NCBI GenBank assembly: GCA_003284215.1
Contig: QBVW01000008.1
Span: 1 to 62,590 of the forward strand
Reading direction: 5' to 3'
Length of the DNA stretch: 62,590 nucleotides
Source of the DNA: SAR86 cluster bacterium AG-313-D11
GTDB lineage: Bacteria; Pseudomonadota; Gammaproteobacteria; Magnimaribacterales; D2472
In this document: positions 1-62,590 of the stretch, one piece after another
Numbering within the stretch: position 1 is the stretch's first letter
How the letters are laid out: each line of letters starts with the position of its first letter
Notes under the pieces: generated by a model
Told to the model about the DNA's origin: nothing
Seen by the model: only the letters and a program-made list of their open reading frames with translations
The model's database searches: none
Translations under genes and position numbers: made by a program

Positions 1-503
1 CTAGTGCCCGCCTTTCCTCAAGGTTTAATAAGAATCTTATTAACTTTCTCCCTATTGAAACTAATTCATTAAAAATACTTGGTGCCTGGGCTTATAATCA
101 TAGAGCTGCTAAATTTGGTAATAATGTCAGCGGAAATACTATTGATGCTATAAGTTATTATGAGGAATGGATTGCGATGGATAGCTATCCTTCAATATTT
201 GCTGGAGATCTAAATAACTCAATTATTTGGGATAAAGAAAATAATGCAAATAATTTTGAAAACATTAATTCGGCTTTAGAGAAAGTTAATTTTTCAAGCG
301 CATACCACTCATTCACAAATGAGAAATTTGGAAGTGAAATCAATCCAACCTTCTTTCATACAAAAAATGAAACAAAGAAATACCACATCGATTATGTATT
401 TTCAAAATCTTTAGATGTTGATTCTGTTGAAGTAGGAAAATATGCTGACTGGATTAAGTTAAGCGATCATTGCCCAATTATAATTAAATTTAAAACTATT
501 TAA
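1..503 (+). CDS. Endonuclease/exonuclease/phosphatase-family protein, 5' end outside the window
   Basis: An open frame enters at the left edge (first full codon at base 3) and stops at 501-503. The visible ~166 residues carry the C-terminal signatures of the EEP (DNase I-like) metal-dependent hydrolase fold: GDLN with the metal-binding Asp/Asn, HIDYVF with the His-Asp pair, and the terminal SDHCPI with the catalytic Asp-His. Members cut nucleic acids or phosphoesters; the substrate cannot be told from this fragment. It lies just outside the direct repeat that bounds the tRNA-Glu island, next to a cluster of integrase-like motif repeats, so it may itself belong to a second mobile element. I see no internal break; it is partial only because the window starts here. 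Confidence 0.8.
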   Translation, partial: SARLSSRFNKNLINFLPIETNSLKILGAWAYNHRAAKFGNNVSGNTIDAISYYEEWIAMDSYPSIFAGDLNNSIIWDKENNANNFENINSALEKVNFSSAYHSFTNEKFGSEINPTFFHTKNETKKYHIDYVFSKSLDVDSVEVGKYADWIKLSDHCPIIIKFKTI

Positions 504-516
504 CTCGCCTTCTCTG

Positions 517-624
517 TGGCTACAAATCGTACTCCGTGGCTACATTATGGCTACAAATATGGCTACATTTAAAAACGAACTTACAGCTTTTCAAGCCAAT
601 TCTCATGGCTACATGGTGGCTATA
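517..624 (+). repeat. Cluster of six TGGCTACA-type octamers
   Basis: The octamer TGGCTACA occurs at 517, 537, 548, 560 and 606, with a one-mismatch copy (TGGCTATA) at 617. All are in the same orientation, with start-to-start spacings of 20, 11, 12, 46 and 11 bp. The cluster lies between a gene end and the left direct repeat of the island, about 50 bp from that repeat. Short repeated sites next to a tRNA-derived att core are typical of arm-type binding sites for a tyrosine integrase; that function is inferred from position and spacing only. Confidence 0.6.
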
Positions 625-641
625 TTTGTTTTTTTTGATGC

Positions 642-672
642 CCTGAAATCCCCTATTTAAAGGGGTTTCAGG
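642..672. repeat. Imperfect inverted repeat beside the left att repeat
   Basis: Bases 642-653 and 662-672 are complementary over 11 pairs with one bulged base and an 8-base AT loop. The hairpin ends one base before the 22-bp direct repeat. Neither strand has a U-tract after the stem, so it is not a standard terminator. It could be a recombinase- or excisionase-binding structure, but nothing in the sequence proves this. Confidence 0.4.
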
Positions 673-673
673 T

Positions 674-695
674 GAAATTGGCATCCCGTAGGGGA
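674..695 (+). repeat. Left att-like direct repeat (copy of the tRNA-Glu 3' end)
   Basis: These 22 bases are identical to 9076-9097, where 17 of them form the 3' end (including CCA) of the intact tRNA-Glu gene. The match stops sharply on both sides. A duplicated tRNA 3' end flanking a block of accessory genes is the standard footprint of a tyrosine-integrase element inserted in a tRNA gene. The two copies enclose about 8.4 kb. Confidence 0.85.
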
Positions 696-696
696 A

Positions 697-849
697 GCGA
701 TCTTTGATAGAGCCAATGTAGAAGAAAGAATCGCTGCTAGATTAGTTGGACATTCAACTGTTGGAGCAACAATGACATATGGCTACTACTCTGAAGGAGA
801 TGATTTTCAAACAGCTCTTAAAACAATTAATAAATTACCTACCCTATAG
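697..849 (+). pseudogene. Truncated tyrosine recombinase (integrase), C-terminal remnant
   Basis: The frame ending in TAG at 847-849 reads ...EERIAARLVGHSTVG, then MTYGYYS and a short tail. This is the end of a phage-type integrase, with the LxGH box and the nucleophilic Tyr in the YGYYS stretch. The N-terminal and core domains, including the catalytic Arg and the HxxR box, are missing. Upstream the frame runs straight into the att repeat and meets a stop at 673-675. The break therefore coincides with the att core, which suggests loss by recombination at att. It is the only recombinase trace in the island, so the island is probably no longer self-mobile. Confidence 0.8.
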
Positions 850-864
850 GAGGATGTTTTTCAT
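848..864 (-). pseudogene. Orphan 5' end of a deleted exported-protein gene
   Basis: On the minus strand 864-848 is identical to the first 17 bases of the gene starting at 5766 (ATG, then MKNILL) and then runs into TAG after six codons. The ATG overlaps the stop of the gene at 864-1754 as TAATG, exactly as the gene starting at 6257 overlaps its upstream neighbour. The simplest reading is that a further signal-peptide gene once followed and was cut off by the deletion that also placed the integrase remnant here. Confidence 0.6.
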
Positions 865-1754
865 TAGCAGTTAGGTCTACAGTTTCTGAAGATATCATTT
901 TTTTGATTTGCTTTCAGTTCGTTGATTTGTCTTTGCTGTTGCATGTCTCTTTGAAAAGCTGGGTCTGCTAAGTTTTCAGCAACTCCAATTGCTACATCCC
1001 CTAAAAACTTAACTAAGAAAGGTAAGTCTTCTTCCTCTTGAACAGGCTCAGTTACATTCTGAGCATAGCTTCTCTGCAGTTCAAGTCTTTGCAAGGCTAA
1101 CTCTTTATCGTGCTGGGCTTCTCTTTGGATACAAGCATTGATGTTTGATTCACCTGAAAAGCCATACTCTTCACAGCGTTGGGTGAGACCAATAATAATA
1201 TTTTGTTTTCTTCTTTTTGTTTCTTCTTCTTCTCTTTTTCTAGTAGCTATTTTAGTTTGTCGGTTAATTTCTTTTGTTCGTTTATTTTGAGCTTGACGCA
1301 ATTCATAATCTTCTAAATTTCTATAGATTATTTGAGTTGGACCATCACCCCCCTTTAACGAAATCACACATTCACTTTGGTATAAAAGCTCACAGTTAAG
1401 TCTTGCTAGTTCAACAGCAGAATACTTATATTTTTTCGTTTGAAAGCCAAATGGTATGTTGCCTATATGAAATTTTTTGCCAGTCTTAAGATTCATTGCT
1501 TCTGCAAAAGTCCAAGGTTCACCAGTCTTTAAATCATTTACATTTTTAACAACTCTGCTTTCTAGGTATTCATACTCCAAATCTTTGCTAGATTTAAGAG
1601 ACTCAATATCTTGTAAGGAATATTGTTCAGGATAGCTCATAGCCAAAACATCAACTTCATCAGAAACTTCTGCTATAAAATTCCCGGTAAAAAGTACACT
1701 AGCACAACCAACAATTCCAAAGACCATCAAAACTAAAGCAAGGGTGTTTCTCAT
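864..1754 (-). CDS. Lipoprotein with shared leader cassette, coiled-coil and Cys-rich tail
   Basis: The 296-residue product begins with MRNTLALVLMVFGIVGCA, a lipoprotein signal with the lipobox IVGC and lipidated Cys17. The first 54 bases are nearly identical to those of three other genes in this island. The middle (about 150-190) is a highly charged Lys/Arg/Glu helix. It is followed by CEEYGFSGESNINACIQRE, a paired-Cys motif resembling one I recall from other proteobacterial envelope proteins. The protein ends in CRPNC. The start overlaps the stop of the upstream gene (ATGA), implying coupled translation. Function unknown; it should sit in the envelope, anchored by lipid. Confidence 0.75.
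   Translation of the reverse strand: MRNTLALVLMVFGIVGCASVLFTGNFIAEVSDEVDVLAMSYPEQYSLQDIESLKSSKDLEYEYLESRVVKNVNDLKTGEPWTFAEAMNLKTGKKFHIGNIPFGFQTKKYKYSAVELARLNCELLYQSECVISLKGGDGPTQIIYRNLEDYELRQAQNKRTKEINRQTKIATRKREEEETKRRKQNIIIGLTQRCEEYGFSGESNINACIQREAQHDKELALQRLELQRSYAQNVTEPVQEEEDLPFLVKFLGDVAIGVAENLADPAFQRDMQQQRQINELKANQKNDIFRNCRPNC
1701..1754 (-). repeat. Leader cassette copy 1
   Basis: 54-bp signal-peptide-coding unit, one base different from the copies at 2984-3037 and 5136-5189 (Lys2 changed to Arg). Similarity ends right after the codons for Cys17-Ala18. Confidence 0.9.
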
Positions 1755-3037
1755 GAATCAAATATAGCTCTATCTACATCTTCCCAAAACCAGAGCAGGA
1801 TAGAAGCAGCTCTTTTATTTTTTTTGCATGATGATAATGCTTTGTTATATCTCTTTGAACGAGAGGAGTAGCTACTCTTTACAGAACGAGGAGAAGAAGC
1901 AATAGGTTTTGAAGGTCTATTTGGTAAATCGCAACTTGACCAACTTTCTTTAATTAAAAAAAGAGGTAGAGCTATTTGGACTATTTGTTTAGCAGCTTCC
2001 ATATTAGTTTGATTTGAATATCTTGGTTTAAATTCATTTAAAATCTGCTCATCAGTTAGTGAGACTCCATCACGCATAACATCAAAAACCTTTGTATATT
2101 CAGTATTAATAAAAATGGTTGGGGCTATGCTTCTTTCGCCTAAGTTAGTTGATGTGGGAGTAAATTCATACATCATATAATCATAATAACTAAAGAAATA
2201 TCTTCCTCCTTCTCCAAGTCCTCTTCCCTCTGACCACTTGCTTGGCTTGATATAGAAGCCAGTATTTGTAAAAGCAATTCCCTCACAGCCATTTCGTGCA
2301 AAAAGGGTTAAGTCAATGTAGGCAAGAAATTTTTCAGTATCAGCTATTTTGTTACATTTCCTAAAATTATCTTCTTTTCTTTGAGAGATGTTGGGAAACA
2401 CAGTCAGCAAATCAGAGTTTGACTCATCAATTAACTCAAAAAACTTTTTTGGGATAGTTTTGTTGGCTTGATAAACCATCTTAGTATATTTTCTTGGATT
2501 GTAACGATGCTCATCTCTGCCCTCTAAAAAAATCTTTTTCATTCTAGTTGCAAAATTTCCAAATACACCAGAAGCAAGGAGAACTTTTCGCGAACCATTG
2601 TTGATAAGAATTTTTAATTCGTAATCATTAATAATGTTAAAGGTCGTATTGTTAGAAAGTAGTTCTTCATAGGAGATGTAATTCTTTCTTGGCATGTTTT
2701 TATTTTGTCCTTTTCCATCAACAGCATTATTAATAAAAATACCAAATTCAGAAAATGCTATTCCTGTGCATCCAGTAGGAACCCAACTAGCTGTAACGAT
2801 TTGAACATGGATGTCGGTTAAGACATCTAACCCCATACATTCTTTAAATTTATCTACTTTGTCGAGATTTAAGAATAGCTTGTCATGGAGAAACCAATCA
2901 TCTTTTAAGGCATCCTCGTAGTAATGAAACCCCCTTAATGACTCTAGATTTTCATCATATACAAATGGTTCTTTAGGAACAGAAGCACAACCAACAATTC
3001 CAAAGACCATCAAAACTAAAGCAAGGGTGTTTTTCAT
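1751..3037 (-). CDS. Lipoprotein with internally duplicated domain
   Basis: The 428-residue product starts with MKNTLALVLMVFGIVGCA (Cys17 lipidation). The mature part contains two related modules, about residues 63-155 and 224-320. Each has an early Cys, then GC-x-GIAF followed by a G-[IF]-[FY]-I strand (92-102 and 253-263), then a YISYEEL or FFSYYDY stretch. This is an ancient tandem duplication. The C-terminus (about 375-410) is Ser/Lys/Arg-rich. I do not recognise the family, although the GIAF-type strand pairs recall PH-like beta domains. Start and stop overlap both neighbours by ATGA, so it is part of a coupled array. Confidence 0.75.
   Translation of the reverse strand: MKNTLALVLMVFGIVGCASVPKEPFVYDENLESLRGFHYYEDALKDDWFLHDKLFLNLDKVDKFKECMGLDVLTDIHVQIVTASWVPTGCTGIAFSEFGIFINNAVDGKGQNKNMPRKNYISYEELLSNNTTFNIINDYELKILINNGSRKVLLASGVFGNFATRMKKIFLEGRDEHRYNPRKYTKMVYQANKTIPKKFFELIDESNSDLLTVFPNISQRKEDNFRKCNKIADTEKFLAYIDLTLFARNGCEGIAFTNTGFYIKPSKWSEGRGLGEGGRYFFSYYDYMMYEFTPTSTNLGERSIAPTIFINTEYTKVFDVMRDGVSLTDEQILNEFKPRYSNQTNMEAAKQIVQIALPLFLIKESWSSCDLPNRPSKPIASSPRSVKSSYSSRSKRYNKALSSCKKNKRAASILLWFWEDVDRAIFDS
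2984..3037 (-). repeat. Leader cassette copy 2
   Basis: 54-bp signal-peptide unit identical to the copy at 5136-5189. The codons after Ala18 are unrelated to those of the other copies. Confidence 0.9.
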
Positions 3038-3384
3038 TCCATCTCCTCAAGTTGATAATTGAATAGCTCATTTTTTGAAAACTCATAAACCTCTGCCAAA
3101 AATCTATTCATCTCTACCTCTGCTTTACTGAGTAAGTTGAGCAGTTCATTTAATTTTGTATCTTCACCATATTTTGATTTGTATTCAATTAAGGTTAAAA
3201 AACATTGGCTTCGTTGAGCTTCATATAATTTAATAGCATTTGTAAATTGTTTTTTTAAATGGATATATTTGAGATTACTGTCTTCTGCCCAAGAAGCTAG
3301 TTTATTAATTGCTGCAGTTGTTTCCATTAGCTCCATAAAAATTTTTTGGTATTCTTCTAAATCCAGTCTTTTAGCAGTTTCCAT
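3034..3384 (-). CDS. Small helical cytoplasmic protein
   Basis: 116 residues, no signal peptide or membrane segment. Charged and predicted mostly alpha-helical, with heptad-like stretches (about 5-60 and 75-105), so a coiled-coil or adaptor protein is likely. It lies between the gene starting at 4153 and the lipoprotein gene starting at 3037, whose ATG overlaps its stop. No family recognised. Its presence inside the exported-protein array makes a role with those neighbours possible but unproven. Confidence 0.55.
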   Translation of the reverse strand: METAKRLDLEEYQKIFMELMETTAAINKLASWAEDSNLKYIHLKKQFTNAIKLYEAQRSQCFLTLIEYKSKYGEDTKLNELLNLLSKAEVEMNRFLAEVYEFSKNELFNYQLEEME

Positions 3385-3409
3385 TAATAAAACATAAGAA
3401 GAATGTTCT

Positions 3410-4153
3410 TCATTTAACTATCCTCAATTTTGGTCTTACATATTTTTTATAAGACCAGAGCAGATGATTCATTCTTTCGGAACATTGGTTCTGTGAGGAA
3501 ATTGCATTATTGGTAATGGATAGACCTGAAGCAATTTGGTATGGAGCATAATTACTTTCAAAAGAGATTCTCTGAACATCATTTAATCCAAAAGGTTGAA
3601 TCCAGTCAGCTTGAACAATGTTAAAAAAACGTGAGGTGAAATCTTTAATCGAAGGTTTATAAAGTTTTTTAGAAGGATTATCCAAACATTTAAAAGGCAC
3701 TGCATTTACAAAAGCAACATCATCAATGGTTAAGTCTGTTTCTTTAAAAAAATGATTGAGGTAACTGCTACAACTTGAATTTAATATATGTTCTTTGTAG
3801 CTGTCTGCGTATTGTCTATATGCAGACTCTAAGTTCGAAGCACTATTTTTAAATTGCACAAAAGACTCATATAAATTTGCATACAACTCATCGTCTTCGT
3901 TGGTTGAGTCAATCTCTGCACGAGAAACAAATACAATTTGGGTGCTGTGATTGGAATAGTTAGTTCCTATATAACCAATAAATGGCATCTCATCAATCTT
4001 ACCTAACCTTGTAGAGAACTTATCAAGCAGGTGTTTTGTTTTGCCTTTCTCCTGATATGTCGAGTTATAGATTTCTTCTTTGCTAATAAAACAAAGCTTA
4101 TGAAGCTCTTTAAAGTCTATCTTGGTAGGTTCTTTTTTAATGAGCTTGTGCAT
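3410..4153 (-). CDS. Cytoplasmic protein with possible uracil-DNA-glycosylase-like fold
   Basis: 247 residues, no signal peptide. The order of motifs recalls the UDG superfamily: an early strand IVFVSRAE where UDGs have the catalytic GxxPG loop, then FVNAVPFKC (compare the TNAVKC-type stretch of family 4/5 UDGs), then a helix and WIQPFG where UDGs have P-x-x-x-x-x-LG. The catalytic loop itself is not conserved and there is no clear C-terminal HPS box. This is at best a remote or non-catalytic relative. It is the only non-exported, enzyme-sized gene among the minus-strand genes of the island. Confidence 0.5.
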   Translation of the reverse strand: MHKLIKKEPTKIDFKELHKLCFISKEEIYNSTYQEKGKTKHLLDKFSTRLGKIDEMPFIGYIGTNYSNHSTQIVFVSRAEIDSTNEDDELYANLYESFVQFKNSASNLESAYRQYADSYKEHILNSSCSSYLNHFFKETDLTIDDVAFVNAVPFKCLDNPSKKLYKPSIKDFTSRFFNIVQADWIQPFGLNDVQRISFESNYAPYQIASGLSITNNAISSQNQCSERMNHLLWSYKKYVRPKLRIVK

Positions 4154-4154
4154 C

Positions 4155-4664
4155 TTATTTAATTTGATTTAATAATTTCTGAGTTTTTTTTAAAGTTTCT
4201 TGGTTTGATTTAAAAGTTTCAATTTCATCTTCGAATGTTTTCTTGGAAACTTTCACACAATGAGAAAAATATTCACTATCGATATCTTGGCTATAGTAAC
4301 CACTAATAATTAATGTCGTTTTATTTAAAAAATGTAAATCCCACTCAATTTCATTTAGAGGTGTTAAATGATTGTTGTAGATTCGACTAAATTGAACTCC
4401 CTCGTAGCTATCCTCTCTTGCGAAATAGTGGAATGGACCATTAATTGAATACACTTTCCTACTTGCATCGATAGCTGTGTTGAATTTTTTTAACTTGGTT
4501 ATATTTTTTTTAGTGGGGCTTTCAAATCTATAGAATTGTTTTGCCGAAGAAGTGTAGTCATACCGACCAACTCCTCTTTCAGATGGCAAAGGAATACATT
4601 GAAGGAAAACTTCTTCAGCAAATGCCAAAGGCGATAAGAGTAATAGGGCTAATAGTTTCTTCAT
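4155..4664 (-). CDS. Secreted/periplasmic protein
   Basis: 169 residues beginning MKKLLALLLLSPLAFA, a Sec signal peptide with an AFA cleavage site, so signal peptidase I rather than lipidation. The mature part has two Cys (LQCIP and SHCVKV) that could form a disulfide, and an amphipathic, Lys/Gln-rich C-terminal helix. It starts 3 bases after the neighbouring stop region and ends 1 base before the next start. Its leader DNA differs from the repeated cassette. No family recognised. Confidence 0.6.
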   Translation of the reverse strand: MKKLLALLLLSPLAFAEEVFLQCIPLPSERGVGRYDYTSSAKQFYRFESPTKKNITKLKKFNTAIDASRKVYSINGPFHYFAREDSYEGVQFSRIYNNHLTPLNEIEWDLHFLNKTTLIISGYYSQDIDSEYFSHCVKVSKKTFEDEIETFKSNQETLKKTQKLLNQIK

Positions 4665-4667
4665 AGC

Positions 4668-5189
4668 TTAAGACTCCATAGGTCTAAGGTGTGTTGTGCC
4701 TTTGATATTGAATGTATTTGTAGTAACTGTTCCACAAGAATCAGTGGTTCTAATTTTTAATTGGTCATACCTATTTAATAGTTGATTAAATTGATTCTCA
4801 CCACTGCCAAGATTGGTACGACCAAGCACTTTGTTGTTAGAAGATACTGTTAAAAAGGGTTCTTGACGTAGTGCTTCTTTACCATCTTTATAAAAAATCA
4901 TCTTAGCTCTTAAACTGGAGTTAAGGGCACAGATATAACTATCACCAGTAACATATTCAAATTGACTTTGATTCGTATTGGCTGAAGTAATAATTCGCAT
5001 GTATGCAATGTTATCTGTTGATTGGACTAAGCTTAATAAGAAATCGCCATTAAACTCATCAGTAGATGTTGAGTAATGCCAATCTCCATATTTAGTATTT
5101 GGGTCTCTGAAATCTACAAGCAATGGAGGATTAATAGCACAACCAACAATTCCAAAGACCATCAAAACTAAAGCAAGGGTGTTTTTCAT
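4668..5189 (-). CDS. Lipoprotein with shared leader cassette
   Basis: I place the start at 5189, because an upstream in-frame ATG at 5240 would add 17 residues before the signal peptide and overlap the upstream gene. From 5189 the product is 173 residues, MKNTLALVLMVFGIVGCA then INPPLL, lipidated at Cys17. The mature part looks beta-rich, with two Cys (YICAL, TDSCGT) and a final FNIKG strand. The start lies 1 base after the upstream stop. Function unknown. Confidence 0.75.
   Translation of the reverse strand: MKNTLALVLMVFGIVGCAINPPLLVDFRDPNTKYGDWHYSTSTDEFNGDFLLSLVQSTDNIAYMRIITSANTNQSQFEYVTGDSYICALNSSLRAKMIFYKDGKEALRQEPFLTVSSNNKVLGRTNLGSGENQFNQLLNRYDQLKIRTTDSCGTVTTNTFNIKGTTHLRPMES
5136..5189 (-). 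repeat. Leader cassette copy 3
   Basis: 54-bp signal-peptide unit identical to the copy at 2984-3037, including all third-codon positions. Confidence 0.9.
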
Positions 5190-5190
5190 A

Positions 5191-5766
5191 TTAGAACTTA
5201 GATTTCGAAGGGTCATATGAGTCACAATTCCCTTTTCCAATTCGCTTTACGATTGCATAATTGCCAATATTCATTCCTCTCGTTTTTCCTGTTATCTCAT
5301 ACTTATATCTCTTTACTAGGTTCATTATCCCATTCAGTCTGTTTATGCTGACTAATCCAGAGACTTCTGTTAATTCAAAAGAATTTTCTAATACATCTGT
5401 AGGAGTGAATGAGTATTCTATTTGACTATCAGTCATATTAAATTTTTCTGCCACTCCTGGTCGAGGTATCCACTTAGAGGTATCTGGATTTAATATAGCT
5501 ATTAACTTTAAAGATTCATCTTTGCTAAAAAAAAGATAGGAGTTAAATGCAAAATATGAAGTAAAAATCCCTTCAGGAACAGTATCGTTTGTTCCAACAT
5601 CATCTGTAATATTTCTTGATTGGTCGAAAACACATTCAATATGATTTAGCTCTTGTAATATCTCAATATCCTCATTAAGTTCATCATCTAATTCAGACCA
5701 AGATTTAGGCTCTGCAAAAGCTCCAAAGCTTCCAAAGACCATCAATGTGAGGAGGATGTTTTTCAT
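5191..5766 (-). CDS. Secreted protein with divergent leader
   Basis: 191 residues. The leader MKNILLTLMVFGSFGAFA is related to the lipoprotein cassette (the VFG core and the DNA over MVFG match) but ends in an AFA signal peptidase I site with no lipobox Cys. Mature motifs include IECVFDQS near the start and VSINRLNG near residue 135, followed by alternating strands. This resembles small exported proteins with an I-[DN]-R-x-x-G motif that I recall from other marine proteobacteria, function unknown. It ends 1 base before the lipoprotein start at 5189. Confidence 0.65.
   Translation of the reverse strand: MKNILLTLMVFGSFGAFAEPKSWSELDDELNEDIEILQELNHIECVFDQSRNITDDVGTNDTVPEGIFTSYFAFNSYLFFSKDESLKLIAILNPDTSKWIPRPGVAEKFNMTDSQIEYSFTPTDVLENSFELTEVSGLVSINRLNGIMNLVKRYKYEITGKTRGMNIGNYAIVKRIGKGNCDSYDPSKSKF
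5713..5766 (-). repeat. Diverged leader cassette (non-lipid version)
   Basis: The first 9 bases and the central block encoding MVFG match the other leaders, while the rest has diverged. The first 17 bases are identical to the orphan start at 848-864, so this version was present at least twice. Confidence 0.6.
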
Positions 5767-6257
5767 AATCTTCTCTCTACCATTACTGGCTCAACAAGCT
5801 CCTTGTATTCTTGATATAGCTCATTTTTAGATATTGATATTGTGAAGCTATTCTTTTTATATTGTGAAATGGGATGTAGCCCTTTTTTTACTTTTTGAAG
5901 GGTTAAAAGAGTGCCGTCTCTCCACCATTTTGATGTTGGTGTTAAAGTATCTGGGTTAATTAGATATCCAGTAACAAATCTATCCGCAACATCTAATTGA
6001 TAATTCCATAAACATTCTTTTCTTCCTTCTGCTATTTGAGCAACAAGCTCTCCATTATGGGCAACGCCACATAGTAAGACTTCTAAACCAATATCTGACG
6101 GGGCGACTGATTCAGTAACTGTAAATACATAGTGGTTACCTTGTGAGTTTCTTATATCCTCAACATCTAACAAAGCGTATTGATTCAACCCTACGGTTGT
6201 TGTAGCACAACCAACAATTCCAAAGACCATCAAAACTAAAGCAAGGGTGTGTTTCAT
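5763..6257 (-). CDS. Lipoprotein with shared leader cassette
   Basis: 164 residues starting MKHTLALVLMVFGIVGCA, lipidated at Cys17. The mature region has two Cys (LLCGVAH, KECLWN) and strand-rich segments ending in a charged C-terminal helix (YKELVEPVMVERRL). Its ATG overlaps the TAA of the upstream gene (TAATG). Its stop overlaps the start of the next gene by 4 bases. No family recognised. Confidence 0.7.
   Translation of the reverse strand: MKHTLALVLMVFGIVGCATTTVGLNQYALLDVEDIRNSQGNHYVFTVTESVAPSDIGLEVLLCGVAHNGELVAQIAEGRKECLWNYQLDVADRFVTGYLINPDTLTPTSKWWRDGTLLTLQKVKKGLHPISQYKKNSFTISISKNELYQEYKELVEPVMVERRL
6204..6257 (-). repeat. Leader cassette copy 4
   Basis: 54-bp signal-peptide unit with one base difference from copies 2 and 3 (Asn3 to His). 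Confidence 0.9.
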
Positions 6258-7513
6258 TAGCAGTTACCCTGTTGATTATTGCACCTTGCTCTTTGGGCAT
6301 TAGCACCTCGTATATAAGCATTATTTATTCTTTGCTGTTCACGCTTAGCTCTCATATGTGCTTCTGGTAAATCAGCTGCTACTTCTGACCAATCAACTGT
6401 TGCTAAGGCAGCTCCAACGATATAAAGAGGTAAAATTGCTAGACCTAAAACAAACTCACCAACGTCTTTAAGAGCCTCATTAGAGTTTTGGAGATTGTTT
6501 GTTTTTATGTACTCAGCTTTTAAGCGTTTTGCAGAACCATCATCAACTAACATTGAGTTTTGAATCTTTGTAATATTTCCATTCAAACTGATAGTTCCAT
6601 CAGTTAATGTTCCATTTGCAAAATTGCCTTCAAAAGTTGTTCCATCAGATTTATAAAAGATTCCTTTGCCATTAGCCTTTCCATCTTTAAGCAATCCCTC
6701 ATACCTTGAACCATCTGCATCAATCAGAAGTGCTTCAGAATTATTCATATCAGCCAAGTTCCCAATATAAAGTGACCCATCTAGGGTATTGCCAAGAGCC
6801 GCATAGACCTCCTTGATATATTCTGTGCTTGATTTAATTAATCGTACCTCACGCCAAAACTTATCGTCAGGTTTTGCCCCATAGCTAATTAGTAATTTAG
6901 ATAATTTAATATTGTCGTGCCTTACACTTACAGTAAGAGAATTCAGACTATTTGTATTTGAATAGTTTGGGTCTGCTCCAGCTTCAAGCAGTGCCTCCGT
7001 GATATTTAGATTGTCATTAAAAACTGACTTAATTAATAATGAATCGGAGGCATCAAATGTGACATTCACGTTTGGTTTATAAGCTAACACTCTTTTTACT
7101 GCACTATCATTGTTCATCAACACCCAATATCCTAATGTTGTCATTTGGGTCTCGGGATTAAAACCTGTTTGTCTTGAGAAGAGACCGCCTGTTTCTTTTG
7201 GAAAGACTGTGTCTATATCTCCTCCAGAGGACATTAGTAAATCTGAAACTAGTCCATCTTCATGCTGGAACGCAGCTATTAATGATGGTGCACACATCAA
7301 ACTAATATCACAATGATACTCTACTGTATTTGGGCTGACTCCACTTTTTAGATACTTCTGAGTATTTTTAAAATCATTTATTTGAACAGCGTGAGACAAC
7401 TTCCGTTCATTTGAGATTAGTGGATTTACATAAACCTGTGCATAAGCATAAGCCGCTGATTGACAGCCAGAGATTCCAAAGACTATCAAAACTAAAGCAA
7501 GGGTGTTTTTCAT
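6257..7513 (-). CDS. Lipoprotein with ankyrin and MORN repeats
   Basis: Start set at 7513 (MKNTLALVLIVFGISGCQ), giving 418 residues; an upstream TTG-type start at 7528 would add five residues before the signal. Cys17 is the lipidation site. Residues about 40-215 form degenerate ankyrin repeats (ALLEAGADPNYSNTNS; KLLISYGAKPDD). Residues about 266-310 hold two MORN-type repeats (GSRYEGLLKDGKANGKG; GTTFEGNFANG). A hydrophobic segment at about 346-366 may insert in the membrane. The tail is Arg/Asn-rich and ends in CNNQQGNC, echoing the CRPNC end of the gene at 864. Ankyrin and MORN modules bind proteins or membranes, so a surface or periplasmic binding role is plausible. Confidence 0.75.
   Translation of the reverse strand: MKNTLALVLIVFGISGCQSAAYAYAQVYVNPLISNERKLSHAVQINDFKNTQKYLKSGVSPNTVEYHCDISLMCAPSLIAAFQHEDGLVSDLLMSSGGDIDTVFPKETGGLFSRQTGFNPETQMTTLGYWVLMNNDSAVKRVLAYKPNVNVTFDASDSLLIKSVFNDNLNITEALLEAGADPNYSNTNSLNSLTVSVRHDNIKLSKLLISYGAKPDDKFWREVRLIKSSTEYIKEVYAALGNTLDGSLYIGNLADMNNSEALLIDADGSRYEGLLKDGKANGKGIFYKSDGTTFEGNFANGTLTDGTISLNGNITKIQNSMLVDDGSAKRLKAEYIKTNNLQNSNEALKDVGEFVLGLAILPLYIVGAALATVDWSEVAADLPEAHMRAKREQQRINNAYIRGANAQRARCNNQQGNC
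7460..7513 (-). repeat. Leader cassette copy 5 (more diverged)
   Basis: Matches copies 2 and 3 through codon 9, then drifts: Met10 to Ile, and IVGCA to ISGCQ. It is the most divergent lipoprotein leader of the set. Confidence 0.8.
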
Positions 7514-7521
7514 AGTTTGAA

Positions 7522-7815
7522 CTACCAATTAAATTGGATTGCAAGAATAAACATAATAAGAAAAAACAGTAATGCAAATGGCAACGCTTTTTGAATAAAC
7601 TCTTTTAAGGTTTTTATAGAAAAAGTTGCGACGGCTGCTGCTGTTTCTTTCCTATCATTAGATTTAAGTTCTGCAACTCTTAACTTGGTGTAATTAACAT
7701 TAGAACTTAATCCATTTTCTTCAGCCATTATCTTAGCTTTAGATAGCATCGCTTCATCTTGGATGCCTGAAGCAATCTCTTTTTCAACTTGTAAATAAAA
7801 ATCTTGGTCTGCCAT
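7522..7815 (-). CDS. Small C-terminally anchored membrane protein
   Basis: 97 residues. The N-terminal ~65 are hydrophilic and helical; a single hydrophobic segment (about 76-95, LPFALLFFLIMFILAIQFNW) lies at the very C-terminus. This is a tail-anchor topology with the soluble part most likely cytoplasmic. Its ATG (7815) shares one base with the upstream gene end, and the lipoprotein start at 7513 follows its stop by 8 bases. No family recognised. Confidence 0.6.
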   Translation of the reverse strand: MADQDFYLQVEKEIASGIQDEAMLSKAKIMAEENGLSSNVNYTKLRVAELKSNDRKETAAAVATFSIKTLKEFIQKALPFALLFFLIMFILAIQFNW

Positions 7816-8252
7816 TATCTATCGTCCGATACACATTCATAAGGTTCAGTATTTTCATCAATCTTATCTTCGCCAACTCTAAAATAACTCTTGGGTTTAA
7901 TTGTTGTTCTCTTCTCTGTTCCCCATGAACCCTTTCTTGAGATGAAAAAATTTCCACTGCGAAGATTTAATTCTGTTTTACCATCTGCTAATTCTTTACT
8001 AGATGAAACTGAGCCACAAAGATAATTCCCGACATAGGTGCCAACTATCTCATCGGTAGGATAATTGTGACTGCCTATCCAATTACAATTTAAGTAGGTA
8101 GTCACTGTTCCCTCAAGCTCAAATTCGTAATAAGACATTCCATCATTTGTTGTTCCTTTTGTGAGCTTATAGCCATTAGTACATTCATAAAATGTTTCTC
8201 TTGCTTCCAGAGATGGAACAAGTAGCAATATTGTTAGTAATAATTTTTTCAT
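7815..8252 (-). CDS. Secreted small Cys-containing protein, first gene of the array
   Basis: 145 residues with a Sec signal, MKKLLLTILLLVPSLEA, and a cut probably after LEA. The mature domain has four Cys (YECTNGY, NCNWIG, NYLCGS, YECVSDD) and alternating strands, suggesting a disulfide-stabilised beta protein. It is the promoter-proximal gene of the minus-strand array; a shared promoter should lie in 8253-8368. No family recognised. Confidence 0.6.
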   Translation of the reverse strand: MKKLLLTILLLVPSLEARETFYECTNGYKLTKGTTNDGMSYYEFELEGTVTTYLNCNWIGSHNYPTDEIVGTYVGNYLCGSVSSSKELADGKTELNLRSGNFFISRKGSWGTEKRTTIKPKSYFRVGEDKIDENTEPYECVSDDR

Positions 8253-8368
8253 ATCTAAATATTAACCTAACTGGTTTACAACAATTACTAATCTTTATAT
8301 TTTTTAATTGTTTAAATTAATCCTAAATGTAGTTTACGAACCATGCAACTTTGCAAGTTTGTTAGGTA

Positions 8369-8788
8369 TTGGATTACTGGTTAACATGGTATGAATCATC
8401 TATGAAAACAGAAGAGGAATGGATACAAGAATCTAACTGGATAAATCTAGTGCATGAGGTATTTAACGATTTCAGATACCGGAACAATAATCCAGATTAC
8501 ACATACGAGTATCATATACGCAGTCCAAGTGATTACACATTACTCTTTAAAGAGAAAGTGTATTTAGGATTATGGACACATGTCTACCGAGCAGATTTTC
8601 GTATGCAACCTAAATATGCTGAAGACAGAGAAACAATAATTGGAGTGTTGTTTTATTATGTGTACGTTAATGTTGGTACTGCTCCAATGACAGATAGGAG
8701 TTCAGATTATTACGAAGACCCAAAAGAATTAATTGAGGAGTTCAAAAAAAACTTTTACTGGCTCCACATCAAAGGGTATTTTGATTGA
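8369..8788 (+). CDS. Hypothetical protein
   Basis: 139 residues from a TTG at 8369, or 128 from the ATG at 8402 (MKTEEEWIQ); neither has a good ribosome-binding site, so the start is open. Soluble, acidic and very rich in aromatic residues (many Tyr/Trp), without signal or membrane segment. It is divergent from the exported-protein array and overlaps the next gene by 4 bases. No family recognised. Confidence 0.5.
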   Translation: MDYWLTWYESSMKTEEEWIQESNWINLVHEVFNDFRYRNNNPDYTYEYHIRSPSDYTLLFKEKVYLGLWTHVYRADFRMQPKYAEDRETIIGVLFYYVYVNVGTAPMTDRSSDYYEDPKELIEEFKKNFYWLHIKGYFD

Positions 8789-9093
8789 GATACTCTGTTC
8801 AGTTCGACCAACACCTAGAATTTAAAACCAATCAATCGCTAGTTGATGATTTAACTCTGGAAGTTTTAGACAGCTTGGCAATGCAACGAACCAATCGCAA
8901 AGCTTACAAAGTAATAGTAGAAAAAGTGGTGATTAATCTCTTCGTTGCGTGGCAGAACAACAAAGATAAAGTAGTTGGTTTCAGCAGACGAAGTAACTTC
9001 TATGATGCCAAGAACCCTATCGACCCACTACCAAAAAAAGAACCCTATAAACGTTATATCTATAGGGTTCTCAAAGAAATTGGCATCCCGTAG
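8785..9093 (+). CDS. Hypothetical protein ending inside the tRNA-Glu att site
   Basis: 102 residues from a TTG at 8785 overlapping the upstream stop. The last codons (KEIGIP, TAG at 9091-9093) are supplied by the 22-bp att repeat and the 3' end of the tRNA-Glu gene on the other strand. Its stop codon is thus host tRNA sequence, which shows the element has been selected, or happens, to read into att. Basic, no signal peptide, no recognised family. Confidence 0.5.
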   Translation: MRYSVQFDQHLEFKTNQSLVDDLTLEVLDSLAMQRTNRKAYKVIVEKVVINLFVAWQNNKDKVVGFSRRSNFYDAKNPIDPLPKKEPYKRYIYRVLKEIGIP

Positions 9094-9097
9094 GGGA
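9076..9097 (+). repeat. Right att-like direct repeat
   Basis: Identical to 674-695. Bases 9081-9097 are the 3' end of tRNA-Glu including CCA. The tRNA is whole on this side, so this is the tRNA-proximal att site and 674-695 is the displaced copy. Confidence 0.85.
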
Positions 9098-9156
9098 GTC
9101 GAACCCCTGTTGCCGAGATGAAAACCCGGTGTCCTAGGCCTCTAGACGAACGGGAC
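9081..9156 (-). tRNA. tRNA-Glu (anticodon TTC)
   Basis: A 76-base cloverleaf with encoded CCA. The acceptor stem GTCCCGT pairs with ACGGGAT, discriminator G73; the anticodon stem CCGGG/CTCGG holds loop TTTTCAT with anticodon TTC; the T arm contains GTTCGAC. It is the insertion target of the island at 674-9097; since the duplicated 3' end restores the gene, it should be functional. Confidence 0.95.
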
Positions 9157-9168
9157 TAGATTGCGGCA

Positions 9169-9197
9169 ATTATAAAAGCTAATAAGCTACTTGAAAA
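9169..9197 (-). promoter_or_regulatory. Promoter of tRNA-Glu
   Basis: A perfect TATAAT -10 (9174-9169) lies about 13 bases before the tRNA 5' end, with TTTTCA as a 4/6 -35 hexamer (9197-9192) at 17-bp spacing. It lies between trmJ and the tRNA. Confidence 0.6.
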
Positions 9198-9208
9198 GGT
9201 TTAAAGAA

Positions 9209-9934
9209 CTATTTAATTCTCTTATTTACAGCTTTGAAAAAACCTCTTAAAAAATTACCTTCCATCTTATCTGGGTAAAGCCTGCGAAACATTCTTTCCA
9301 TTCTGGTCATGATCTGTTTTGGATTTTTTGGATCCACAAGCTCCAGAGCTGCAACCGTTTCATTAAAGTGGTCAATTAGGTTGTTTAATTCTTCAGAAGT
9401 GTATTCTGGGAAATCTTGCCAAGACTCGACAGCGCTATTTTGTGCAGCTTGATAAAGTTCGTAACATACTACCTGAGTAGACATGGCAATATTTAAAACT
9501 GGATACTCAGGATGTGCTGGGATAATTAAATGTTTATTAGCCAGTTGTAACTCCTCATTAGTGAGCCCCCTATCCTCTCGACCAAATAATATTGAAACCT
9601 CAATTTCATTTGCAACCAATTCTTGCATCTCTGATGCGGCGTCTTTGGCAGTTAGAGTTGGCCATTCAATTGTTCGATCTCTTGCCGATGTAGCATAGAT
9701 AACTTTTGAACTTTTTACAGCCTCCTGGATTGAGGTAAAGATTTTTGCATTATCTAATACATCGATTGCGTTGCCAGCTAGAGCATTTGCTTCTTCATGT
9801 GGAAATTTTTTTGGATTAATTAAGGCTAAGTTAGCTAAACCCATATTTTTCATAGCACGAGCAACTGAGCCAATGTTGCCTGGATGAGAAGTCTCAACTA
9901 AAACTATTTGCACATATCGATTAATCGGATTCAT
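9209..9934 (-). CDS. trmJ: tRNA (cytidine/uridine-2'-O-)-methyltransferase TrmJ
   Basis: 241 residues, the usual length. TrmJ is a SPOUT-fold dimeric enzyme that 2'-O-methylates position 32 in the anticodon loop of several tRNAs using SAM. Visible motifs: NIGSVARAMKNMG (20-32), LFGREDRGLTNEE (116-128) and YPVLN (144-148), which build the SAM-binding knot; a helical C-terminal extension follows. The start at 9934 is 36 bases from the divergent suhB start, an arrangement often seen in gammaproteobacteria. Confidence 0.93.
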   Translation of the reverse strand: MNPINRYVQIVLVETSHPGNIGSVARAMKNMGLANLALINPKKFPHEEANALAGNAIDVLDNAKIFTSIQEAVKSSKVIYATSARDRTIEWPTLTAKDAASEMQELVANEIEVSILFGREDRGLTNEELQLANKHLIIPAHPEYPVLNIAMSTQVVCYELYQAAQNSAVESWQDFPEYTSEELNNLIDHFNETVAALELVDPKNPKQIMTRMERMFRRLYPDKMEGNFLRGFFKAVNKRIK

Positions 9935-9970
9935 ATAACTATTATCGTCATTTCCAGTACAATATGCGAC

Positions 9971-10771
9971 ATGTCAAAGCCCGCATTACTCAACGTCGCT
10001 ATTATTGCCGCAAATATTGGAGCAGCTGAACTCGAGTTTGCTGTAAAAAAAGTACATAAGCTCAATGTCATGAAAAAAGGCCCTACTGATTATGTAACTG
10101 AGGTTGATAGACGAGTTGAGGAAATAGTCTTTGATAAAATTAAAGAATATTATCCTGATGATAATTTCTTAGGAGAAGAATCTGGGCATGAGGTCAATAC
10201 CTCTGAAACGACATGGATTCTAGATCCCATCGATGGAACAACAAATTTTATCCATGGCTATCCTCAATACTGCATTTCACTTGCATGTGTTGTTAACGGT
10301 CAAACGCAACATGCAGTTATTATTGATCCTACTCGCAGAGAAGAATTTAGCGCATCTAAAGGAAAAGGTGCTGAGTTAAATGGGGAAAGAATAAGGGTCA
10401 GTACTAGAAATGGTTTAAAGGATTCCCTTATAGGAAATACTTCTCATGTTAACGACACACAAGACTATACCTTTGAAAATATTGCAACTTTCAGGACTCT
10501 GTATAAACACAGCTTGACCATCAGAAGATCTGGCTGCTCAGCCTTAGATCTGGCCTATGTTGCTGCAGGAAGATTGGATGGATTCTGGGCCAATGGCCTA
10601 GGGGTTTGGGATATTGCTGCTGGCATGCTAATTGCAGAGGAAGCCGGAGCATTAACAAGTGATTTTTTAGGTAATCCTGATTACAAGAAGAGCGATCATT
10701 ACCTTTGCGCTACTCCAAAATGCTTCAAACAAATGCTTGAAGCCATCAAACCAAATTTCACAGCCCATTAG
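9971..10771 (+). CDS. suhB: Inositol-1-monophosphatase SuhB
   Basis: 266 residues from ATG 9971 (MSKPALLN), preferred over an upstream start at 9908 that would overlap trmJ. Mg-dependent sugar-phosphatase fold: GEESG (68-72), the metal site DPIDGT (85-90) and WDIAAG (213-218). In Escherichia coli SuhB also binds NusA/NusG and aids rRNA antitermination. Its stop is nested with that of convergent secF in four bases (TTAG). Confidence 0.93.
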   Translation: MSKPALLNVAIIAANIGAAELEFAVKKVHKLNVMKKGPTDYVTEVDRRVEEIVFDKIKEYYPDDNFLGEESGHEVNTSETTWILDPIDGTTNFIHGYPQYCISLACVVNGQTQHAVIIDPTRREEFSASKGKGAELNGERIRVSTRNGLKDSLIGNTSHVNDTQDYTFENIATFRTLYKHSLTIRRSGCSALDLAYVAAGRLDGFWANGLGVWDIAAGMLIAEEAGALTSDFLGNPDYKKSDHYLCATPKCFKQMLEAIKPNFTAH

Positions 10772-11682
10772 GGCATATCATCAAACTCTGCGCCCTCTGG
10801 CTCTGGAATAGCCAAATCATCCTGTGTGAGTGACATTCCTAGCAACATATTAGCAACAACGTATATGGATGAGTAGGTTCCAATTAGCACGCCAATAATT
10901 AATGCCTGACTGAAACCTTTGATCATATCCCCGCCAAAGAAAAACAGTGCCAACAATACTAATAAGGTTGTTAATGAGGTAATCAGTGTTCTAGATAGAG
11001 TTTGATTGATAGATCGATTAACAATTTCATGAGGCTCAAACCCCCTCTCGCCTCTAAAATTTTCTCTGATCCTGTCAGAGACGACAATCGTATCATTCAG
11101 AGAATAACCAATCACAGCTAGTAGAGCTGCTAATACAGTCAAATCAAAGTCCCATGAAAATAATGAGAACAACCCAAAAATAATTATGACATCATGCGCA
11201 AGGGCTGCCACTGCGCCGAGCGCAAACTTATATTGAAATCTAAATGCAACATAAAGCAAAATCATGCCCAATGCTACGAGCATCCCTAGGCCACCCTGAT
11301 CTCTGAGCTCAGTGCCTATCTGAGGTCCAACAAATTCGATTCTTTTAAGCTCTGTCAATGGATTAGCATCCTGTAAAAATTTGTAAATCACATCGCCCAA
11401 TTGACTGTTGCCATTCTCATCAGCAACTTTAATTAAAACATCAGAATTTGAGCCAAAATTTACAACTTGGAAATCATCAAATCCATTGTTGGTCATTAGA
11501 TCTCTGATTTCTATGAGGTCAGCTGCCTCTTCATAAGAGACTTCTATAAGAGTCCCACCACTAAAATCTAAGCCTAAGTTAAGGCCTTTAAAACCCAGTG
11601 AACCAATAGATAGAATTAGTAAAACTAAAGAAGCTATCGTTGCATACCTTCGGTAGTTCATGAATGGAATATTAAAGTTCAT
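10768..11682 (-). CDS. secF: Protein translocase subunit SecF
   Basis: 304 residues. Six-helix RND-type membrane protein that, with SecD, uses the proton gradient to pull proteins out on the periplasmic side. Shows TM1 at about 13-30, the GLDFSGGTLIEV start of the first periplasmic domain, and the TM cluster with YSLNDTIVVSDRIRE near residue 200. Its ATG overlaps the secD stop. Last gene of queA-tgt-yajC-secD-secF. Confidence 0.95.
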   Translation of the reverse strand: MNFNIPFMNYRRYATIASLVLLILSIGSLGFKGLNLGLDFSGGTLIEVSYEEAADLIEIRDLMTNNGFDDFQVVNFGSNSDVLIKVADENGNSQLGDVIYKFLQDANPLTELKRIEFVGPQIGTELRDQGGLGMLVALGMILLYVAFRFQYKFALGAVAALAHDVIIIFGLFSLFSWDFDLTVLAALLAVIGYSLNDTIVVSDRIRENFRGERGFEPHEIVNRSINQTLSRTLITSLTTLLVLLALFFFGGDMIKGFSQALIIGVLIGTYSSIYVVANMLLGMSLTQDDLAIPEPEGAEFDDMP

Positions 11683-13544
11683 TAGACTCTCAACTCCTCA
11701 ATATTTTTATTTCCATACATTAAATTAACAATGGCTCTTGTTCCTAAGATCGCAGTAAACATAGAAGTTAAAATACCAATTGATAAGGTGATAGCGAAAC
11801 CTTTGATGGGGCCAGTTCCAATTGCATAAAGGACAATCGATGCTATTAATGTTGTAACATTAGCATCGATAATGGTTACAAATGCTCTTGCGAAACCTTC
11901 TTGAATAGCTGTTTGGGCATCTTTACCCTCTTTGAGCTCTTCTCTGATCCGAGAAAAAATTAACACATTGGCATCAACAGCCATACCTATGGTAAGAACT
12001 ATACCTGCAATTCCAGGTAGAGTAAGGGTTGCTCCTAATAAAGACATAAAGCCTGTAATCAAAATAACATTGGCAAAAAGAGCAATATTTGCAGCAAATC
12101 CAAACCAGCGATAATAAAAAAGCATAAATGCAATCACTGAAAGTAAGCCAATAATTATTGATCGGACTCCTAACTCAATGTTTTCCTTCCCAAGACTTGG
12201 TCCAACTGTTCTTTCTTCAACAAATTTCATTGGAGCCGCCAATGCTCCAGCTCTAAGCAGCAAAGCTAACTCGCTTGCTTCTTGAGGTGAGCCAACTCCT
12301 GTAATTCTAAATGCAGTTCCAAGAACAGCTTGAACAGTAGCAAGACTGATAATCTCTTTTTCAATATAAGAGGTCTGTTCGATAACATCGTTACCATCTG
12401 CATCCTTAGCAAGAACTGATTTATTCTTCTGCTCAACAAAAAGAACGCCTAAACGTCTTCCAATATTTCCATTGGTCGCTTTTTGCATTGCACGCCCACC
12501 TTGCATATCCAAGGTGATATTAACTTGTGCAAATCCACTTTCATCAAAACCAGAACTTGCATTAGTTACTCTTTCTCCAGCAACAATAATATTTTTTTCT
12601 AAAAATGCTGAGCCCATTCGCTCGTCCTGCCAATCAAATTCCTCTTTTCTTAATCTTGATGTTGTTGATGCAGCTTCTAATCTGAATTCTAAATTTGCAG
12701 TTTTTCCAATAATTTTCTTAGCAGCAGTTGTATCTTGAACACCAGGTAATTGAACAACAATTCTGCTGCTGCCTTGACGCTGAACAATCGGCTCACTGAC
12801 TCCAAGCTCATTGACCCTATTTCTCAATGTCATAAGGTTTTGACCCACAGCATAGTCTCTAATCTCTTTAATAGCAGACTGCGAATATGCTAGTTCAACT
12901 AGATTTCTTACAGAGCTGGGTCTTAAATCAAAGAGAGGCGTTCCAAGGGGGGTAATATTATCCTCGCTAAAAATTTTCAGCGCTTTGTTGTAATCCTCAT
13001 CACTTGGAAATGAAAATATTAAGTCTTTATTATCTTTTCTTGAGCTTTCAACATTGATGCGATCGTCTCTAAATTTCTTCCTATATTCATTCAGTAATGA
13101 CTCTAAGCGATTATCTAATGCGCTATCTATATCGACCTCTAAAAGAAAATGCACTCCGCCAGATAAATCTAAGCCTAATTTCAATGGTCCGGCACCTATG
13201 TTTCTGAGCCATTGAGGAGTTGATGGCTCAAGGTTTAATGCAATAATTGCTTCATCTAGTAGAATTTTCTGTAAAGCGGCTTTGCCAGCAAGCTGATCAT
13301 CAAAAGAATTAAACTTTGCAATGATGTTGTTGTCTTTCAGTCCAACTGATTCAACACCAGTAGATTGGTCTTCTAATATGTCTTTAACTTGATTCAATAA
13401 AATTTGATCAGCGGATTTACCTGAATCAGTGTATGCAATCTGAATTGCTGGTTTGGCAGGATATAAATTTGGCAAAGAATAGATTACCCCAATAGACAAC
13501 ACCATCAATATGAATGTATTTGTCCAGATTGAAAATCTATTCAT
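11682..13544 (-). CDS. secD: Protein translocase subunit SecD
   Basis: 620 residues, full length. TM1 at about 7-25, the signature GLDLSGGVHFLLEVD at about 122-136, a large periplasmic P1 domain, and five C-terminal helices from about 455 containing GIVLTIGMAVDANVLIFSRI. Partner of SecF in the SecYEG-linked translocase. Confidence 0.95.
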   Translation of the reverse strand: MNRFSIWTNTFILMVLSIGVIYSLPNLYPAKPAIQIAYTDSGKSADQILLNQVKDILEDQSTGVESVGLKDNNIIAKFNSFDDQLAGKAALQKILLDEAIIALNLEPSTPQWLRNIGAGPLKLGLDLSGGVHFLLEVDIDSALDNRLESLLNEYRKKFRDDRINVESSRKDNKDLIFSFPSDEDYNKALKIFSEDNITPLGTPLFDLRPSSVRNLVELAYSQSAIKEIRDYAVGQNLMTLRNRVNELGVSEPIVQRQGSSRIVVQLPGVQDTTAAKKIIGKTANLEFRLEAASTTSRLRKEEFDWQDERMGSAFLEKNIIVAGERVTNASSGFDESGFAQVNITLDMQGGRAMQKATNGNIGRRLGVLFVEQKNKSVLAKDADGNDVIEQTSYIEKEIISLATVQAVLGTAFRITGVGSPQEASELALLLRAGALAAPMKFVEERTVGPSLGKENIELGVRSIIIGLLSVIAFMLFYYRWFGFAANIALFANVILITGFMSLLGATLTLPGIAGIVLTIGMAVDANVLIFSRIREELKEGKDAQTAIQEGFARAFVTIIDANVTTLIASIVLYAIGTGPIKGFAITLSIGILTSMFTAILGTRAIVNLMYGNKNIEELRV

Positions 13545-13553
13545 GATCTTTAT

Positions 13554-13865
13554 TTAGTCAATTGATGCGATGGTACCTTTTGGCAACGTATTCGCAATAG
13601 CTGTTTTTTGCAATTTAAAAGTAATATTTTCACTAACTTCAATTGAGACATAAGGGCCCTTAATTTCCTTAATACGGCCAATAATGCCACCTGCAGCTAC
13701 TACCTCATCACCTTTTTCAAGCCCATCCATCATTTCTTGCAAAGCTTTCATTCGTTTTTGCTGAGGTCTTATGGTCATAAAATACATGAGGGCTAAAAAA
13801 CCTATAAAAAAAACAATGATAGGATCTGGTAACCACCATGGTAATTGTTGCTGTGTCTCGTTCAT
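13554..13865 (-). CDS. yajC: SecYEG accessory subunit YajC
   Basis: 103 residues with one N-terminal membrane helix (about 12-31) and the conserved RPQQKRMKALQEMMDGL stretch followed by a small beta domain. Binds SecDF in the inner membrane. Located in the usual place just before secD (9-base gap). Confidence 0.95.
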   Translation of the reverse strand: MNETQQQLPWWLPDPIIVFFIGFLALMYFMTIRPQQKRMKALQEMMDGLEKGDEVVAAGGIIGRIKEIKGPYVSIEVSENITFKLQKTAIANTLPKGTIASID

Positions 13866-13874
13866 GCAATCTCC

Positions 13875-16008
<2,134 letters not shown>

Positions 16009-16058
16009 GAGAGGTGCTAATTCTAAAAGATGTTGAACTCAGCTACAATGACCGCCGT

Positions 16059-16143
16059 GCCCCATTGGCGGAATTGGTAGACGCGCGCGATTCAAAATCG
16101 CGTTCCTTCGGGAGTACCTGTTCGACTCAGGTATGGGGCACCA
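16059..16143 (+). tRNA. tRNA-Leu (anticodon CAA)
   Basis: An 85-base class II tRNA with a long variable arm and encoded CCA. Acceptor GCCCCAT pairs with ATGGGGC, discriminator A73; anticodon stem CGCGA/TCGCG with loop TTCAAAA gives anticodon CAA (codon UUG). The T arm reads GTTCGAC. A TACAAT at 16044-16049 is a likely -10 element; no convincing -35 is seen. Confidence 0.95.
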
Positions 16144-16243
16144 GGCCTGCACAAAATAATAAAATGTAGTCAAATTTCTTGAAATATTTTTATTATGTTT
16201 AAATATCAACTTTAAAAACTGCAATATTGAATTAAATAAAAAA

Positions 16244-17026
16244 ATGCGAAATCCCGATTCATATCAGAGAATAGTGATAAAGGTTGGTTCAGCAGTTCTT
16301 GCGAAACCGAACGGCTCAGTCAATCATGAAATTTTGTCAGCTATTAGTGAGGATATAGCTTGGCTGCTAAAAAAACATCACGATGTTTTAGTGGTTTCAT
16401 CTGGGGCAATAGCTCTGGGCAGAAAGAAGATTAATTTATCTAAAGAACCAGGCCTTTCTGAATCTCAGGCAATGGCAGCTCATGGTCAAATTGAGTTAAT
16501 GTCAGCCTGGAAAAAAAGTCTAAATAAATTTTCTATACCTATCGGACAAATGCTTTTAACACCTAGGGATACAGAGTTAAAAATATCGTCTCAAAATGCA
16601 AAACAAACCATTGCTAAGCTGTTAGAGGCTGGGTGCTTGCCAATTATTAATGAAAATGACAGCACAGCAACTGATGAGATTAAGTTTGGGGATAATGACT
16701 TGTTGGCCGCAAAAGTTGCCAAGCTTGTTGGAGCGGATTTATTGGTAATGCTTTCAAGGGTTGATGGTCTATATTCATCCGAAGAGGATGTAAATAAAAA
16801 TAAATCTAGCTCTATAATTAAAGAAGTACAAAAAATCACACCAAAAATAAAAAAAATGGCAGGTAATGCAAGTGATATGGGTAAAGGTGGCATGATTTCA
16901 AAGATTGAAGCAGCTGAAATTTGTTTAAAAAATAAATGCGCGATGGTGATAACTTCTGGGGGTAATAAAAAACCAATCAGAGGTCTATTAGGAAGAGCTA
17001 AATCTACATGGTTTATAAAAAAATGA
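16244..17026 (+). CDS. proB: Glutamate 5-kinase, short form without PUA domain
   Basis: 260 residues, the amino-acid kinase domain only. First step of proline synthesis (glutamate to gamma-glutamyl phosphate). Motifs: IKVGSAVL (12-19), INENDS (135-140) and FGDND (148-152). Escherichia coli ProB is about 367 residues with a C-terminal PUA domain; here the frame ends cleanly after the kinase and overlaps proA by ATGA, so the short form is native rather than truncated by an error. Short ProB proteins occur in other bacteria. Confidence 0.93.
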   Translation: MRNPDSYQRIVIKVGSAVLAKPNGSVNHEILSAISEDIAWLLKKHHDVLVVSSGAIALGRKKINLSKEPGLSESQAMAAHGQIELMSAWKKSLNKFSIPIGQMLLTPRDTELKISSQNAKQTIAKLLEAGCLPIINENDSTATDEIKFGDNDLLAAKVAKLVGADLLVMLSRVDGLYSSEEDVNKNKSSSIIKEVQKITPKIKKMAGNASDMGKGGMISKIEAAEICLKNKCAMVITSGGNKKPIRGLLGRAKSTWFIKK

Positions 17027-18288
17027 ATAAAGATCTCTCCAAGGCATTGAATGATATTGGTCTCAAGGCTAAAAGTGCCAGCGCCATTTTAAACACTGTA
17101 ACCAGTGATAAAAAAAATGAATTTTTTGATCTAGCTATCTCCGCGATTCATGAAAATACTGATGAGATTCTTGCTGTGAACCAAATTGATATTAAAGCTG
17201 CAAAAGATAACGGGAAAGATGATGCTTTCATTGATCGGTTAGCCCTTGATAAAGCTAGGCTAGAGGGAATATGCAATACTTTAAATGATATTAAATCATT
17301 TGAAGATCCTGTTGGGAGGGAGCTCGCTTCCTGGCAAAGACCTAATGGTTTAAATATTACGAGAGTTGCAACGCCTCTTGGAGTCATAGGTTTAATTTTT
17401 GAAAGCAGGCCTAACGTAGCTGCTGATGCTGGAGGGCTATGTCTAAAATCTGGCAATGCTGTAATTCTGCGAAGTGGCAAAGATGGACTACGATCTGCCA
17501 CTGCAATAGTTAACTCTTTGCAAAATGCATTAATAAGTGCAAACCTTCCAAAAGAATGCATTCAAATCGTTCCCTCTGAAAGTAGAGAAGCTGCAACCAT
17601 GATGCTGGAGGGGCTTAATGGTTCAATAGATGTCATAGTTCCAAGAGGCGGCAAAAGTCTTGTTGCTGAAGTTGAAAAATCAGCCAAGGTCCCTGTATTT
17701 GGTCACTTAGAAGGCATTTGTCATATATATGTTGATGAATATGCGGATGAAGAGAAAGCTTTAGCAGTTTGCTTGAATGCAAAAATGCGCAGAACCGGAA
17801 TTTGTGGTGCAGTAGAAACAATACTTGTTAATCAAAAGATTGCTCAAACTTTTGTACCCAAACTTGTTGCGTTATTGTCAGATGCAGGCTGTGAAGTAAG
17901 ATGCTGTGAGGAAACCATTATTTTTGATGAAAGAGCTGTTCCAGCAACATCAGAAGATTGGTCAACAGAGTATCTCGCCCCAATTGTAAGCCTTAAATCA
18001 GTTTTAAATGTTGATGAAGCAATTAATCACATTGAAAATTTTGGGACCGGTCACACTGAGTCAATTATCAGTGAAAATGAACAAAATCAATCCAGGTTCA
18101 CAAATTCTATTGATAGTGCAATTGTGATGATTAATGCTTCCACTCAATTTGCTGATGGAGGTGAATTTGGTCTTGGTGGTGAGATAGGAATTGCTACAGG
18201 AAAATTTCATGCAAGAGGTCCAGTTGGCGTTGATCAACTTACAAGCTTTAAATATATCGTTTCAGGTAATGGCCAGATAAGGGATTGA
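17023..18288 (+). CDS. proA: Gamma-glutamyl phosphate reductase
   Basis: 421 residues from ATG 17023 (MNKDLSKAL), chosen because it overlaps the proB stop as ATGA; a GTG-type start at 17008 would overlap further. NADPH-dependent aldehyde-dehydrogenase-fold enzyme, second step of proline synthesis. Catalytic Cys261 sits in TGICGAVETILV; other family blocks are FESRPNVAADAGGLC (126-140) and VPRGGKSL (206-213). Confidence 0.95.
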   Translation: MNKDLSKALNDIGLKAKSASAILNTVTSDKKNEFFDLAISAIHENTDEILAVNQIDIKAAKDNGKDDAFIDRLALDKARLEGICNTLNDIKSFEDPVGRELASWQRPNGLNITRVATPLGVIGLIFESRPNVAADAGGLCLKSGNAVILRSGKDGLRSATAIVNSLQNALISANLPKECIQIVPSESREAATMMLEGLNGSIDVIVPRGGKSLVAEVEKSAKVPVFGHLEGICHIYVDEYADEEKALAVCLNAKMRRTGICGAVETILVNQKIAQTFVPKLVALLSDAGCEVRCCEETIIFDERAVPATSEDWSTEYLAPIVSLKSVLNVDEAINHIENFGTGHTESIISENEQNQSRFTNSIDSAIVMINASTQFADGGEFGLGGEIGIATGKFHARGPVGVDQLTSFKYIVSGNGQIRD

Positions 18289-18289
18289 A

Positions 18290-19024
18290 TTAAATATACA
18301 CATCAAATCTAGTTGTTTTGCCTAGAACTTGATAGTTAATTTTTGTAGAAAATGGTTCAGCTTTAATTGGTCTTTTTACAACCATTTTTTTAGCAGGTAT
18401 TAGTTGCAAAACCTCAAAATCGGCTAGGGGATCATTGTTTAAAGACTCTGTTTCTAAAATCTTTGCAATATACTCCAATTTTCCAGAACCAAGAGCATTC
18501 TTCTTGGTTAGCGGATACATAGGGTCGAAATAAATCACATCAAAGCCCTTTGCCTGAGTTGCGTATGAGCATGCATTAGTATTGATAAGATTAAGTTTTG
18601 TAAAAATAGCCTGATCTTCACTTCGATTTATCCCATCTTGCAATAAGTGGAATAAGATTCTACTTTCCTCAAGGGCAGTCACTTGATGACCCAAGCTTAG
18701 AAATAATAAAGTATCTTGTAGCATGCCAGCCGTGCAATCTAAAATATTTAAGGGCAGATCTGATTTGCCTAAAGCTTTTTTTATTAGTTTTTCATGACTC
18801 GATCTCTTAACACGCCACCCTGTTGGGCCAGAATGAAAGTCAATGAGTAATTTATTGCTTGATCTTGCCTCTGGATGGAAAAATGATAGCCCAGCTTCTG
18901 AAAGATCAAAATGAGGTTGGCCAATCAATTGTTGATTGGTGCTTGCGGTTGTTCCAAGATTGCTTGCAATTTCTTCAGCTAAGTTCTGTTGACTTATCTC
19001 TTTGTATACAAGAGGCACAATCAT
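18290..19024 (-). CDS. rsmJ: 16S rRNA (guanine-1516-N2) methyltransferase
   Basis: 244 residues, matching the RsmJ family. Has the SAM-binding LDCTAGMLQDTLLFLSLGH around 93-111 and YFDPMYPL, where RsmJ carries DPMFP. Modifies G1516 of 16S rRNA. Starts inside the end of uppP (4-base overlap) and is the last gene of the long leftward cluster. Its stop lies just beyond the convergent proA stop. Confidence 0.88.
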   Translation of the reverse strand: MIVPLVYKEISQQNLAEEIASNLGTTASTNQQLIGQPHFDLSEAGLSFFHPEARSSNKLLIDFHSGPTGWRVKRSSHEKLIKKALGKSDLPLNILDCTAGMLQDTLLFLSLGHQVTALEESRILFHLLQDGINRSEDQAIFTKLNLINTNACSYATQAKGFDVIYFDPMYPLTKKNALGSGKLEYIAKILETESLNNDPLADFEVLQLIPAKKMVVKRPIKAEPFSTKINYQVLGKTTRFDVYI

Positions 19025-19815
19025 ATGAGCAAAAGCACGATACCCAAAGCAACCCTGTAAAGAACAAATGGTGTCATCCCAATCTTTGCAACAAAGTGAA
19101 GAAAACCCTTAATGGTAATAAATGCTATAAAAGCAGAGCCAATAAAACCAGTTAATATAATGAACATATCACTCAATGCAATTGAGTAAGCTCCTTTAGC
19201 AAGCATTAACGTCAAGGCACCCAAAATAGTTGGTATGCTTAACATAAATGCAAACCGTGAGGTATCTTTTAAATTTAAGCCAATAATTAATGCTCCCGTT
19301 ATTGCCATCCCAGATCTGGAAGCTCCTGGAAAAACAGCCAATGCTTGAAAACAACCAATAATAAGAGCTGTAAATAAAGTTAGCTCAGTTAATGACTTAG
19401 ATTGACTCGAAAACTTGAAGGCAGCAAATAATAACCCAGCAAATATTAGATTAGCCCAAGCAATTGAATTAATATTTGCAGATCTAGATTCAACCAAATC
19501 GGATGCAAGCAGCCCAACTACAACAATTGGTAAGGTTCCAATAAGCAGGTAAAGACCCAGTGAAAAATTTTCTTTGTTTCTATTTTTTGTCCAGGGTAAC
19601 CAGGCCTGGATTAATCCATTAATCTCTTTTTTAAAATAATAAATTACTGCGGCCAAAGTTCCAGCATGAACTGAAATATCAAAGACAATGCCAAAGTCTT
19701 TGGCTCCAAAAAGCAATGAAGGAAATAATAAATGTGCTGAGCTAGAAACAGGTAAAAATTCAGTGAGGCCTTGGATCAAAGCAAGAAGAAGTGCAAGGAA
19801 AAAATCGGACATCAT
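19021..19815 (-). CDS. uppP: Undecaprenyl-diphosphate phosphatase
   Basis: 264 residues, polytopic (about eight membrane segments). Recycles undecaprenyl pyrophosphate for cell-wall synthesis. Both BacA/UppP signatures are intact: GLTEFLPVSSSAH (16-28) and PGASRSG (163-169). Overlaps tsaB upstream and rsmJ downstream by ATGA. Confidence 0.95.
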   Translation of the reverse strand: MMSDFFLALLLALIQGLTEFLPVSSSAHLLFPSLLFGAKDFGIVFDISVHAGTLAAVIYYFKKEINGLIQAWLPWTKNRNKENFSLGLYLLIGTLPIVVVGLLASDLVESRSANINSIAWANLIFAGLLFAAFKFSSQSKSLTELTLFTALIIGCFQALAVFPGASRSGMAITGALIIGLNLKDTSRFAFMLSIPTILGALTLMLAKGAYSIALSDMFIILTGFIGSAFIAFITIKGFLHFVAKIGMTPFVLYRVALGIVLLLI

Positions 19816-20471
19816 GATTTTTTGTAATCAGGAGTTTTAAGGTAAACAGGATTTGCATTTTCAGGCAAAAAACTTTCGCCAGTTTCTAATCTTTTTTTTG
19901 CTAATACTGCTACTGGCTCCGCACTTCCAAGCACTTGAGACAAAAACTGTGAATGATTCTCAGCAGCCTCTGGCCAGCCAGTTCCAACGAAATAGCAATT
20001 ATCCTTTTGCAATAATTCTAAAAGCTTGTCCATTTGCATAACATTCTCAGCTGCAATTTGATTAAGTTTGTGATCACCTTTCTGGTAACTGCAAAAATAA
20101 CTTTCTTTTACGTCTGCTTCTATGGCAACACAGATTTTTGTTTCAGCTTCATCAATCCACATAGAGGCCTCATGCGCCATTGATTCAAGATTTGAAACTG
20201 CTAAGAGTGGTAATTTCTTAACTTCAGCAATAGCTTTCAAAAAGGAGGCCGTTATTCTAAGTGCGGTGTAAGAGCCAGGACCGCAAGCAAAAGCCAAACC
20301 ATCGAGGGTGTCAAAACCTTCTTTTGAATCAAAACCAATGCTTAAAAAAAGTTTATCCCAGTCAGGTCTCTCTTTTCGAGCATGAGTTTGAGTAAAAGTA
20401 TTAACTTCTTGATCGCTAAGCAGAGATATTGATGAATAATTTCCACTGACATCAAGAGCTAAAACTTTCAT
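19812..20471 (-). CDS. tsaB: tRNA threonylcarbamoyladenosine biosynthesis protein TsaB
   Basis: 219 residues from ATG 20471 (MKVLALDVSG); ten extra residues from 20501 would overlap adk and do not belong to the family. Non-catalytic ASKHA-fold partner of TsaD in making t6A37. Family motif ACGPGSYTALRI corresponds to the usual GPGSFTGLR. Lies 4 bases after adk and overlaps uppP. Confidence 0.9.
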   Translation of the reverse strand: MKVLALDVSGNYSSISLLSDQEVNTFTQTHARKERPDWDKLFLSIGFDSKEGFDTLDGLAFACGPGSYTALRITASFLKAIAEVKKLPLLAVSNLESMAHEASMWIDEAETKICVAIEADVKESYFCSYQKGDHKLNQIAAENVMQMDKLLELLQKDNCYFVGTGWPEAAENHSQFLSQVLGSAEPVAVLAKKRLETGESFLPENANPVYLKTPDYKKS

Positions 20472-20475
20472 TTGA

Positions 20476-21120
20476 TTAAAAACGTTGCTCGATATCCTCA
20501 AATACTTTTTCTACAGGTTGAGAGCCATCCACAGCGATATACTTAAGGGTGCTTTTGCTTTCTTGAGATTGATAGTAAGCAACAAGTGGTTTGGTTTCAT
20601 CTTGATATACTTGCAAGCGATGTTTGACGGTTTCGGGCATATCATCTTCTCTTTGTATAAGAGGTTCTCCGGTAATATCATCAAAGCCATCATTTTTAGG
20701 TGGTTGATATACAAGATGATAGTTTCTTCCAGAGCCTGGATGCACCCTTCTTCCCGACATCCTATCTATGATCACATTATCATCAACCTTGATTTCAATC
20801 ACATGAGTAAACTCAATACTATTTTCGACACACAAATCTGCTTGACCAACAGTTCTAATGCCACCATCAAATAAAAATCCATTCGCACAGTCAGCCTGAC
20901 CAATGCGATCAAGAATCAACTCAATTATAATTTGATCAGAAACCAGGCCCCCAGAATTCATAATATCTGTAACTTTTTTACCCAGCTCACTGCCAGAAGC
21001 AATAGCTGATCTCAACATATCGCCTGTACTAATTTTGGGAAGGCTTAAAGATTCACAAATAATATCTGCCTGAGTACCTTTTCCAGCGCCTGGAGGACCT
21101 AAGAGAAGAATTTTACTCAT
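20476..21120 (-). CDS. adk: Adenylate kinase with altered DGFPRT motif
   Basis: 214 residues, same length as the Escherichia coli enzyme. Interconverts ATP + AMP and 2 ADP. P-loop GPPGAGKGT (8-16), LID domain with GRRVHPGSGRNYH and DDITGEPLIQREDD, no zinc Cys. The very conserved DGFPRT reads DGGIRT at 85-90: the Phe-Pro pair that lines the AMP site is replaced by Gly-Ile, while the Arg that binds AMP phosphate remains. The rest is well conserved and the frame is clean. Sits between acpS and tsaB. Confidence 0.93.
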   Translation of the reverse strand: MSKILLLGPPGAGKGTQADIICESLSLPKISTGDMLRSAIASGSELGKKVTDIMNSGGLVSDQIIIELILDRIGQADCANGFLFDGGIRTVGQADLCVENSIEFTHVIEIKVDDNVIIDRMSGRRVHPGSGRNYHLVYQPPKNDGFDDITGEPLIQREDDMPETVKHRLQVYQDETKPLVAYYQSQESKSTLKYIAVDGSQPVEKVFEDIEQRF

Positions 21121-21494
21121 GTTTCTAATACCGCAAATGCAATAAGATGGTTGCTTTCATCGGCTAGACTAACATGGGATTTAGTGATGCCCAAGTCCTC
21201 AACATAAGATTTTGCATCAGCCGATAATAAGATTTCTGGTTTGCCATCCGCATTTCTTAAGATTTGAATATCTTTGGGGAAGATTGGATGTTTAAAGCCT
21301 GTTCCAAGAGCTTTTACAAAAGCCTCCTTACCAGCAAATTGTTTGCCAAGATAGTATTGATTTGGTCCATCTGTTAATTCAGCATATTGTTCAAGCTCTT
21401 GATCACCTAAAATCTTCTTTGCAAACGCTGACAAAGATTTTATTTTTTTGATTCTCTGTATATCTACTAAATCTGTACCTATTCCGTAAATCAT
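21117..21494 (-). CDS. acpS: Holo-[acyl-carrier-protein] synthase
   Basis: 125 residues. Transfers phosphopantetheine from CoA to ACP. Mg-binding GIGTDLVDIQRI at 4-15 and KFAGKEAFVKALGTGF at about 51-66 are intact. In many gammaproteobacteria pdxJ lies between recO and acpS; here recO overlaps acpS directly by ATGA. Confidence 0.95.
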   Translation of the reverse strand: MIYGIGTDLVDIQRIKKIKSLSAFAKKILGDQELEQYAELTDGPNQYYLGKQFAGKEAFVKALGTGFKHPIFPKDIQILRNADGKPEILLSADAKSYVEDLGITKSHVSLADESNHLIAFAVLET

Positions 21495-22207
21495 ATTCTA
21501 ATTTTTTTAAAAAAATCTCTGCTACTCAATTCCCTTCCATCTAAGCATGCACTAATTGCCACTTGCAATAACTGCTTTAATTTTAACTTATCAATTCCTT
21601 CAAGGGCTCTATTTTTAATTGCAGCAATCTCATGAGCAGAAAACCCCTCTGGATCACCTGCATGATGAAATCCCTTTTCTGGAATATATGAGTAAATAAT
21701 TGAATCTTTAAACTCTGAATTTTCTTTGCTATCTGTATCAAAATTAATCCCATAACCAAGCACATCCAGAAGGTCTAACTCAAAGATCCTAAGATCTAAT
21801 TCAGAAATAGCATCTGCTCTAGCTAACTCAACAAAGTGTCGATATAGATCGTATAACTCTTGATTTGGTAGCCCTTTAGGTAGCAGACGCATCATTAGCT
21901 CATTGACGTACAGATAGGTATAAAGATCATGCGGCCCCTTAACTGAAGTAGAAATAAAATTTGAATCTATCTGAGTCAAGGTCTTCATTTCTGATTTACC
22001 TGTAACAATTATTCTCAGAGCAGAAAAGGGAAGCAAATGACCAAAAAACTTTGATCGAGGATTTTTTGCGCCCTTAGCCATAATAGAAACTTTTCCAGAA
22101 GATTCGGTAAAGACATCTGCGATAATGGATGTATCGCCAAAAGATCTAGCATGCAAAAGAAAGCAAGGCTCCCAGTTATGAGGCATCTTGATTACTGCCG
22201 ACTCCAA
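21491..22207 (-). CDS. recO: DNA repair protein RecO
   Basis: 238 residues (231 if the ATG at 22186, MPHNWEP, is used; this start fits the family better). N-terminal OB fold (about 14-85, with SIIADVFTESSGKVS and AKGAKNPRSKF), then a helical domain. RecO loads RecA with RecR in gap repair. Overlaps the end of era. Confidence 0.92.
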   Translation of the reverse strand: MESAVIKMPHNWEPCFLLHARSFGDTSIIADVFTESSGKVSIMAKGAKNPRSKFFGHLLPFSALRIIVTGKSEMKTLTQIDSNFISTSVKGPHDLYTYLYVNELMMRLLPKGLPNQELYDLYRHFVELARADAISELDLRIFELDLLDVLGYGINFDTDSKENSEFKDSIIYSYIPEKGFHHAGDPEGFSAHEIAAIKNRALEGIDKLKLKQLLQVAISACLDGRELSSRDFFKKIRI

Positions 22208-23084
22208 GACTACTCAGGTACTGAGCATCATTATTCCAATTCTTATTTACTTTGACAAAAGTTTTTAATAGCACTTTCTTATGAATCATTTTTTCAAGCT
22301 CAACCCTAGTCTGTTGGCCTATTCTTTTTAAATTAGAGCCTTCATGGCCTATAACAATACTTTTTTGACTATCTCTAGCAACATAAATTATGACCCCTAT
22401 CGATAACATTTTACCTTCCATGGCCTTTGTTTCTACTGCCACATACGTCTCATGCGGCAGCTCATCTCCAAGCGACCGAATGATCTTCTCACGAACAAGC
22501 TCACTAATAAAAAAATTATCAGGGATTTCTTTTTCTTCAAGCTCTGCTGGGTATAAATGATTATTTTCTGGTAGAGATTTCTTGATGCATTCTAGTAAAT
22601 CCTTGATGCCATCATGCTTCAATGCAGAAATAGGAACATAGTCACTAAAAGGATAGATTGAATCAATCTCTTGTATTAAAGGTAGAAGATCATTTTTATT
22701 TTGCACTTGATCTACTTTATTTAAAACACAGATAGCAGGAACTTTAGTCTCTTTAATTTTCTTTAGAACCTGGCGATCCTGATCCTGCAATGAGGTGCGC
22801 TGTAGCAAGAATAAAACTAGGTCAGAGTCCTCAATAACACTTAAGGCTGAGTGGTTTAATACCTTGTTAAGGGTTTTGGTTGCTTTGAGGTGAATTCCAG
22901 GCGTGTCCAAGAAAATCATTTGAAATTCTTCGTCAGTTTTTACCCCTAAGATATTATTTCTAGTAGTTTGAGATTTACGAGAAGTAATAGATATTTTCTT
23001 ATCCAAGATGGTATTTAGAAGAGTTGATTTGCCAACATTGGGCTTACCAACGATAGAAATATAGCCGCAAAAATGCTTTTTCAT
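22176..23084 (-). CDS. era: GTPase Era
   Basis: 302 residues. G1 GKPNVGKST (13-21), G3 DTPGIH, G4 NKVD, and a C-terminal KH domain (IGHEGSNLKRIGQQTR) that binds the 3' end of 16S rRNA. Needed for 30S maturation. ATGA overlap with rnc upstream. Confidence 0.97.
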   Translation of the reverse strand: MKKHFCGYISIVGKPNVGKSTLLNTILDKKISITSRKSQTTRNNILGVKTDEEFQMIFLDTPGIHLKATKTLNKVLNHSALSVIEDSDLVLFLLQRTSLQDQDRQVLKKIKETKVPAICVLNKVDQVQNKNDLLPLIQEIDSIYPFSDYVPISALKHDGIKDLLECIKKSLPENNHLYPAELEEKEIPDNFFISELVREKIIRSLGDELPHETYVAVETKAMEGKMLSIGVIIYVARDSQKSIVIGHEGSNLKRIGQQTRVELEKMIHKKVLLKTFVKVNKNWNNDAQYLSSLGVGSNQDAS

Positions 23085-23734
23085 GACTCGCCTAATTCAA
23101 GCAAAACCATTTCAGCAACCTTCTGCTCAGATTCTTTTTTTATAGCAGCGGATGCCTCGAAAGTTTTACCGTTGAACTGAAGACTACAGTTAAAATGATT
23201 GCCTTCTTTATTAGACACAACTGAATACTGAAGTGGTTTAGCTCCTTTAGCTTGGAGAGCCTCTTGCAATCTAGACTTTGCATCTTTGAGTTCTGAGGAT
23301 TCATTTAAAAGGAAAAAACTATTTTGAAAAAGCTGCAGAATAAAACTCTTGCTCTCCTCAAAACCTAACTCGCTGAAAATTGCTCCAATACATGCCTCAA
23401 GGGCACCTGCATAAATAGAATGCTTATGCGTCTCATCTAATTTATTAGTTCCCTTAGAGGTCTGCAGCAAATCTTTGCAATCTAATTGCTGAAAAACTTC
23501 TGCAAGCGATTGTGTATTAACGATAGATGCTCTCATTTGCGTTAATTTGCCCTCATCCAATCCTTCAAAACGATTAAAAAGATACTCGGATACTACAATC
23601 TCTAAAACTGCATCTCCCAAGAACTCTAACCTTTCATTATTTTGGGTTGCAGAAATACTTTTATGAATAAGGGCTTGTTTAAATAATGGTAACTCCAAAT
23701 ATAAATTATTGACCACTATAGAATTTTTACTCAT
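23081..23734 (-). CDS. rnc: Ribonuclease III
   Basis: 217 residues. Catalytic signature ERLEFLGDAVLEIVVSEYLF with the acidic residues present, followed by a double-stranded-RNA-binding domain from about 148 to the end. Processes rRNA precursors. Located between lepB and era in the standard order. Confidence 0.96.
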   Translation of the reverse strand: MSKNSIVVNNLYLELPLFKQALIHKSISATQNNERLEFLGDAVLEIVVSEYLFNRFEGLDEGKLTQMRASIVNTQSLAEVFQQLDCKDLLQTSKGTNKLDETHKHSIYAGALEACIGAIFSELGFEESKSFILQLFQNSFFLLNESSELKDAKSRLQEALQAKGAKPLQYSVVSNKEGNHFNCSLQFNGKTFEASAAIKKESEQKVAEMVLLELGES

Positions 23735-23739
23735 AGAAC

Positions 23740-24615
23740 TTATTGAATAAAGCCTGCTCTTTCAAATGATGGCAAGCATGTCCAGCACTCCCATGTCATC
23801 CAGATTAACTCTCCTGTGCCCATAAAATTTTCTCTTGGAACAAAACCAAAGTATCTAGAGTCACTAGAATTATCTCTATTATCTCCCATTACAAAATAAT
23901 GATTTGCTGGCACGATAAACTCCTCAGGATAGGAGGTGCTTCCACCAATAATCCTAATGATTCTGTCTGAATTACCTAAAATTTCTTTTAACAATGTCTC
24001 TTGCTGTGTTGCTGAAATTAACTCCTGCTTAATGGCTACGCCGTTTACATAAATCTTTTTATTAACGTAGCCGATGGTATCTCCAGGCTTTCCAATTAAA
24101 CGTTTAATATATGGCACATTCACATGCGGAGGTATAAAAACAACAACATCTCCGTATTCAGGATCTGCAGATAATGCAAAAGTGCTTCCAACTCTATTAA
24201 TCTTGAGGCCGTAACTATGTTTGTTGACTAAAATAAAATCTCCAACCTTAAGCCCGGGAATCATAGAGCCAGAAGGTATCTGGTATGGTTCGTATATAAA
24301 GGTACGTAAAACAAAAATTAGAAACACTGGAATAAACCACCCTTTTCCTGTTGTTTTCAATAAAGTATTTTTGCTTAAAAGGCCGATTAATAAAATAATT
24401 AAACAAATGAATGAACCGATAAGCAAAACTGATCCTAGATCTCCAGCATTTACAAAAATTCTATAAATCCCCACCAAAGATGCCGTGAGGCCTGCGATAT
24501 AAATAATTTGCTGAGATTGATCGCTTAATGAGTTCTGTAGGACTTGATAAATCCAAATTCCTATAAGACAAAATACTGCCAATAAAGATAATAAGAAGAT
24601 TGGATCTGCAAACAT
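23740..24615 (-). CDS. lepB: Signal peptidase I
   Basis: 291 residues. Serine-lysine protease of the inner membrane that removes Sec and Tat signal peptides. Nucleophile Ser117 in PSGSMIPGL, general base Lys171 in PYIKRLIGKPGD, and GDNRDNSSDSRYFG near 245-258. Three to four membrane helices precede the catalytic domain (about 6-25, 37-55, 60-82, 92-108), more than the two of Escherichia coli. Starts at the lepA stop. Confidence 0.96.
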   Translation of the reverse strand: MFADPIFLLSLLAVFCLIGIWIYQVLQNSLSDQSQQIIYIAGLTASLVGIYRIFVNAGDLGSVLLIGSFICLIILLIGLLSKNTLLKTTGKGWFIPVFLIFVLRTFIYEPYQIPSGSMIPGLKVGDFILVNKHSYGLKINRVGSTFALSADPEYGDVVVFIPPHVNVPYIKRLIGKPGDTIGYVNKKIYVNGVAIKQELISATQQETLLKEILGNSDRIIRIIGGSTSYPEEFIVPANHYFVMGDNRDNSSDSRYFGFVPRENFMGTGELIWMTWECWTCLPSFERAGFIQ

Positions 24616-26405
24616 TATTTCTCTCCTGAATTGAAGTAATTTAAAAAGGCTTCCTGAGGAATCGAGACTCTTCCAAACTGTTTCATTTTCTTTTTACCTT
24701 CTTTCTGCTTTTCCAGTAATTTCTTTTTACGCGTGATATCCCCACCATAACATTTTGCAGTTACATTCTTTCTTAGAGCCTTAACCGTTTCACGCGAAAT
24801 GATTTTAGAGCCCAAGGCAACTTGAATGGGTATATCAAACATTTGACGAGGAATAAGTTTTTGTAAATTTTTTGCAACTTCCCTTCCTCGACTCATTGCA
24901 AAATCTTTATGAATAATAATAGACAAAGCGTCAACAACATCGTTATTAAGTAGTACGTCTAATTTAATTAAGTTAGACGCTTTAAATTCTGTGATGTTGT
25001 ATTCAATAGAAGCATAGCCTTTGGTGGTTGACTTTAAGCGATCAAAAAAATCAATTATTACTTCTGCAAGTGGCATCTCAAATACAATAGAGACTTGATT
25101 GCCAAAATAGGTCATTTCTTTTTGTGTGCCTCTTTTTTGTGTACATAAAGTAATGACATTTCCTACATAGTCTTTAGGGGTCAATATGGTTGCTAAAACA
25201 TATGGCTCTCTTATTTCGTTGACATTGCTAAGAACTGGTAATTGCGATGGACTATCACAGTCTATAATCTCGCCGTCAGTTTTAACCACTTGATACTGCA
25301 CAGATGGAGCGGTAGAAATGAGATTCAAATCATACTCACGTTCCAGTCTTTCTCGAACAACCTCTAAATGAAGTGTTCCTAGAAAACCGCATCTAAAACC
25401 AAAGCCCAATGCATCAGATACTTCAGGTTCATAAATCAAAGCTGAATCATTTAATACGAGTTTAGAAAGAGCATCTCGGAACTTTTCATATTCATCTGAA
25501 TCAACAGTAAATAGAGATGCAAAAACTTTTGGTAAAACTTTTTGAAACCCAGGTAATGGTTTGGAGGTCTCATTTTTTGAATCTAAAATAGTGTCTCCAA
25601 CTGGTGCTCCTTGTATATTTTTTATCCCAGCCACCATATAGCCAACCTGACCAACATTCAGTTCTTTTTGTGCGATCTTTTTTGGTGAAAAAATTCCGAT
25701 TTGATCTGCTAAATATGATTGCTGTGTTGAATATACTTTAATTTTTTGACCTTCTTTGATCGAGCCATTTATGACCTTGATCAAGGAAACCACTCCTAGA
25801 TAGGCATCGAACCATGAGTCAATAATTAAAGCCTCAAAATCTGTATTTGGATTTCCTTCAGGCGGCGGAATATTATCCACCAAAAGATCTAGCAGTTCCT
25901 CTATTCCCTGACCGGTCTTTGCACTAACCAATGGAGCTGAAGTGGCATCAATTCCAATCATCTCTTCAATTTCTTGTTTTACTCTATCTGGCTCTGACTG
26001 AGGAAGATCTATTTTATTTATGACAGCTAATACTTCGAGGTTTTGATCGACCGCTGTGTAGCAATTAGCTAATGTTTGAGCTTCTACACCTTGAGATCCG
26101 TCCACAACCAGCAAAGCGCCTTCGCAAGCAGATAATGAACGAGAAACTTCATATGAAAAATCTACATGTCCGGGCGTATCAATAAAATTAAGTTGATAAG
26201 TTTCCCCATCTCTTACGTAATCAAGCGTTACAGCTTGGGCTTTTATAGTGATTCCACGCTCTCTTTCTATGTCCATCGAGTCAAGAATTTGTTCAGACAT
26301 TTCTCTCTGAGAGAGACCTCCACAGTACTCTATTAATCGATCAGACAGAGTTGATTTCCCATGATCAATATGAGCAATAATGGAGAAATTTCTAATATTT
26401 TTCAT
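24615..26405 (-). CDS. lepA: Elongation factor 4 (LepA)
   Basis: 596 residues. Ribosome-associated GTPase with G1 [10 protein letters not shown]3 DTPGHVDF, G4 NKID and the LepA-specific C-terminal domain rich in Lys ([18 protein letters not shown]). First gene after the terminator that follows the protease gene; lepB starts at its stop codon. Confidence 0.97.
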
Positions 26406-26432
26406 CTTCTAGTAAAAGCATGACTATTCTAT

Positions 26433-26463
26433 AAGAAAAGCTGATGTCTTATCAGCTTTTCTT
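26433..26463 (-). terminator. Rho-independent terminator after the Deg protease gene
   Basis: A perfect 13-bp stem (26433-26445 with 26451-26463) around a 5-base loop. The arms carry A/T runs, so it can end transcripts on the minus strand from the rpoE-rseA-deg unit before lepA. It could also work in the other direction. Confidence 0.75.
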
Positions 26464-26480
26464 ATATATTTAGGATGGAT

Positions 26481-27878
26481 TTAATCTACGGTTACTGCAA
26501 CAAAGAATCTATTGTTATTTCTACGTCCTACAATTGCTAATTTGTCACCTTCATCAAATTGCTCAATTAATTCAGCAAAAGATTCTGCATCCTCTATAGC
26601 GTAGCGCTTACCTTGAGAAATAACTTCAGTAATAATATCTCCTCTGGTTAATTTTCCAAATGCAGGAGATCCATTATTTACCCTTAAAACTAAAACTCCA
26701 TTTTTGGGATCATTTGGCCGAGAGTTATCCTCGGACAGATCTTCAATCTTTAGTCCCAATGGGTCAGTGGAAATTTCAGTTTTGGCTGGGATGAATGTTC
26801 TTTCATCAGCAGGTAGTTCGCCTAGAACAAATCTTAAATTAACATTTTTTCCATCTCGAATAATCTTTGCACTTGCATTAGTTTTTGGCTGAATTCTTCC
26901 AACAACATGAGGCAAGTCTGATCCAAATTTTATTTCTTTTCCATTAAATTCAATGATCACGTCTCCTGCTTGAAGACCAGCATCATCTCCAGATTCACCC
27001 TTCTCAACATCAGTAATTAGTGCTCCGTAGGGTTTTTCCATGCTCAGCGCCTCAGCAAGATCATTATCAACCTCTCCAACCCTGACACCAAGATATCCAC
27101 GAGCAACACTTCCATCTTCAATAATCTGACTAGCTACTTCCATTGCAACATCTATTGGAATAGCGAATGCAAGGCCTTGATAGCCTCCACTCCGGGAATA
27201 GATTTGGGAGTTAATTCCAACAACCCTTCCATTTAAATCAAATAATGGTCCTCCAGAGTTCCCAGGATTAATTGCAACATCAGTCTGAATAAATGGAACA
27301 TAATTTCCGATGTTTTGATTCTGAATGCTCCTTCCCTTGGCGCTCACAATTCCAGCAGTAACTGAAAAATCAAAGGAAAATGGAGATCCAATTGCAACAA
27401 CCCAATCTCCAACCTTAAGTTTTTCACTTTCGCCAATGGAGACTTTTGGTAAATTTTTACCTTTAATCTTTAAAACAGCCAGATCTGATAAAGGATCAAT
27501 GCCAACCACCTCAGCAGAAAACTCTCTTCTATCGTTTAAAGAAACAGTGATTTCCTCAGCCTCATCAACAACATGAAAGTTTGTTAATAAATAGCCATCT
27601 TGAAAAATGAAACCAGAGCCATATGCTACAGCCTCTCTTGTTTCAGGCTGTTGAGGCTGAGGAAAGCCTCTACCTCTGGGAATTCCAAAGAATCTTTCAA
27701 ATTCATCAAACCCTCTCATTGAATTCTGCATTTTTACTTCTTTGCGAGAAGTTATATTTACAACCGCAGGTGCAGAAGCTTCAACCAGTTCTGAGATATT
27801 AGACGGCAATGCTGCATTCAATAAAGATGTAAATCCTAGAACGAATAAAAGAGCAACCTTATTTTTAAAAAGATTCAT
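26481..27878 (-). CDS. Periplasmic Do-family serine protease (DegP/MucD type)
   Basis: 465 residues with a Sec signal peptide (cut near NAALP, about residue 22). Trypsin-like catalytic triad His102 (LLTNFHVV), Asp132 (DPLSDLAV) and Ser208 (NPGNSGGP), followed by two PDZ domains (about 260-350 and 375-460). Degrades misfolded envelope proteins. Its position right after rpoE-rseA matches mucD of pseudomonads. Confidence 0.94.
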   Translation of the reverse strand: MNLFKNKVALLFVLGFTSLLNAALPSNISELVEASAPAVVNITSRKEVKMQNSMRGFDEFERFFGIPRGRGFPQPQQPETREAVAYGSGFIFQDGYLLTNFHVVDEAEEITVSLNDRREFSAEVVGIDPLSDLAVLKIKGKNLPKVSIGESEKLKVGDWVVAIGSPFSFDFSVTAGIVSAKGRSIQNQNIGNYVPFIQTDVAINPGNSGGPLFDLNGRVVGINSQIYSRSGGYQGLAFAIPIDVAMEVASQIIEDGSVARGYLGVRVGEVDNDLAEALSMEKPYGALITDVEKGESGDDAGLQAGDVIIEFNGKEIKFGSDLPHVVGRIQPKTNASAKIIRDGKNVNLRFVLGELPADERTFIPAKTEISTDPLGLKIEDLSEDNSRPNDPKNGVLVLRVNNGSPAFGKLTRGDIITEVISQGKRYAIEDAESFAELIEQFDEGDKLAIVGRRNNNRFFVAVTVD

Positions 27879-27879
27879 G

Positions 27880-28572
27880 TTAATTCCTTTGATAAATTAA
27901 TTGGATCATGGGGTCAGCTACTGACGGAGGAACATCTCCATATGCAGTTAACAGCCTCCCATCTTGCAATGGAATTATATAAATCCAATTATTATTTGCT
28001 TTAAAGTATTTTACCTTTTTAATACCAAGTTGTTTATTTTCAAGATGAAAGAATAAATTATTTCTACCATTTGAGTATTGATTGGGGTTATTTGGATTGA
28101 CCGAAAAGCCTACTGGAATCCAATTTTTAGAAACCTGCTGAGAGTTATTGGATTGATTAGATTGCATAATATTAATTATATGCTCCATTATATTTTGATC
28201 AGCATTTAACAATTGATTTTTAGCCTGATCACTTGAAAGTGCAGATGAAAGCTGCAGCGAAGTATTTCTATCAACTTCAAAACGATCATTATCAACCTGA
28301 TACAAAATTATTATTGTAATCATGACGGTTGCCGCAGCTGTTACCAAATTGCTCATCACAGGGTTAATCTTGCTGAGATAATCTCTTAAAAATGAGACTT
28401 TTAGATTTTTTTGTTTTGAATGCCTTTGAACCACATCTGAAATATGTCCAAATTTTTGGAAAGTTTCTTTCAGGCTTTCATTTGCATTCATCTGAGCAAG
28501 GCTCTCTTGCGTGTCTGAAGATGAAAGCTCGCCATCATACAAAGCAGATAATTTTTCTAGGTCTTTATCCAT
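27880..28572 (-). CDS. Sigma-E anti-sigma factor, RseA N-terminus with RseB-like C-terminal domain
   Basis: 230 residues. The N-terminus (MDKDLEKLSALYDGEL) is the RseA sigma-binding domain; one membrane helix lies at 73-92; the C-terminus would be periplasmic. Residues about 151-226 (WIPVGF, then YSNGRNNLFFHLE, then GDVPPSVAD) line up by eye with the end of RseB/MucB (W-x-P-x-GF, YSDG, GE[VI]PP-[AP]-TA). No separate rseB is present between this gene and the protease. Overlaps rpoE by 8 bases. RseA assignment is firm; the RseB part is a visual comparison. Confidence 0.8.
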   Translation of the reverse strand: MDKDLEKLSALYDGELSSSDTQESLAQMNANESLKETFQKFGHISDVVQRHSKQKNLKVSFLRDYLSKINPVMSNLVTAAATVMITIIILYQVDNDRFEVDRNTSLQLSSALSSDQAKNQLLNADQNIMEHIINIMQSNQSNNSQQVSKNWIPVGFSVNPNNPNQYSNGRNNLFFHLENKQLGIKKVKYFKANNNWIYIIPLQDGRLLTAYGDVPPSVADPMIQLIYQRN

Positions 28573-29158
28573 TTAAAATATTCTCCTGATTCATATATTC
28601 TAGTATTAATTGTCTTGCTCTAAATATTCTAGATCTTACCGTTCCAATTGGACATCTAAGAATTTGAGATATCTCATCATAGGTTCTTCCATCAATCTCT
28701 CTTAATGTAAAAGCTGTTTTAGTATCAGTATCAAGAGTTTGAATGAATTCCATGATCTTGTTTTCTGATTCCATGGCTATAAGCTCAGTTTCTGGTGAAA
28801 GATACTGAGGGACGTCATGTTCATTTTGATCTAAGGAGTCAGTAATCTTTGAGCTTTTGGAAAAGCTGCTGGCAAAATCATTCTTTGCAAGGTTTATTCC
28901 GATCCTATAAATCCATGTAAAAAGAGCACTATCGCCTCTGAAAGAGTCAATTTTTTGCCACACTCTAATGAATGTTTTTTGGCATAACTCCTCAGCTTGA
29001 TCACGAGATTTTGTGTATCCAATTAAAGAAGACATAAGTTTTGGTTGATACTTTAGAACCATGGCTTCAAATGCCATTTTGTTTCCAGCTTTAATTTCAT
29101 TTACAAACACTTCATCCCCTTTATTCTTTTTCATATGTTTAATTGATAATTTTGACAA
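28565..29158 (-). CDS. rpoE: ECF sigma factor RpoE (sigma-E)
   Basis: 197 residues with sigma-70 region 2 (AEELCQKTFIRVWQKIDSF, FTWIYRIGINLAKN) and region 4 (AFTLREIDGRTYDEIS, CPIGTVRSRIFRARQ). Directs the envelope-stress regulon and is held by the membrane anti-sigma encoded next. A GGAACTT at 29205-29199, 41 bases before the start, equals the sigma-E -35 consensus, though no good -10 follows at the expected spacing; autoregulation is likely but not proven. Confidence 0.94.
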   Translation of the reverse strand: MSKLSIKHMKKNKGDEVFVNEIKAGNKMAFEAMVLKYQPKLMSSLIGYTKSRDQAEELCQKTFIRVWQKIDSFRGDSALFTWIYRIGINLAKNDFASSFSKSSKITDSLDQNEHDVPQYLSPETELIAMESENKIMEFIQTLDTDTKTAFTLREIDGRTYDEISQILRCPIGTVRSRIFRARQLILEYMNQENILNG

Positions 29159-29176
29159 AGGTGGAATGAAATAGTT

Positions 29177-29425
29177 TCACTTATGTATGAAGTTTTTTAA
29201 GTTCCTTAAAATGAAGCTCTCTTTCTCGGGGCTATTTAAAGATTCATTCTTAAATATAAAATCATAAAGAAGCTGGTCTTCAAGGTCTAAAATACTATTA
29301 AACATCTCAAAATCCTCTTTAGAAAGGGAATCCAACTTATCTTCACTGTATCTCCTAAATAGCAGATCAAGCTCCCTCAGGCCTCTTCTGCACTTCCATT
29401 TTGTTTTATTGATGTCTGTATTCAT
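29177..29425 (-). CDS. sdhE: FAD assembly factor SdhE
   Basis: 82 residues. Contains the RRGLRELD motif typical of SdhE/YgfY (Arg-Gly used in flavinylation of succinate dehydrogenase) and an acidic helical remainder. Divergent from ygfZ, as in many gammaproteobacteria, and just upstream of rpoE. Confidence 0.88.
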   Translation of the reverse strand: MNTDINKTKWKCRRGLRELDLLFRRYSEDKLDSLSKEDFEMFNSILDLEDQLLYDFIFKNESLNSPEKESFILRNLKNFIHK

Positions 29426-29471
29426 TTTTAATCTAATATAGTATCTTTATTAAAATTGTTAATTAAATAAA

Positions 29472-30230
29472 TTGTTAAATTCTGAGTTTATAAAATATGG
29501 AGCTGTAAATCTTGAGGATATTACAGCAATTCATCTTAATGGTGATTTTGACTCCGTCTTAAATCTTTTACAAGGACAGGTCACGTCAGATTGTACTTTA
29601 GTTAATGAAAAAACAGGTCAAATCTCATCTTTGTGCAATGAAAAAGGTTTTATTTTATGCAACTTTGAAATTATTTTTGATCAAAATAAGTGGCTGATCA
29701 TCATTGAAAAAAACCTAAAGGATATTTTTTTAAAAGAAATGTCTAAATTTTTACCATTTTATAAAGTTTCAGTTGAGCTCATCACGGCTAAAGTTATCGG
29801 TTTTACAAGAAAAAAAGATCAAGCAATGCTTCCAAATGAGCATCTCATTTTAAGTTCAGATCTAGCATCTTTATCATTATTAATTGATGGAAATGATGAA
29901 TATTCAAACGATTTGGATGCTATCAGCTTTGATAATTGGTCTATAAATCGAAAAATTATGGGTGATCATCTAATTCAACTTGAAGAAACGGGTAAGTACA
30001 GACCTCATGAGTTAGGACAACACAATACCAGGGTTAGTTTTAACAAGGGCTGTTTTAAAGGACAAGAAATAATTGCACGAATGGAATATTTGGGAAAATT
30101 AAAAAAAGAAACTAGATTAATTATTCATTCCAATCGAAAAGAAGTCTCTGAATTTATAGTTATTGGTCAGAGTTACCTATACAAAGAAACAATTTTTTCA
30201 TCTTGCCTTGGAAAGATAGACCGTTTTTGA
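29472..30230 (+). CDS. ygfZ: Folate-binding protein YgfZ
   Basis: 252 residues from a TTG at 29472 (no ATG nearby fits). Shares the aminomethyltransferase-like fold; the signature KGCFKGQEIIAR with its conserved Cys is present near 193-204. Assists iron-sulfur enzymes such as MiaB. It is shorter than Escherichia coli YgfZ (about 326), mainly at the C-terminal barrel. Confidence 0.88.
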   Translation: MLNSEFIKYGAVNLEDITAIHLNGDFDSVLNLLQGQVTSDCTLVNEKTGQISSLCNEKGFILCNFEIIFDQNKWLIIIEKNLKDIFLKEMSKFLPFYKVSVELITAKVIGFTRKKDQAMLPNEHLILSSDLASLSLLIDGNDEYSNDLDAISFDNWSINRKIMGDHLIQLEETGKYRPHELGQHNTRVSFNKGCFKGQEIIARMEYLGKLKKETRLIIHSNRKEVSEFIVIGQSYLYKETIFSSCLGKIDRF

Positions 30231-30236
30231 AATAAA

Positions 30237-30911
30237 TTAATCCAGTTCCCAATTAATTTCACGGGAGCCATTCTCTTTTAATATTTTATTGATTTCTGAA
30301 AAATGATTGCAGCCAAAAAATCCCCTATAAGCAGAAAGAGGAGATGGATGAGGAGCACATAAAATTGTATTTTCCCTTTTATCAATTAAGTGAAATTTTT
30401 TTTGAGCGATATTGCCCCATAATACAAAAATCATATTTCCTCTTAGACTCAACTGAGAAATAATTTTATTAGTTAATTGTTCCCAACCAAATTCCTGATG
30501 TGAGTTTGGTCTTCCTTGCTCAACTGTTAGAATAGAATTTAATAATAATATTTTTTGTTTAGCCCAAAAAGTTAAATCACCATGAGAGGAAATGGGAATA
30601 TTTAAATCATTTTTGAGCTCAAGAAAAATATTTTTTAGAGATGGGGGAATCGCAATTTTTTTATTAACTGAAAAAGATAATCCGTTTGCTTGTCCAAGTC
30701 CATGGTAAGGATCTTGACCTAAAATTAATATTTTAGCCTCCTTAAAATGAACCAATTCCAGCGCACGAAATACAGAGTTAATTGGTGGAAAAATGTTCGC
30801 ATTTCCAGTATTTAATTTTGAAAATTTTGAATCAATCTCATCCAAAAAATCTTGACAAAATCCTTTACCAAGTGGCTCTATCCATGTATCGGGAAAATTA
30901 AAAATATTCAA
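30237..30911 (-). CDS. ung: Uracil-DNA glycosylase
   Basis: 224 residues, family 1 UDG. Water-activating Asp67 in GQDPYHG (65-71) and the DNA-intercalation loop HPSPLSAYRGFFG near 186-198 are intact. Removes uracil from DNA. Convergent with ygfZ (6-base gap). Confidence 0.96.
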   Translation of the reverse strand: MNIFNFPDTWIEPLGKGFCQDFLDEIDSKFSKLNTGNANIFPPINSVFRALELVHFKEAKILILGQDPYHGLGQANGLSFSVNKKIAIPPSLKNIFLELKNDLNIPISSHGDLTFWAKQKILLLNSILTVEQGRPNSHQEFGWEQLTNKIISQLSLRGNMIFVLWGNIAQKKFHLIDKRENTILCAPHPSPLSAYRGFFGCNHFSEINKILKENGSREINWELD

Positions 30912-31216
30912 AAAAATTACTCTAAAAAGTGATTAAATTTTATCCACAGAAACTGTGGATAAAGCTTGGGATAACTTAATATTCTTATATTTTAGACTGA
31001 TTTAATAAGGTTTCATGCAAATTGGTCAAAAACTAATCAATTAATAAAAAAATGACCTTATATCAGTAATTTATAATACATTTAGGTGAAACTAATGCAT
31101 ATTTCAGCAAGTATTAATGCGGTCCCAATAACACTATTTTTGTCTGTGGGCAAGTATTTTTTTAAAAAAAAATAACTTAGAATAGATCACCTTTATAGCA
31201 ACCATAAGTAATCCAT
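30912..31216. other. 305-base AT-rich intergenic region between ung and the OYE gene
   Basis: Holds a palindrome of two inverted DnaA-box sequences at 30939-30963 and otherwise AT-rich DNA without an open frame that looks coding. It must contain the divergent promoters of ung and the flavin oxidoreductase gene; I cannot pick a convincing -35/-10 pair. Confidence 0.6.
30939..30963. promoter_or_regulatory. Palindrome of two inverted consensus DnaA boxes
   Basis: TTATCCACA at 30940-30948 and its reverse complement at 30954-30962 form a perfect 11-bp inverted repeat with a 3-base spacer. Each half equals the strict 9-mer DnaA box. It lies 29 bases before the ung start. Confidence 0.7.
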
Positions 31217-32323
31217 ATGAATGATCAAAAAAACACTCTTTTTTCTGAATACAATATGAATGGTTTAACACTCAGAAATAGAGTTGTCATGGCTCCCATG
31301 ACAAGGAATCTTTCGCCAAATGGTATACCTAAAGACTATGCTCCAACATACTACGCACGAAGGGCTCAAGGTGGTGTGGGTCTGATACTAACAGAGGGAG
31401 TGGAAGTAAGTCATCGAGCTGCAAGCGGTTACCCCAATTGTCCAAATTTAGAAACAGATGATGCAAAAAAAATGTGGGAAAAGGTTGTATCTGAAGTTCA
31501 TAAAAATAATTCATCTATCTTCTGTCAGCTCTGGCATGTAGGTGGAATTAGAAAGCCAGGCATGCCCCCTTCACCAGAAGTACCAGGATTTACTCCATCA
31601 GGTTATGTTGTTCCAAATAAAAAAGTTGCGCATGAAATGACGCATGAGGAAATCAAAGAATTAATCGAAGTGTATTCTGAGGATGCAAAGATTTGTGAGG
31701 AAATTGGATTTGATGGAGTAGAGATTCATGGTGCACATGGATATTTAATTGATCAGTTTTTTTGGGATCAAATCAATTTAAGAACTGATGAATATGGTGG
31801 CTCCATTAAAAATAGATCCAGGCTCGCCAAAGAAATCCTTGAGGCATCACAGAAGATAACATCTGATAGTTTTAAAGTTGGTATAAGGGTTTCCCAATGG
31901 AAGCAACAGGACTACGAAGCAAAAATTACATCAGATGCTGATGAATTAAATAATTTTTTTAATATCTTAAAAAATGCAGGGGCTGATTTTATTCACTGCA
32001 GTAATCGTCGTTTCTGGGAAGGAGAATTTGAACCTAAAGGCTTAAACTTGGCTGGAATTGCAAAAAAAGCAACAGGACTTCCAACTATAAGTGTAGGCAG
32101 TGTTGGTTTGGATAAAGATTTTATTAAACTCTATTCTGGCGACCATAAAACTCAAACTGCAGATTTAAATATCCTTCATGAGAAACTTAATAAGTATGAA
32201 TTTGATCTAATTGCAGTTGGAAGAGCGCTTCTATCTGATCCTGATTGGGCAAATAAAGTTCAAGATGGAAAAGAGGATCAAATTGTGCCCTTTGACAAGA
32301 GCTTTGTTGAAAATTACGTATAG
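31217..32323 (+). CDS. Old-yellow-enzyme family NADH:flavin oxidoreductase
   Basis: 368 residues, FMN-binding TIM barrel. Family blocks: NRVVMAPMTRN at 21-31, the His/His pair region GVEIHGAHGYLIDQFFWDQ, and NLRTDEYGGS. Such ene-reductases reduce activated C=C bonds with NAD(P)H; the natural substrate is unknown. No 4Fe-4S Cys cluster as in dienoyl-CoA reductases. Stands alone, 3 bases before the convergent serA stop. Confidence 0.88.
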   Translation: MNDQKNTLFSEYNMNGLTLRNRVVMAPMTRNLSPNGIPKDYAPTYYARRAQGGVGLILTEGVEVSHRAASGYPNCPNLETDDAKKMWEKVVSEVHKNNSSIFCQLWHVGGIRKPGMPPSPEVPGFTPSGYVVPNKKVAHEMTHEEIKELIEVYSEDAKICEEIGFDGVEIHGAHGYLIDQFFWDQINLRTDEYGGSIKNRSRLAKEILEASQKITSDSFKVGIRVSQWKQQDYEAKITSDADELNNFFNILKNAGADFIHCSNRRFWEGEFEPKGLNLAGIAKKATGLPTISVGSVGLDKDFIKLYSGDHKTQTADLNILHEKLNKYEFDLIAVGRALLSDPDWANKVQDGKEDQIVPFDKSFVENYV

Positions 32324-32326
32324 ATT

Positions 32327-33511
32327 TTAATCGCTTATATTTAAAGATCGTACACTCATTACATGCTCTACTGATCGAAGTTGGCTAATAAGTTCTTCAC
32401 TTGCCTGGCATTCTAGGTCAATTAAGTTGATGGCTATTTCATCTCTACTTTTATTAGTCATTTCAGCAATATTAATGTTGCAGGCAGCAATTGAATCAGC
32501 AATTTTACTAATCATGCCTGGTTCATTGTAATTAATAATTACTAAGCGATGATTGGTGCCTCTTGAAAGTGAAATTCTTGGAAAATTTACTGAGTTCAAG
32601 ATTGTGCCATCTTTAAGATAATTAACCATTTGATTTGCGGCCATCACTGCACAATTTACCTCTGCTTCTTTTGTACTAGCGCCTAAATGAGGCAATAACA
32701 CTACATCATTCTTTTCTGCCGAACGTTTAATAAGTTCTGGTGTTGGAAAATCTGTAACAAAACTTCCTAAATTTCCATGCTCAAGATCTGCTATTACATC
32801 TTTGGTATTAACTATGCCTCCTCTCGATAAGTTAATCAGCCTTGCACCATTTTTGAATTTTTTAAGATTAGAGTCGTTGATAAGATTTTTTGTAGCTTCA
32901 ACAAGCGGTACATGAAGAGAAACATAATCCGATTGTTGCAAAAGAGCTTCCATGGTTTCAGCTTTTTCAACCTCACGAGGTAACCTCCATGCGCCCTCAA
33001 TTGAAATGTAGGGATCATATCCCACTAATTTCATTCCAAGTGTATGGGCTGCTTGCGCAAGCATTGAGCCAATTGATCCAAGTCCAACTATTCCAAGGGT
33101 TTTTCCAGTTAGCTCATTACCTGCAAATGTTTTTTTTTGGGCTTCCATCGCCTTATTGAGAGCTTCAAAGTCTTCAAGCTCAAGACTTTTTGCAAATTCA
33201 ATGCCTTCAATGATGCCCCGAGAGGAAAGCAACATTCCGCATATTACGAGCTCTTTAACCGCATTTGCATTTGCACCAGGTGTGTTGAATACAACAATTC
33301 CTTTTTTGGTTGCTTCATCTATTGCTATATTATTCGTACCTGCACCCGCCCGAGCTATGCATAAAAGATTATCCTGAAAATCATCCTTTTCAAGAATATG
33401 GCTTCTAAGCAAAATCCCTTCCGGATTGTCAGATATTTCATTGAATTCGTTTTTGCGAAGAATCTCCAAGCCATCTTCAGCAATATTATTGAAAGTTTTA
33501 AAATTAAACAT
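32327..33511 (-). CDS. serA: D-3-phosphoglycerate dehydrogenase
   Basis: 394 residues. Oxidises 3-phosphoglycerate, first step of serine synthesis. NAD-binding GLGSIGSMLAQAA, catalytic Arg in LSRGGIVN, and His in LLPHLGASTKEAE; a C-terminal ACT domain (about 320-392) suggests serine feedback. Confidence 0.92.
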   Translation of the reverse strand: MFNFKTFNNIAEDGLEILRKNEFNEISDNPEGILLRSHILEKDDFQDNLLCIARAGAGTNNIAIDEATKKGIVVFNTPGANANAVKELVICGMLLSSRGIIEGIEFAKSLELEDFEALNKAMEAQKKTFAGNELTGKTLGIVGLGSIGSMLAQAAHTLGMKLVGYDPYISIEGAWRLPREVEKAETMEALLQQSDYVSLHVPLVEATKNLINDSNLKKFKNGARLINLSRGGIVNTKDVIADLEHGNLGSFVTDFPTPELIKRSAEKNDVVLLPHLGASTKEAEVNCAVMAANQMVNYLKDGTILNSVNFPRISLSRGTNHRLVIINYNEPGMISKIADSIAACNINIAEMTNKSRDEIAINLIDLECQASEELISQLRSVEHVMSVRSLNISD

Positions 33512-33672
33512 CTTTACCAGTTAGGGGGCTTGGTTATTTGAGGAACAAGTTTATTACAATAAGTCCCAAACAAAAACATTAAATAACATAAATTTTAAAA
33601 TATCTCGTGTAGGAGGCTCAGAAAACCCCATAGAGAAATTTTTTGTTAATAGATGAATATATGACTACATTT

Positions 33673-35136
33673 TTAATTGTATGCGTCTAGAAGAAGTCTA
33701 AGTAATTTTCTCCATTCGGTGAGATCCTTTTGATCAAAAACACTATCTCTAGGATGATAAATAGTTGCGCTACCAGAGTGTGTTTTTTGTAAATCATCAA
33801 TAGAAAACACGTTGGCTCCAATTCCTGCAGTAATTGCAGCACCTATAGCTGTTGACTCTAAGCTTGAAGGGACGTGCACTTCTTGGCCTAAAAAGTCTGC
33901 CAGTAATTGACAAAAACTAGTGTTAGCAGCCATACCTCCATCAATCGATAAGTGCTTAACCTCTATACCATCAACCTTTAAAGCTTCTCTGATATCCATC
34001 ACTTGATAGATTAGTGATTTAAATGCGGCTGTAACCATGTCTTGTTTTGTTGAGTCCCTTGTTATGCCATAAAAACCTGCTCTAATTTCTGCATTCCAGT
34101 GAGGGGCTCCTATTCCTGTAAACCCAGGAATAAATAAGACACCATTAGACTCTCCCTTAACATCAAGCAAATCTATGCTATGAGCAGAATCTGAAAAAAA
34201 CTCCATATTATCTCGAAGCCATTGAATAATAGTTCCAGCCGAAAAAATACTTCCTTCTAATGCGTGAGATATATTTCCAGAGAGGCCGTATCCAAGAGTG
34301 CTGAGGAGTCCTGAAGTAGATTGTAAAGATTCATCACCTGTATTTACCATCAAAAAACATCCAGTACCAAATGTTGCTTTCATTTGACCTGATTGAAAAC
34401 ACCTTTGCCCTACTAATGCACTTTGTTGATCTCCAATTACTCCAGTAATTTGAATGCTTTTATCTCCCCTTATGAGGGTCCCATAATTGCTGTCAGAAGA
34501 ATGCACCTCTGGAAGCATTGAGCTTGGAATATTAAAAATTTTAAGAAGTTCTGGATCCCATTGGTTCAGGTGTATGTTATACAGATTGGTTCTAGATGCA
34601 TTTGTGACATCAGTCTTATAAATATTTCCATCCGTTAATTGCCACATTAAATATGTATCTACCGTACCAAACCTTAACTTACCTGCATTGGCTTTGTTTC
34701 TTGCTCCAGCAACATTATCTAAAATCCAAGATATTTTTGTTGATGAGAAATATGGATCAAGCAACAGCCCTGTTGCCTTTTTGATAGCTTCCTCATGCCC
34801 GTTTCGTTTTAGTTGCATGCATTGGTCTGCTGTTCTTCTATCCTGCCAAACAATTGCGTTGTAAATAGGCTCTCCAGAATCTGCATCCCACACCAAGGTT
34901 GTCTCACGCTGATTGGTTATACCAATTGCAGAAACATCTGAACAAGCGTCTAAAACAGGATCAATGGTTGCATAGATAGATCTCATTAATTCCTTAGGCT
35001 CAATCTCCACCCAACCATCATTAGGGTATATCAAAGGATACTCTTTTTGCTCTGAATGCATGATATTTAAATCTTTATCAAACGCCACCGTTCTTGTGCT
35101 AGTTGTACCTTGATCAATAGCTATTAATTCAGACAT
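33673..35136 (-). CDS. glpK: Glycerol kinase
   Basis: 487 residues, FGGY family. N-terminal IDQGTTSTRTVAFD (phosphate loop) and C-terminal IDGGMAANTSFCQ with SLESTAIGAA. Phosphorylates glycerol. Isolated here: no glpF or glpD adjoins. Confidence 0.94.
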   Translation of the reverse strand: MSELIAIDQGTTSTRTVAFDKDLNIMHSEQKEYPLIYPNDGWVEIEPKELMRSIYATIDPVLDACSDVSAIGITNQRETTLVWDADSGEPIYNAIVWQDRRTADQCMQLKRNGHEEAIKKATGLLLDPYFSSTKISWILDNVAGARNKANAGKLRFGTVDTYLMWQLTDGNIYKTDVTNASRTNLYNIHLNQWDPELLKIFNIPSSMLPEVHSSDSNYGTLIRGDKSIQITGVIGDQQSALVGQRCFQSGQMKATFGTGCFLMVNTGDESLQSTSGLLSTLGYGLSGNISHALEGSIFSAGTIIQWLRDNMEFFSDSAHSIDLLDVKGESNGVLFIPGFTGIGAPHWNAEIRAGFYGITRDSTKQDMVTAAFKSLIYQVMDIREALKVDGIEVKHLSIDGGMAANTSFCQLLADFLGQEVHVPSSLESTAIGAAITAGIGANVFSIDDLQKTHSGSATIYHPRDSVFDQKDLTEWRKLLRLLLDAYN

Positions 35137-35157
35137 AAATGCACCAATATTTTAAAG

Positions 35158-35166
35158 TTATCCACA
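35158..35166 (+). promoter_or_regulatory. DnaA box upstream of nrdA (distal)
   Basis: Strict consensus TTATCCACA between glpK and nrdAB. DnaA is known to bind and regulate the Escherichia coli nrd promoter; function here inferred. Confidence 0.55.
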
Positions 35167-35206
35167 ATTTACTCACTTTATTCTCACAATCAATAAACAC
35201 CATTTA

Positions 35207-35252
35207 TACAGCATATTGTGAAAAATTTAAAAGAATTCACAATATATTGTGT
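35207..35252. promoter_or_regulatory. Pair of NrdR boxes upstream of nrdAB
   Basis: Box 2 contains a perfect 14-bp palindrome, CACAATATATTGTG (35238-35251), matching the NrdR consensus. Box 1 (35207-35222, core CAGCATATTGTG) is an imperfect copy exactly 31 bp upstream, three helical turns. NrdR is the ATP/dATP-sensing repressor of ribonucleotide reductase genes and binds such paired, in-phase boxes. Box 2 ends 4 bases before a candidate -35 (TTGCTT, 35256-35261). Confidence 0.8.
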
Positions 35253-35267
35253 TTTTTGCTTGATTAT

Positions 35268-35276
35268 TTATCCACA
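35268..35276 (+). promoter_or_regulatory. DnaA box in the nrdA promoter (proximal)
   Basis: A second strict TTATCCACA, same orientation as 35158-35166, placed between the candidate -35 (35256-35261) and -10 (TAAGAA, 35280-35285), where binding could affect RNA polymerase directly. Confidence 0.55.
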
Positions 35277-35390
35277 ATGTAAGAATATTAGCATTGGTTA
35301 AAGACATTAAGAAAAAAGACGTTTTGACCCCACCCATTGGTAAATACAAAAAAATTTAACCAACGAAAGAAATAAACATAGAGGATAAAA

Positions 35391-38285
35391 ATGGCAATAC
35401 AAGAGTTAGAAAAGACTCAAGACGGCGTTGGGCAAGAAGCAGTTGGAGCAATTCCTACAGATGATTTAAATATTACTGCACCAGGAAAACTCAGAGTAAT
35501 AAAGCGTAACGGTAAAGTTGTTCCGTTTGAAGAAGACAAAATTAAGGTTGCTGTTACGAAAGCGTTTCTTGCAAATGAATCTGGAAATGCAGCAGCAAGC
35601 GAGAGAATACACAGAAAGGTTGAAGAAATAACAGCCGAGGTCCAAGAAATATTTAAAAGAAGAATGCCCTCTGGTGGTACTTTGCACATTGAAGAGATAC
35701 AAGACCAAGTAGAACTTCAGCTGATGCGTAATGAAGAATACATTGTAGCTAGAAAATATATTTTATACAGAGAAGAAAGGGCTGCGGAAAGAACAAAGGA
35801 TACGCCTCAGCAAACAAATATTGATGCACCAAAGATCTCTGTTACAAAAAAAGATGGCTCAAAAGTGCCTCTTGATATTGATAGGTTGGCCTCTGTAGTA
35901 AATCATGCTTGCGAGGGATTAGAAGATGTAAGCGCTGATGCAATCCTGGAAGAATCTATCAAAAATCTATACGACGGCGTTTCAATCAGTGACATGAAAT
36001 CAGCTCTCGTAATGTCAGCAAGAACAAAAGTGGAACAAGAGCCAAATTACAGCTATGTAACAGCAAGAATTTTACTGGATGAACTCAGAAGCGAAGCCCT
36101 TACCTTTCTAGACATTGCAGAAGAAAGCTCACACCCTGAAATGCAAGATTATTATCCTAAAGCATTTACAGCATACATAGATAAAGGTGTTGAATTAGAA
36201 ATGCTGGATCCAATCCTAAAAGATTTTGATTTAAATAAGTTAGGGGAAGCAATCGATCACGACAGAGATTATCAATTTACTTATTTAGGACTACAGACTT
36301 TATATGATAGATATTTCATCCATTATCAGGATACGAGGTATGAGCTACCGCAAATATTTTTCATGAGAGTTGCTATGGGTCTTGCTGTTGAAGAAGACCA
36401 AAAAGAAGAAAGAGCCATAGAGTTCTACAGGTTGCTTTCAAGCTTTGATTATATGAGCTCAACTCCAACACTCTTTAATTCTGGAACTTTGCGTCCTCAG
36501 CTTTCCTCTTGCTACCTCACAACTATTCCAGATGATCTTGATGGGATATTCGGTGCTATGAAAGATAATGCTTTGTTGTCTAAATGGGCTGGAGGGCTTG
36601 GAAATGACTGGTCACCAGTAAGGGCGTTAGGCTCCTATATCAAAGGAACGAATGGTAAAAGCCAAGGTGTTGTTCCTTTCCTTAAAGTTGCTAACGACAC
36701 AGCTGTTGCAGTTAATCAAGGCGGTAAAAGAAAGGGAGCTATGTGTGCATACCTAGAAACATGGCACCTTGATATAGAAGAATTTCTAGATCTTAGAAAA
36801 AACACTGGTGATGACAGAAGAAGAACACATGATATGAATACTGCCAACTGGGTGCCTGATTTATTCATGAAAAGGGTTGAGTTAGACGCAAATTGGACTC
36901 TTTTTTCTCCAGGCGAAGCTCCAGATCTGCATGATCTAACCGGCCTTGCATTTGAAAAAAGGTACGAAGAATATGAAGTCTTAGCTGCTGAAGGCAAAAT
37001 GGATCAACATAAAACTATCCCAGCCAAAGATCTGTGGAGAAAAATGCTTACTATGTTATTTGAAACAGGCCACCCATGGATAACTTTTAAGGATTCATGT
37101 AATTTGCGCTCTCCACAACAGCATATTGGAGTCATTCATTCCTCTAATCTATGTACTGAAATTACTCTTAACACAAGCAATGATGAAATAGCTGTGTGCA
37201 ATCTTGGATCGGTAAATCTTCCACAACATATGAAAGATGGGGCTTTAGATCAAGAGAAAGTAAAACGCACGGTAACAACTGCCTTACGTATGCTTGATAA
37301 TGTTATTGATATTAATTACTACTCCGTAGATACAGCAAAAAACTCCAACCTTAAGCATCGTCCAGTAGGAATGGGATTAATGGGCTTTCAAGATGCCCTA
37401 TATATGCAAGATTCACCCTACTGTTCTGAAGAAGCTATTGAATTTGCAGATCGCAGCATGGAAGTTATAAGTTACTATGCAATTCATGCATCAAGCGAGC
37501 TTGCAAAAGAAAGAGGCACATATCCATCATATGACGGGTCTTTATGGAGCCAAGGCATATTCCCAAAAGATTCAATAGATATCTTAGAAAAAAATCGTGG
37601 TAGCGAATATATCAAAGTTGATAGATCTGAAACTCTAGATTGGGATCAACTTCGCGCAAAAGTAAAAAAAGATGGCATGAGAAACTCCAATGTAATGGCA
37701 ATTGCCCCCACAGCGACAATTTCTAACATTACTGGTGTAACTCAATCAATCGAGCCTACCTATCAAAACCTTTACGTTAAATCTAACCTTTCTGGTGAAT
37801 TCACGATTGTGAATCCACACCTTGTAAGAAAACTTAAAACTCTAGATTTATGGGATGACGTAATGATCAATGATTTGAAATATTTTGAAGGCAGTTTAAG
37901 TCAAATATCAAGAATCCCCGAGGATGTTAAAACTCTTTTTTCAACCGCATTTGAAGTGGAGCCACAATATATCGTTGAAGCTGCAAGCAGAAGGCAAAAA
38001 TGGATAGACCAGGCTCAATCATTAAACTTATATATTGGTAATGCCAATGGTAAAAAACTAGACCTCACATACAGAATGGCATGGTACTCAGGTTTAAAAA
38101 CAACCTATTATTTGAGGTCTATAGCAGCAACAACAACTGAAAAATCAACCATCAACCAAGGCACTCTAAATGCCGTAAGTGCTCAAGCAGAAGCAGCGCC
38201 AGAAGTTCCCCATGAGCTTGGGGCCCCTGCGCCTGTTCCAGAGGCTTGTTCCTTGGATGATCCTGACTGTGAAGCATGTCAGTAA
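35391..38285 (+). CDS. nrdA: Class Ia ribonucleotide reductase large subunit
   Basis: 964 residues, longer than the 761 of Escherichia coli because two ATP-cone domains precede the barrel (about 34-125 and 148-240), as in Pseudomonas. Catalytic Cys in SSNLCTEI with the nearby Glu, redox partners in SSCYLTT and AVCNLGS, and a C-terminal CxxC (DCEACQ) for re-reduction. The second cone may be degenerate. Ribosome-binding site AGAGGA precedes ATG. Preceded by NrdR and DnaA boxes; nrdB follows after 20 bases. Confidence 0.96.
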   Translation: MAIQELEKTQDGVGQEAVGAIPTDDLNITAPGKLRVIKRNGKVVPFEEDKIKVAVTKAFLANESGNAAASERIHRKVEEITAEVQEIFKRRMPSGGTLHIEEIQDQVELQLMRNEEYIVARKYILYREERAAERTKDTPQQTNIDAPKISVTKKDGSKVPLDIDRLASVVNHACEGLEDVSADAILEESIKNLYDGVSISDMKSALVMSARTKVEQEPNYSYVTARILLDELRSEALTFLDIAEESSHPEMQDYYPKAFTAYIDKGVELEMLDPILKDFDLNKLGEAIDHDRDYQFTYLGLQTLYDRYFIHYQDTRYELPQIFFMRVAMGLAVEEDQKEERAIEFYRLLSSFDYMSSTPTLFNSGTLRPQLSSCYLTTIPDDLDGIFGAMKDNALLSKWAGGLGNDWSPVRALGSYIKGTNGKSQGVVPFLKVANDTAVAVNQGGKRKGAMCAYLETWHLDIEEFLDLRKNTGDDRRRTHDMNTANWVPDLFMKRVELDANWTLFSPGEAPDLHDLTGLAFEKRYEEYEVLAAEGKMDQHKTIPAKDLWRKMLTMLFETGHPWITFKDSCNLRSPQQHIGVIHSSNLCTEITLNTSNDEIAVCNLGSVNLPQHMKDGALDQEKVKRTVTTALRMLDNVIDINYYSVDTAKNSNLKHRPVGMGLMGFQDALYMQDSPYCSEEAIEFADRSMEVISYYAIHASSELAKERGTYPSYDGSLWSQGIFPKDSIDILEKNRGSEYIKVDRSETLDWDQLRAKVKKDGMRNSNVMAIAPTATISNITGVTQSIEPTYQNLYVKSNLSGEFTIVNPHLVRKLKTLDLWDDVMINDLKYFEGSLSQISRIPEDVKTLFSTAFEVEPQYIVEAASRRQKWIDQAQSLNLYIGNANGKKLDLTYRMAWYSGLKTTYYLRSIAATTTEKSTINQGTLNAVSAQAEAAPEVPHELGAPAPVPEACSLDDPDCEACQ

Positions 38286-38305
38286 TTAAATAACGGAGAA
38301 ATAGA

Positions 38306-39559
38306 ATGTTAAATTGGGATGAATATAATAAAGAAGAAGCTCAAGCAGCTCCTGCAATCAAAAGCGCTATTCCAGAAGAAGCAAAACAAGCGCAGCCTAT
38401 AGTGCAAGAAGCGCCAGCGCATGCTGAATCAGCTCCATCAAATGTTGAGGAAGGCTCGCGAGCTGAAATGGCCAGGAAAGCAATCGAAAATTTTGATGAG
38501 TCAGAAGGCATTAAAGAGCTTGATGAAATGCAAGGTACGGCAGGAAGAGTTCAAGTAGATGATAAAGCGATGATTAACTGCAATGCAGATTTAAATCAAT
38601 TGGTGCCCTTTAAATATGACTGGGCATGGCAAAAATATCTTGACGGAAGCGCCAATCATTGGATGCCGCAGGAAGTAAATATGACCGCAGACATAGCCCT
38701 TTGGAAGTCTGAAGACGGATTAACTGAAGATGAGAGAACCATTGTAAAAAGGAATCTTGGCTTCTTCTCAACTGCAGACTCATTAGTGGCTAATAACCTT
38801 GTTCTTGCGCTGTATAGACTTATTACTAATCCAGAGTGCAGACAATATATCCTCAGACAAAGTCTAGAAGAAGCCATCCATACTCATGCATATCAGTATT
38901 GCATTGAATCACTTGGCATGGACGAAGGGGAGATATTTAATATGTACAGAGAAATACCCAGCGTAGCCAAGAAAGCAGCTTGGGGCCTTAAGTATACTCA
39001 ACAAATATCAGATCCAACCTTCCAAACAGGAACTACAGAAACTGATAAACAGTTATTAAGAAATTTGATAGCCTTCTATTGTGTCCTTGAAGGAATATTC
39101 TTTTATTGCGGCTTCACACAAATTTTATCTATGGGCAGACGCAACAAAATGACAGGGACAGCTGAGCAGTTTCAATATATTCTGAGAGATGAATCTATGC
39201 ATGTAAATTTTGGGATAGACGTAATCAATCAAATTAAAATTGAAAATCCTCATTTATGGGATGACGAAATGAAACATGAAGCAGCCCAAATGATCCTAGA
39301 AGGCACTGAACTTGAGATAATGTATGCAAGAGATACTATGCCCAGAGGTGTTCTTGGGATGAATGCATCAATGATGGAAGAGTATCTTCAATTTATCGCT
39401 AATAGACGCCTAACACAAATTGGTTTAGAGGAAGAGTTTAAGGGAGCCACGAATCCTTTTCCTTGGATGTCAGAAATTATGGATCTTAGAAAAGAAAAGA
39501 ACTTCTTTGAGACCAGAGTCATTGAATATCAAACAGGTGGCGCTTTAAACTGGGAGTAA
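38306..39559 (+). CDS. nrdB: Class Ia ribonucleotide reductase small subunit
   Basis: 417 residues. The first ~85 are an Ala/Glu/Pro-rich extension absent from Escherichia coli NrdB (376 residues). Di-iron ligands Asp158 and Glu189-x-x-His192, radical Tyr196 (EEAIHTHAY), and DESMHVNFG near the second Glu/His pair are present, so it is a normal tyrosyl-radical protein. Confidence 0.96.
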
Positions 39560-39597
39560 AGTAAAGCTTAGTGCTCTAAATCACCACAATATTGTCC

Positions 39598-39633
39598 CCC
39601 CTAGTTTATAATTTAAACATCATAAACTAGGGG
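39598..39633 (+). promoter_or_regulatory. 12-bp hairpin covering the ribosome-binding site of the MFS gene
   Basis: Bases 39598-39609 pair perfectly with 39622-39633 around a 12-base loop. The 3' arm ends in AGGGG, the start of the Shine-Dalgarno (AGGGGAA) 8 bases before the ATG at 39641. There is no U-tract, so it is not a usual terminator. It could hide the ribosome-binding site, or be a transcription-factor site. Confidence 0.5.
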
Positions 39634-39640
39634 AACATGA

Positions 39641-40969
39641 ATGACTGATTTCAATCAGCCAACAAAAGGCTATCGGACTTTTGTTTTAATATTGCTCACC
39701 ATTGTCTATGGTTTTAATTTTATCGATAGGCAGATAGTTGGAATATTAGCTCCGTTTATTCAAGAGGATTTATCTTTAACTAATACAGAATTAGGCCTAC
39801 TAATTGGCTTGGCTTTTGCTATATTTTACACAACTGTTGCAATACCAATTGCTTGGTTAGCCGATCGATATAATAGAGTCAACATACTTTCTATTGCTTT
39901 AGCTACCTGGAGTGGCTTCACAGCTTTAACAGGCCTAGCAACTAATTTTGTTCAGATTGGTCTTGCTCGAATGGGTGTGGGTATTGGCGAGGCTGGGGGA
40001 AGCCCACCATCTCATTCCATTATCTCTGATATGTATCCAAAAGAGGAAAGAGCAAGCGCTCTTGGAGTTTATGCAATGGGGATACCTATTGGAGTAATGG
40101 CTGCATATTTTGTCACAGCTGCTCTCATAGGCGCATCTAGTGATGAAGTGAATTGGAGGGAGATTTTTGTTTTTTTGGGGGTTTCTGGGATTCTCTTAGC
40201 CATAATTGTAAAACTAGTAATTCGTGAACCTGTTCGAGGGGCGATGGAATTTAATGATCAAAGAGAAATTGCAAAGCCTCCTTTTGTTGAATCCCTAAAA
40301 ACTCTTCTTAGAATTCCGGCTTGGTGGGCTATGTGCTTTGGAATTGCTTTTGGATCATTTGTTTCTTACTCTAAATCTGCTTTTCATACTAAATATCTTG
40401 TCACCCTAGATCCAAGTTTTGATTTTCAAACATTAGTAATTATTCTCGGAATTATCAACGGTATTACTTACGCTGGAGGGGCATTTTTTGGAGCAAGACT
40501 TGCAGATAAGTGGGGCAAAAGAGATATCAGGGCTTATGGTTGGCTACCCGCTATTTCTATAACATTATGCTTACCAATTGGTATCGCAGCCTGGTGGTCC
40601 CCTACAGTAGAAATGAATTTAATATTTACATCATTTTTCTTACTATTCATGGGTATATATCTGGGGCCTAGTTTTGCCATTGCGCAAACCTTAGCTCCAA
40701 TCCATATGCGGGCCATGTCTACGGCATTATTCTTTTTTATTTTAAATATGATTGGATTAGGGCTTGGACCAAGTATCTCAGGCTGGATGATAGATTTATA
40801 TAATGCAAATTATGGCAACGTTGAATCAATTAGATATGCAATGACTGTGACCTCGCTAATGTTTATTCCTTCAATCATTAGCTTTTTGATCGTTGCACGC
40901 AAATTGCCGAAAGACTGGGCAGATGCTGAAAAAAATAATCTTGAATTAGCTAAAGGTGAGTCATCATGA
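39641..40969 (+). CDS. MFS transporter
   Basis: 442 residues with about 12 membrane helices. N-terminal half shows FIDRQIVGILAP and the A-like loop LADRYNRVN, then ARMGVGIGEAGGSPPSHSI and DMYPKEERASALG, typical of the large MFS_1 family including spinster-like exporters. Substrate not predictable. Followed by a small membrane protein gene overlapping by 4 bases. Confidence 0.85.
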   Translation: MTDFNQPTKGYRTFVLILLTIVYGFNFIDRQIVGILAPFIQEDLSLTNTELGLLIGLAFAIFYTTVAIPIAWLADRYNRVNILSIALATWSGFTALTGLATNFVQIGLARMGVGIGEAGGSPPSHSIISDMYPKEERASALGVYAMGIPIGVMAAYFVTAALIGASSDEVNWREIFVFLGVSGILLAIIVKLVIREPVRGAMEFNDQREIAKPPFVESLKTLLRIPAWWAMCFGIAFGSFVSYSKSAFHTKYLVTLDPSFDFQTLVIILGIINGITYAGGAFFGARLADKWGKRDIRAYGWLPAISITLCLPIGIAAWWSPTVEMNLIFTSFFLLFMGIYLGPSFAIAQTLAPIHMRAMSTALFFFILNMIGLGLGPSISGWMIDLYNANYGNVESIRYAMTVTSLMFIPSIISFLIVARKLPKDWADAEKNNLELAKGESS

Positions 40970-41229
40970 TTGAGGGATTTTTGCAGTATGGTCAATGGGT
41001 AATTTTAGTACTAAGCATCCTCAGCCTTGCTTTAGTAAGCTCAGTCAAGCATGAAACTAGGCTCAATGGGTATATTTTGACCGGAATAAGTAGGTTTGCA
41101 GGAGCTTTAGTTTTTCTTTTGGTTGATTTACCTGCTTTTGTTATCGCGAATCTAATTCAAACATACATAGCATTTAAGGGTTATTACAATAATAAAAAAG
41201 CTGGAGAAGAAAAAAATGAAGATGTATGA
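40966..41229 (+). CDS. Small membrane protein
   Basis: 87 residues with two hydrophobic segments (about 8-26 and 42-67) and a charged Lys/Glu tail. Overlaps the MFS gene (ATGA) and the GST gene (14 bases), so it is co-expressed with both. Function unknown. Confidence 0.6.
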   Translation: MIEGFLQYGQWVILVLSILSLALVSSVKHETRLNGYILTGISRFAGALVFLLVDLPAFVIANLIQTYIAFKGYYNNKKAGEEKNEDV

Positions 41230-41827
41230 CAATAAAATGGCCAACAGCCCAAGAAAAGTAAGAATGTTTATGGCTGAAAAAAATATTAATGATATTGAAA
41301 TGATTGAAATTGATTTAATGAAAGGAGAGCATAAGACGCCTGAATATCGCTCCATTGCACCAAACTCAAGAATTCCAGCCCTGCAACTTGATGACGAAAC
41401 AGTCATCATGGAATCAACTGCTATATGCAGATATCTTGAGGCCCTTTACCCTGAGCCTAACTTATTTGGAGAAAGCCCTATTGAGATAGCATCAATTGAA
41501 ATGTGGCAAGCTCGCGTGTTTAATGAGCTTATGATTCCTCTGGCAATGGGATTTAGACATCTTCATCCTGCAATGTCTAAACTAGAAGTTCAGAATAAGA
41601 ATTATGGTGAAACTCAATTAAATATAGGAATTAAATCTCTTAAATATTTCAATAGCGTGCTTTCAGAATCAGAATTTGTAGCCGGCGATAGGTATACATT
41701 TGCAGATATTCAAATGATCACAACAACCGATTTTTTTATAGGTTTGAATCGTTTAGAACTTAAAGATTATCCAGAAATTGAAAGACATACTAAACTCATG
41801 TCGCAACGAGAAAGTTTCTCAGCCTAA
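41216..41827 (+). CDS. Glutathione S-transferase family protein
   Basis: 203 residues. Thioredoxin-like N-terminal domain with PNSRIPALQLDD and the GSH-binding MESTAICRYLE, then an all-helical C-terminal domain (FADIQMIT). Detoxification or dehydratase role; substrate unknown. Its stop is nested with that of the convergent SDR gene in CTAA. Confidence 0.85.
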   Translation: MKMYDNKMANSPRKVRMFMAEKNINDIEMIEIDLMKGEHKTPEYRSIAPNSRIPALQLDDETVIMESTAICRYLEALYPEPNLFGESPIEIASIEMWQARVFNELMIPLAMGFRHLHPAMSKLEVQNKNYGETQLNIGIKSLKYFNSVLSESEFVAGDRYTFADIQMITTTDFFIGLNRLELKDYPEIERHTKLMSQRESFSA

Positions 41828-42729
41828 GATTTATCTGCTTGCTCTAGAATTTTAATAGTTTGCTCAGGACCGCTGAATAATTCTCTTGCATCATCTAGGT
41901 CAGAGACTGAATCCCAACCGGCTGCTATATTCTCAGGCGTCATGTCATCGCCTGTTCCTAGAGCCAGACCCATTGTTTCTAAAATCCTGAATCTGGTAAA
42001 TACACCTGCACCAGCACCAATAATTGCACCATTTTGACTTTCTTCACTGGCAAGATAGATTACAGCTGGGGTCACATACTCAGGTAAAAATCTTTCTCCT
42101 ATACCTTCCGGCATTAAGGATTCTGTCATTCTTGATAGAGCAACTGGAGAAACAGCGCTTGAGAAAACATTATATTTTTGACCCTCTATCTTTAAACAAT
42201 TCATTAAACCAATCATGCCCATTTTTGCCGCACCATAGTTTGTTTGACCAAAACTTCCTACCAGTCCACCTGAGGAAGTAGTAAAGATTATTCTGCCAAA
42301 ATTTTGCTCTCGCATAATTGGATAAACAGCATGGGAGGCATAAAAGCTACCTTGAAAGTGAACGTCCATGACCTGATTGAATTCTTCGATTGTAACTTTA
42401 TGAAAGCTTTTATCTCTTAAAATTCCTGCGTTATTAACTAAAATATCTATTCGGCCCCATTTTTCCATGGTTTCAGCAACCATTTTAGATACGCCATCCT
42501 GATCTGCTACACTAGAACCATTTGCAATTGCCTCTCCACCTTCAGCTTTAATTTCTTCAACAACCGCATTGGCAGCGTCACTAGAACCTCCTGAGCCGTC
42601 AACAGCACTCCCAAGATCATTGACAACAACTTTTGCTCCTCTTCTTGCAAACTCAAGAGCATGTTGCTTTCCGAGGCCTCCGCCTGCACCTGTTACGATT
42701 GCTACTTTGTCATCAAATCTAATACTCAT
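41824..42729 (-). CDS. Short-chain dehydrogenase (multifunctional-enzyme type 2-like)
   Basis: 301 residues. Cofactor loop VTGAGGGLGKQHALEFARRG, catalytic Ser-Tyr-Lys in SSGGLVGSFGQTNYGAAKMG, and the NDLGSAVDGSGGS insert characteristic of the (3R)-hydroxyacyl-CoA dehydrogenase part of peroxisomal multifunctional enzyme 2. Probably acts on acyl-CoA or related hydroxy compounds. Downstream of the FAD reductase gene (31-base gap), likely same transcript. Confidence 0.87.
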   Translation of the reverse strand: MSIRFDDKVAIVTGAGGGLGKQHALEFARRGAKVVVNDLGSAVDGSGGSSDAANAVVEEIKAEGGEAIANGSSVADQDGVSKMVAETMEKWGRIDILVNNAGILRDKSFHKVTIEEFNQVMDVHFQGSFYASHAVYPIMREQNFGRIIFTTSSGGLVGSFGQTNYGAAKMGMIGLMNCLKIEGQKYNVFSSAVSPVALSRMTESLMPEGIGERFLPEYVTPAVIYLASEESQNGAIIGAGAGVFTRFRILETMGLALGTGDDMTPENIAAGWDSVSDLDDARELFSGPEQTIKILEQADKS

Positions 42730-42760
42730 AATTATCTCCGTGTTGTTAAATATATATTAA

Positions 42761-43996
42761 CTAATTTGAGCCAGAAAAAATGGACTCGGGTTGAAAATTT
42801 TTATCTTTTATTAGGCTCATCTCTAGCTGAAAACCATTGCCAAGAGCTTTTTTAAACAGCATAAATTGCTTAGATTGATTCACACTATCAACCGCTATTA
42901 AATGCCCATCTTTGCCATAACACGCTATAAATTCTGCAGAATTAATATCACCGATAATATGACATTCGTCATAACCACTTGATAAACCAGCCATTTGCAG
43001 TTTTAAATCATATTGATCAGACCAAAACCATGGCAGCTCATTATTGAAAAGCTCATTTCCAATAATAGAGGACGATGCTACTTTTGATTGCGCTAGAGCG
43101 TTCGGTACACTCTCAAGCCTGAATTCCTGATTAAATAGAGCATTGAAAGAAGAGGCACAGTCACCAACCGCAAGGATATTTGGAATTGAGGTTCTACAAT
43201 ATTGGTCTGTTCTGATTCCGTTGCTACATTCTATGCCCATTGAGTCTGCCAATTGCGTATTTGGAATTGCACCAATGCCTACTAAAACTATGTCAGCAGC
43301 AAGACTTTCTCCAGATTCTAAAGATACTGAATGAATCATTTGATTTTCTGCATTTAAATTATTTACTTTGGCATTGCATATAACTTCAACACCTTTGTTG
43401 GAATGAAAATCATTATAAAACTTTGAAACTTCTGGACTTGTTACCCTTTTTAGAATTCGTTCTTCTGCTTCTAAGATTGTAACTTTCAGGCCTAACTCTA
43501 TCATTGCTGAGGCTACTTCTAATCCTATATACCCACCACCGATCAAGATAATTTCTTTGGCCGCAGTAATTTGTTTGTGCAGGGACAAAACATCAGATAT
43601 TTGCCTCAAATAAAATAAATTTTTTGAATCAGCATTTTCCATTTGCAATAATCTAGGAGATGCTCCAGTGGCAAAAACTAAATAATTAAATTCAAATGAA
43701 GCATCGTTTGTTTTAACAAGATTGGATTCTAGATCAATAGCATCAATCCGAGTATTTAAATTTATATTGATTTTTTGCTCTTTATAGAAGTCAGCAGATT
43801 TAAAGCTCAACTTTTCAATTGCAATATTTTGTTTTAAAAAATCTTTGGAAAGTGGAGGCCTGTGGTATGGAAGATAGCTCTCATCACTGATAATAGTGAT
43901 TTCCCCTTCAAATCCATCCTTTCTTAATGCAAAGGCTGTATTGGCTCCGGCATGACCTCCTCCGACAACTAATACTTTACTCATTAGATTGGACAA
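42761..43996 (-). CDS. FAD-dependent ferredoxin/rubredoxin-type reductase
   Basis: 411 residues. FAD fingerprint VVGGGHAGANTAFALR at 9-24 and YHRPPLSKDFL, NAD site LIGGGYIGLEVASAMIELG, and VGDCASS near the C-terminal FAD site. Same family as putidaredoxin and rhodocoxin reductases, which feed electrons to oxygenases. No P450 or ferredoxin gene is in the window. Confidence 0.88.
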   Translation of the reverse strand: MSNLMSKVLVVGGGHAGANTAFALRKDGFEGEITIISDESYLPYHRPPLSKDFLKQNIAIEKLSFKSADFYKEQKININLNTRIDAIDLESNLVKTNDASFEFNYLVFATGASPRLLQMENADSKNLFYLRQISDVLSLHKQITAAKEIILIGGGYIGLEVASAMIELGLKVTILEAEERILKRVTSPEVSKFYNDFHSNKGVEVICNAKVNNLNAENQMIHSVSLESGESLAADIVLVGIGAIPNTQLADSMGIECSNGIRTDQYCRTSIPNILAVGDCASSFNALFNQEFRLESVPNALAQSKVASSSIIGNELFNNELPWFWSDQYDLKLQMAGLSSGYDECHIIGDINSAEFIACYGKDGHLIAVDSVNQSKQFMLFKKALGNGFQLEMSLIKDKNFQPESIFSGSN

Positions 43997-44032
43997 TTGG
44001 ATTTAATAAAAACATATCTATACTACTCAATA

Positions 44033-44629
44033 ATGAAGAATGAAATTGTAGCGCACAACGATCTAAAAATTCGAATCGAAGATAACTTTTTTAATCCAAT
44101 TGACTCCGATGAATTGCTCACAAAACTTATATCAAAACTCCCCTGGGAATCAATGGTAATTAAAATGTTTGGAAGGGAGACGAAAATACCCAGATTACAG
44201 TGCTGGATAGGTGATGAAGGATGTAATTATAAATATTCAGGCAAAAAACTAAATCGACAAAGCTGGACTAAGGACTTAACAATGATTCGAGAAAAAATAT
44301 ATAAGGAATTTAAAATTGATTTTAACTCTGTTCTTGTAAATTATTACAGAGATGGAAAAGACTCAATGGGTTGGCACTCTGATGATGAGAAAGAGCTTGG
44401 AGACAATCCAACCATAGCCTCAATTTCTTTTGGCAGCGAAAGAGATCTTGTATTCAGGAATAAAATTAGTAAAGAGACTCTCTCAATTGCTCAGGCTCAC
44501 GGCTGTTTAATATTGATAGATGGTAAAACTCAAAAAAATTGGCAACATTCAATAAAAAAGACGAGAAAAGTCATTGGCCCACGAATTAATTTAACGTTTC
44601 GGAATATAATAGACAAAAATAATTTTTAA
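44033..44629 (+). CDS. AlkB-like 2-oxoglutarate/Fe(II) dioxygenase
   Basis: 198 residues from ATG 44033; a TTG at 43997 would add 12 residues. Iron ligands His115, Asp117 (GWHSDDE) and His172 (WQHSIKKT), with 2-oxoglutarate-binding Arg184 (GPRINLTFR) and NYYRDGKDSMG. Closest in pattern to the ALKBH2/3-type DNA repair group that removes alkyl lesions from DNA or RNA bases. Confidence 0.92.
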   Translation: MKNEIVAHNDLKIRIEDNFFNPIDSDELLTKLISKLPWESMVIKMFGRETKIPRLQCWIGDEGCNYKYSGKKLNRQSWTKDLTMIREKIYKEFKIDFNSVLVNYYRDGKDSMGWHSDDEKELGDNPTIASISFGSERDLVFRNKISKETLSIAQAHGCLILIDGKTQKNWQHSIKKTRKVIGPRINLTFRNIIDKNNF

Positions 44630-44637
44630 GGATTGTT

Positions 44638-45636
44638 ATGAAAGATAGAGTCAAAGTTGTTGTAACCGGTGCAGCGGGTCAGATCAGTTATTCTTTAATA
44701 CCTAGATTAGTCGATGGACATACTTTTGGAGATAAAATTGTCGATCTTGAACTAGTGGAAATCCCTCAGGTGGTTGATAAGTTAGAGGGTCTAGTAATGG
44801 AGCTAGAAGATTCTAATTTTCCCAATATGGGAAATGTAAATTTCACATCAAACTTTGAAGAAGCCGCACACGATGCAGATTGGTTTTTATTGGTAGGTAG
44901 TATTCCAAGAGGAATTGTTTTCAATGGTAAAAAAATTGAAGAACGTGCAGATCTACTTCAGATTAACGGGGGTATTTTCGTGGGTCAGGGTCAAGCAATT
45001 GGTAAATATGGAAAATCAAATGCAAAGATCTTAGTAGTTGGAAATCCTGCGAATACCAATGCTTTGATTGGAAGACATGCAGCCAATAATGAATCTCAAT
45101 TATGGATGGCAATGACAATGCTAGATTCAAGCAGAGCTAGATCAGTCTTATCAAAAAAACTTGATACTGAAATAGGAGAAATTAGCAAAATGATTATATG
45201 GGGCAATCATAGTCCGACTATGTACCCTGATTTTGAAAATATCATAGTAAATGGATCACAAGGAAAAGATCTAATTGATGATATGAATTGGGTTGATAAC
45301 GAATTTCTGCCGGTTGTGCAGCAGCGTGGTAAAGCTGTGATTGATTCTCGTGGAGCTTCCTCTGCAACCTCAGCAGCAAAAGCTGCTTTGGATACAGTTG
45401 TTGCATGTGAGAACCCTTCAGAGTCTGGAGATTGCTTCAGTGCAGCGGTAATGAGTGATGGTAGCTATGATCTTCCAGAAGGTATTATTTGTGGCATGCC
45501 ATTGATGACCACTCCAGAGGGTAAAGTTGAAGTTGTAAGAGACATTGTTTTGTCTGATTTTGCAAAAGAAAAAATTAAAATTTCAACTGATGAGTTAATT
45601 GATGAAAGATCTGCAGTTAAGGATCTATTAAATTAA
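44638..45636 (+). CDS. mdh: Malate dehydrogenase
   Basis: 332 residues. NAD-binding TGAAGQISYSLIPRL at 8-22, substrate loop with GSIPRG, NPANTNAL, and catalytic His in WGNHSPTMYPDF. This is the cytosolic-type MDH of Bacteroidetes and many proteobacteria, not the 312-residue Escherichia coli type. TCA cycle. Overlaps the next gene by 1 base. Confidence 0.92.
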   Translation: MKDRVKVVVTGAAGQISYSLIPRLVDGHTFGDKIVDLELVEIPQVVDKLEGLVMELEDSNFPNMGNVNFTSNFEEAAHDADWFLLVGSIPRGIVFNGKKIEERADLLQINGGIFVGQGQAIGKYGKSNAKILVVGNPANTNALIGRHAANNESQLWMAMTMLDSSRARSVLSKKLDTEIGEISKMIIWGNHSPTMYPDFENIIVNGSQGKDLIDDMNWVDNEFLPVVQQRGKAVIDSRGASSATSAAKAALDTVVACENPSESGDCFSAAVMSDGSYDLPEGIICGMPLMTTPEGKVEVVRDIVLSDFAKEKIKISTDELIDERSAVKDLLN

Positions 45637-46085
45637 TGAGCAAAAGCGGATTAAATGATTTTCTTCTTGAGGTCATCCACAACGAAGAGGTCTCGTCAGT
45701 TTTAGCAATAACCAAAAAAAATTTAAGCTCCTTTGCGAAGCTTTGTGAAGATTCTCTAAAAAGTTTATCTATAATGAACCCTGCCCATCTTGATTCTAAT
45801 AATGCAACGTCCAGTGACCTATGCATAATTTTTGATGATATACCGATATCAAAAACCCAGCTTGGCTTAATAAAAAATATTCTTGCGCAAAAAATATTAA
45901 TTTTTAAGGCAAAAAAAGATAATAGCGAGCATCAAAAATTTTTAGAATTAGGTTTTACTCATAATAATGAGATAACTCAGGCAAGAGTCTATTCTTACAA
46001 CCTAAAAACTTATAACAATAAGCGAGGTTGGAATAACCCTGAAGGCTGGGCTAACCCTGAAAATTTTGAAAAATATAGATGGTAA
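45636..46085 (+). CDS. Conserved hypothetical protein with WANPE...KYRW tail
   Basis: 149 residues, no signal. The C-terminus (GWNNPEGWANPENFEKYRW) is a conserved ending that I associate with the gammaproteobacterial DUF6231-type family, seen beside housekeeping genes; the association is from memory. Function unknown. Translationally linked to mdh. Confidence 0.55.
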   Translation: MSKSGLNDFLLEVIHNEEVSSVLAITKKNLSSFAKLCEDSLKSLSIMNPAHLDSNNATSSDLCIIFDDIPISKTQLGLIKNILAQKILIFKAKKDNSEHQKFLELGFTHNNEITQARVYSYNLKTYNNKRGWNNPEGWANPENFEKYRW

Positions 46086-46089
46086 TCAC

Positions 46090-47580
46090 TCAAGATTTCA
46101 ATTGAGGAAATAAAATAACATCCCTGATTGAGCTTTGATTGGTTAACATCATAACTAATCTGTCTATTCCAACACCAACCCCTACCGCAGGAGGCATACC
46201 ATGCTCCAGAGCAGTGATATAGTCTTCGTCATAGCCCATAGCCTCATCATCACCATCTTCTTTAGCTTTAACCTGTTCACGGAATCTTTCTGCCTGATCA
46301 TCAGGATCATTTAACTCGCAGAAGCCATTAGCAATTTCTTTACCGCCAATAAATAACTCAAATCTATCTGCAATAGATGGGTTTTCATTGTTTCTTCTAG
46401 ACAAAGGTGAAACCTCTACAGGGTACTCTGTTACAAAAGTTGGCTGAATCAGATTGACTTCAACTGATTTTTCAAAAATTTCTAATAAAACTTTTCCAAC
46501 CCCCCATGTATCCTTGTATGAGACATTGATTGATTTGGAATAACTTCTGAGTTTTTCCAGATTAGTCAAATCATCAGCACTGAGATCAGAGTTATGTTCT
46601 AACACTAAATCATTAAGGGTTTTAGTCGAAAAATTAGAAAGATCTATTTTGTCACCATCCCATTCTATGTGATTATCATTTCCAATTGCCTCAGATGCTG
46701 ACTGAATAATATTTTTAGTGAAGTCTATCGTTCCATCAAATGAAGCAAAGGCTGCGTAAAACTCTAACATCGTAAACTCTGGATTATGCCTCGTTGATAA
46801 ACCTTCATTTCTAAAGCTTCTATTTATCTCAAATACTTTATCAAAACCACCAACAAGCAACCTTTTCAAATGCAACTCAGGCGCAATTCTTAAAAAGAGC
46901 TCCCTATCGAGAGCATTATGTTTAGTTATAAAGGGTTTAGCTACAGCTCCACCAGGTATGGAATGCATCATTGGTGTCTCTACTTCCAGAAAATTATCTG
47001 CAAGCATTGATGCTCTTATAGATGCCACTATTTGAGAACGCTTAACAAAGATCTCTTTTGATTCAGGGCTACTCATTAAATCCAAGTACCGTTGGCGATA
47101 TTTAATTTCAATATCAGCTAAGCCTTTATGTTTTTCAGGCATAGGTCTTAGCGATTTCGTGATTAGAACAATTGAGTGAGCTTCAACTGTTAGTTCTTCT
47201 GTTTTGGTTTTAAATAAATTACCATCGACACCGATAATATCTCCAAGATCCCATGATTTAAAATTTTTATATAAATCTGTATCTATATTATTCTTGCTGA
47301 TGTAAGCCTGAATGTCCCCTGAACCATCTCTGATAGTGACAAAGCTGGCATTGCCCATCACTCTTTTTAAGACTATTCTTCCTGCAACGGATAGATTAGT
47401 GATTTTTTTATCTTCAAGCTCCTCTTTGTTTAAGTGACCATGAGAATCATGCAATTCTTGAGCCTTATTAGCAGGAGTGAAGTTGTTTACAAAGGCTATA
47501 TTCTGATCTCTAAGCTCTTCAAGCTTTCTTCGTCTTTCTTCTAAGATAGAGGCTTCGCCACCAATATTTGAATCACTCAT
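46090..47580 (-). CDS. lysS: Lysyl-tRNA synthetase (class II)
   Basis: 496 residues. N-terminal OB-fold anticodon domain (about 65-150), motif 2 FRNEGLSTRHNPEFTMLEFY, motif 3 GVGVGIDRLVMMLT. Charges tRNA-Lys. Starts 1 base after the prfB stop, the usual prfB-lysS pair. Confidence 0.97.
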   Translation of the reverse strand: MSDSNIGGEASILEERRRKLEELRDQNIAFVNNFTPANKAQELHDSHGHLNKEELEDKKITNLSVAGRIVLKRVMGNASFVTIRDGSGDIQAYISKNNIDTDLYKNFKSWDLGDIIGVDGNLFKTKTEELTVEAHSIVLITKSLRPMPEKHKGLADIEIKYRQRYLDLMSSPESKEIFVKRSQIVASIRASMLADNFLEVETPMMHSIPGGAVAKPFITKHNALDRELFLRIAPELHLKRLLVGGFDKVFEINRSFRNEGLSTRHNPEFTMLEFYAAFASFDGTIDFTKNIIQSASEAIGNDNHIEWDGDKIDLSNFSTKTLNDLVLEHNSDLSADDLTNLEKLRSYSKSINVSYKDTWGVGKVLLEIFEKSVEVNLIQPTFVTEYPVEVSPLSRRNNENPSIADRFELFIGGKEIANGFCELNDPDDQAERFREQVKAKEDGDDEAMGYDEDYITALEHGMPPAVGVGVGIDRLVMMLTNQSSIRDVILFPQLKS

Positions 47581-48676
47581 TCATACTCCCTGGGTTAGAC
47601 TGGCTTTAATAAAAATATCTATATCTCCGTCTAGGATTGAAGAGATATTACCACTTTCAACGTTTGTTCTTAAGTCTTTAATGCGAGATTGATCTAGAAC
47701 ATATGAACGAATTTGACTTCCCCAGCCGATATCAGACTTACTATCTTCTAATAATTGCTGCTCATCTTTCTGCTTTTGCAATTCAAGTTCATACAATTTT
47801 GATTTAAGTTGCTTAAATGCATTATCTTTATTTTTGTGTTGAGATCGATCATTTTGACATTGCACAACTGTGCCCGTTGGGATATGTGTTAAGCGCACTG
47901 CTGAATCTGTTTTATTAACATGCTGGCCACCGGCTCCGGATGCTCTGTAGGTATCAATTCGAACATCAGCTGGATTTAATTCAACTTCAATTGACTCATC
48001 TATTTCTGGCGAAATAAAAACAGATGCAAAAGATGTGTGTCTTCTGCTGCCTGAATCAAAAGGTGACTTCCTGACTAATCTATGGACTCCTGTTTCGGTT
48101 CTAAGCCATCCGTAGGCATAGCTTCCTTTAATTAGCAATGATGCTGATTTTATTCCAGCAACCTCCCCAGGAGAATGCTCAATTACTGAAACAGAGAATT
48201 CATGCTTTTCAGCCCATCTTGTATACATTCTAAGAAGCATATCAGCCCAATCCTGTGCTTCTGTGCCACCCGAACCCGATTGAATGTCAATAAATGCAGA
48301 ATTAGGGTCCATTTTGTTAGAAAACATTCTATTGAACTCTAAATCTTCTACGCTAGAAATTAAATTTTGAGTTTCTTCATTTATTTCAACGATAGACGCA
48401 TCATCTGATTCTTCGCTCGCAATATCTAAGAGATCTAGATTATCATTGATGGCCTCATCAACTGATAGAAAAAAATTTAAAAATTTTTCTAAATCTGCTT
48501 TTTCTTTATTAAGAGATTGAGAAAGCTCCAGATTGGACCACGTAGATTCATCAGACAACTTATTATTTATACTTTCTAAAGAACTTTCTTTATGAGCAAC
48601 GTCAAAGATGCCCCCGGAGATCTTTCATGCGATCTCGGAGATCAGTTAGAGCTGATTTAATTTCACCTATTTCCAT
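47581..48676 (-). CDS. prfB: Peptide chain release factor 2 with programmed +1 frameshift
   Basis: Reads as 24 codons from ATG 48676 to CTT at 48607-48605, then in-frame TGA (48604-48602), then +1 shifted from GAC (48603) to the stop: 364 residues in all. The slip site CTTTGAC with the upstream internal Shine-Dalgarno-like CGGGGG equals the Escherichia coli RF2 autoregulatory frameshift. Stop-reading tripeptide SPF (RKSPFDSG) and the GGQ loop (ASGAGGQHVNK) are present. Terminates at UGA and UAA; low RF2 lets the ribosome slip. Confidence 0.95.
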
Positions 48677-48709
48677 AGACTCGCATTTTAATATTTTTAA
48701 CGAGTCTAT
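48675..48709 (-). promoter_or_regulatory. Inverted repeat over the prfB start codon
   Basis: A perfect 9-bp inverted repeat (48675-48683 with 48701-48709) around a 17-base AT-rich loop. The prfB ATG (48676-48674) overlaps the 3' arm on the transcribed strand, and no clear Shine-Dalgarno precedes it. It might hide the start or mark the end of the upstream gene. Confidence 0.45.
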
Positions 48710-48732
48710 GAAACAGTTAAAGGAATAAAGAT

Positions 48733-49155
48733 TTACTTCGTTGAAAAAAAACTCATTATTAAAGAATCATCAATTAAGTTGATTTCGGTAATACAAAGAT
48801 ACTGATTTCCATCGGACACATCATCTAAAGATCTAAAATGCATCACTGTTCCCTTTCTTTCCCATACTCCTTGCCTGCTAGCACCATTTCGATTGCCATT
48901 TTCATCGATTGCTGTTGCTCTACCTGCAAAAGAGCCTTGGTTTGGATTACCTGGATTGTCTGCTTTGAGATTATAAGTCAGCCAAACTTTTCCATATTGT
49001 CCAGTTTGCCCTACTGCATTAATTACTCCTCCGGACTCATTAAGCGTTATCGAAGAAACATTCCCAGTAAATGCATAAGCCTCTCCATTAATATCTATTG
49101 AATAAGTATTTACTGATAAAAAAGTTATCAGAAAGGTAAGAATCAGATTTTTCAT
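48733..49155 (-). CDS. Secreted hypothetical protein
   Basis: 140 residues with a Sec signal MKNLILTFLITFLSVNTYS (cut near residue 19). The mature part is a beta-rich domain of Gly/Asn-rich strands (GKVWLTYNL, SFAGRATAIDENG, RKGTVMHFRS) and one Cys. It looks like a small lipocalin-like or jelly-roll periplasmic protein; no family named. Confidence 0.6.
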   Translation of the reverse strand: MKNLILTFLITFLSVNTYSIDINGEAYAFTGNVSSITLNESGGVINAVGQTGQYGKVWLTYNLKADNPGNPNQGSFAGRATAIDENGNRNGASRQGVWERKGTVMHFRSLDDVSDGNQYLCITEINLIDDSLIMSFFSTK

Positions 49156-49219
49156 TTTTTACTCCATTTAAATTATAAGTAAAAAATTAAAACATATATT
49201 TACAGTATTTAAAACGCGT

Positions 49220-49798
49220 TTATATTGCCTCTCTGATCATGGGAAACGCAGGTGGAGAGTTTTCAAATTGAACTCTTCCAATTTCTACAAAGCCGTGTCT
49301 TTCGTATAAAGCCTTATTCTGCTCATTAGATGCCTCTAAGTAAGCTCTGTCACCTCTTTGATCTATCATTTGCAATGCTTCTTTGAGCAAAAAAGACCCA
49401 ATGCCTTTTCTTTGCATGGCTGGATCAACTGCAATAAATGCTAAATACCAAGCATCTTCAGGATGATATTGCTCAAATTCCTCAAAAAACTTGATAGCCT
49501 CTTCAATTCGATCGGAGGGAATCGACTCGAAAGTTGAAGCTAACACTGAGCTATCAAATTTAGCTCCTGGTGGATGCCAAAGAGACGATCCACAAAAATT
49601 TTCTTCTGAGAAAACAATATTATTTTCAAAAGCAATTTTTGAGAATTCCTCCATCCAAATATCAAAACATTTTAAATATGATGATGCGTCAGGAAAGACC
49701 CATCTAATTAAAGCATCTGAAGCAAAGCCTAGCTTGAGAACACCCTTCACACGATCTAAATCTTTTGAAGATGCTGTTACTATCTTTGGTATATCCAT
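49220..49798 (-). CDS. GNAT-family acetyltransferase
   Basis: 192 residues. Acetyl-CoA site VDPAMQRKGIGSFLLKEAL (Q/R-x-x-G-x-G/A) at about 126-144, preceded by AWYLAFIAV and followed by NKALYERHGFVEIGR, the classic motif A and B. Substrate unknown. Downstream of thrC with 11 bases between. Confidence 0.87.
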   Translation of the reverse strand: MDIPKIVTASSKDLDRVKGVLKLGFASDALIRWVFPDASSYLKCFDIWMEEFSKIAFENNIVFSEENFCGSSLWHPPGAKFDSSVLASTFESIPSDRIEEAIKFFEEFEQYHPEDAWYLAFIAVDPAMQRKGIGSFLLKEALQMIDQRGDRAYLEASNEQNKALYERHGFVEIGRVQFENSPPAFPMIREAI

Positions 49799-49809
49799 AA
49801 ATGCAATAT

Positions 49810-51186
49810 TTAGTTATTCAAGTTAATAAAATTAATAATTTCACTGTAATCAGCTTCAACATTATAAAGACTCTCTTTTTTTTCAAACAGGCCTCTTAAT
49901 GCTAATGGTAATGAGTTAATTTCTATACCTAATTCTTCATAAACTTGAGGGAATTTTGCTGGGTGTGCAGTAGATAGAACGACATAATGATTGCTTGCAT
50001 CACTTGTCTTAAAAGCTTCAACCGCTGCAACAGCTGTATGAGGGTCTAAGATATAGCCATTTGATTGATAAATTTCTTGAATCATTTTTGCTGTATCCAA
50101 ATCATTAACTTTGCTTGAATCAAAGAGATAATCTTTCTTTCGCCACATTTCGCTATCAAGCTCAATTGGATTATTTGGAAAATGATCGAACATATCTGCA
50201 CATTTAGCTGAATCTCTATCTAAGAAAAAATCATATACCAATCTTTCAAAATTACTCGCAACACTGATGTCCATGCTTGGAGATATAGTTTCATGAACAA
50301 GTTGCTTTGAATAATCGTTGTTGCAGAAAAAACGATGCAAGATATCATTATTATTGACGGCTACAGAGATTTTGCTGATTGGCAATCCCATTTTATGTGC
50401 AGAGTAGCAAGCAAATACATTACCAAAGTTTCCAGTTGGAATGGAGAAGTTTAAATTTTCAATTTTTTGCAATTTATTATATGCATAAAAATAATAACAG
50501 ATTTGACCGATGATTCGGGTCCAATTAATTGAGTTAATTGCTAATAAATATTGATCAGTTTTCAAGAAATCACGTTTTGTAAAAGCGAGCTTCACAAGGT
50601 CTTGGCAATCATCAAATGTTCCATTAACTCTTAAAGCAAAAACATTAGAAGCCTGAATAGTGCTCATCTGTCTTCTTTGCACATCTGACATATTTCCATT
50701 TGGCAGCATAATAAAGCTTTTGATTCTGCTATAACTTTTGCATGCATCGATTGCTGCTGGACCAGTATCACCTGATGTAGCTCCGAGAACAATTGCTGTT
50801 TTATTTTCTGACTCTAAGACCTTATTAAAAAAAGCTGCTGCAAGCTGCAACCCAAAATCCTTAAATGCAGCAGTTGGACCATGAAAAAGCTCAAGAATTG
50901 ATACTGAATCAAATTCTTTGATATTAATTAGGTCTTGATGCTCAAAATCATGCCAAGTTGATTCAACAATGCTAATTGTTTCATCATAAGAAAAAGATGA
51001 TGCTGTAAATAAAGGCACAATGCATTTAGCTATCTCTACAAATGAGGATTTAGACTTAATTTCATCTATGTCTGCTTGAGGCCAGTGATCTGGCATAAAC
51101 AGGCCGCCATCATCGGCAAGACCTTGCATTAAAATCGATGCAAAATCTTTGCCTGAGTCCTTACCTCTAGTTGAATGAAAAAGCAT
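49810..51186 (-). CDS. thrC: Threonine synthase
   Basis: 458 residues. PLP-binding Lys in GPTAAFKDFGLQL near 110-122, and the long form typical of proteobacteria with ATSGDTGPAA for the phosphate cup. Converts O-phosphohomoserine to threonine. Shares one base with hom; homoserine kinase is not adjacent. Confidence 0.95.
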   Translation of the reverse strand: MLFHSTRGKDSGKDFASILMQGLADDGGLFMPDHWPQADIDEIKSKSSFVEIAKCIVPLFTASSFSYDETISIVESTWHDFEHQDLINIKEFDSVSILELFHGPTAAFKDFGLQLAAAFFNKVLESENKTAIVLGATSGDTGPAAIDACKSYSRIKSFIMLPNGNMSDVQRRQMSTIQASNVFALRVNGTFDDCQDLVKLAFTKRDFLKTDQYLLAINSINWTRIIGQICYYFYAYNKLQKIENLNFSIPTGNFGNVFACYSAHKMGLPISKISVAVNNNDILHRFFCNNDYSKQLVHETISPSMDISVASNFERLVYDFFLDRDSAKCADMFDHFPNNPIELDSEMWRKKDYLFDSSKVNDLDTAKMIQEIYQSNGYILDPHTAVAAVEAFKTSDASNHYVVLSTAHPAKFPQVYEELGIEINSLPLALRGLFEKKESLYNVEADYSEIINFINLNN

Positions 51187-52439
51187 TAAAGCTCCTCAAT
51201 TCTGATAATTTTGGAATGTAAAATAACTGGGTGGTTATCCAAATCCTTCAATGCGATTTGCATCTCACTTTCGATAATTGGGTCAGTAAAAATTACAACG
51301 GGGACATTACTATTTTCTAATTGATCCTTTTGAATAACCTTATCAAAACCAATCGTATGATCAGCAAAGATTTTACTAATCAACGCTAAAACACCAGGCT
51401 CATCTTTAACTTCTAAATAAACATAATATTTAAAAATTAAATTATCAAATCTATGCAGTGACGGTTTTTTTGAAAAATCTGGATATTTCATTGGTGGCGA
51501 TTCACTGTATTTTGCAAGCGCAAATAAATCAGAAATTAGACCTGATGCTGTTGACTCTTTACCAGCACCAGAACCAGCTACATGGAATTCGCCTAATAGA
51601 TTTGTATCAAATTGAATACCGTTTCTAACACCCCTTAATCCTGCCAAGCTCGAATCCTTGCTCAACATGACAGGATGACTTCTTAATTCAATTCCTTTTT
51701 CATGGATTTTTGCAACAGCCAGATGCTTAACAGTCATATGGAAATCATTTGCATATATAAAATCCTGAGATTGAATATTTTCTATGCCTTCAATATGAAA
51801 ATCTGGTGCAGGAAGGCCACTATTAAAAGCTAGAGCTGCAAGGATGCCAATTTTATGAGCTGCATCAGTTCCGTTTACATCTAAACTGGGATCAGGTTCT
51901 GCATATCCCTTTTCTTGAGCTTCCTTCAAAACAGACTCATAGGAAGCGCCCTCTTCCATATTGCTTAATATAAAATTTGTTGTGCCATTAAGCATTCCTG
52001 CTACTTTAGAAATTTTATTTGCAATTAAATCATTGGAAAGCATTTTGATAGCAGGGGTTCCTGCGCAAACAGCAGATTCAAATAAGAGCTTTACATTATT
52101 TTGAATTGCTAAACCAATTAACTCTTCACCATGCTCAAAAATTACAGCTTTATTTGCAGTTACAACATGTTTGCCTGAATTAAGAGCTCTGGTAATTAAA
52201 TCTTTTGCCGTTTCAACACCTCCAATTAACTCAACAAGAACATCTATGTCTTCTTCAACAACTTCAAATATATCTCTTAAAATTTTTGTAGAGCCTGGAT
52301 CACATTTTGGGTTATCCCGTCGAGCACCGATACAGCATATTTCCCAATCAGAATATATTGAATCTCCATTAACAAGTTGCTCGTATAATCCGGTTGCTAC
52401 ATTTCCCCAGCCACATATACCTATTTTTAATTTAGCCAT
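51186..52439 (-). CDS. hom: Homoserine dehydrogenase
   Basis: 417 residues. NAD(P) loop GICGWGNVATGLYE at 7-20, catalytic-domain blocks AGMLNGTTNFIL and GTDAAHKIGILA, and a C-terminal ACT domain (about 345-415) for threonine feedback. No fused aspartokinase. Confidence 0.95.
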   Translation of the reverse strand: MAKLKIGICGWGNVATGLYEQLVNGDSIYSDWEICCIGARRDNPKCDPGSTKILRDIFEVVEEDIDVLVELIGGVETAKDLITRALNSGKHVVTANKAVIFEHGEELIGLAIQNNVKLLFESAVCAGTPAIKMLSNDLIANKISKVAGMLNGTTNFILSNMEEGASYESVLKEAQEKGYAEPDPSLDVNGTDAAHKIGILAALAFNSGLPAPDFHIEGIENIQSQDFIYANDFHMTVKHLAVAKIHEKGIELRSHPVMLSKDSSLAGLRGVRNGIQFDTNLLGEFHVAGSGAGKESTASGLISDLFALAKYSESPPMKYPDFSKKPSLHRFDNLIFKYYVYLEVKDEPGVLALISKIFADHTIGFDKVIQKDQLENSNVPVVIFTDPIIESEMQIALKDLDNHPVILHSKIIRIEEL

Positions 52440-52442
52440 AAT

Positions 52443-53153
52443 TTAATTTAATCTATTTAATAGCTCTGCAGGAGGAAGATATCCTGGAAGCAGTTCTCCA
52501 TTAGATTTAATTATAGCTGGAGTGCCCGTAATGCCAATCTTTTGACCCAGAAGATAATGGGATTCAACAGGATTATCCTGGCAGGTGGATAAGTTTATGT
52601 CTATACCTTGCTTCATTTTTGTTAATGTGTTTTTTGGATCATTAGAACACCATGCTGTAACAATTTTATTGTATGAATCAGAGTTTAATCCTGACCTTGG
52701 GAAGGCAACATAATCGACAGTTATACCGAGATTGTTAAAATCTTTAATTTCATTATGAAACTTTCTGCAGTAGCCACAATCAACATCAGTAAAAATAATA
52801 ACTCTATATTTTTCATCCTCAGATTTAAAGCTAATAAAATCATCCTCAGACAATTCTTTCTCTAGAATACTTTTGCGTTTAGAGTTAATTTCATCTTTTG
52901 TAGTATTTAGAAGCACGTTTCCATTTACTGCATACAACTCTCCATAAAAAAAGAATTCTCCATCTTTAGAAGCATAAATAGGCTGAAGATCTCCAATATC
53001 CACAACAAATAAGTTTTCTATCTTTGATTTTTTTATATTTTGAACAGACATTCCTTCAGGAAGCACTGCATTTATCTTTGAGGAAATTAACAGCTCATCA
53101 GATTGTATATGTGACATAAAAATTACAAAAAATATAATAAATAGTATCTTCAT
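52443..53153 (-). CDS. dsbC: Thiol:disulfide interchange protein DsbC
   Basis: 236 residues with a signal peptide (about 1-18), an N-terminal dimerisation domain, and a thioredoxin domain with active site Cys126-Gly-Tyr-Cys129. Isomerises wrong disulfides in the periplasm; the cis-Pro segment is ITGTPAII. Lies between xerD and hom, as in pseudomonads. Confidence 0.92.
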   Translation of the reverse strand: MKILFIIFFVIFMSHIQSDELLISSKINAVLPEGMSVQNIKKSKIENLFVVDIGDLQPIYASKDGEFFFYGELYAVNGNVLLNTTKDEINSKRKSILEKELSEDDFISFKSEDEKYRVIIFTDVDCGYCRKFHNEIKDFNNLGITVDYVAFPRSGLNSDSYNKIVTAWCSNDPKNTLTKMKQGIDINLSTCQDNPVESHYLLGQKIGITGTPAIIKSNGELLPGYLPPAELLNRLN

Positions 53154-53159
53154 AAAAAA

Positions 53160-54062
53160 TTAACCTCTTGGATGGTGTTGTTTAACCATATCGCTTAGTC
53201 TTTGTTTTGCAATATGAGTATATATCTGTGTTGTTGATAGATCACTATGGCCTAACAGCATTTGAACCGATCGAAGGTCAGCACCATTATTAAGTAAATG
53301 TGTTGCAAATGCATGTCTAAGAGTATGTGGAGAGACATCCAAAGACAGGCCTGCTTCCTGAAGATATATCTTAATCCTATGCCAAAAAGCCTGACGCGTA
53401 ATTTTCTTTCCTTGTTGGCTGATAAAGAAATCTCGAGAATTAAGAGATAAATTATTTTTTCTTCTATATTCAATATAATCGATCAACCATGAGAGAGCAT
53501 TATCTCCAAATGGGATCATCCTTTCTTTTCCACCCTTGCCCATAACCTTAATTAAAGATCTATGTAAATCGATATTACTGTATTGCAAGTTAATAAGTTC
53601 ACTGATTCTCACTCCTGTGGCATACATTAACTCAATCATGGTTCGATCTCTCAATCCAATAAAAGTGGAGCAATCAGGCACATCAATTAAACTATTTACA
53701 TCACTAATTGATAAAGACTTTGGCAAAGCTTTGATATTCTTGAGGCCGGAAAAATTTACGAGAGGGTTAGATTTTAAAAGTTTTTTTTTGCTGAGGAAAT
53801 AATAGAAATGTTTTAAAGATGAAAGTTTTCTATTGATACTTGTATGAGATAGAAGAGAGTTATGAAAATGCTTAAGATAATTCTCTATATCTTTTTCAGT
53901 CGCGCTTAATACTTGATATTTATTTTTTGAAAATAACCATTTGCTAAAAGCATAACAGTCGTTCGAATAAGCTTTAATGGTATTTTCGGATAAACCCTTC
54001 TCCAGTCGAAGGTTTGATAAAAAAGAATCTATTAGTCGATCCTTTTTTAGGTCGTTTGACAT
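53160..54062 (-). CDS. xerD: Site-specific tyrosine recombinase XerD
   Basis: 300 residues. SAM-like N-terminal DNA-binding domain and catalytic residues Arg152, Lys176, His246, Arg249, His272, Tyr281 all present (SPHTLRHAFATHLL, LLGHSDLSTTQIYTH). With XerC resolves chromosome dimers at dif under FtsK control. Not a mobile-element integrase: it is in the normal xerD-dsbC position and starts within the rplS stop (TAATG). Confidence 0.93.
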   Translation of the reverse strand: MSNDLKKDRLIDSFLSNLRLEKGLSENTIKAYSNDCYAFSKWLFSKNKYQVLSATEKDIENYLKHFHNSLLSHTSINRKLSSLKHFYYFLSKKKLLKSNPLVNFSGLKNIKALPKSLSISDVNSLIDVPDCSTFIGLRDRTMIELMYATGVRISELINLQYSNIDLHRSLIKVMGKGGKERMIPFGDNALSWLIDYIEYRRKNNLSLNSRDFFISQQGKKITRQAFWHRIKIYLQEAGLSLDVSPHTLRHAFATHLLNNGADLRSVQMLLGHSDLSTTQIYTHIAKQRLSDMVKQHHPRG

Positions 54063-54670
54063 TAGTCTAATCTTTCTTTGATTCTTGCAGACCTTCCTGA
54101 TCTTTCACGGAGGTAATAAAGTTTAGCTTGTCTTACATCACCTTTTCTTTTCACAGCAATTGAATCAATCATTGGGCTATGAAGCTGGAAAGTTCTTTCC
54201 ACACCAATGCCACTTGATATTTTTCTGACAATAAATGCCGAATTTAATCCAGCGTTTTTAATATTCATTACGACTCCTTCAAAAGCTTGAAGCCTAGTCC
54301 TGTCACCTTCTCTAACTTTCACGGACACCACAACGGTATCACCAGGTCTAAATGATGGTAAGTCATCCTTTAACTGATTTGCCTCAAATGATGCAATAAT
54401 TTGGGCAGGTGTTTTTTCATCAATTGTGACTGATACGGTTTCTTCTTCAGGCTGATCCTCAGCTGATACTTCATCAGTTATGGCTACTTCGTCTGTATGA
54501 GATGCATCTGGAGAGATCTCTACAGTTGTCGGTTCTTCAGAAGAAGGCTCACTAGAATCTGTTGCCTCCATAGGGACGTCTTCAGATGAAGGGTTATCTG
54601 AAACAGTTTCGTTTTCATCAACAATTTCGGTTGTTGTTGCTTCTAAATTTTCGTTATCTTTATCTGCCAT
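54062..54670 (-). CDS. rplS: 50S ribosomal protein L19 with long acidic N-terminal extension
   Basis: 202 residues against about 115 usually. The L19 core begins near residue 88 ([12 protein letters not shown]) and is well conserved ([46 protein letters not shown]). Residues 1-87 are Glu/Asp/Ser/Thr-rich, probably disordered and strongly negative. The start at 54670 is the only good one; starting at the core would lack an ATG. Last gene of rpsP-rimM-trmD-rplS. Confidence 0.95.
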
Positions 54671-54690
54671 GATTTTGCCTAAAAAATGAG

Positions 54691-55422
54691 CTATAGGATA
54701 CGCTTAGAAGCCAAATCTTCCAAGAGTTTTTTTTGTTTTTTTGTTAATTTTATATTTTTAAATAATTCAGGCCTTCTTTCAAAAGTTCTTATCAAAGCTT
54801 GATTGTCCTTCCATTCTTGTATTTTTTTGTGGTCTCCTGATAACAGTATCTCAGGCACTTGCTCTGAATTAAAATCTACAGGCCTAGTGAATACTGGTCC
54901 TTTTAAAAGACCATGGCTTAATGAATCTTTCTCAACGGATTGTATATTACCAATAACCCCTGGAATAAATCTTGATAAGGAGTCAATTAGATTTAATGCG
55001 GCAAACTCTCCTCCACTCAGAACAAAATCACCAATTGAGATTTCTTCGTCAACATACTGCGAAATAAATCTCTCATCAATTCCTTCATATCTTCCAGAAA
55101 TAATGGTGATACTTTTAAGAGAAGATAATTCTCTGGCTTTTTCATGATTTAAAAGTTTCCCTTGAGGAGATAAATTAATAACTCTGCCTAAATTATTGCC
55201 TGGAATATCTTTAAGCGACCTTTCTAGCGGTTCAGCCATTAGAACCATTCCCTCTCCTCCTCCATATGGTTTATCATCAACTTGTCCGTGCTTGTTAATT
55301 TGATGCTCTCTTAAATCCAAAATATTAATTTTAATATCTTCACGATCTATAGCTTGACCAAGCAAGCCATAATTTAATGCTTCAAAAATTTCAGGAAACA
55401 GTGTGATGATATTAATATTCAT
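54691..55422 (-). CDS. trmD: tRNA (guanine-37-N1) methyltransferase
   Basis: 243 residues from ATG 55422 ([13 protein letters not shown]); 55446 would add eight residues overlapping rimM. SPOUT knot motifs [26 protein letters not shown] and [11 protein letters not shown] are intact. Methylates G37 next to the anticodon to prevent +1 slippage. Confidence 0.96.
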
Positions 55423-55427
55423 AAGGT

Positions 55428-55964
55428 TTAGTAATCTTCCTGCCAATCAACTAAAATCGAATTTTCTAATTTATTAACTGAGATAATCACTCTATGCTTT
55501 ATAAAAGGTATTAAAAGATTTTGTTTTTGTTCATTGATAGATTTGACCATCAGTACATCATTGGCTCCAAAATTACTCACCTCATGCACTGTACCAAGAT
55601 GTTGGCCCTCTAGATTTAGAACCTGCATACCCTCTAGCTCAAACCAATAAGCCTCATTGATTTCAAGTTGGGGGAGTTCTGACTTCAGTATGTATATATC
55701 CTTTTGACCAAACGCTTTAACCTCTTCGATATCATTAATAGACTTGAGTTTTGCAATAATATTTGAGTTACTTTGTTTAATAAATTCAAAATGCACTTCA
55801 TCCATGCCAGATGATGAAAAAGCATAGAATTTTTTAAAGCAAAGAAGGGTTTCTGGATTCTGGGCGAAGGATCTTAGAAAAAACTCTCCTTTGAGACCTC
55901 TAGTTTTGCCTATTTTGGCAATGAGGATAAATAGTGATAGATCTAATGAATTATTTTTTTTCAT
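55428..55964 (-). CDS. rimM: 16S rRNA processing protein RimM
   Basis: 178 residues from ATG 55964 (a second ATG at 55967 is equivalent). I reject the upstream start at 56006, which lies within the S16 tail. [19 protein letters not shown] starts the first beta barrel; PRC-barrel-like C-terminal half ([11 protein letters not shown]). Binds S19 and matures the 30S head. Overlaps rpsP by 14 bases. Confidence 0.9.
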
Positions 55965-56490
55965 CATCTGAAGATTCTTCTTCAGACTCTTCTTTAGGAG
56001 CTTCATCTACTGGAGCTTCTTCTACAGCCGCTTCTTCTGCTGGAGCTTCTTCTGCTGGAGCTTCTTCTGCTGGAGCTTCTTCTGCAGCCGCCTCTTCTGC
56101 TGGAGCTTCTTCTGCGGCCTTAGCCTCTTCTTCAGCAGCTTCTTTAGCTTTGGCTTCTAACTCAGCGACTTTAAGAGCTTTTGCAGCTTCTTTCTTTTGT
56201 ATTCTTTTATCTTTTTTTGCATCGAGCTTTTTTTGAAGCTCTTCTGGAGAAAGTCTTGCATCTTTTGCTAGTTCAGAAACTTTATCTGAAAGTTGTGCTC
56301 CTTGAGAAATCCAATGATCCAATCTCTCAACATTAAATCTCATTCTTTCTTCAGATCCCTTTGCTGAAGGATTAAAAAAGCCCAAGCGCTCAATAAATGC
56401 ACCGTCTCTAGGTTTTCTGGAATCAGCAACCGTTATAAAATAATAAGGGTTCTTTTTGGCTCCGCTTTTAGCAAGTCTAACTACTACCAT
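55951..56490 (-). CDS. rpsP: 30S ribosomal protein S16 with acidic repeat tail
   Basis: 179 residues against about 82 usually. Residues 1-80 are standard S16 ([28 protein letters not shown]). Then a Lys/Ala-rich helix (about 80-115) and an acidic tail of [10 protein letters not shown] repeats (about 115-179). First gene of the S16 operon. Confidence 0.95.
56006..56110 (-). repeat. Seven 15-bp tandem repeats in the S16 tail
   Basis: Units at 56006, 56021, 56036, 56051, 56066, 56081 and 56096. Four are identical, one differs by one base, and two are a variant with a different core. Each encodes five residues (EEAPA type), so copy-number change would keep the frame. Confidence 0.85.
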
Positions 56491-56594
56491 AATTGAAAAT
56501 TATTTATGTATTAATAAAAAGGTGTGTATTTTAGGTTAACCTTGAGCAATTTGATAGTGTTAATATATAAAGATTACAAAAAAAATATAAGATT

Positions 56595-57158
56595 GTGTCA
56601 TTTCCAATTACTACATTAATCGCTTTGATAGCCTATTTCTTATCTAGGGCTGTGTTGAAGTCATCAAAACAAATTTATATAGGGCTGTTTTTAGCATTGC
56701 TATTAATAGTGAGCTTCATGATTTCATCAAAAGGCATATCTATCCTGGGACTCCATGTAGCCGCTACAAGCTTTAGTATAGTAATACTTATTGTTACTTT
56801 TTTTGAGACAACATTGCTTGAAAGACACATCACAAAAATCAAGAAAGGTGAGATTGGTTCAAATGTTAAGTCTGTAGAAAGAGAATATAACGAAATTTTT
56901 ATTCTCATTGGATTTGGGCTTGGCGGTATAGTGCTGTCTTTAATTTCCGGGCTACTGGTTCTTGGAGAACTAGATATGGAGTTAATATTTAAAATTGTTT
57001 TTACTGGATTTGCTTTGATTATTTATATGCTTACGTTTTTAGGGGTAAAATATGCAAACTTGAAAGTGCGATATGCAGTCAGGGGAATTATTCTCTCTTT
57101 TGCTATGGTCCTTCTTGCATATTTTGGTAATACCATTTTTTTAATTAACTACTTATAA
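56595..57158 (+). CDS. Polytopic membrane protein, YpjD/CcsA-like by position
   Basis: 187 residues from GTG 56595, about six hydrophobic segments. The slot next to a CorC-type gene and divergent from rpsP is usually held by ypjD, an inner-membrane cytochrome-c-assembly-like protein (about 260 residues in Escherichia coli). HVAATSFSIVIL fits the heme-handling His helix, but no WWD motif is visible and the protein is short. Assignment mainly from neighbourhood. Confidence 0.6.
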   Translation: MSFPITTLIALIAYFLSRAVLKSSKQIYIGLFLALLLIVSFMISSKGISILGLHVAATSFSIVILIVTFFETTLLERHITKIKKGEIGSNVKSVEREYNEIFILIGFGLGGIVLSLISGLLVLGELDMELIFKIVFTGFALIIYMLTFLGVKYANLKVRYAVRGIILSFAMVLLAYFGNTIFLINYL

Positions 57159-57165
57159 AATCTCC

Positions 57166-58419
57166 TTGAGCACAAACTCTATTTCTTTTTTATTTCTGTC
57201 ACTATTTGTGCTGTTAATTTTTTCTGCCTTTTCATCCGGATCCGAAACTGGAATGATGGCGTCAAATAAAATTAAATTACGAAATTTATCTAAGAATGAA
57301 AAGGGTGCAAAAAGAGCTCTTAAGCTTCTTCAAAGACCTGATATTTTGCTTTCATCTATATTGATTAGTAATAATTTTGCCAATATTTTGGCCTCCGCAC
57401 TAGTAACAATAATCATGATAGATTATTTTGGCGGAAACGTTTTGCTGGGCTCAGTAGTTCTAACTTTAGTCATATTAATTTTTTCAGAAATAACTCCAAA
57501 AACAATAGCAAGTGTTTATCCTGAAAATTTCGCGACTAAATCCTCTTGGCTTTTAAAAGCATTGGTATCAATTTTAAAGCCTTTAGTGTGGTTAACAAAT
57601 ATCATCAGCTCAAGAATACTAAAACTATTCAATGTGGATCCTATGGAATCAACCTCAAATGATAATTTAAATTCAGATGAATTAAGAACCTTGTTAGAGG
57701 AACATGGAGATTTAATACCTATACAATCCAGAGAAATGCTTTCGTCGATTTTAGGTATGGAGGAATTAACAGTAGAAGATATTATGACGCCACACGCAGA
57801 GATCATCGGAATCGATATAACTGATAACATTGAAGCGGCTCAGAAAATTATTGCTTCATCCTATTACAGCAGACTTCCAGTTTTTAAAAAATCTATTGAT
57901 CAGGTTATAGGAATGCTTCATCTTAAAGATTCTCACCAATTTTTAGAGGCTCTTGAAGGTGGCATGCAAGTCAAAAGCATTCTATCAGAGACTACATTTA
58001 TATCGCAGAGCACAACACTCTCCTTGCAATTGAATCAATTTCAAAATCAGGATAATAATCTCGGATTGGTTGTCGATGAGTATGGAGAGATTCAGGGCTT
58101 ACTTACTATTGAAGATATATTTAATGAAATAGTAGGTAAATTTGGAGCTGCAAGAGCTGATTTAGAAAAGGAGTTCACACGAAAAAAAGATGGGTCAGTA
58201 ATTGCTGATGGAAATTCAAAAATTAGAGAGTTAAACAGCTTTATGAATTGGGATATTGATGAAGATGGCTCAAAAACAGTTAATGGAGTTATCACTGATT
58301 ATTTAGATCAAATCCCTCAAGAGAATGTTTGTCTTGAAATTAATAAATACAGAATAGAAGTCCTGAATATAGAAGAAAACTCTATCACAAAAGTGAAGAT
58401 CAAAAAAAAGGGAAGCTAA
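57166..58419 (+). CDS. CNNM/CorB-type transporter with CBS domains
   Basis: 417 residues from TTG 57166. N-terminal CNNM membrane domain (SGSETGMMASN, four helices to about 145), a CBS pair (about 200-320, including DIMTPHAEIIGIDI and VVDEYGEIQGLLTIEDI) and a C-terminal CorC_HlyC domain. Family linked to Mg2+ or other cation efflux (YfjD). Overlaps nothing; 7 bases after the preceding gene. Confidence 0.9.
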   Translation: MSTNSISFLFLSLFVLLIFSAFSSGSETGMMASNKIKLRNLSKNEKGAKRALKLLQRPDILLSSILISNNFANILASALVTIIMIDYFGGNVLLGSVVLTLVILIFSEITPKTIASVYPENFATKSSWLLKALVSILKPLVWLTNIISSRILKLFNVDPMESTSNDNLNSDELRTLLEEHGDLIPIQSREMLSSILGMEELTVEDIMTPHAEIIGIDITDNIEAAQKIIASSYYSRLPVFKKSIDQVIGMLHLKDSHQFLEALEGGMQVKSILSETTFISQSTTLSLQLNQFQNQDNNLGLVVDEYGEIQGLLTIEDIFNEIVGKFGAARADLEKEFTRKKDGSVIADGNSKIRELNSFMNWDIDEDGSKTVNGVITDYLDQIPQENVCLEINKYRIEVLNIEENSITKVKIKKKGS

Positions 58420-58433
58420 GCTCCCCTTTTTTT
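58402..58433. terminator. Bidirectional terminator candidate between convergent genes
   Basis: An A-run, GGGA, a small AGCT-centred stem, CCCC and a T-run, spanning the TAA of the CorC-type gene. Works best for the plus strand; the stem has a bulge. Confidence 0.45.
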
Positions 58434-58446
58434 AAAAGTAAGAAGA

Positions 58447-59076
58447 CTATAAGTAATGCACTAAAGCACCAAATATCACGGTCAGTAAAACTCCTGAGTG
58501 AATAACAGCCTTAACAGATGTTATGAGTGGATTCATTTTTCCAAATAGCGCATTAGCCTCAATCAGAAGGATAATAGCTATTCCCACCCATAAGCCAGTC
58601 ATATCAGTTGCCGCAATCATTGGCAAACCGCCGCCATGGGCGGAATAAACCATCAAATAAAGCATTGGCAATGAAAAAAGTGTATTAGTTCTAGATGCTA
58701 ACCCGGCTTTTGCACCAGCATCTGCTGCATCGGGCGCGCCTGCAATAACCTTTTTTTGATTTGGCCAAATTACAAACCAAACATTAGCAGCCATTAAGGT
58801 TCCCATCAATGCACCAAGCACAATACCAATATTTACTGTGATGCTTAACCAATATAAAAGGTATAGACCAGTTAAAAATGTAAATGCTGCTGCCCAACGA
58901 AAATACCATAAAGCATTTGGGACTAATTTTTGAACAACATCAGACTTGGCTGAAGCCTCTGACTCCTTAAAATATTCAGTTTGGACAAAATTAAAATAAT
59001 AAAGCAGGCCTATCCAAAGCACTCCAAATAGAATGTGAGCAAATCTTATTAGCACTGTTCCAAGATACGCTTCCAT
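58447..59076 (-). CDS. Urate-oxidase-N-type (PuuD-like) membrane protein
   Basis: 209 residues with about five or six membrane helices and several conserved His and Trp (RFAHILFGVLWIGLLYYFN, PNALWYFRWAAAFTF, YSAHGGG). The pattern matches the membrane domain of urate hydroxylase PuuD (Urate_ox_N), but the cytochrome c domain of true PuuD is missing. Likely a heme- or quinone-linked membrane protein; urate activity is not implied. Confidence 0.65.
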   Translation of the reverse strand: MEAYLGTVLIRFAHILFGVLWIGLLYYFNFVQTEYFKESEASAKSDVVQKLVPNALWYFRWAAAFTFLTGLYLLYWLSITVNIGIVLGALMGTLMAANVWFVIWPNQKKVIAGAPDAADAGAKAGLASRTNTLFSLPMLYLMVYSAHGGGLPMIAATDMTGLWVGIAIILLIEANALFGKMNPLITSVKAVIHSGVLLTVIFGALVHYL

Positions 59077-59125
59077 ATTTAAACTCCTATGATTAAAGTT
59101 GTGATTAAATAATTATATATCTTGC

Positions 59126-59158
59126 AAAAAAAAACGGGGAATAAACCCCGTTTTTTTT
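59126..59158. terminator. Strong bidirectional rho-independent terminator after groEL
   Basis: Nine A, C, GGGG, a 6-base loop, CCCC, G and eight T: a 13-bp hairpin with U-tracts on both strands. Ends the groES-groEL transcript on the minus strand. Confidence 0.85.
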
Positions 59159-59175
59159 GAATCATTGCAAATAAC

Positions 59176-60840
<1,665 letters not shown>

Positions 60841-60860
60841 CTAATTATTGATTAAATTGT

Positions 60861-61148
60861 TTAACTGAAAATGCCGTAAATATCGCTCTCACTGAGCATT
60901 AGATATTCATCGCCATCTATTTTTACTTCGTTGCCACCATACTGACCAAATATGACTAGGTCACCGACTTTAACGCCCATTGGAGATACCTCTCCATTAT
61001 CCTGTCTTTTTCCAGGCCCCACAGCAACGACTTCGCCCTGAGAAGGCTTTTCTGTAGCTGAGCCAGGTAAAACAATTCCCCCAGGTGTGGTTTGTTCTTC
61101 GTCTGTTCTTTTAACTAAAACTTTATCGTGTAAAGGTTTCAATTTCAT
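60861..61148 (-). CDS. groS: Co-chaperonin GroES
   Basis: 95 residues, standard length. [11 protein letters not shown] start and the mobile loop [16 protein letters not shown] good AGGAGA ribosome-binding site precedes ATG 61148. I see no clear sigma-32 or CIRCE element upstream. Confidence 0.98.
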
Positions 61149-61227
61149 TTCAAATCTCCTGCTTTAAAAATAACAATAATCCTTATAACTAAAGGCTAAG
61201 AGTTATTTATGGCTTAAAAAAATTAAT

Positions 61228-61578
61228 TCAATACTTTGGATATAAATCTTTAAAGAAATTTATAAAGAAACTTCCTGCTAAAATCCCAGTGAAATCAGCA
61301 AAAATATCTAAAAATTCAAAAGATCGATAAGGTATATATATCTGCACTATCTCAATCAAAATTCCGTAGCCGAGGACTATAACATAAAGCCATAATTCCT
61401 TGTAAATAATTCTACTAAGCCAGCTAATAATTGTTAGGTATAAAAAACACGAAAAATGAAGCAATTTATCATTAAGATTGACTGAGGGTTCAACCTCAAG
61501 ATGTTGAATAGAAAGTATAGATATTACTACTATAGAAATTGCCAGAATAAACCTAAAACTATACTGAATTAGAGACAT
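61228..61578 (-). CDS. VanZ-like membrane protein
   Basis: 116 residues with four predicted membrane helices (about 7-24, 39-58, 63-83, 92-110). The pattern NDKLLHFSCFLYL, GYGILIEIVQIYIPYRSFEFLDI, ADFTGI is that of small VanZ-family proteins, function mostly unknown. Its start lies inside the end of the AmpG-like gene (20-base overlap). Confidence 0.8.
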   Translation of the reverse strand: MSLIQYSFRFILAISIVVISILSIQHLEVEPSVNLNDKLLHFSCFLYLTIISWLSRIIYKELWLYVIVLGYGILIEIVQIYIPYRSFEFLDIFADFTGILAGSFFINFFKDLYPKY

Positions 61579-62590
61579 ATTTTTTTTTATAAATTACTAT
61601 TAATAACAATGCTGGAATAGACATAGCAGAAGTTGTATAAAAAAAGTATGTCCAGCCAATTTCTAAAGACGAGCTTGATACATAATAATCAGCCAAAATA
61701 CCTGAAAAACCACTAAAAAATTTTCCCGGAAGCATCATGAATGATGTCAACATAGCATATTGCACAGCTGTATACTTTTTTGAAACCAAGCTAGTTAAAA
61801 AAGCAATATTCACAGTTCCAACCAGTCCTGCTGCAAAACTATCTAAACCAACAATTAAAGATAGAAGAGAGATATTTGCTTGGGCGCTTGCAACATAGGC
61901 GAAAAATAAATTAGTAAATAAGACGCATAACCCACCAAATAACAGCGCATCAAACAAAGAAATTCTTTTTATTAAAAAGCCACCAACAAAAAATCCTATC
62001 ACTGATCCAAGCAGAGCTATAGTTTTTACAAGAGCTCCTATTTCAGTTTTTGAAAATCCCAAATCCAAATAAAATGGCATCGCCATAGGCCCCATAATAA
62101 TATCTGTGAGCCTATATGTTGAAATTATTAATAAAAGCAAAGCTGCAGACCATAAACCAAAGCGATTGAAAAAGTCTTTGAAAGCCCCTAAGAGAGCTTC
62201 ATCAAATCTTAAAATAGCAATTTCCTGATTATTTGGTTCGTGACATATCAATGCTCCTACTGATCCTACAAACATAAGGATGCCCATTAATTGATATACA
62301 TAAGACCAGCTGTATAAATCAGCAAAAATTAGTGCCATAGATGTTGCAACAAGAATTGCAACTCGATACCCAAACTGATAACTGGCTGCTAAATCACCTT
62401 GCTCCTTCGCTTCACCAATCTCAATTCTTAAAGCATCTACTGCTACATCTTGTATTGAGCCAAAAAAAGCTGCAAAAAATGCAAACAGTGCTAATAATTG
62501 AATGTTTTGAAGCGGATCTATAAAACTCATGCCAATGAGTGATAAAAATATCACTGATTGTGAAAAAAGAATCCACCCTCTTCTTTTTCC
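61559..62590 (-). CDS. AmpG-like muropeptide MFS transporter, 5' end outside the window
   Basis: The frame continues past the right edge (GKRRGWILFSQ lies upstream of the first internal GTG at 62554), so about 343 residues of a ~420-residue protein are seen. Motifs: GSIQDVAVDALRIE near the start and AGLVGTVNIAFLTSLVSKKYTAVQYA later, with about ten visible membrane helices. AmpG imports anhydro-muropeptides for cell-wall recycling; assignment by motif, no ampD neighbour seen. Confidence 0.8.
   Translation of the reverse strand, partial: GKRRGWILFSQSVIFLSLIGMSFIDPLQNIQLLALFAFFAAFFGSIQDVAVDALRIEIGEAKEQGDLAASYQFGYRVAILVATSMALIFADLYSWSYVYQLMGILMFVGSVGALICHEPNNQEIAILRFDEALLGAFKDFFNRFGLWSAALLLLIISTYRLTDIIMGPMAMPFYLDLGFSKTEIGALVKTIALLGSVIGFFVGGFLIKRISLFDALLFGGLCVLFTNLFFAYVASAQANISLLSLIVGLDSFAAGLVGTVNIAFLTSLVSKKYTAVQYAMLTSFMMLPGKFFSGFSGILADYYVSSSSLEIGWTYFFYTTSAMSIPALLLIVIYKKKYVSNSV

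Follow-up and report, generated by a model that had tools for sequence, protein, structure and literature searches.

Introduction

How do exported proteins with nothing recognizable in common come to start with practically the same stretch of DNA? The question is raised by a run of minus-strand genes (Table 1) in SAR86 cluster bacterium AG-313-D11, within the 62,590-nucleotide stretch of contig QBVW01000008.1 that was analysed here and is called the window below. The initial annotation had claimed four near-identical 54-bp leaders with unrelated mature proteins behind them, and both halves of that claim hold. The leaders of the genes starting at 1754, 3037, 5189 and 6257 differ by 0-2 mismatches per 54 nt in any pair, and the consensus leader is matched with at most one mismatch four times in the window, against 0 in 100 shuffles. 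Across the six pairs that these four lipoprotein genes form, only 7-10 of the 30 nt past the 54-nt leader are identical, and 4-14 of the 30 nt upstream of the ATG. The seven mature parts in the window, 146-410 aa long, share no detectable similarity, no pair reaching E <= 0.01 by blastp or phmmer, so that on sequence they would not form a paralogous family of exported proteins, which would have alignable mature parts. Since signals are near-identical across species and the proteins behind them unrelated, the two appear to be mixed and matched in tRNA-adjacent islands of SAR86.

Table 1. Positions of the island features in the window (strand given as in the annotation; lipoprotein assignments are predictions)
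Feature	Coordinates	Strand	Remarks
att-like distal direct repeat, tRNA-Glu 3' end	674..695	.	22-bp exact match to 9076-9097
P1 predicted lipoprotein gene, coiled-coil-like	864..1754	-	leader A-x 1701-1754
P2 predicted lipoprotein gene, two GIAF motifs	1751..3037	-	leader A-x 2984-3037
operon gene without shared leader	3034..3384	-	no Pfam family over cut-off
operon gene without shared leader	3410..4153	-	no Pfam match
exported-protein gene	4155..4664	-	leader C-c 4617-4664
P6 predicted lipoprotein gene	4668..5189	-	leader A-x 5136-5189
exported-protein gene	5191..5766	-	leader B-y 5713-5766
P8 predicted lipoprotein gene	5763..6257	-	leader A-x 6204-6257
P9 predicted lipoprotein gene, ankyrin, MORN-like	6257..7513	-	diverged leader A 7460-7513
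operon gene, small membrane-like protein, without shared leader	7522..7815	-	
first gene of the minus-strand run	7815..8252	-	own signal peptide, none of the shared types
proximal direct repeat, within and adjoining tRNA-Glu 3' end	9076..9097	.	
tRNA-Glu(ttc), integration target	9081..9156	-	ARAGORN

Leaders as mosaics

The four near-identical copies, referred to as leader A, are not the only ones. The copy at 7513 had been described as more diverged, which is correct over 54 nt (8-9 differences from the four) yet not within the first 36, where a single base differs; the leader of the 5766 gene, taken at first for a diverged version of the same sequence, is better described as a separate leader, B, 29/54 identical to A and sharing with it the core TTGATGGTCTTTGGA; and a third leader, C (MKKLLALLLLSPLAFA), which the initial annotation overlooked, precedes the 4664 gene and recurs in other genomes. 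Leaders carrying the back half called x read, by eye, as a hydrophobic stretch followed by GIVGC, that is a lipobox with Cys at the cleavage site, and their genes are predicted on this sequence to encode bacterial lipoproteins. Its own genome gives five matches to the leader, all of them inside the window island, and does not use it generally. Starts lie on or close to the preceding stop, as had been noted, the distance lying between -4 and 8 nt in all six genes named at the time; along the whole minus-strand run nine of ten junctions are at most 8 nt and the remaining one is 25 nt.

Among the 26 genomes of the genus, own genome included in each count, DNA matches were found to the A query in 8, to leader B in 11 and to leader C in 7. 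Start-anchored scans placed the front half A in six of the eight, the others holding leader B with the shared core; B matches in G017 and on contig C17 of G022 were not confirmed as start-anchored leaders. These leaders are mosaics of one another, in which front halves A, B and C are joined to back halves x, y, z and c in the combinations A-x, A-y, A-z, B-x, B-y, B-c, C-c and C-x. Mean pairwise identity among 12 A leaders is 0.24-0.33 before the ATG, a background level, and 0.88-0.97 over +1 to +36, then about 0.65 for 12 nt and 0.45 dropping to about 0.3, and ten B leaders give a similar profile.

Cargo behind the leaders

The expectation that the leader would precede different mature parts elsewhere was borne out, the same leader DNA standing before varied cargo in other genomes. 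The 37 leader genes fall into 30 mature families, a count that omits four short leaders (L024 4473, L026 945, L077 8997 and L080 700), a 32-aa frame (L027 10518) and L078 8860, which has the front half only, and that keeps L030 15168 and window 4664 apart (blastp E 0.008, phmmer not at 0.01). The converse also occurs: homologous mature parts stand behind different leaders, six of the seven multi-member families having more than one leader type. A family-wide search of 107 genomes with four of the seven window mature parts found P1 homologs in G072 and G103, behind other leaders, P6 and P8 in their own genome only, and no credible homolog of P2, a weak match in G009 (E 4.5e-4) having been dropped because the gene seems, from its by-eye name, to be an asparagine synthase.

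The GIAF motif can be read twice in the 1751-3037 product, in agreement with the duplicated module proposed earlier; of the ankyrin and MORN repeats assigned at 7513, the ankyrin lies over the Pfam cut-off and the MORN falls short of it (19.4 vs 22.5 bits). Predicted structures of two mature parts were unusable (mean pLDDT 34.5 and 45.1). PADLOC, run on ten window proteins, gave a weak BnzA match in the GIAF region of P2 (E 2.3e-6) and a match to one ankyrin-containing model, and ten proteins from relatives gave no match, results that are no more than suggestive of a defence role.

Descent or constraint as alternatives

The first alternative to exchange is that one exported-protein gene was duplicated in tandem, its mature part diverging very fast behind a constrained leader. 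Venom-peptide families display such a pattern, and the window fits it in that its leaders are near-identical and stand on same-strand genes in tandem. B leaders also show a synonymous excess, which indicates that some constraint acts on them. However, the A leaders show 4 of 22 possible synonymous and 15 of 77 possible nonsynonymous changes, and without a synonymous excess protein constraint does not account for their identity. Homologous mature parts behind unrelated leaders, and mature parts so different in length (146-410 aa) with no detectable similarity, also speak against tandem duplication, which I consider unlikely.

A second alternative is that codon, RNA or translation-coupling constraint conserves the leader DNA and that the genes gained similar signals separately, with no shuffling. 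Starts that overlap stops make translational coupling plausible, and the leaders retain rare codons, CTC among them. Against this, A, B and C are different DNA for the same task, and the chance under codon usage of all codons matching is about 6e-6 for the first 36 nt of A and 2e-7 for those of B. As a control, a single core gene for an exported protein shows ordinary divergence in its leader (79-96% identity in 12 of the 25 remaining genomes, with no identical copy). The exact leader run between the window and G015 is 46 nt with core four-fold sites 35% identical, that with G022 is 38 nt with four-fold sites 39% identical, and that with G048, of another genus, is 44 nt with secF 71% identical. 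Leaders show much greater similarity than do the synonymous sites of core genes, which agrees with the initial annotation. Constraint without shuffling is very improbable.

Exchange inside a locus was looked for as well. Gene conversion at the leader, as originally suggested, finds no support in the form of local homogenization, A leaders resembling those of their own locus no more closely than those of other loci (444/5000 shuffles as low) and B leaders likewise (2793/5000).

Islands beside tRNA genes

A 22-bp repeat of the tRNA-Glu 3' end stands on either side of the leader genes in the window, and with five other loci, whose repeats are 21-52 bp, this makes six with tRNA-derived direct repeats. 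Four of these loci repeat a tRNA 3' end, whereas L027 and L083 repeat the 5' part of tRNA-Ser, and all 18 leader starts listed for the six lie between the repeats. Having a segment of a tRNA gene directly repeated at both ends is one mark of tRNA-integrating, tycheposon-like elements. An apparent repeat at L024 proved to be a run of N and one of 13 bp at L028 was judged too short. SAR86 elements with both ends visible measure about 2-9.5 kb. Leaders were expected often to lie beside tRNA-Glu and to vary in presence between close strains; matches in other genomes do often lie near tRNA genes, tRNA-Glu among them for some, and presence or absence varies between species, none being present at the nine congeneric tRNA-Glu loci that have 5 kb or more of flanking sequence. 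Counting against the proposed exchange among islands, leader genes at L029 9809, L078, L082 and L086 stand among core-like genes, with island ends not seen.

An integrase (PF00589) lies within the repeats in G048, another occurs in G018, where the ends of the element are not seen, and a remnant in G012. No intact integrase was found in the window, and a frame of 52 aa that follows the distal repeat and resembled an integrase end by eye had no Pfam match at E 0.1 and no phmmer match among 393 frames, so none is claimed. One could imagine an integron- or invertase-like cassette system using the leader as its site-specific recombination site, and the sharp borders at the ATG and the integrases of two elements would suit it. 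The shared box is coding, though, with no matching site at the far cargo end: similarity stops behind the leader, and a 20-mer scan of 52 kb found neither shared sequence at cargo ends nor any other shared element between each pair of cargo genes. The integrase-bearing elements are, where this can be seen, bounded by tRNA repeats, and I give the idea scant credence. A viral or phage source of the leaders was rejected, since the leader patterns were not found in viral contigs, the large (465 aa) G048 island protein has no relatives there, and the island DNA (window 700-8690) was unmatched in 50,697 phage records; these absences bear on the source of the DNA and not on its transfer. Chimeric contigs from assembly or amplification could be suspected in a genome of 22 contigs that is 75% complete, but with intact reading frames, and leaders in many separate genomes including the single 1.33-Mb contig of G048, an artefact is hardly credible.

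A proposed route

Recombination and horizontal exchange, then, probably shuffle leaders and cargo among tRNA-linked elements, and the original proposal that cargo is swapped onto a common export signal by recombination at the leader is supported to that extent. The minus-strand run would be the cargo operon of a genomic island linked to tRNA-Glu in a bacterium of the SAR86 type, and the exported proteins of the island would start with any of a small set of signal-peptide DNA cassettes common to SAR86 species. With the leader as the main DNA (about 36-54 nt) common to otherwise unrelated cargo genes, crossovers there could supply incoming cargo with a functional start codon, a place in the operon and an export signal; general (RecA) recombination, or annealing of the phage type, would bring this about where elements meet. 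I infer both these enzymes and the roles of the proteins, which would be expected in the periplasm or lipid-anchored; that they modify the envelope or defend the cell against phages or competitors is a guess. More tentatively, and as less likely than not, SAR86 mobile elements might maintain a leader-exchange system. The few cassettes, their front and processing-site halves interchangeable, would then serve as permanent joints for recombination and turn orphan frames into lipoproteins or periplasmic proteins. If true, this would be a bacterial route for the birth and turnover of surface proteins, and 'empty' leaders would be used or waiting sockets.

The locus offers a sequence-level case, from an uncultured marine group, of export signals exchanged as DNA modules among islands, bearing on the origin of orphan surface proteins and the diversification of islands in streamlined genomes, and the 36-54-nt leader provides a tag for counting leader-cargo pairings in metagenomes.

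Comparison with known systems

In the open-licence literature, the terms searched turned up nothing on leader sharing in SAR86 islands. A conserved signal sequence is characteristic of the SVM proteins of phytoplasmas. These and the potential mobile units resemble the present case in their small secreted proteins and mosaic mobile clusters, in unrelated bacteria of plant and insect hosts, and tRNA-repeat islands do not figure in the parts of those accounts available (PMC3743221; PMC9312162). The spma/vpma genes of Mycoplasma agalactiae likewise have a similar signal peptide and conserved lipobox before differing mature parts; as far as that source's text goes, however, the spma mature parts share or repeat motifs and vary with polyG tracts, while those of SAR86 are unrelated and their leader DNA is mosaic and common to several species (PMC2824730). 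One export module before many parts, with recombination proposed, is also described in Schistosoma japonicum, a eukaryote in which, in the portion consulted, the similar-signal genes arise by dispersed duplication near repetitive elements (PMC3434034), and oomycete Crinklers, again in eukaryotes and in what their accounts provide, similarly place one export module before many downstream parts. Tycheposons and other flexible islands flanked by tRNA genes in marine plankton share the tRNA border and the variable cargo in streamlined genomes, and some of them carry a tyrosine recombinase, to which the integrases of G048 and G018 may correspond; their cargo, in the available part of the description, is nutrient-related and metabolic with no shared signal-peptide DNA described, whereas the SAR86 elements, at about 2-9.5 kb, carry exported proteins mostly of no known family (PMC10872708).

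Leaders and their cargo

In the window, contig C8 of a genome (G000) of 1.30 Mb in 22 contigs and 75% complete, the leaders of the lipoprotein genes P1, P2, P6 and P8 (starts 1754, 3037, 5189 and 6257) differ at 0-2 positions per 54 bases, a likeness not expected by chance. The similarity sets in at the ATG and ends directly past the Cys-Ala codons, and no mutual similarity is detectable among the mature parts of the window's seven shared-leader exported products; six genes, these four and those starting at 5766 and 7513, are packed start on stop, the gaps between them running from -4 to 8 nt. Among 37 leader-bearing genes, the mature parts form 30 families (phmmer E <= 0.01), and with five homologous genes carrying other leaders added for comparison (from an all-against-all search of 393 frames or the P1 search), different leaders occur within six of the seven families having at least two members (table); the L024/L084 pair, 95% identical, retains the same leader. 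When four of the window's seven mature parts were searched against 107 family genomes, P1 gave three homologs and P2, P6 and P8 gave no credible one. That leaders and cargo have been re-paired, as the initial annotation proposed, is well supported.

Direct repeats around leader genes, and cargo families with the leaders of their members (G, genomes; L, loci from relatives)
Feature	Location	Origin or leaders	Remarks
22-bp repeat	window, 674 and 9076	tRNA-Glu 3' end	
52-bp repeat	G048	tRNA-Phe	element 9.5 kb, integrase PF00589 inside
23-bp repeat	G009	tRNA-Ser	
21-bp repeat	G015	tRNA-Glu	
41-bp repeat	G022	tRNA-Ser, 5' part	
47-bp repeat	G012	tRNA-Ser, 5' part	
P1 family	window, L026; L092; L093	A-x; C-x; unrelated	
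MORN_2 family	L029, L077; L031; L027	B-x; A-z; unrelated	L027 mature part 57% identical to L029
NMDN family	L023; L077 9862, L030 13246	A-y; unrelated	
rhodanese family	L078; L082	B-y; mostly different	
L022 3285 / L083 family	L022 3285; L083	B-c; C	
DHN family	L025; L085; L100, L105, L107	C-c; B-c; further leaders	

The leaders are themselves mosaic. With front and back halves assigned by similarity to module sequences, the combinations A-x, A-y, A-z, B-x, B-y, B-c, C-c and C-x were seen, and since A-x, A-y, B-x and B-y are all present, four-gamete reasoning requires recombination or repeated change within the leader. Short leaders without cargo, stopping after 15-19 codons, lie at L024 4473, L026 945, L077 8997 and L080 700, and two of these four overlap or abut neighbouring genes. 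Two genes without a signal peptide (L022:1863 and L031:2340) have a common start, MNYCR[AV]DKS[SA]K, possibly a non-export start cassette, and then diverge.

Counting the window's own genome, leader A DNA matched 8 of 26 genus and 9 of 107 family genomes; start-anchored comparison placed a true front half A in six (G000, G003, G004, G009, G018, G022) and in a Flavobacteriales-binned contig, while what matched in G012, G015 and G048, the last from another genus, is leader B, containing the shared core and joined to back half x. Leader B DNA matched 11 of 26 genus genomes, the G017 match not being confirmed as a start-anchored leader, and leader C DNA seven. Six named records hold the pattern: four SAR86, one Proteobacteria MAG and the Flavobacteriales-binned contig, which is 3 kb long and perhaps misbinned. 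By this kinship the window's host is classed as SAR86-type.

tRNA-linked islands

The window island is accessory. Repeats derived from a tRNA surround leader genes there and at five further loci, the tRNA 3' end being used in four of the six, and all 18 start-anchored leader starts of these loci (7 window, 2 L023, 2 L027, 3 L030, 3 L077, 1 L083) lie within the repeats, in a sample biased by having been picked for holding a leader. Leaders occur at tRNA-Glu in G000, G004, G015 and G022, and in weaker form in G024; of 13 further tRNA-Glu loci surveyed, four were too short to judge (L098, L099, L102, L103) and no leader stood at the nine whose flanks measure 5 kb or more (G001, G010, G011, G014, G017, G018, G019, G020, G025). 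Leader genes at L029 9809, L078, L082 and L086 have core-like surroundings with no island end seen, which counts against shuffling among tRNA-linked elements. No intact integrase was found in the window, a further point against such shuffling.

Several other features were observed around these loci. A short minus-strand frame adjoining tRNA-Glu-derived repeats (window 520-684, L028:9209-9361, L030:12277-12474; 78-85% identical across species) may be conserved DNA of the element's end and not a gene. An identical 71-bp stretch (L030:16066-16136 and L077:8551-8621), perhaps a shared promoter, precedes the first leader gene of islands that sit at different tRNAs and belong to different genera. 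Loci of three genomes hold a conserved gene pair (L028:4185-5365, L030:2829-4009, L079:6253-7427; 73-88% identical), whose first gene matches sigma-70 region 2 in L028. Outside the window's repeats, positions 1-503 are the end of an endonuclease/exonuclease/phosphatase-like gene opening the contig (PF03372, E 0.0019, below cut-off).

Age and constraint of the leaders

When G000 is compared with G015 (trmJ, secF), identity is 0.348 at four-fold sites and 0.487 for codons at conserved residues, and with G022 (trmJ, secF, secD) the values are 0.386 and 0.497; secF identity to G000 is 84% in G009 and 71% in G048. The longest exact leader runs against the window genome are nonetheless 46 nt (G015), 38 nt (G022), 42 nt (G009) and 44 nt (G048), and 44 nt in the nearer relative G004 (four-fold 0.656). 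A core exported gene (26481-27878) served as control: its leader shows 79-96% identity in 12 of the 25 other genomes and went undetected in the remaining 13, including G009, G015 and G022, though some of the 13 may lack the gene because they are incomplete. Leaders make up 3.7% of 52,227 bases scanned (13 stretches, some without proven island ends), yet account for 1187 of the 2610 bases that lie in an exact 20-mer also present in another genome; among the remaining 1423 are a G003/G007 orthologous gene pair, DNA near tRNA ends, a common G015/G048 upstream region and MORN_2 homologs.

Departures among A leaders track opportunity (4/22 synonymous, 15/77 nonsynonymous), as recent copying would be expected to leave them; B leaders have a synonymous excess (12/19 against 13/71), so some constraint acts. 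No homogenisation of leaders within a locus was found, which also counts against shuffling.

Discussion

Leaders and cargo have probably been shuffled among tRNA-linked elements by recombination and horizontal exchange. Cargo genes that are otherwise unrelated have chiefly the leader DNA in common, so a single exchange within it can supply new cargo with a start codon, a place in the operon and an export signal already in use, while tRNA-linked mobile elements would bring different cargos together; which enzyme recombines the leaders, which way each swap went and how fast swapping proceeds are matters of inference. From their motifs, products with back half x are predicted to be lipid-anchored, and those with y, z or c to be cleaved and periplasmic. 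Cargo matches include ankyrin and MORN_2 parts and a GIAF region similar to a portion of BnzA, and modification genes lie inside one island (L023 12102-13376) and beside another (L030 9225-11900); together these suggest conflict functions but are no proof of them.

Searches of an open-licence literature library returned no account of one marine group whose species share mosaic leader DNA on tRNA islands, set before unrelated and for the most part orphan cargo. Parts of the SAR86 leader-island pattern recur in tycheposons (PMC10872708), in the spma and vpma lipoprotein families of Mycoplasma agalactiae (PMC2824730), in the mobile units and SVM proteins of phytoplasmas (PMC3743221, PMC9312162), in Schistosoma genes with a similar signal sequence (PMC3434034) and in Crinklers.
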